A DNA stretch of 23,015 nt. Source: a virus. Positions 1-23,015 of the stretch are shown in pieces (the stretch's first letter is position 1; every line of letters starts with the position of its first letter). The translations under genes and the position numbers were made by a program. A model generated the notes under the pieces. It saw only the letters and a program-made list of their open reading frames with translations. It was not told the DNA's origin and searched no databases. The stretch lies in the IMG/VR virus record IMGVR_UViG_3300008517_000100, positions 1-23,015 of that record; one strand, written 5' to 3'.

Positions 1-67
1 ATTAAAAAAAAAATAAAAGAGTGGTTAAAATCTTTTTTTTATTAAAAACTTTATGAAAAGGTAAAAA

Positions 68-655
68 ATGGGACTGAAAAAAGGCGAAAAGTTCGGGAAA
101 GAAACAGCTTTTTTAACACAAAAACAAGTTAATTTTTTAGAAAAGTATTTGGATATAGGAAATAAATACGAAGCTTATCTCGCAACATACAGACATAATA
201 AAAGAGTTAAACATAATGTTATACATGAAGAGATACGACGTATATTCCGCTCTCCCCTGGTACAGGCTTATGTAGAGCGTCGACGAAATGAAATTGCAGA
301 AAAAACAGATGTAAATAAACAGTTCATTGTTGCTGAATTATTAAAAGTTGTAGTAAATCATTCTGGCGAGGCGGCATCATTAAAAGCGCTGGAATTACTT
401 GGGAGAACAGGGGGGATGTTCTGGGAAATACCAGCACGAGCATTACCAGACGAATTACCAAACGACAATAACATTGCAGCAGCACGGTCTATACATGACA
501 TGGCGCAGAATGGTGAAATATCTGAAGGGTGCGCGAAAAACTGGCTTGACATGCTTGGGGTAAAATCAAGCATAGAAGAAAAAGAAGGAACAAATAAAGA
601 AATACTGGAAAAATTAGACAAATTAAATAAAGTTGATGAAAATGAAGGAGCATGA
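68..655 (+). CDS. terS: Terminase small subunit (DNA recognition for packaging)
   Basis: Small terminase, 195 aa. It recognises the phage packaging site and hands the DNA to the large subunit at the procapsid portal. What is seen: a basic N-terminus, then LTQKQVNFLEKYL at residues 16-28 followed by a helical DNA-binding region with RSPLVQAYVERRR (about 61-73). This matches the LTxKQ...F...Yl...g....Ay / P.V...i..r pattern of phage small terminases. The acidic, lysine-rich tail (about 165-195) fits the TerL-interacting end. The start ATG has AAAAGG 6 nt upstream. The gene sits immediately before terL, as in P22 gene 3/gene 2. Arginine codons are mostly CGN, as in terL and unlike most downstream genes. 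No pac site can be identified by eye. Assignment is by motif and position; sequence identity to P22 gp3 itself is not evident. Confidence 0.88.
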   Translation: MGLKKGEKFGKETAFLTQKQVNFLEKYLDIGNKYEAYLATYRHNKRVKHNVIHEEIRRIFRSPLVQAYVERRRNEIAEKTDVNKQFIVAELLKVVVNHSGEAASLKALELLGRTGGMFWEIPARALPDELPNDNNIAAARSIHDMAQNGEISEGCAKNWLDMLGVKSSIEEKEGTNKEILEKLDKLNKVDENEGA

Positions 656-723
656 ATAAAAAATTAAACAATATAACAATTTTATTATCCTTGAGAGTAA
701 TTTTATTATCATTATTATCGTGA
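652..723 (+). CDS. Possible 23-aa hydrophobic leader peptide upstream of terL
   Basis: A minimal ORF, MNKKLNNITILLSLRVILLS plus three residues, starts inside the terS stop codon (ATGA overlap). It has GGAG 4-5 nt upstream, a better ribosome binding site than terL has. It reads lysine/asparagine-rich and then strongly hydrophobic. Its TGA stop overlaps the left arm of the inverted repeat at 715-740. The arrangement resembles a translationally coupled leader peptide, but an ORF this short is expected by chance in AT-rich DNA. No family is recognised. It could equally be untranslated spacer. Confidence 0.25.
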   Translation: MNKKLNNITILLSLRVILLSLLS

Positions 724-740
724 TTCTTTTATAACGATAA
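715..740 (+). promoter_or_regulatory. Inverted repeat in the terL leader
   Basis: TTATCGT (715-721) and ACGATAA (734-740) form a perfect 7-bp stem with a 12-nt loop, ending 11 nt before the terL ATG. No Shine-Dalgarno sequence is visible in the remaining leader (ATTTTAAAGCA), so the hairpin occupies the space where ribosome loading would be expected. It may modulate terL translation. As a transcription terminator it is weak because the stem is AT-rich and only four T residues follow. Confidence 0.4.
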
Positions 741-751
741 ATTTTAAAGCA

Positions 752-2278
752 ATGAACAAACTAAAAATACTCAGCGATCTTAAAAAAATAGAACAAAATA
801 TCAATAAATCAAATCAGCAAAATATTATCATCTCAGAAGATTACAATATATCTATAGACAACAAAAGATATATTGCCACCAATACATTTAAATCAATGCA
901 CTCAAACAATGACTTTATTAGGCTTGTTATGGGCGCGTATGGATCAGGCAAAAGCTCTGGTATGTGCGCAGAGATAGTATTACGCGCGTGTACTATGCCG
1001 ACATGCTTCGATAATATAAGACGCTCAAAGTGGGTGATAGTTCGTAATACAAGCGGAGAGCTTGAGACAACAACATTGCAAACCTGGCTACATTGGTTCG
1101 GTGATCTTGGAACAGTAGTAAGTCATAAGAAGCCTGTACTAAGCGTGAAGCATGTATTTAATGATGGGAAGGGGCGAGTAGAGCTTGAGTTATTGTTCCT
1201 TGCCCTTGATCGTATCGATGATATAAAGAAAATAAAATCACTAGAAATAACAGGGGCTTACTTAAACGAACTTAGTGAATTACCCCAAGCTATTTTATCA
1301 CATATTAAATCACGTCTCGGTCGATTTCCTAGTGATATGATGATTGATAAACCGTATTGGTCTGGTATAATTGCAGATACAAACCCGCCTGACGCTGACG
1401 GATGGATCTATAAGATGTTTGAAGTTGATAGGCCGCTCGGATATCATATTTTCAAGCAACCCGCGGCATTATTCGAAGATGAAAGCGGCAAATATATTAC
1501 AAACAAAGATGCCGATAACATCGACCATTTACCAACAAACTACTATGTCGATATGGCGCGTGGTGAAACCAAGGAATTTGTACGTGTTTATTGTATGGGC
1601 GAGTATGGTACTGTTATTTTAGGTCGTAAGGTATATGAAAATTACAATGATGACTTACACACAATATCAAATATAGAATCAGAGCATAACGAACAACTTT
1701 TGTTAGGCTGGGATTTCGGGCTTACCCCTGCATGTATTATTGCGCAACGTTGTAAAAATGGACAAATTAAAGTATTAAAGGAATTCTGTACATCTTATTT
1801 GTCTGTACGTGAACTAGCAGAAAATACCGTATACCCTTATCTTATATCATATTATAAAGATTTTGATTATATCTCTGTTGGCGATCCAAGCGATAGAAAA
1901 AGTGATTCTACCGGTGTCTCATGTATGCAGGTTCTTGACGAATGCGGTATCCATACAACAAAAGCATTAACTAATGATATACAACGCCGTATTGACGCAG
2001 TAAATCAGTATTTATCAAAGTTAATAGATGGCAAGCCCGCATTAATTATATCAAAGGAAGGATGCCCGACATTAAGGAAAGGGTTTTTGGGGCGATATAA
2101 TTACAAAAGGGTACGTGTTTTGAATGAAGAAAAGTATCATGATGTACCAGACAAGACACATCCTTATTCTGATATACAAGATTGCTTACAATATGTATGT
2201 TTAAATTACTGTTTTAATGATAGATTGAGTAGTAAAATAGATGATAGTTTTTACGAACAAGCCCCGCAATGGTGTTAA
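752..2278 (+). CDS. terL: Terminase large subunit (packaging ATPase and nuclease)
   Basis: Packaging motor protein, 508 aa, that docks on the portal, pumps DNA into the procapsid with ATP and cuts the concatemer. The N-terminal ATPase shows Walker A GAYGSGKSS (61-69), the RNTSGELETTTLQTWLHWF adenine/coupling region (98-116) and a Walker B-like stretch ending LEITGAYLNE (164-173). The C-terminal RNase H-like nuclease shows GWDFGLTPACII (319-330, Asp321), SVGDPS (375-380, Asp378) and HPYSDIQDCLQY (470-481, Asp474/Asp477), the expected acidic triad. Length is typical (P22 gp2 is about 500 aa). The ATG at 752 is the only usable start: the frame is open back to 701 but has no ATG, GTG or TTG. It lacks a clear ribosome binding site and is preceded by the 715-740 hairpin. 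Arginines are mostly CGT/CGC/CGA, in contrast to AGA-rich genes downstream. Confidence 0.96.
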   Translation: MNKLKILSDLKKIEQNINKSNQQNIIISEDYNISIDNKRYIATNTFKSMHSNNDFIRLVMGAYGSGKSSGMCAEIVLRACTMPTCFDNIRRSKWVIVRNTSGELETTTLQTWLHWFGDLGTVVSHKKPVLSVKHVFNDGKGRVELELLFLALDRIDDIKKIKSLEITGAYLNELSELPQAILSHIKSRLGRFPSDMMIDKPYWSGIIADTNPPDADGWIYKMFEVDRPLGYHIFKQPAALFEDESGKYITNKDADNIDHLPTNYYVDMARGETKEFVRVYCMGEYGTVILGRKVYENYNDDLHTISNIESEHNEQLLLGWDFGLTPACIIAQRCKNGQIKVLKEFCTSYLSVRELAENTVYPYLISYYKDFDYISVGDPSDRKSDSTGVSCMQVLDECGIHTTKALTNDIQRRIDAVNQYLSKLIDGKPALIISKEGCPTLRKGFLGRYNYKRVRVLNEEKYHDVPDKTHPYSDIQDCLQYVCLNYCFNDRLSSKIDDSFYEQAPQWC

Positions 2279-2293
2279 AAATAGGAGGAAATA

Positions 2294-2824
2294 ATGACCG
2301 AAGAAATTCACAATGGTGAAATTTGTTCAAGGATATGTCGAGAGGATGATTTTTACGATGGAAAATATCCTATATTTTCAGATGATGGCTTATTTTTTGA
2401 AGTATTTAATGTTGAGCCGAAAGGAAAAATTAGAGAAATAGAAAAAAAACGTTTTGACAAAAAAATAATGGCGATTAGAACAGCTAGTGATACTGGTTTT
2501 AGTGTGTTATCTGATGATTGTTTTCTTGCTTATCACTTTGACACAAAGCCATCAGACGATGTAATAGATAAAATGAAAAAATTTGCAAATAATGAAAGGA
2601 AAAAGTATAAGCAATTTAGAAAAAATTATGTCGAAAGAGCTATAAATCATTTAAATAATAAAGAATTATCAGAGGAAGAGAGAAAGCACGCTAAATTATT
2701 TTTTGCTGCGCAGGGAATTTGTGAGAATGGAATTTTAAAGCAAACTGATGAAGAATCTAACAATTCTTTTTGGAAGTTGTTAGAGTCTTCAATTGAGAAG
2801 GGACAAAAAAATGTACGATTATGA
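2294..2824 (+). CDS. Hypothetical protein between terL and portal
   Basis: Unknown protein, 176 aa, with a perfect AGGAGG 7 nt before the ATG. It begins 15 nt after terL and overlaps the portal start by 14 nt, so it belongs to the packaging operon and is probably translationally coupled to portal. The first half is mixed alpha/beta with aromatic residues (FYDGKYPIFSDDGLFFEVFN near 20-40). The second half is charged and helical (DKMKKFANNERKKYKQFRKN, about 90-110), consistent with a coiled or helical hairpin. No signal peptide, membrane segment or cysteine cluster is seen. P22 has no gene at this position. Position suggests a packaging or procapsid accessory role, but nothing in the residues proves it. 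Confidence 0.85.
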   Translation: MTEEIHNGEICSRICREDDFYDGKYPIFSDDGLFFEVFNVEPKGKIREIEKKRFDKKIMAIRTASDTGFSVLSDDCFLAYHFDTKPSDDVIDKMKKFANNERKKYKQFRKNYVERAINHLNNKELSEEERKHAKLFFAAQGICENGILKQTDEESNNSFWKLLESSIEKGQKNVRL

Positions 2825-4898
2825 TAATAAATCTGAACTTGATAAAAAAATAGATCAAATAAAAGACTGGTTTTCTTATTTTCGTGAAAATAATGAAAGG
2901 GGCCGCGAGCTTAAAGTATTTTTAATGGGCGATCAGTGGGATGATAAAGCACAAGCTTATTATGCTACGCATAACAAAGTACCAATGGTTGTAAATAAAT
3001 TGTATGCGTTTGTTATGCAATTAATTGGTGAGAATAGACAAGTTTCACCAAATTTAAAAGTAATACCAGCTTATTATAATGAAGATGATGAGGCGGTAAG
3101 TAAAGAAATTGAGCTGGTAGAGGATATTGTCAAGTCTGTTGCCTACGGATCAAAATCAGATGTTGTCTACGAAACTGCTTACAAAAATCAGTTAATTGTT
3201 GGATATGGCGCAATACTTGTCTATACAGAATATAGAAACGAAAACTCATTCGATCAAGAAATAAAGCTTTTAGCGATAGATGAACCTGAATGTTGTTATT
3301 TCGACCCATCTGCTAAAGAATTAGACAAATCAGATGGCGAATATTGCGGGATAATATCAAGAATATCTAAGAATGAATTCAAAGAAAAATATCCTAATAT
3401 TGATGTGGCGGATATAAAAAGCGTATGTATGACTGATAGAGATAGTAAAATAGAATGGATAGATGAAAACACTGTATGTATTGCTGATCATTATTATAAA
3501 GAATGGAAGAAAAAAAAGATATGTAAGCTTAATGATGGAGATACTGTTGATAAAGATGAAGTCGATAAAATATTAAGAGATAGAAACAAACGGCTTAAGA
3601 TGATGCAGCAAGCTGAAATGCTTGCAGAAGCCCAGGGGCAAAGAATAAATCTAACAAATGGATTAGATAAAATTAAAATTGTAGATGAAAGAACAACATC
3701 TTATTGTGAAATCAAACATTGTAGACTTACACGAAATGAGATCTTAGAAGAAGACGAGTGGCCATCTAAGTTCTTACCGCTAGTATTTGTTGATGGTGAC
3801 AGTTATCACGTCGGAGGTGAACAATTTGTTCGCCCGTTTATACAATTTGCAGTTGATACTCAAAAGTTTATAAACTATTGTGCAACTGAAACAATTAGTT
3901 ATATAAAAGGCGGTAGAAAAGAAAGGTTTCTTGCCACTACTGCAAACGTAGAAAATCATCAAAATGCCTGGAAAGGGGTTGATAATGATAATCTAGCTTT
4001 ATTATATGATCCTGATACACGGACAAATCAACCGCCGATAGCCATACAGCCGTTAGAAATACCTCAAACATTATTACAGCAGTATCAAAGGGCTGAGTAT
4101 GACTTATATACAATACTTGGAAGATATGAGTCAAATGTTGGGGCTAAAGGAAATGAAGTTAGCGGTGTAGCTATAGCGAATAGAGTCAAACAAGGGAATG
4201 TTACTGCTCTTGTTTACCCAGATAATTTATTACGTTCTCAAAATCAAGTTGGCCGTATTATTTTAGATTTAATACCTACAATTTATGATACATATAGAAA
4301 TGTTGTCATTAATAAAGATGGGGTCGGTAAGAAAACTATTGAGATAAACAAACAGGTAGAAAAAGATAAATACGAAAATAGAATTGAAAGAAAAGATTAT
4401 GAGATCGATATAACAGGAGGAAGTTCTTTTGCCATGCAGAAGTCTGAAGCTTACTCTCAATTAATGGATTTAATCGCGCGTATTCCTGCATTTGGTAATA
4501 TCATACCCGATTTGGCTGCTGAAAACTTAGAATTAAGTAATACTCCTAAGATTGTTGAACGCGCTCGCGAGTATTTAATACCGCAAATTGCTATGAAAGA
4601 ACAGGGGAAAGAGCCACCTCCGCCAAAAGAAGATCCACAAGCTGTGTTAATGAAGAGTATGGCACAATCAGAAAATAAAAAAGCAGATGCTAGTTTGATG
4701 TCTGCTCAATCAAGAATGATTAAAGCTCAGGCTGACTTGAAAAAAGACTTTTCTAAGGATCAGGCAGATAAGATCAAAGCATCGGCAGAGGTTGGGAAAG
4801 CAAGTCTTCAATATCAACAAGAAGTTATAAAAACTGATAATGCAAAACTTGAAAGAGAAAATAAGGCGATGAGAGATATTTTAAATCTCGAAGAATAA
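2811..4898 (+). CDS. Portal protein, P22 gp1-like
   Basis: Dodecameric portal, 695 aa, forming the DNA channel at one capsid vertex, binding terminase during packaging and the tail afterwards. Features: GDQW (40-43), then VPMVVNKLYAFVMQLIGENR (57-76), then YFDPSAKELDKSDGEYC (163-179). This order matches the P22 portal family (P22 gp1 is 725 aa). After a PPPP turn (602-605) the last 90 residues are almost uninterrupted Ala/Gln/Lys helix, matching the C-terminal barrel of P22 portal that reaches into the capsid. I chose ATG 2811 because GAGAAGGGA lies 7 nt upstream; an in-frame TTG at 2793 lies within or before that ribosome binding site and is unlikely. It overlaps the preceding gene by 14 nt. 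In P22-like phages scaffold follows directly; here a roughly 750-bp insert intervenes. Confidence 0.94.
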   Translation: MYDYDNKSELDKKIDQIKDWFSYFRENNERGRELKVFLMGDQWDDKAQAYYATHNKVPMVVNKLYAFVMQLIGENRQVSPNLKVIPAYYNEDDEAVSKEIELVEDIVKSVAYGSKSDVVYETAYKNQLIVGYGAILVYTEYRNENSFDQEIKLLAIDEPECCYFDPSAKELDKSDGEYCGIISRISKNEFKEKYPNIDVADIKSVCMTDRDSKIEWIDENTVCIADHYYKEWKKKKICKLNDGDTVDKDEVDKILRDRNKRLKMMQQAEMLAEAQGQRINLTNGLDKIKIVDERTTSYCEIKHCRLTRNEILEEDEWPSKFLPLVFVDGDSYHVGGEQFVRPFIQFAVDTQKFINYCATETISYIKGGRKERFLATTANVENHQNAWKGVDNDNLALLYDPDTRTNQPPIAIQPLEIPQTLLQQYQRAEYDLYTILGRYESNVGAKGNEVSGVAIANRVKQGNVTALVYPDNLLRSQNQVGRIILDLIPTIYDTYRNVVINKDGVGKKTIEINKQVEKDKYENRIERKDYEIDITGGSSFAMQKSEAYSQLMDLIARIPAFGNIIPDLAAENLELSNTPKIVERAREYLIPQIAMKEQGKEPPPPKEDPQAVLMKSMAQSENKKADASLMSAQSRMIKAQADLKKDFSKDQADKIKASAEVGKASLQYQQEVIKTDNAKLERENKAMRDILNLEE

Positions 4899-4908
4899 AA
4901 TATGATAA

Positions 4909-4937
4909 TATGGCGCGTGACAACTCACTACGCCATA
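4909..4937 (+). terminator. Hairpin downstream of portal
   Basis: TATGGCG (4909-4915) pairs with CGCCATA (4931-4937), and GTGA (4917-4920) with TCAC (4925-4928), leaving a CAAC loop and a small internal loop. This gives 11 bp with a GC-rich core 10 nt after the portal stop. No T-run follows on the + strand, so it is a poor intrinsic terminator. It could be an RNA-processing or stability hairpin, or a protein-binding dyad at the left edge of the portal-scaffold insert. Confidence 0.5.
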
Positions 4938-4989
4938 CAATCGCGACTAAATAATATCATTATATTTTGACATTACAAGTAATACAAAT

Positions 4990-5304
4990 ATGCCAACTGT
5001 AGAATATCCGAACAATTTAAAGCCGCTTGTTTCTGTTATGACAGAAAAATATTTTATTATTAAAAGTAAAAAATTGAAAAACGGAAATGAATTATTGGTT
5101 AATGATGGTGCTACAAAATATTACTTGATACTTGACTTTCAAGGATTTAAAAATTTTAGATTTAATAAAAATGATAGATTTAAAGCACAAATAAAAATAG
5201 AACAAGTTATGAATGTTATTAGTTTTTCATTAATAACTAAAACTTATGTCAGAAAAATTATTTATTATCATACACAATGTTACAGGGATTATATTGATAT
5301 CTGA
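4990..5304 (+). CDS. Orphan hypothetical protein in the portal-scaffold insert
   Basis: ORF of 104 aa, basic and beta-rich (TEKYFIIKSKKLKNGNELLV, 18-37; RFNKNDRFKAQIKIEQV, 57-73). Its C-terminus is rich in Tyr and Ile and ends in YRDYIDI. I recognise no family and see no helix-turn-helix, zinc site or membrane segment. It has no convincing ribosome binding site at ATG 4990; the alternative ATG at 5038 is no better. Codon use is AT-rich and compatible with the neighbourhood. It is flanked by hairpins (4909-4937 and 5335-5360) and lies next to the iterons and DnaA boxes, so a role at that element (such as repeat binding) is conceivable but unproven. It may also be a moron or a non-expressed ORF. 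Confidence 0.55.
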   Translation: MPTVEYPNNLKPLVSVMTEKYFIIKSKKLKNGNELLVNDGATKYYLILDFQGFKNFRFNKNDRFKAQIKIEQVMNVISFSLITKTYVRKIIYYHTQCYRDYIDI

Positions 5305-5334
5305 TATTTTTATCGTTTTCCTGTTCATAAAAAC

Positions 5335-5360
5335 TAACCGTATCTAATTCGACACGGTTA
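5335..5360. terminator. Hairpin, possible bidirectional terminator
   Basis: TAACCGT (5335-5341) and ACGGTTA (5354-5360) form a perfect 7-bp stem with a TC/GA extension inside. On the + strand AAAATAATTTT follows; on the - strand GTTTTTATG follows, which is the better T-tract. It lies 30 nt after the 104-aa ORF and could end its transcript or insulate the repeat region. Confidence 0.4.
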
Positions 5361-5400
5361 AAAATAATTTTCAAAACAGTTAAAAATAGCAATATAGTAG

Positions 5401-5452
5401 CTTCCCAACTAGCTTCCCAACTTCCCAACTAACTTCCCAACTAACTTCCCAA
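5401..5452. repeat. Iteron-like array, five copies of CTTCCCAA
   Basis: Perfect 8-mers begin at 5401, 5413, 5421, 5433 and 5445, with start-to-start steps of 12, 8, 12 and 12. The 4-nt spacers are CTAG, none, CTAA, CTAA. Seen from the other strand the unit is TTGGGAAG. I noticed no further exact copy in the window. Non-coding, tandem, same-orientation repeats beside DnaA boxes are typical of initiator (Rep) binding sites. Repressor operators or a repeat made by replication slippage are alternatives. Confidence 0.75.
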
Positions 5453-5461
5453 GAAAAATAT

Positions 5462-5501
5462 CGCGTATCGAAAACACGCAACTGCATATCAGAAATACGC
5501 G
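5462..5501. repeat. Inverted repeat between iterons and DnaA boxes
   Basis: CGCGTAT (5462-5468) and ATACGCG (5495-5501) are perfect 7-bp arms separated by 26 nt. An alternative shorter pairing exists (GCGT 5463-5466 with ACGC 5476-5479). The arms stand out as GC-rich in very AT-rich surroundings. They may be a protein-binding dyad or a stem; no immediate T-run follows the right arm. Confidence 0.45.
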
Positions 5502-5523
5502 CAATAATCTTTTATTTTTTGCA

Positions 5524-5566
5524 TGTGGATAACTCTGTGGATAAGTTGTTAATAAGTTGTGGATAA
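5524..5566 (-). promoter_or_regulatory. DnaA box cluster (three perfect, one degenerate)
   Basis: TGTGGATAA occurs at 5524-5532, 5536-5544 and 5558-5566. Each is the exact reverse complement of the E. coli DnaA box TTATCCACA. TGTTAATAA at 5547-5555 is a two-mismatch copy in phase with them. Four boxes in 43 bp in one orientation is far beyond chance and points to binding by host DnaA. This is the main reason to suspect an origin here. Confidence 0.8.
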
Positions 5567-5569
5567 GTC

Positions 5570-5597
5570 TTGCAATTAATCTTATTTTTTATATAAT
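5570..5597 (+). promoter_or_regulatory. Sigma70-like promoter for scaffold/coat
   Basis: TTGCAA (5570-5575, 4 of 6 matches to TTGACA), a 16-nt spacer and a perfect TATAAT (5592-5597) would start RNA near 5604, about 60 nt before the scaffold ATG at 5665. The leader contains CATGT/ACATG (5612-5625). The last DnaA box ends only 4 nt before the -35, so DnaA binding could affect this promoter. In such AT-rich DNA a perfect -10 alone is weak evidence. Confidence 0.45.
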
Positions 5598-5664
5598 AAT
5601 CTTAAATTAACCATGTAATTTCACATGAGGTTATATACGCCTATTAATGTATAGCAGGAGCTTT

Positions 5665-6525
5665 ATGTCTGAGAATGAAGAAATCGTTGCGAAAGAAGAA
5701 GTACAGCAAGACAATGAGTCTGTTGAAGAAGTAACTACAGAAGAAGAATCATCTTCTAACGAAAATGAAGAAGCTTCGAATGAAACAGATCAACAAGATG
5801 AAGGTCAAGAGGAAAATTCTGATAGCAAAGATGAACAGACTAAAAATCATGAGGCACTAGATTGGGTAAAAAAGCGATTAGCGCAAAAAGATAGACAGAC
5901 AAATAGGCGATTAAAAGATAAAGAGCGTGAAATTTCTGAGTTAAAGCAACAGGTTGCTACTATTTATCAACCATTGCAGCAAGACGTTCAGCAATTAACA
6001 CAAGGGCAGATAGTAGACCCGTTTACTGGTTCTTATGTTGACGAAGAAAGTGTCGATGGCAAGGTTGTTAAAAAGTTGCAGCAAATAAAGCAAGCAGAAA
6101 TTATTCAAAAACAACAGTATGAGTTACAAAATCAATTTAGATCATTTAATGACAAAGTAAATGAGGCTAGAGATAAATATGTTGATTACGAGGATGTTGT
6201 TGATGAAGCAAAACCGTATTTATCTCAAACTATGGTAGAAACCATGGTAGTTTCACCTACTGGTGTAGAGATTTTTTATAATACTTGGAAAAACAATCCA
6301 GATAAAATTAAAGAAATTTCTAAACTGCCTGTTTCTCAACAAATTAGAGCAATGCACCGCTTAGAATTTGCCGAAGAAAATAAAATTCAGCAAAAGCTTA
6401 AGTCTAACGCCCCAAAGCCGATATCTCCTGTAAAACCGACCGCTTCAATTGCGAATGATGATAGTTTTGAATCTATCTTAAAGCGCAAAAGAGAAGAACA
6501 GAAAAGACAGTATGGTGTTAAATAA
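5665..6525 (+). CDS. Scaffolding protein
   Basis: Internal scaffold, 286 aa, that directs coat assembly around the portal and leaves before DNA entry; P22 gp8 is 303 aa. The first about 62 residues are extremely acidic (Glu/Asp/Ser/Asn/Gln-rich), followed by the charged helix HEALDWVKKRLAQKDRQTNR (63-82) and long Gln/Lys/Glu coiled-coil segments. The protein ends in the basic helix LKRKREEQKRQYGVK, comparable in placement and charge to the basic C-terminal coat-binding helix of P22 scaffold. I prefer ATG 5665, which has AGGAG 5 nt upstream, over the in-frame ATG at 5647, which has none and would place that AGGAG inside the gene. It lies directly before coat. Assignment rests on composition and position, since scaffolds diverge rapidly. 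Confidence 0.88.
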   Translation: MSENEEIVAKEEVQQDNESVEEVTTEEESSSNENEEASNETDQQDEGQEENSDSKDEQTKNHEALDWVKKRLAQKDRQTNRRLKDKEREISELKQQVATIYQPLQQDVQQLTQGQIVDPFTGSYVDEESVDGKVVKKLQQIKQAEIIQKQQYELQNQFRSFNDKVNEARDKYVDYEDVVDEAKPYLSQTMVETMVVSPTGVEIFYNTWKNNPDKIKEISKLPVSQQIRAMHRLEFAEENKIQQKLKSNAPKPISPVKPTASIANDDSFESILKRKREEQKRQYGVK

Positions 6526-6583
6526 CTTAGAATAACTATTTAGCATCATAAAAAATTATTAATATTTTTTATAGGAGCTAAAA

Positions 6584-7810
6584 ATGGCTAATACTTATAT
6601 TAACAGTGAACTTTTATCTAAAAGCGCTGTTGCTCATTTCAGATTAAACAATACATTTTTCGGAACAGCTAACCATGCTTACGATGGAATGTTTATTGAT
6701 AAAACATATGATCCAGGAAATACTGTAAATCTTAGATTAAAAAACTTTGGTAAAGTTCAACGTGGAAATACTGTTACTGCAGTTGATATCGTTGAAACAT
6801 CTTTGCCATTGACTTTGCAACAACTATATAGTTACCCAGTTACTTATACTACTGATGATTTATCAACAAAATTAAGAATGAATACATGGATGGATCGAGT
6901 TTTTTATCCTGGCGTTGATTCTTTAGTAGCTGAAATCAATAAGGATATTGCAGCCAATGCGGCATTGGTTACTTATAACTGGGATGGTGTAGTTGGTACA
7001 GAAATCAGTACTTTTGCTGCAGTTGATACTATAAGTGCACAAATGGACGAACTGGCTATCCCTATGGCTAATCGTTATATGGCGTTAACTCCTGGCAATT
7101 CTTCAAAACTAAAATCATCATTACAAAATTCATTCAATACAACATTGAATGAAGAAATAAGTATTGGTTCAAGAATGGGTAAATTATCTACTTTTGAGAT
7201 GTACTCAGAACAATTAATTGCAACACACGCAGCTTATCCTGCTGCTTCGATAGGAACTCCTGTTGTAAATGGTGCTGTAACAAGTGGTAATACAATAGTC
7301 CTTAGTGGATTAACTGCTTCAATTACAGGAATATTTAAAGCAGGGGATGTGATTTCAATTTCTGATGTATTTAAGGTTGATCCTATAGCTAAAAACAATG
7401 CTGGCCACAAAATGCAATTTGTTATAACTGCAGATGCTGATAGTACTGCTGGTGGTGCTTGTACTATTTTGGTCTCTCCAACAATTATTGGTGATTCTAC
7501 AAATCCTAATCAGAATATTGTTAATTCGCCAGCTGTTGCAACAAATGAAATCCCAAATGGGGCAACAGTTTTTCGACCAGAAACACATAAAGCAAACATT
7601 GCTTATACCAATGAATCTTTATATTTTGTTACTCCTCCATTGGCAAAGTTCGATGTGGAAGAATCATATACCTTCAAAGATCCTGAAACTGGATTGTCAA
7701 TGCGTGTTTCAAAATCAGCAGAGATTTTAAACAATAAAAACGTTTTACGTATTGATATTCTTTGTGGTTATTTATGGATTCCTTCACATACTTTCCGTGT
7801 TATTACTTAA
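6584..7810 (+). CDS. Major capsid (coat) protein, P22 gp5-like
   Basis: Coat protein, 408 aa (P22 gp5 is 430), with an HK97-type core that forms the icosahedral shell. The N-terminal part carries KTYDPGNTVNLRLKNFGKVQRG (40-61) and a helical spine (YPGVDSLVAEINKDIAANAA, 108-127). A Gly/Val/Ser-rich beta stretch at about 225-330 (with IFKAGDVISISDVFKVDP, 250-267) matches the extra insertion domain that distinguishes P22-type coats. The chain then returns to the core at HKANIAYTNESLYFVTPPLA (335-354). The start has AGGAG 7 nt upstream. The 58-nt gap before it shows no clear promoter; a terminator-like hairpin follows directly, suggesting coat is the end of a highly expressed transcript. Confidence 0.94.
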   Translation: MANTYINSELLSKSAVAHFRLNNTFFGTANHAYDGMFIDKTYDPGNTVNLRLKNFGKVQRGNTVTAVDIVETSLPLTLQQLYSYPVTYTTDDLSTKLRMNTWMDRVFYPGVDSLVAEINKDIAANAALVTYNWDGVVGTEISTFAAVDTISAQMDELAIPMANRYMALTPGNSSKLKSSLQNSFNTTLNEEISIGSRMGKLSTFEMYSEQLIATHAAYPAASIGTPVVNGAVTSGNTIVLSGLTASITGIFKAGDVISISDVFKVDPIAKNNAGHKMQFVITADADSTAGGACTILVSPTIIGDSTNPNQNIVNSPAVATNEIPNGATVFRPETHKANIAYTNESLYFVTPPLAKFDVEESYTFKDPETGLSMRVSKSAEILNNKNVLRIDILCGYLWIPSHTFRVIT

Positions 7811-7823
7811 TAACTATATTGTA

Positions 7824-7848
7824 GGATGGGTACAAAATGTGCCCATCC
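7824..7848 (+). terminator. Hairpin terminator after coat
   Basis: GGATGGGTAC (7824-7833) and GTGCCCATCC (7839-7848) form a 10-bp stem with one T-G wobble and an AAAAT loop, 13 nt after the coat stop. The tail is TTATT, so termination may be partial. It is by far the strongest GC-rich hairpin in the window. Partial terminators just after the major coat gene are known in podoviruses (T7 after gene 10) and lower expression of tail genes relative to coat. Confidence 0.75.
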
Positions 7849-7864
7849 TTATTAAAGGTGATTT

Positions 7865-8095
7865 ATGTTAAATGTTATGTATCACAAAACTTTTAAAGAA
7901 AGCGGATTAAAAAAGTGCGTGGCTGATGATATATATATTCAGGAATTGGATTATGTAGAATGGTTTCCCACCCCTGATTTGATTAGCAATCATGATGTAA
8001 AGACAATTATTTTAGATGCGGATTGTCCTATAAATAAAAAAGTTGGTAGGAAGTCAAAAAAGGTTGATAACAACAAAATTGGTGTAGATTCATGA
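7865..8095 (+). CDS. Hypothetical small protein between coat and tail accessory factor
   Basis: Unknown, 76 aa, start supported by AAAGGTGA 3-4 nt upstream. The first 55 residues are mixed (KTFKESGLKKCVADDIYIQE, 9-28; LDYVEWFPTPDL, 29-40). The tail is very basic (KKVGRKSKKVDNNK), suggesting contact with DNA or an acidic partner. Its stop overlaps the ATG of the next gene (ATGA), indicating coupled translation with the gp4-like protein. Position suggests a head-completion or neck accessory; no family is recognised. Confidence 0.8.
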   Translation: MLNVMYHKTFKESGLKKCVADDIYIQELDYVEWFPTPDLISNHDVKTIILDADCPINKKVGRKSKKVDNNKIGVDS

Positions 8096-8823
8096 GTGTT
8101 GATATTACTGTAAATGATTTAGTAATTAGTTCTTTTGCAACGATTGGGGCTTATTCTCCGTATAAAATTCCTAGCGGAGAAGAAATCAATAGTGCTATTT
8201 ATTATTTGAATGAACTTTTAGATTATTTTCAGGTAAATGGAGTTTATATACCGTTCTTTAAAACTTTAGAATTTACGATGATTATCTCAAAAGATACTTA
8301 CGATATATCAACAAGTAGTACTTCTGATATTGTTAATAATCCACTTGTTGAACTTGATTGGGTAACTGTTCATTACAGCCCGAGTGATAATGTTTCTTAT
8401 CCTGTTTCTATTGTTTCATATGATCAATATGACACATTTGTTAGAAATCAACAATCAATTGCAAGACCGAATAAAGTAATATTTCAAAAAGATGTAGATA
8501 AATCAACATTGATATTTTTTCCTCTGCCCGACTATGATTACATATGTAAATTAAGAGGAAAATTTTATTTATCTGATGTTAAGTTACAAGATCATTTATC
8601 TGAAATACCAGGATATTATCATAGATTTTTGAGATATGCGTTAGCTAGGGAGTTGAAGAATATATACAAATCTGATAATTGGTCTGATATGCAAGAGAAA
8701 GAATATTCTGTAATGTTAAATGAGATAAAAGGTAATTCTGATTTTGCTTTAGCAATAGATCAAAATCCTGTTTTTGGCATTCAGTCTGTGATGACTGATG
8801 AAAAAATAGGAGTAATAAGTTGA
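8092..8823 (+). CDS. Tail accessory / head-completion factor, P22 gp4-like position
   Basis: Probable first ring of the neck below the portal, 243 aa. It begins with a helical segment (TVNDLVISSFATIGAYSPYK, 6-25, then a helix ending LNELLDYFQVNGVYIP), as in gp4/head-tail adaptor proteins. A beta-rich middle with DYDYICKLRGKFY and then EIPGYYHRFLRYALARELKN near residues 168-187 correspond to the lP.gy...l.y.lA..l motif of these adaptors. It is longer than P22 gp4 (166 aa), resembling the longer adaptor variants of other podoviruses. P22 gp4 also has a reported muramidase activity; no clear catalytic motif is visible here. Coupled by ATGA to the gene before and by TTGA to the gp10-like gene after. 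Confidence 0.78.
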   Translation: MSVDITVNDLVISSFATIGAYSPYKIPSGEEINSAIYYLNELLDYFQVNGVYIPFFKTLEFTMIISKDTYDISTSSTSDIVNNPLVELDWVTVHYSPSDNVSYPVSIVSYDQYDTFVRNQQSIARPNKVIFQKDVDKSTLIFFPLPDYDYICKLRGKFYLSDVKLQDHLSEIPGYYHRFLRYALARELKNIYKSDNWSDMQEKEYSVMLNEIKGNSDFALAIDQNPVFGIQSVMTDEKIGVIS

Positions 8824-10247
8824 CTACAGAACCATTAAATTTAATAGGGTTTAGTAATGAGTATTCTTATCCTTTGGTTGATTCTCAACGAACAGTTAAC
8901 ATGTATGTCCATGGTGATAGAAATTCGTTATTACCTGTTTTAATTGATATGGTTGGGTATGAGAAAAAAGTACAATTATCTGATATATTAGTTGGTAGAA
9001 AGTTATTTACAAAATTTAATAGCAATACCTTATATGGTGTTATTGGTGATAAAGTTTATTCTTTTGATTCTTTGTTATCACCTAACAATATAGGAACGAT
9101 AGGGACATTGATTGGGAATGTTTATATAGCGGCAAATAATAATGATCAAGTTATATTTGTTGATGGGTCAAATGGTTATTTATTTGATGAAGGAGCTCCA
9201 TCATTCGCACAAATTGTAACTGCTGGATTTCCAGCAAACCCAGAATTTGTTGTTTATATAGACGGATATTTTATTGTAAATGATGGTGGGACAAATCAAT
9301 TTTACATTTCTGGGTTAAATGATGGTAATTCGTGGGATGCCTCTAGGTTTGCTTCATTAACAGCACAACCTGACAATGTTATAGGATTAGGAACAGTACA
9401 TAGACAATTATTTGTTATTGGGGAAATATCAAGCGAGGTTTGGTATAACGCTGGCGGGGCAGATTTTCCTTTTAGAAGACAAGAAAATTTAATTTTACCA
9501 TACGGTTGCGCGGCTTCAGGTAGTATTGCAACTGGTGAAAATAGACTTATTTGGCTTTCAGGGAATGAGAATGGTGTTGGTTCGGTTGTTATGACAGATG
9601 GAACAATACCAATTGTTGTAAGTACACCAAATGTTGATATTGCAATACAATCTTATGGCAATGTGTCTGATGCTGTTGGGTATATATACAAATCTGATGG
9701 ACACATATTTTATGAATTAAGCTTTACTACAGCAAATCATAGTTGGGTTTATGACATAACAACAGGTTATTGGTTTGAAAGAGAATATGAGGGAGAAAAT
9801 AGATTTAAGGGACAGACACATAGTTATTTTTTAGGAAAGCATTACATGCTTTTATATGATGAAGGTAATTTATATGAGATTTCGAGTGATTTTAATTCAC
9901 ACGATGGAACTATGTTTAGAAGAGAAAGAACTGGGATCAGATTAAAAGATAAATTAACAAAAAGAATTATTGTTGATGAGATAGGTATAAATTTTTTGCA
10001 AGGTGTTGGCGAAGCTAACGGGATTTATGAAAATCCAGAAGTTTATATTAGTCTTTCGGAAGATGGCGGGGTGACGTTTGGTACTAGAATCACAGCATTT
10101 TTGGGGAAAATTGGAGAAAGAAAATATAAAACATACTGGAGTAGGCTTGGAATATTTAATGATTTGGTAATTAAACTTGAATGTTTTGCAAAAACAAAAT
10201 TAATAATTTTAGATGCTTATATTGATTATACAACGGCGGGGGCTTGA
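8820..10247 (+). CDS. Packaged DNA stabilisation protein, P22 gp10-like
   Basis: Tail hub/plug protein, 475 aa (P22 gp10 is 472), that seals the portal channel after packaging. The N-terminal region, PLNLIGFSNEYSYPLVDSQR (5-24) followed by TVNMYVH, matches the family opening in which a short beta strand precedes s.qr.VN.Y. Repeated beta blade-like strands follow with many Gly-Asp and Gly-Asn turns (DGYFIVNDGGTNQFYISG, about 148-165; GLGTVHRQLFVIG). The start must be TTG 8820: it overlaps the previous TGA (TTGA), has AGGAG 7 nt upstream, and the next in-frame ATG (MYVH, residue 28) would remove the conserved opening. Arginines are nearly all AGA. Confidence 0.9.
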   Translation: MTTEPLNLIGFSNEYSYPLVDSQRTVNMYVHGDRNSLLPVLIDMVGYEKKVQLSDILVGRKLFTKFNSNTLYGVIGDKVYSFDSLLSPNNIGTIGTLIGNVYIAANNNDQVIFVDGSNGYLFDEGAPSFAQIVTAGFPANPEFVVYIDGYFIVNDGGTNQFYISGLNDGNSWDASRFASLTAQPDNVIGLGTVHRQLFVIGEISSEVWYNAGGADFPFRRQENLILPYGCAASGSIATGENRLIWLSGNENGVGSVVMTDGTIPIVVSTPNVDIAIQSYGNVSDAVGYIYKSDGHIFYELSFTTANHSWVYDITTGYWFEREYEGENRFKGQTHSYFLGKHYMLLYDEGNLYEISSDFNSHDGTMFRRERTGIRLKDKLTKRIIVDEIGINFLQGVGEANGIYENPEVYISLSEDGGVTFGTRITAFLGKIGERKYKTYWSRLGIFNDLVIKLECFAKTKLIILDAYIDYTTAGA

Positions 10248-10999
10248 TGGGGCATATATCATTATCACAAGCACCTGTTTTTAATAAAGTAATCAATGAA
10301 GAAGACTTAACGAATGTTGATTGGCAGACATGGTTTAATCAAGTATATGATTCTATTGATAATAATAATTTATTGCCAAATGATCATCTTGTTTTAAACC
10401 CAGATTTTAACTGGTCTAGAACAAAAGGAAATACGCCGACAGTTGGGAACGGAGAATTTGTAGAAGAATGGGATGTTGATGTTGGAGGGATGACTTCTAC
10501 TGTAACACCTACTTATTATACCTCTACAATTAATAATTCAAGAACTGGATCGGAGAGATACGTTAATTTTAATATTACAGCAGTAACGGCAAATGAATAT
10601 GAAATTTATCAAACAATAGGTGATAAATTAAATAAGTTTACAAATAAAGTAATTAGTTTTAGTGCTTTAATTATGAATACAGGGACTAAAGCAATTAAGT
10701 TAAAGTTTCATGTTGGATTTGATGTCAACAAAGATAGTACAGAGGATGTTATCACAGAATCTAGTGTTATTTTTGTTTCACCAAATTCAAATAAAGCAGA
10801 ATTGATCTCTGCTGGGTTTGATTGTCCAGTTGAGGCAATAGATAATCAAAATAATGATGTTTATGTAAAAATGATTGTTTGTGATGCGGTTAATCCGTTT
10901 TCATTTAATTTATATTTTATAAAACCAGAGTTTTCAAATTTTATAACTCCGTTATATGTTGATCAAACTTTGGAGAAATTAAAAATAGATAACGCGTGA
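10247..10999 (+). CDS. Virion-associated protein with jelly-roll-like domain, in the needle position
   Basis: 250 aa. Residues 1-40 contain DWQTWFNQVYDSID, an adaptor-like segment common at the start of podovirus tail proteins. LVLNPDFNWSR then opens a beta-rich domain to about residue 235 that resembles jelly-roll carbohydrate-binding modules (NPdF...W, alternating strands, ending in FNLYFIKPEF). In P22 the gene after gp10 encodes the tail needle gp26, a long trimeric coiled coil; no heptads are visible here, so this is probably not a needle homologue. Start: ATG 10247 with a GGGGG stretch about 5 nt upstream; an adjacent TTG at 10244 is the alternative. It overlaps the gp10-like stop (TGATG). 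It could be a needle tip substitute, a neck decoration or a carbohydrate-binding accessory. Confidence 0.7.
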   Translation: MGHISLSQAPVFNKVINEEDLTNVDWQTWFNQVYDSIDNNNLLPNDHLVLNPDFNWSRTKGNTPTVGNGEFVEEWDVDVGGMTSTVTPTYYTSTINNSRTGSERYVNFNITAVTANEYEIYQTIGDKLNKFTNKVISFSALIMNTGTKAIKLKFHVGFDVNKDSTEDVITESSVIFVSPNSNKAELISAGFDCPVEAIDNQNNDVYVKMIVCDAVNPFSFNLYFIKPEFSNFITPLYVDQTLEKLKIDNA

Positions 11000-11007
11000 G
11001 GTAAAAA

Positions 11008-11745
11008 ATGGCTTGGTATGATTTTATTGGTGATATATTAACTGGTGGCCAAACCGCTATGGCCAGAGAAACTGGGCGAGGGATGGAAGCTGCTACAGAA
11101 GAAGAGCGCAGATACCTAGATATGTTAAAGGGTGAATATGCCCCGTATTTAGGTGCTGGGCGTGAAGCTGTAGGTGAGTATTTACCCGCTATACAGGCGA
11201 TGGGGGATCCTCAAGCATTTTATTCAAGGATGATGACAGGATATGAAGAATCTCCTCAAGCACAGTTAGCGAGAGAAGAGGGCTTGCGAGCAATGGAACA
11301 AGGAGCGGCTGCCTCTGGAATGACTGGAAGCGGAGAGCTTCTAAGGAATATGCTTAAATATGGTCAACAATTATCTGCCGCAGATCAAGAACAATGGCTT
11401 AAAGATATGATGGGTATTTATGGTGGATATACTGGGGGTTTAGGGCAAATAGCAGGGGCAGGACAGCAAGCGGCTGGAACATACGGACAATTGGCTGGTG
11501 CTGGTGTGACAAACATAGCTGATTTACTTGCACAACAAGGAGCTGTTAAAGGTATGGGCGCACAGGCATTATACGGGATTCCAAAAGATATAGCAGAGAT
11601 GGCAATGAAGGCTGCTGGAATGTCTGGTATGACTGGTGTACCTGGTGCAGGAATGGGCGGCGCTGGTGGTTATGGAAGTTCACTTATGGGAGCGGCTGGT
11701 TCCCCAGGTTTACTCCAAGGAACTGGATTAAGTTATCAATATTAA
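11008..11745 (+). CDS. DNA ejection / internal virion protein, gp7-like
   Basis: 245 aa, extremely Ala/Gly/Met/Gln-rich. YAPYLGAGREAVGEYLPAI (44-62) and then SPQAQLAREEGLRAMEQGAA (81-100) with SGMTGSGELLRNMLKYGQQ match the recurring Y..YL.aG..al / ...R.eeG..al...aaa.G...sG..l..L..Yg pattern of P22 gp7-type DNA transfer proteins. The last about 45 residues are almost pure Gly/Ala/Met. The start has TGAGG 6-8 nt upstream. Position (after the tail machine, first of three) matches P22 genes 7-20-16. Such proteins are packed in the head and pass into the cell envelope at infection. P22 gp7 is proteolytically processed; that cannot be judged here. Confidence 0.82.
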   Translation: MAWYDFIGDILTGGQTAMARETGRGMEAATEEERRYLDMLKGEYAPYLGAGREAVGEYLPAIQAMGDPQAFYSRMMTGYEESPQAQLAREEGLRAMEQGAAASGMTGSGELLRNMLKYGQQLSAADQEQWLKDMMGIYGGYTGGLGQIAGAGQQAAGTYGQLAGAGVTNIADLLAQQGAVKGMGAQALYGIPKDIAEMAMKAAGMSGMTGVPGAGMGGAGGYGSSLMGAAGSPGLLQGTGLSYQY

Positions 11746-11758
11746 ATAGAGTAATATT

Positions 11759-13000
11759 ATGCCAATACATCCAATATTAGGTGCAGTCCTTCCTTATATG
11801 CAAGGTGAAAATGTTTTTCAAATGATTGGAAGGAATATACAGGAACAACAGGCAAGACAGCAAAAACTTAGGGCTGATGAGGCATTAATGGGACTGCGTG
11901 AGATGCAGACAAAAAAAATAACACGTGAGATTGAACACCCAGAATTAAGTTTGGCTGGACTTCCAGCGATAGCGAGACAAAGACAATATGTAGAGTCAAT
12001 AGGTAATAGATACGGGAAAGAATCTGGAAAATACAAACAGGCTAAATCTGATTTAGATTTGAGTCTACAAAACTTAAGAGGACAAATAGGATATAGGGAA
12101 GCTTTAAAAAAATCGCTTCCTGCCAGAGCTTTAACAGTAATTGGTAAAGCAATGCTAGAACAACAACGTATAAAGGCGGGGCTTTCGCCTACTGGTGATC
12201 CATTGGAGATGCCTGCGCGACCTATTGGCAGCATGCCAAAAGCTGAAGCCATAGCAACACCAACAGGCGTGACAATGCCTGCACAAACAGGAGTTCCATT
12301 AGGTGCTCGAACAACAGAAGAAAAACTAGTTGATAGTACTCCTGAGGATATAAACAAAGCGGCGGAAGCTCCTTTTGGATCAGCAGACAGTTCACTTTAT
12401 ACATTATATTTAAGTAAACAAGCTGGTCTAGGCGATAATTTAAAAAAATTATCATTCGGAAGTGTTCTTGAAAAATCTATTGATTTAATGACTCCGTATA
12501 AGGCTTCAATGGCTTATTATTCTGGGGTGGGAGGAAAGTCAAGATATGCCAGGGATGTTCTTGAGGCTCAACGCACTGGTAAACTTTCGCCAGAACTTAG
12601 AGATTATACGAAATTTTCAGAAATAGCGACTTCAACATTAGTCCCTCAAATAACACAATATTATGGGACATCGATAACAGAAGGACAACAAAAATTAATA
12701 AGGGCAGTATCAAATCCTGCAACATGGAAAAATTCTCCAGAAATGGCCATGGTAGCATTTGATACACTTATAAATACTTTAGAGCAAGAAATTATGGTTA
12801 GGCGTGATCTTGTAAAAAAGCCGTCTAAATTAATAAAGCAACATCCAAAAACAATGGAATTTGCTGAACAATTAAAAGGAACAGGATATACATTACAAGA
12901 TGTAATAGAATTTGCAGATAAAAATCATAAGCCATTTACTGATGTTCTTAATAGATTATTTGCTGCAGAAAGTAAGAAAACCAAAAGCGGAGGCAAATAA
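11759..13000 (+). CDS. DNA ejection protein, gp20-position
   Basis: 413 aa (P22 gp20 is 471), second of three genes in the ejection block. The N-terminus is amphipathic and Gln/Arg-rich (NIQEQQARQQKLRADEALMG, 26-45), suited to coiled-coil packing. A proline-rich linker follows near 150-180, then a helical C-terminal half. No signal peptide or enzymatic motif is visible. The ribosome binding site is weak (GAGTAATATT before the ATG), so translation may rely on coupling to the gene 14 nt upstream. Identity as an ejection protein is inferred from order, size and composition, since these proteins show little conservation. GCGGAGG in its last codons serves as ribosome binding site of the next gene. 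Confidence 0.68.
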   Translation: MPIHPILGAVLPYMQGENVFQMIGRNIQEQQARQQKLRADEALMGLREMQTKKITREIEHPELSLAGLPAIARQRQYVESIGNRYGKESGKYKQAKSDLDLSLQNLRGQIGYREALKKSLPARALTVIGKAMLEQQRIKAGLSPTGDPLEMPARPIGSMPKAEAIATPTGVTMPAQTGVPLGARTTEEKLVDSTPEDINKAAEAPFGSADSSLYTLYLSKQAGLGDNLKKLSFGSVLEKSIDLMTPYKASMAYYSGVGGKSRYARDVLEAQRTGKLSPELRDYTKFSEIATSTLVPQITQYYGTSITEGQQKLIRAVSNPATWKNSPEMAMVAFDTLINTLEQEIMVRRDLVKKPSKLIKQHPKTMEFAEQLKGTGYTLQDVIEFADKNHKPFTDVLNRLFAAESKKTKSGGK

Positions 13001-13001
13001 T

Positions 13002-14699
13002 ATGCCTAAGATTAGACTTGAAGATCTTTACAAAGATGAAGAAGAAGTAATTGGTGCTGAACGAAGACAAGAACGTGATTTGGCTGCTCTTTATGGCGAG
13101 AAACCTATAGAAAGACGACCTTCATTAATGAAAAAAATTGAACAAAGTATCCCTGTTAAAACTTTAGCTAGTTTAGGGTATGGAACTTCACAAGATATTG
13201 CTGATTTATTGATTGGTGGGGCAAAAATGGTACCGTCAATTATGCAAAAACTTGGTGTTCCTGCAGAATATGCTCCAATTCCTGGAATAAAAAAGCCTGA
13301 TATAATAGGGAAAGCACCATATCCTCTCGTAGCAGAAGCAGGAAGGCTTACAGATCCTTTACTATATTTGGCACCTGAGGCTAGACTCGCATCGTTAGGC
13401 AAATTTGCAAAGCCAGCGGCTGGAGCATTAACAGGACTTGGGCTTGGGGCGTTGTACGGAGCTGGTGAGTCTCCTGAAGAAATGATGAAAAGAGGTATTG
13501 TAGGAACTGGTGTTGGTGCTGGTATTGGTACGGCAGCACCAATTGTTGGTAAAGTTGTTTCTGAATTTGGGATAGACCCTTTTAAAAAGGCAATATCTCC
13601 GTTTGTTAAAAAACAATCGATTGATATTTTAAATAAACTAAAAAGAAATACTACTGCAGAGACTGTGGCAGAAGATATATATAATAGGAAAAAAGAGCAT
13701 TACAAGGCAATTGATTTGTTGGGTTCTGAAAAGTACAAAGATCTTAATAATTTTATTCCTGATGATTTTAAATTTAAAAGAGATGCTTATGAAAATGTTA
13801 TTAATGATGAAATGGGAAAACTTAATAAAAGTCTAGAGCAGTATAAAGAAACAAGGGTGATAGGAAAAGAAAAAGAGGACATGCAAAATATTTTAAAGGA
13901 TTTCAAATTAGTTAGGATAAACGATTTTGGTGATGCCGATCTATTAAAAAAAGATATTAATGAAATGATTGGGAAAATAGAGCCTGGCAATCCACTTAGA
14001 AAAACTTTACATGATATAAAGGAAGGATTAAGGGAAAGCGTTAAAGATTCTGCTGGGCAAGATTCTGTTTTGAAAGAAAAATGGACAGATGCTGATAGGT
14101 TTCATAGAGAAGAAGTTATTCCGTTTGAGCGTCTTGAAGGAGAAAAACAAAATACTCCTTTTTTTGATTATTATTTGAAGGGCAAAGGAACACCTGAGAA
14201 AATAGCGTCAAAACATATTAAGGCTTCTAAGGCTGATGAGACTAAACTGCTTAAACAATATTTAAAAATGGCACCAGATCAAGAAACAAGGGATATGATG
14301 GGATATGAATATTTGAAAGGGACAGAAGATGACCCTCAAGAATTAATAAACAGATATGGGAAACTTGGTAAAAAACAAAGGAAATTATTATATCCAAATG
14401 ATTATCAACAATTAGATAAATTACATAATTTAAATAAAAGAGTACCAGGGATATTTAGAGAACCAAGAGAAAAGCTTGAGACATTTGCAAGATTCGGGGC
14501 TGCTGGTGGATTACTAGGAGCGCATAGCCCAATCGCGGCATTGGTTGCATTAGGCGGCCCTCCTTTGGCCGCTGAGGTTGGGGAATATTTAATGTCGAAC
14601 CCTCAACTCAGAGAATTATATTTAAAAGGAATGATTAGTGGAAAACTTGGAGATTTATTTAAAATCCCAGCAATTAGGGCGGCTACTGAACGATTATAG
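13002..14699 (+). CDS. DNA ejection protein, gp16-position, with glycine-zipper segments
   Basis: 565 aa (P22 gp16 is 609), third ejection-type protein. The N-terminal about 190 residues contain two Gly/Ala-rich hydrophobic stretches, PAAGALTGLGLGALYGAG (138-155) and GIVGTGVGAGIGTAAPIVG (165-183). Their GxxxG-type spacing is typical of helices that insert into membranes. The middle is long, charged and helical. A third hydrophobic stretch (FGAAGGLLGAHSPIAALVAL, about 498-517) lies near the C-terminus. This fits a virion protein that enters the envelope to form part of the DNA translocation channel. I use ATG 13002 because GCGGAGG lies 8 nt upstream; the longer in-frame version beginning at 12912 would overlap the previous gene by 89 nt and lacks a ribosome binding site. 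Confidence 0.75.
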   Translation: MPKIRLEDLYKDEEEVIGAERRQERDLAALYGEKPIERRPSLMKKIEQSIPVKTLASLGYGTSQDIADLLIGGAKMVPSIMQKLGVPAEYAPIPGIKKPDIIGKAPYPLVAEAGRLTDPLLYLAPEARLASLGKFAKPAAGALTGLGLGALYGAGESPEEMMKRGIVGTGVGAGIGTAAPIVGKVVSEFGIDPFKKAISPFVKKQSIDILNKLKRNTTAETVAEDIYNRKKEHYKAIDLLGSEKYKDLNNFIPDDFKFKRDAYENVINDEMGKLNKSLEQYKETRVIGKEKEDMQNILKDFKLVRINDFGDADLLKKDINEMIGKIEPGNPLRKTLHDIKEGLRESVKDSAGQDSVLKEKWTDADRFHREEVIPFERLEGEKQNTPFFDYYLKGKGTPEKIASKHIKASKADETKLLKQYLKMAPDQETRDMMGYEYLKGTEDDPQELINRYGKLGKKQRKLLYPNDYQQLDKLHNLNKRVPGIFREPREKLETFARFGAAGGLLGAHSPIAALVALGGPPLAAEVGEYLMSNPQLRELYLKGMISGKLGDLFKIPAIRAATERL

Positions 14700-14714
14700 T
14701 ATTATGGTGATAAA

Positions 14715-16451
14715 ATGGCTTTTGAATTAGGAACAATACCGAGATGGGCATTTACCAATCAATTTGGTATTTTAAATGCTGGTGGTAAATTACATTTTTA
14801 TAGATCTGTAGCAAAAGATCAAAATAAAACTGTTTATCATGATGAAAATGGAATTGTGCCATACACAGACCCAATAACATTAGATGCTGTTGGAAGTGTT
14901 GGGCTTATCTATTTTAATGATGATGAACCGTATTATATAACACTTTATGATTCTACTGACACTCAATTAATATGGGATGTTGATAATTATTCGCCAGCTG
15001 GTGGCGGTGGTGGTGGCGGCGGTCTCACTGAGATTGACTATACTAACTTTGTTATTAATGGACAGTTTAGATTTTTTAATAAATTAATATTTGATTCATT
15101 ATTAGCTTCTGAGTTAGAAATAGCGGCCTATTGGTATTTTGATAAAAGTAATTTAACTGCAACAGATACATTACGATTTTTAACTTTTCCATTAGGTGTT
15201 ACGGCTCCTCCTTTTAGTCCTACATATTATTTAAGATATAATTGTACAAATGTTCCAACAGGAGAAACATATAAAGATATTTATATTAAGATTAAAGATG
15301 TAAATGTTTTTCAAGATCAACAAATAACTATATCAATAGAACAGCAGGGGACAAATCCTGCACAATTAATTGAATTTAGATATAGACAACATTTTGGTAC
15401 AGGAGGAACTCCTAGTGCTGATGTTGAAGGAGCAATTGCGGCTCACAATGTAAATGCTTCATGGGGCAAAATTAGTTCAACAACAACGTTGCCTTCTATA
15501 GGTGGTAAAACCTTAGGTACAAATAGTGATGATTATTTGGGATTAATAATACGATTGCCTTTAGATGTTACAACTCAAGTAGATATAACAAACTTTCAGG
15601 TAAATATTGGTGATAAAGTATTAGATTACGAATTTCAAACTTATGATAAAGCTCATAATGAAGCACGATCAATTTTGTTGCCTTATGATAATTATATTTC
15701 TGGGTTATATACAACAAGACATATAGATCATATAGATATTTCTGCTGGGGCTTGTACTGATAAATTAAATCATGATCTATTTAAAGTACCAGCAATTACA
15801 AAATATATAGATTCTACGTGGGCTGATGGTACTGGGAATGGTGGTTTGGCTTCTGGGGTGTCTCTTACACAAGATACTTGGTATCATTTATTTATTATAA
15901 TGGTACCACATGGTGGCGTTGATGCTGGATTTGATACAGATATTAACGCAACAAATCTTTTAGCAGATGCAGCTGTGCAAGCAAAAGGATATTTATATTA
16001 TAGACGTATATTTTCTTTCAGAACAGAAACAACAAGTATTGTTATAAGAAGTTATGGTCAAAGATATGAAACAGTAACATATTATCATGATTTTAAAGGT
16101 GATTCAATTAGTGATACAGATAATAGTTTATCTGGGAATTTAACTCTTGATGTCCCTACTGGTATATCTGTAGAGGCAATTTGTAATGTGTATGGATCTT
16201 CTGATGATTATCCGCATGTTATTAACTTTACAGCTTTATCACCTACTTTTTATGGAAGTCCGCCAGCTGCTGTTTGTGGTTCTACTTCAAAGTTTGATGG
16301 TACTAATGTATTTCGATCATATTATCAAGGTCATTTACTTACTACAACTTCTGGAACTGTCTATGGTCATTTAAAGCTTAATTCACCGAATTTTAGAGAT
16401 CTTTATTTGTCGATGACAGCAAATGGTTACAGAGATTATAGATTAGATTAA
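14715..16451 (+). CDS. Tail fibre protein with podovirus N-terminal adaptor
   Basis: 578 aa. Residues 1-92 match the virion-attachment domain of many podovirus fibres: FTNQFGILNAGGKLHFYRS (13-31), an acidic turn, then PITLDAVGSVGLIYFNDDEP and IWDVDNYSP (86-94). A run of eight glycines (96-103) is a flexible hinge. NFVINGQFRF (111-120) then opens a jelly-roll-like domain resembling the one in the 10247-10999 gene. The C-terminal part (WADGTGNGGLASG; TWYHLFIIMVPHG; YLYYRRIFSF) is of a type seen in distal fibre domains. It probably binds the cell surface; no enzyme motif is visible. The start has GGTGA 4 nt upstream. Confidence 0.85.
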   Translation: MAFELGTIPRWAFTNQFGILNAGGKLHFYRSVAKDQNKTVYHDENGIVPYTDPITLDAVGSVGLIYFNDDEPYYITLYDSTDTQLIWDVDNYSPAGGGGGGGGLTEIDYTNFVINGQFRFFNKLIFDSLLASELEIAAYWYFDKSNLTATDTLRFLTFPLGVTAPPFSPTYYLRYNCTNVPTGETYKDIYIKIKDVNVFQDQQITISIEQQGTNPAQLIEFRYRQHFGTGGTPSADVEGAIAAHNVNASWGKISSTTTLPSIGGKTLGTNSDDYLGLIIRLPLDVTTQVDITNFQVNIGDKVLDYEFQTYDKAHNEARSILLPYDNYISGLYTTRHIDHIDISAGACTDKLNHDLFKVPAITKYIDSTWADGTGNGGLASGVSLTQDTWYHLFIIMVPHGGVDAGFDTDINATNLLADAAVQAKGYLYYRRIFSFRTETTSIVIRSYGQRYETVTYYHDFKGDSISDTDNSLSGNLTLDVPTGISVEAICNVYGSSDDYPHVINFTALSPTFYGSPPAAVCGSTSKFDGTNVFRSYYQGHLLTTTSGTVYGHLKLNSPNFRDLYLSMTANGYRDYRLD

Positions 16452-16463
16452 GGAGATATAATT

Positions 16464-16778
16464 ATGGGGGCATTCAAATTTAATCCGACGACATGTAATA
16501 ATGAAGTTGGTGTTTATTTCGTTAAAAGTAGGCGTGTTGTTATAGGAACTCCATTTGGAGAAATGGCAACTTGGATAAAATCATTACAACCTGGAACTAT
16601 TGTTTTTTATAATAGCTTACTTGATGAGACAAGTGTTATAGAAACTGAAGCTGGAGAAGCGCTTCCGATAGTATGTGATAAAATTTTAACAAGTGCAACA
16701 ATAGATGGTTCACTTGAAACAACAACTGTCGTAAATATGTTTTGGATTACAACTCCTCAACAATTATCAAAATGGTAA
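16464..16778 (+). CDS. Hypothetical small protein in the fibre cluster
   Basis: 104 aa, start strongly supported by AAGGAGATATAATT before the ATG, 12 nt after the fibre stop. It appears beta-rich and compact (VGVYFVKSRRVVIGTPFG, 15-32; TTTVVNMFWITTPQQLSKW at the C-terminus), without signal peptide or membrane segment. No family is recognised. Its place between fibre genes suggests a minor structural protein or fibre assembly/chaperone partner, which is inference only. Confidence 0.85.
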   Translation: MGAFKFNPTTCNNEVGVYFVKSRRVVIGTPFGEMATWIKSLQPGTIVFYNSLLDETSVIETEAGEALPIVCDKILTSATIDGSLETTTVVNMFWITTPQQLSKW

Positions 16779-16782
16779 TAGT

Positions 16783-16941
16783 ATGAAAAGTAAAAAATAT
16801 ACGAAAAAAGCCTATAATTTTTATAAATTAATAAATATGTTTCATCATGTATATTCTAATTTATTTAGGATAACGGCTACTGGTGATGACAGAATAACTG
16901 CAATTGGTGATACAAGAATTACGGCTAATTCAGATTATTAA
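16783..16941 (+). CDS. 52-aa peptide with three RITA octad repeats
   Basis: A short gene between two structural genes, 4 nt after one and 15 nt before the next. The N-terminal 28 residues are basic and aromatic (MKSKKYTKKAYNFYKLINMF). The remainder is three tandem 8-residue units, RITATGDD, RITAIGDT and RITANSDY (residues 29-52), encoded by diverged 24-bp units, so the repeat is kept at protein level. RIT-x-x-GD repeats occur in small phage tail-region proteins, but their function is unknown to me. The ribosome binding site is poor (GGTAATAGT), so coupling to the gene upstream is likely. The exact fit into the gap and the regular repeat argue that it is real. Confidence 0.72.
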   Translation: MKSKKYTKKAYNFYKLINMFHHVYSNLFRITATGDDRITAIGDTRITANSDY

Positions 16942-16956
16942 TATAGGAGATTATAA

Positions 16957-17643
16957 ATGGCAAATGTAAAAATTAATGATTTAGTGTTGGCAGGGGCAGT
17001 ATCTGATTCTATGCAATTTGAAACAGATACAACTGGGACAGTAGCTAATAAAGTAACAGGGCAATTGATATCAGCTAAAGTTTTGGGAATAGATTTAAAA
17101 TTTAGTCCTACTTTAGCTAATGCTATCCAAACCACAAACGTGACAGTTAATGGATTAAATGAAACTACAGTTGTATTGACTGAACCAGCGGCAAATCAGT
17201 TCCAGCTTACAGCTGGCACAACAGATATGTTAGTTCAGGCGGATTGTACTGTCGATCAAGATTTATCAACAACAGCAGATGTGGCTTTTAATTCTGTTGA
17301 TTTGATAAATCAAGTTAATGAGTTTTCTACAGATGGAACATTAGCTGGTGATTCTGATTTAGCGGTGCCGACAGAAAAGGCTGTCAAAACATATGTTGAT
17401 ACAGAAATATTGTCTGGATTAGATTTTCAAACTGATGTATTTACTCCAACTCTTGGGCAAACGGCTTTTGTTTTATCAATGGCACCAGCCTCTGATAGTT
17501 CAATAGATGTATATCTTAATGGGCACTGGAATGCTATAAGAGGAGTAGATTTTACCCAAACTGGGACAACTTTTACATGGCTAGATCCAGACGGGCTTAG
17601 TCTATTAACAACCGATGAATTTGTTGTAAAATATTTGAAGTAG
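16957..17643 (+). CDS. Tail fibre-like protein
   Basis: 228 aa. The N-terminus KINDLVLAGAVSDSMQFETD (5-24) is like virion-anchoring openings of phage fibres. The middle contains LAGDSDLAVPTEKAVKTYVD (about 129-148), the s.tavPTekAVk.YVd motif found in many fibres and collar fibres. The C-terminus (FTPTLGQTAFVLSMAPASDS, then VYLNGHWNAIRGVDFTQTGT and FVVKYLK) matches a small beta domain that often ends such proteins. The start has AGGAG 6-7 nt upstream. It may be a short fibre, or an adaptor linking the tail to the 1299-aa tailspike that starts 8 nt later. Confidence 0.8.
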   Translation: MANVKINDLVLAGAVSDSMQFETDTTGTVANKVTGQLISAKVLGIDLKFSPTLANAIQTTNVTVNGLNETTVVLTEPAANQFQLTAGTTDMLVQADCTVDQDLSTTADVAFNSVDLINQVNEFSTDGTLAGDSDLAVPTEKAVKTYVDTEILSGLDFQTDVFTPTLGQTAFVLSMAPASDSSIDVYLNGHWNAIRGVDFTQTGTTFTWLDPDGLSLLTTDEFVVKYLK

Positions 17644-17651
17644 GTGAATAA

Positions 17652-20600
17652 ATGAGCAAAATTAGAAAAGATCAAACAATTATTGAATCTGAAGACCTTA
17701 TTATTTCTGGTGAATGGGAACATTCTAGTAAATTAAGTGTTGATGGTGGTTTTGTAGACACAGATGTTGTCACACCAATAGAATTGGGTGATTCATCAAA
17801 TACATCATTTACAACAATAAATAAAACAATTGTAGGCTCTGTAAATGAATCAGCTGTTATTGGTGGTTTAGGAATGACACCAACATCAAGAAAATCTGGG
17901 CTTTGTTTATGTTTTGATTTAGGAGATAACACAAAATACGAAATAAGTGATGGTGAGATTATTTTTAGGAATCAAGAAACTGGAGCTCTTGAAATAGTAT
18001 CTTTAACAAATATACCTTCTAGAACGCCTGCGAATATAGCAACTACGACTACTACTTATGTTTGGATAAATAAATATAAGGACGTACAAGAAAGGCAAAC
18101 ATTAGATTTTTATGAACATGATTTAATTGCAAATTATGTTTATATAGGGAACGTGGATCATAATGATTATACGACGATAACTAACCTTACTATTGGATTT
18201 GGCCATAATGTATATACTAATATTCAGACAATTTTTTTATATTTAGCCGAATTTGGATTACAGAATTTGACCATTAATTCTCTTACAATAAATAGTCCTA
18301 CTGATTTAACTATTAAAGTTTTAACTCAAAAATTTCAAGCGCCTTATGTTAACTCTCCTTCTTCAACACCGCCAACTCCTCCTGTGGTTGATTATTTGAA
18401 CCCGAGTATAATTCAATTACCGCAATTTATATCATCGGTATCATCCACTTTTTTATATGCTTATAAAGATAGTGGCGATCCAAGCGGCGTAACCATAACG
18501 CCAGCTTATTTATTAGATCCTGATACTTTTAGCAATACGACTACAAATGCTACAGATACTATGCTTCCTGGCAGATGGCAAAATATAAGATTTTATAGAG
18601 CAATTAGCGGTCAAGTATTTGTATATTATGATCAATTTGCTAATTCTGGAGAGGGTTATGGCACATCTGCTTTGGCATTGGCTGATTTATCAGTAAAACA
18701 AATAACTTTAGCATCTTTTACAGCAGGTAGATTTTGCTATCTTGGGGCAATAACCATTGAAGAAGGGGACACAAATTTAACTTCGGCGATTTTTACGCCA
18801 GGAACTTTATTATTAGGTGGACTTATTTCTTCCACTCCAGGAGGAGGGCCTGCTGGTGAAATGTTAGAGCAAGATAATATGATATATTTTGCCTCAGCTG
18901 GCAATGATACTTTCACGGGTAAAGACATGAATTCCCCTAAGTTAACTATTCAATCAGCTGTTAATGCTGCCTTAGCATTAACCCCAACTCCAAACAATCA
19001 ATATGTTTGTAGTTGTATTGATGCTGGAGATTTCGATGCGTTTACTATTAATGCGGAGTATATACATGTCGACGGTAAATATATTGATATAAATGATACT
19101 GATACATCTATTATTATACATAATAGTATCGTTAGATTAAGATCAGTCACGATATCATATACAGCTGCATCAGAATATTGTTTAAATAAATTTTCTGGGT
19201 CAATAATAGCCACAGTTAATATAGATAGGATGGTCGCATCTGGTACTTGTAATGGTGTTGTAATTAATAACGGGACAATAATATATACTGGTATTTTTAT
19301 TTCTGCATCAACAAGAGAAATATTTAGAGTTGCTACTGGGGCAACGGCATATATAAATTTGGAATATGGTAATGGAAAGGTTGTCGTAGAGAGTGGGGCT
19401 ACAGCATATATTAATATTAAAAATAAAGATAATGTAACGTTTGATATTGATCCTGCCGCAACAGTACATTGGGTTAATTCCCCTGAAGATAATATTATTA
19501 GAGTTGGTAGTGAAGGTAATGACTCTAATGATGGTCGAAATGTTAATAGTAAAAAATTAACCTTCACAAATGCAATAACAGCCGCCAATGCTGTAGCGAC
19601 GGCAGGGAATAGAATGGTTGTATTTTGCGAAGAGGCTATGACTATTACCACACCGCTAACCCTCACTAATCAATATGTATATATTGATGCTCCAAATGTT
19701 ATTTTAGATGCAGGGGGTAATACGGCTATTTATGTCAATAGTGCCAGTGGTGATTTTTTTGCTAAATTCAAAAGTATTAAAAATGCTTCATTATCTCTAT
19801 GGACTTTATTAATACTTAATGGCTCCGCAGCTTCATTAAATATAGTGGCTAAAAATATAGAAAATAGTGTAGTAACATATCCACTTTTCCAAGGGACTGG
19901 AGCTAATAATACTATTAGTATTACCGCAGATTATATGTTTGGCAAAGAAAATTACGAAGGGAATATATATATTGATGTAAAAGAAAAAGTAGGAGATGTT
20001 CTTTTAAATCTTACTACAAAAGGCTCATACCGAGTTGTTGATTTTGATACAACTACTTATACATTTACTAAAAATGAAGGTTCTACTGTAAATACATATT
20101 GGCTGCCTGAACAAATTAAAACACTTTATGTTGGCAAAGGAGGAATGGACTCTAATAGCGGGCGAAGTTATGAAGATAGATTATTAACGCCAGCTAGAGC
20201 ACAGGCAATTATAGGTGCGGATGGAACAAAAAACGCTACAAACCAATATAAAGTTAAGTTTGTTGATGGCGCAACATATTCTCATTCATTTACTATCGAT
20301 GGCAATAACGCCTATACAACATGGGATTTGGGTTCGGCAACGATTGATGCTGGGGCATCGATAGTAGTAAATATTACAAATACTTTTTTAGCTCCTCGTT
20401 TTATAAGTTTTGTTGGTGAAAATGCAACATTAAAAACCAATAATGCTGGGGTATCTGTAGTTGGTACTAATGCTGGTGCTACAGGTTCAGTTTATTTAGA
20501 AGGTGTTAAATTAATAAATAATGATCCGGCTGGCGGCGGTCTTTCTGCAAGAAGTCCAATTTTTGGGACAATCGTGGAGATTTATGGTTCTGTTGCTTAT

Positions 20601-21551
20601 GCAACTTTAACTCCAATTAATGCTGACGCTTCTTTTACTATTTTACAGCATACTGGAGATGGCGCCATTTATCTTGACCAAGCTGCAAAAGGTTATCTCA
20701 AAATATTACAAAAGGGTAATGGCGTTGTAACTAATAAGGCAGATAACGACTTTACATTAGAAGTAGATGGGCAATGTAACGCTGTAGTAAATGTGCAAGG
20801 AAATTCAGAAACTTATTTGAATGATGTCTCCGTTACTGGTGATTATGCTATTACAAAATCACAAACTGGGACAACAGCAGTAGTAACGGCTGAAAATGTA
20901 ATTGGAGATGGAGGCTTAAATGTTACGGAAGGTGACTTAATTGCAGACATTAAAACTTTAAATGTTAATACTCCAGCGTCTCATAATGCTATTAATGTAG
21001 CCAGTGGAGGTGTGCTATTTCTTAATACAAATACTGGTAATGGTAGATTGACAGTTGCTTCAGGAGGCGTGGCCGTCTTATCAATAAAAGATATAGCTAA
21101 CTTTACTTTTAATATTGATCCTGCATCAACAGTTTATTTTGCCAATCCTCCTGCTCCGTTACTTTTAGAAAGATGGACGAAATTAACAAATTCTAAAAAT
21201 ATAATAATTCATACGTCTATTACTACATATAATTTACTTGTTACTGAAGGATTTAGTATGCTTTCAAATTATGGTGCATTAACTTTTTCTACAGTTAGAT
21301 TACCAAATAGTACATCAGTTAATGAAAAAGATCATTTGGGCACAGAATATCATATGATGGTTGAGGCAGGCCAGACATTTAAGATGGAAGTAACTCCATC
21401 AGATGTATTGATAGTAGATGGTGCGCCAAAAACATATATATCCTCGTCTAATGTAGGAGATAATTTGAGCGTGAAATTTATGGGGAATCGTGGAGGATCA
21501 GGGAACCAATGGGTTGTTTATGATAGAAAGGGTACGTGGGTTTTTGCTTAA
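17652..21551 (+). CDS. Large tailspike / receptor-binding protein with beta-helix-type repeats
   Basis: 1299 aa, the largest gene. Residues 1-400 are a modular N-terminal part, including SGLCLCFDLGDNTKYEISDG (82-101) and a Pro/Ser/Thr linker near 233-245. Three copies of the tailspike/pectate-lyase-superfamily motif (yv...GnD.n.G....) follow: YFASAGNDTFTGKD (412-425), RVGSEGNDSNDGRN (617-630) and YVGKGGMDSNSGRS (826-839). Each opens a stretch of short Asn/Gly/Val/Ile-rich strands as in right-handed parallel beta-helices. Segments 573-610 and 1129-1166 are recognisably duplicated. The C-terminus ends GNQWVVYDRKGTWVFA. It probably binds, and may cleave, surface polysaccharide; no catalytic residues can be named. 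The start has AGGTGA 6 nt upstream. P22 gp9 is 667 aa, so this is about twice as long. Confidence 0.85.
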   Translation: MSKIRKDQTIIESEDLIISGEWEHSSKLSVDGGFVDTDVVTPIELGDSSNTSFTTINKTIVGSVNESAVIGGLGMTPTSRKSGLCLCFDLGDNTKYEISDGEIIFRNQETGALEIVSLTNIPSRTPANIATTTTTYVWINKYKDVQERQTLDFYEHDLIANYVYIGNVDHNDYTTITNLTIGFGHNVYTNIQTIFLYLAEFGLQNLTINSLTINSPTDLTIKVLTQKFQAPYVNSPSSTPPTPPVVDYLNPSIIQLPQFISSVSSTFLYAYKDSGDPSGVTITPAYLLDPDTFSNTTTNATDTMLPGRWQNIRFYRAISGQVFVYYDQFANSGEGYGTSALALADLSVKQITLASFTAGRFCYLGAITIEEGDTNLTSAIFTPGTLLLGGLISSTPGGGPAGEMLEQDNMIYFASAGNDTFTGKDMNSPKLTIQSAVNAALALTPTPNNQYVCSCIDAGDFDAFTINAEYIHVDGKYIDINDTDTSIIIHNSIVRLRSVTISYTAASEYCLNKFSGSIIATVNIDRMVASGTCNGVVINNGTIIYTGIFISASTREIFRVATGATAYINLEYGNGKVVVESGATAYINIKNKDNVTFDIDPAATVHWVNSPEDNIIRVGSEGNDSNDGRNVNSKKLTFTNAITAANAVATAGNRMVVFCEEAMTITTPLTLTNQYVYIDAPNVILDAGGNTAIYVNSASGDFFAKFKSIKNASLSLWTLLILNGSAASLNIVAKNIENSVVTYPLFQGTGANNTISITADYMFGKENYEGNIYIDVKEKVGDVLLNLTTKGSYRVVDFDTTTYTFTKNEGSTVNTYWLPEQIKTLYVGKGGMDSNSGRSYEDRLLTPARAQAIIGADGTKNATNQYKVKFVDGATYSHSFTIDGNNAYTTWDLGSATIDAGASIVVNITNTFLAPRFISFVGENATLKTNNAGVSVVGTNAGATGSVYLEGVKLINNDPAGGGLSARSPIFGTIVEIYGSVAYATLTPINADASFTILQHTGDGAIYLDQAAKGYLKILQKGNGVVTNKADNDFTLEVDGQCNAVVNVQGNSETYLNDVSVTGDYAITKSQTGTTAVVTAENVIGDGGLNVTEGDLIADIKTLNVNTPASHNAINVASGGVLFLNTNTGNGRLTVASGGVAVLSIKDIANFTFNIDPASTVYFANPPAPLLLERWTKLTNSKNIIIHTSITTYNLLVTEGFSMLSNYGALTFSTVRLPNSTSVNEKDHLGTEYHMMVEAGQTFKMEVTPSDVLIVDGAPKTYISSSNVGDNLSVKFMGNRGGSGNQWVVYDRKGTWVFA
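19368..19481 (+). repeat. Tailspike internal repeat, copy 1
   Basis: Encodes residues 573-610: GNGKVVVESGATAYINIK, then DNVTFDIDPAATVHWVNSP. It matches copy 2 (21036-21149) in phase and length, 38 residues each. Shared positions include GNG, V.SG, IK, F.IDPA.TV and the final N.P. It caps the first beta-rich block just before the second GND motif. Confidence 0.75.
21036..21149 (+). repeat. Tailspike internal repeat, copy 2
   Basis: Encodes residues 1129-1166: GNGRLTVASGGVAVLSIK, then ANFTFNIDPASTVYFANPP. Diverged copy of 19368-19481, 1668 bp away. It precedes the C-terminal domain, so both copies sit at the end of a beta-rich block. Confidence 0.75.
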
Positions 21552-21573
21552 TTAATAAAAGAGAAATTAATAA

Positions 21574-21996
21574 ATGAGTTTTTTATTTGGCACTAGGTCA
21601 TATGGCAATTTATATGGAAATGGTGTTCTTAAACATATGGTTCACCCATTTTTACAAGAATTATGTTTAAGAACAATACGTAAATGCCCTGTTGATTTTA
21701 CTATCATACAAGGGTGGAGGTCAGATGAAGCACAGAATGAGGCTTATGAGGCTGGTAATTCTAAATTAAAAGGAGGACGAAGTAATCATAATAAAACACC
21801 ATCACGTGCTGTTGATTTTTCTCCATATCCAATTGATTTTACGGATATACCTAAATATTTGGTAATTGTTAATGAATTTAAAAAAGAAGCTGTTTTGATG
21901 GGTCTTCCTATAATTTGTGGGGCAGATTGGGTTATGAGAGATTATGGGCATATTGAATTACCAAATAATGCAGAAATATCTCTTGAAATGGTTTAA
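21574..21996 (+). CDS. Endolysin, M15-family zinc peptidase
   Basis: 140 aa, of the VanY/L-alanyl-D-glutamate peptidase type, which cuts the peptide stems of peptidoglycan. Motifs: IIQGWRSDEAQNEAY (44-58), then SNHNKTPSRAVDFSPYP (70-86), supplying zinc ligands His72 and Asp81. DYGHIEL (123-129) supplies ligand His126 with Asp123 or Glu128 as likely acid/base. Length is typical for a single-domain phage endopeptidase. No signal peptide or cell-wall-binding domain is present, so export depends on a holin. Two membrane proteins follow immediately, forming a lysis cassette. The ribosome binding site is weak (AGAGAAATTAATAA). Confidence 0.92.
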   Translation: MSFLFGTRSYGNLYGNGVLKHMVHPFLQELCLRTIRKCPVDFTIIQGWRSDEAQNEAYEAGNSKLKGGRSNHNKTPSRAVDFSPYPIDFTDIPKYLVIVNEFKKEAVLMGLPIICGADWVMRDYGHIELPNNAEISLEMV

Positions 21997-22015
21997 ACTT
22001 TAATAAGGAGGATAT

Positions 22016-22249
22016 ATGAAAGAGACTAAAATATATATAAATAAAAAGGAACTGAAAATGAAAACTAAAATATTAAATTTTTGTACAAAATATGGATTTA
22101 TAATAAGCTTAACTGCTTTATTTACGCTTTTTATATCTGAAATATTTCATATTCAAAAATGGTTAATTATAATATCTTGGATATTTGTTGCTTTATTTTT
22201 TTTGTCTTATTGTTTCTCTTATTTTGTAAACAATAAAAATGACAAATGA
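22016..22249 (+). CDS. Two-TM membrane protein, candidate holin/antiholin with dual start
   Basis: 77 aa from ATG 22016 (AGGAGG 4 nt upstream), or 63 aa from the in-frame ATG 22058, which has its own AAGGA 7 nt upstream. Two hydrophobic helices are visible in the long form: YGFIISLTALFTLFISEIF (26-44) and WLIIISWIFVALFFLSYCF (49-67). A short linker and a charged NNKNDK tail complete it. The extra 14 residues of the long form, MKETKIYINKKELK, add net positive charge. This resembles dual-start holin genes such as lambda S, where the longer, more positive product inhibits. It lies between endolysin and a 3TM-family holin. A spanin is not supported (no lipobox, no periplasmic coiled coil). Function as holin is inference. 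Confidence 0.75.
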   Translation: MKETKIYINKKELKMKTKILNFCTKYGFIISLTALFTLFISEIFHIQKWLIIISWIFVALFFLSYCFSYFVNNKNDK

Positions 22250-22290
22250 TATTTTTAAAATGATTTTGAGAATGTTCATAAGGAGATAAG

Positions 22291-22659
22291 ATGAGTATAA
22301 TAGAAATAGGTGGCTTGGTGAAAGAAATAGGTAATGCTGTAGATAAGATTTTCACGTCTGATGATGAGAGATTATCAAAAGAGGTTGCAAAAGAACGTTT
22401 ACGTACTTTAATAGATACAAAACAAATATCTTTAAATGAAACTGAATCTAAAAGTCATAATATATTTGTTGCTGGATGGAGACCAGCTATAGGCTGGATA
22501 TGTGCTGTCGCGCTTTTCTATGAATATTTGTTAGTACCTATTCTGATAGATTTTGGCCTCAAATTAAATTCAATAAATATGGATGAATTATATACTGTAT
22601 TATTTGGTATTCTTGGTTTGGGCGCATTTAGAACTATTGAAAAAATTAGAAAGAAATAA
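22291..22659 (+). CDS. Holin, 3TM / gene-transfer-agent holin family
   Basis: 122 aa with AAGGAGA 5 nt before the ATG. An amphipathic, charged N-terminal half ([20 protein letters not shown], 13-32) leads to the family signature [20 protein letters not shown] (59-78), a second hydrophobic stretch to about residue 90, and a final helix [20 protein letters not shown] (101-120). GWRP..GW and LGLGafRt.EK are hallmarks of this small holin family. It acts in the inner membrane and permits the M15 endolysin upstream to reach the wall. The family is frequently annotated as holin, though direct evidence in most phages is limited. Confidence 0.88.
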
Positions 22660-22670
22660 GGGGGTATAAA

Positions 22671-22829
22671 ATGCCATTAAAAGAAGGAACATCTAAAAAA
22701 ACAATCAGCGAAAACATCTCAACAGAGATGAAAGCTGGTAAACCGCAAAAACAAGCTATCGCCATTGCTTATAAAAAAGCTGGTAAAGGTAAAAAAAAAT
22801 ACAATACTGGAAAAAAAACACGCCGTTAA
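22671..22829 (+). CDS. Small basic conserved phage protein (MPLKxGxSKKTI type)
   Basis: 52 aa, start supported by AGGGGG 6 nt upstream, 11 nt after the holin. [20 protein letters not shown] (1-20) is followed by [20 protein letters not shown] (21-40) and a very basic end with KK and RR pairs. I recognise this as a recurrent small phage protein, usually of 40-70 aa, with the core skktIseNi.tE...GkpqkQAvAIA. Its function is not established. The charge suggests nucleic-acid or acidic-partner binding. Confidence 0.82.
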
Positions 22830-22857
22830 CTCAAGTAAGAAAAGAAATGGAGTTATA

Positions 22858-22876
22858 TAAAAAATTACATTTTTTA
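22858..22876. terminator. AT-only dyad between converging genes
   Basis: TAAAAAAT (22858-22865) and ATTTTTTA (22869-22876) are perfect 8-bp arms with a TAC loop, located where the + strand lysis genes meet a - strand ORF and overlapping that ORF's stop codon. The position suits a bidirectional terminator, but the stem has no GC pairs, so strength is doubtful. Confidence 0.3.
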
Positions 22877-23011
22877 GAATAATTCTTGGTTATTTAATGA
22901 ATCAAAGTTTGATTCTAAATAAGACTCTTCATCAATAGTTGATACTCTAGTGTATTTATTTTTAAATAATTTAAATGAATAACCTGCATTTTCTTTTATT
23001 TGAAAAGCCAT
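22874..23011 (-). CDS. Small hypothetical ORF on the opposite strand, possibly partial
   Basis: On the - strand an ATG at 23011 opens 45 aa: MAFQIKENAGYSFKLFKNKY (1-20), then TRVSTIDEESYLESNFDSLN and NQELF, ending at TAA 22874-22876. The frame stays open to the window edge (one codon more), so the true start may lie outside and no ribosome binding site can be judged. It is the only - strand ORF here that does not overlap a + strand gene, and it would mark the switch to another transcription unit. No family is recognised; chance occurrence in AT-rich DNA is possible. Confidence 0.45.
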   Translation of the reverse strand: MAFQIKENAGYSFKLFKNKYTRVSTIDEESYLESNFDSLNNQELF

Positions 23012-23015
23012 TAAT

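Follow-up and report, generated by a model that had tools for sequence, protein, structure and literature searches.

The DNA analyzed here, referred to as the window, is a linear IMG/VR fragment of 23,015 bp carrying the late genes of a P22-type podovirus. Genes for terminase, portal, scaffold, coat, Hc3, ejection protein, tail fibres, endolysin, and holin were recognized in it, and no replication gene was recognized in the window. On the plus strand, the gene for a P22-type portal protein (2793–4898, PHROG 156) is followed by a 104-aa ORF without known relatives (4990–5304) and then by the largest intergenic gap of the window, which spans 360 bp. Beyond the gap lie the scaffolding protein gene (5665–6525, PHROG 8865), encoding 286 aa from the ATG at 5665 with an in-frame ATG also at 5647, and, in the same direction, the gene for a P22-type coat protein (6584–7810, PHROG 283). 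The gap holds a cluster of DnaA boxes, which a preliminary description of this DNA had located inside a capsid operon, between portal and scaffold. Both the operon and the order of portal before the cluster and scaffold and coat after it hold, but the cluster itself occupies non-coding DNA and lies in no gene. The gap also contains, upstream of the boxes, tandem repeats CTTCCCAACTAA at 5401–5452 (plus strand, period 12, 8-bp unit). These TTCCC repeats, TTCCCAACTAAC, found no match when searched in plasmids and matched many unrelated coding arrays in viral contigs, which suggested no function. They are flanked by two minus-strand terminator-like hairpins (5334–5361 and 5460–5482) hinting at an antisense transcript, and three terminator-like sites were found over 4850–6000 versus 0.3 expected. 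Single-protein searches with the coat and portal proteins returned no relatives in viral or genome contigs, and no match to the phage of the window was found in genome contigs; portal relatives were found only with an alignment of eight portals as the query.

Within the cluster, the word TGTGGATAA occurs exactly at 5524–5532, 5536–5544, and 5558–5566, and a two-mismatch copy of it, TGTTAATAA, lies at 5547–5555. Read on the minus strand, these correspond to DnaA boxes 1, 2, and 4, each TTATCCACA, and to a degenerate box 3, TTATTAACA. Successive starts are separated by 12, 11, and 11 bp, and all four boxes point the same way, as originally described for 5524–5566. The identification of the sites as DnaA boxes by sequence also stands, as they equal the DnaA consensus, and the AT-rich tract reported to follow them is real and ranks among the least stable stretches of the window. 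A count over the whole 23,015-bp record, which the preliminary description had suggested, returned exact TTATCCACA sites in this cluster only. Third-order Markov copies of the window contained a mean of 0.155 exact boxes, and a pair or triple of exact boxes within 60 bp appeared in 0 of 400 such copies. With up to two mismatches allowed, the window shows no excess of sites (108 found vs. 105 expected), so the signal is this one cluster. Rfam gave no match at the array.

The AT-rich tract holds a sigma70-type candidate promoter, TTGCAA-16-TATAAT, which starts 3 bp past the last box. Its −35 hexamer, TTGCAA (5570–5575, plus strand), is weak, with four of six matches, and its −10 hexamer is TATAAT (5592–5597, plus strand). 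The estimated transcription start near 5604 places the box centres at about −76, −64, −53, and −42, and the scaffold mRNA would then begin with a leader at 5604–5664 (plus strand), including a Shine-Dalgarno sequence, AGGAG (5656–5660, plus strand), ahead of the scaffold ATG. Promoter matches of 9–10 out of 12 are common in AT-rich DNA, with 8 found here versus 6.2 expected. The leader is nearly invariant over 5625–5664, where the window would encode a short peptide, MRLYTPINV, ending at a stop codon; in the close relative described below, this frame continues into the scaffold gene.

This relative, contig L132 (identities of 69% for portal, 75% for coat, and 60% for scaffold), carries four boxes in the equivalent position, at 11/11/11 spacing, followed by a 3-bp gap, TTGCAA, 16 bp, and TATACT. 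The box centres fall at −75, −64, −53, and −42, almost as in the window, and the counterpart of degenerate box 3 is a consensus box, TTATTCACA. The boxes of the two phages are identical at 33 of 36 positions, compared with 40% at fourfold silent sites in five genes (P 1e-10), whereas the sequence of the 16-bp spacer and most of the upstream DNA have diverged. Of the three box changes, two affect the N position of TTWTNCACA, the DnaA consensus as given in PMC12371093. Judged from these substitutions, the boxes of the cluster are under selection. A leader block, GAGGTTATATACGCCTATTAA, is nearly identical in L132, and its core, GGYTATRTRCGCC, recurs in contigs L362 and L420. The DnaA boxes adjoin conserved −35 and −10 hexamers upstream of a gene, and the spacing between boxes and promoter is constrained across relatives and unrelated phages, both as expected of a DnaA-regulated sigma70 promoter. 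The existence of a DnaA-box promoter ahead of the scaffold gene is regarded as highly probable.

Recurrence of this arrangement was assessed by scanning viral contigs, with no gene requirement, for two boxes 11 bp apart followed after a gap of 0–12 bp by TTGNNN-16..18-TANNNT; the window and L132 are absent from this set. The scan returned 85 stretches, in which a gap of 3 bp was the commonest by far (22 of 69 distinct sites, and 12 of the 24 scoring at least 9), giving a design that can be written as TGTGNATAA-N2/3-TGTGNATAA-N3-TTG. With homology families grouped on downstream sequence and the boxes masked, gap 3 accounted for 12 of 28 family-by-gap entries scoring at least 8/12 (P 4e-7 if gaps were uniform) and for 9 of 20 scoring at least 9. 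Measured against the bias of TTG position, for which arrays retrieved with no demand for a promoter gave a gap-3 share of 0.129 (only 31 TTGs), the family peak gave P 9e-5. Gap-3 sites had weaker −35 hexamers than sites with another gap (4.05 vs. 4.89 of 6, p 0.012, uncorrected for relatedness), which is expected of activator-dependent promoters. Two gap-3 "promoters" are not trusted, the one in L354 resembling a dif site and the one in L423 a further box-like repeat; both are still in the family counts, and dropping them would weaken, but not remove, the peak. In L354, DnaA boxes adjoin a dif-like site, GGTGCGCATAATGTGTATTATGTTAAAT, over 1255–1310. Contig L345, with five boxes and a TTGCAA promoter, came from a promoter-requiring scan and does not enter the statistics. 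When promoters were sought next to DnaA arrays in general, they were not enriched; the signal emerged only once distance was considered. Few of 115 arrays collected mostly without a promoter requirement have an adjacent promoter, so most phage DnaA arrays do something other than promoter control.

The link of gap-3 sites to late genes is strong but not complete. A P22-like scaffold gene, or a gene in the scaffold position, comes next in five further contigs. The order is portal, array, scaffold, and coat in L409 and L350, and portal, array, scaffold-like gene, and coat in L385/G002, while L362 and L420, which are too short to include the portal, show array, scaffold-like gene, and coat. The head scaffolding family PHROG 8865 was matched in L420, L350, and L409; L362 and L385 had no scaffold match among the PHROGs, and for these two the assignment relies on gene order and the coat gene. 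Other gap-3 sites (G003, L349, L113) precede a head protease and major head protein, a tail sheath, or a tail fibre gene, and the site in L355 precedes a small gene and the terminase small subunit within a terminase operon. For the gap-3 families of the L370 group, L378/L404, and L381/L414, the next gene has no assigned role or none is near. The most elaborate case is G003, a 34,953-bp myophage in which all ten exact boxes are distributed over four arrays on one strand. Every array lies 3 bp away from a TTG hexamer, and a start codon follows 58–75 nt after its last box; the arrays precede the head protease, sheath, and fibre genes and a 98-aa ORF without an assigned role.

The same box word is found in podoviruses and in a myophage, an observation that bears on who reads it. 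Phage late promoters usually use phage activators, and since parts of these genomes are missing, a phage-encoded activator other than DnaA could in principle recognize the boxes. Such a protein would have to share its word between podoviruses and a myophage, and its sites would have to coincide with the DnaA consensus and to vary, in two of the three differences between the window and L132, at the position where that consensus is degenerate; this explanation is considered improbable. A search of these phage records for a DnaA C-terminal domain found none, which makes the host's DnaA the expected binder.

The four arrays of G003 likewise bear on the suggestion, made in the preliminary description, that the cluster could be an additional replication origin in the structural region. 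Under this explanation the boxes, an AT-rich unwinding tract, and iteron-like TTCCC repeats would form a DnaA-dependent origin, much as plasmid and phage iteron origins such as P1 oriR combine tandem repeats, DnaA boxes, and AT-rich DNA. The window does contain a cluster of DnaA boxes adjoining a low-stability tract, and tandem TTCCC repeats lie upstream of the boxes in both phages, with a related array, TTCCCGGGTAAC, at 6258–6376 of L132. L132 also has a perfect 19-bp inverted repeat at 6870–6910 (z −8.3 as DNA) that overlaps the array and carries the DnaA box TTATTCACA in its stem, recalling R6K-type DnaA-box hairpins. However, unlike P1 oriR, the window array has no adjacent initiator gene, and the low-stability tract beside the boxes contains the promoter hexamers, which are conserved while the spacer between them has diverged. 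Cumulative GC skew, proposed earlier as a check, rises through the whole window, a 23-kb fragment only, with no turn near the array and just a small local dip at 5001–5750. The consensus for IHF, sought over 5300–5680, had no match, which also sets the array apart from datA/DARS-type titration or reactivation sites, and DnaA-trio-like runs near the array are only A/T-rich stretches on the minus strand. No replication gene was recognized in the window, and four arrays at gene starts, as in G003, are not how an origin is built. It had also been reasoned that the same box density at many unrelated positions of a genome would argue against an origin. Such repetition does occur in G003, but its positions are gene starts, mostly of late genes, rather than unrelated sites. 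Overall, an origin at this site appears very improbable.

From the boxes, the promoter-like hexamers, and their fixed spacing, conservation, and recurrence, we infer DnaA binding, activation rather than repression, and a purpose for the arrangement. The sigma70 promoter would start transcription of scaffold and coat inside the late operon, after the portal gene, with host DnaA occupying, head-to-tail, boxes that are spaced by one helical turn. Class II activators act at about −41, and by comparison with them, boxes that lie only upstream, on one helical face and next to a weak −35, have the geometry of an activator site. A DnaA array ending 3 bp upstream of the weak −35 would thus most likely recruit or stabilize RNA polymerase. 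The likely use of the promoter is to lift scaffold and coat production over the level of terminase and portal, and it can be speculated that this output is tied to host DnaA and to the replication state. Taken as a whole, the reading of the array as the upstream control element of a sigma70 scaffold/coat promoter, with host DnaA as its most likely activator, is judged probable, although for activation of the scaffold promoter by DnaA as such the chances seem about even. As a transcription factor, DnaA is known to activate or repress according to its nucleotide and its level (PMC8203912), and lambda promoters are among those at which it acts (PMC3985674, PMC8203912).

The converse, in which DnaA represses the scaffold promoter, would make the array a replication-counting timer: DnaA on the array would block the polymerase early and be titrated away as phage DNA replicates, and the operon would turn on once promoter copies exceed free DnaA. 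The boxes do adjoin the promoter, and ATP-DnaA can repress, as at dnaA and nrdAB (PMC8203912). There is, moreover, a second promoter class, in contigs L034, L074, L110, and L413, in which the 17-bp spacer between the −35 and −10 of a TTGACA promoter contains a DnaA box, a repressor-like layout that would suit repression. The boxes of the window, in contrast, are confined to the upstream side of a weak −35, with an 11-bp phase and a fixed 3-bp distance, which is activator geometry, and repression here seems rather unlikely. Consensus boxes in many phage copies could also bind much DnaA, so that the array might act as a sink drawing DnaA from oriC and slowing host replication, with no promoter role. 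A sink needs neither a fixed 3-bp distance to the −35 nor a place before structural genes, and this function is extremely doubtful.

The main known roles of DnaA are to start chromosome replication and to regulate a modest set of host genes. Activation of the phage promoter by DnaA would have its nearest counterparts in the bacterial dnaA and nrdAB promoters, where DnaA boxes likewise lie beside a sigma70 promoter and DnaA is an activator or a repressor (PMC8203912); the phage sites differ in having two to four consensus boxes, a strict 11/12-bp register, a fixed −35 distance, and structural genes downstream. At lambda pR and pO, host DnaA acts at a phage promoter, as proposed here, but there two DnaA-box-like sites are located downstream of pO and function in early replication, whereas the present boxes are upstream of the −35 and precede late capsid genes (PMC3985674, PMC8203912). 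In T5-like phages, DnaA boxes cluster in non-coding DNA as part of the stop signal for first-step-transfer injection (PMC13250531). Records of T5-like phages match the array, with their boxes at the injection stop region, while those of the window stand before a structural gene. No description of DnaA-box late promoters in phages was found in the open-access literature, the scope of the search, and their novelty is provisional. It is possible, though put at somewhat below even, that unrelated uncultured phage groups (P22-like podoviruses, a sheathed myophage, and others) share host DnaA as an activator of late structural genes through a fixed design with boxes at −42, −53, and −64, wiring virion synthesis to the replication initiator, with the four promoters of the myophage forming a DnaA regulon. 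If so, late genes would be regulated by a host replication factor, in place of late activators and antiterminators encoded by the phage, and box position, box number, and −35 strength would offer a simple promoter design for studying what makes DnaA an activator or a repressor. It would also be a warning that not every phage DnaA-box cluster is an origin.

The array is absent in about 80 P22-like portal relatives (26–32% identity), and the isolated P22-like relatives (L124–L130) have no box cluster. On the portal tree, the array phages do not form one clade; their distribution requires three changes on a tree with several very long branches, which leaves gain, loss, and transfer indistinguishable. 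Other arrays depart from the design: a reversed three-box array near the portal start in G001, a box pair at 7230 in G002, and a box pair directly before the portal ATG in G004 have no promoter at the right distance, and three boxes in L161 (spacing 12, 21), located where a small gene ahead of terminase begins, do not fit. Between its portal gene and its DnaA array, L132 carries a DUF3800-IX RNA (5997–6068; Rfam RF02968, 44.3 bits, above the cut-off) that has no counterpart in the window. The same contig encodes, at 165–1040, a 291-aa ORF without a Pfam match that consists of repeated DCKDC/GCDGC-like units, with a cysteine at about every third residue.
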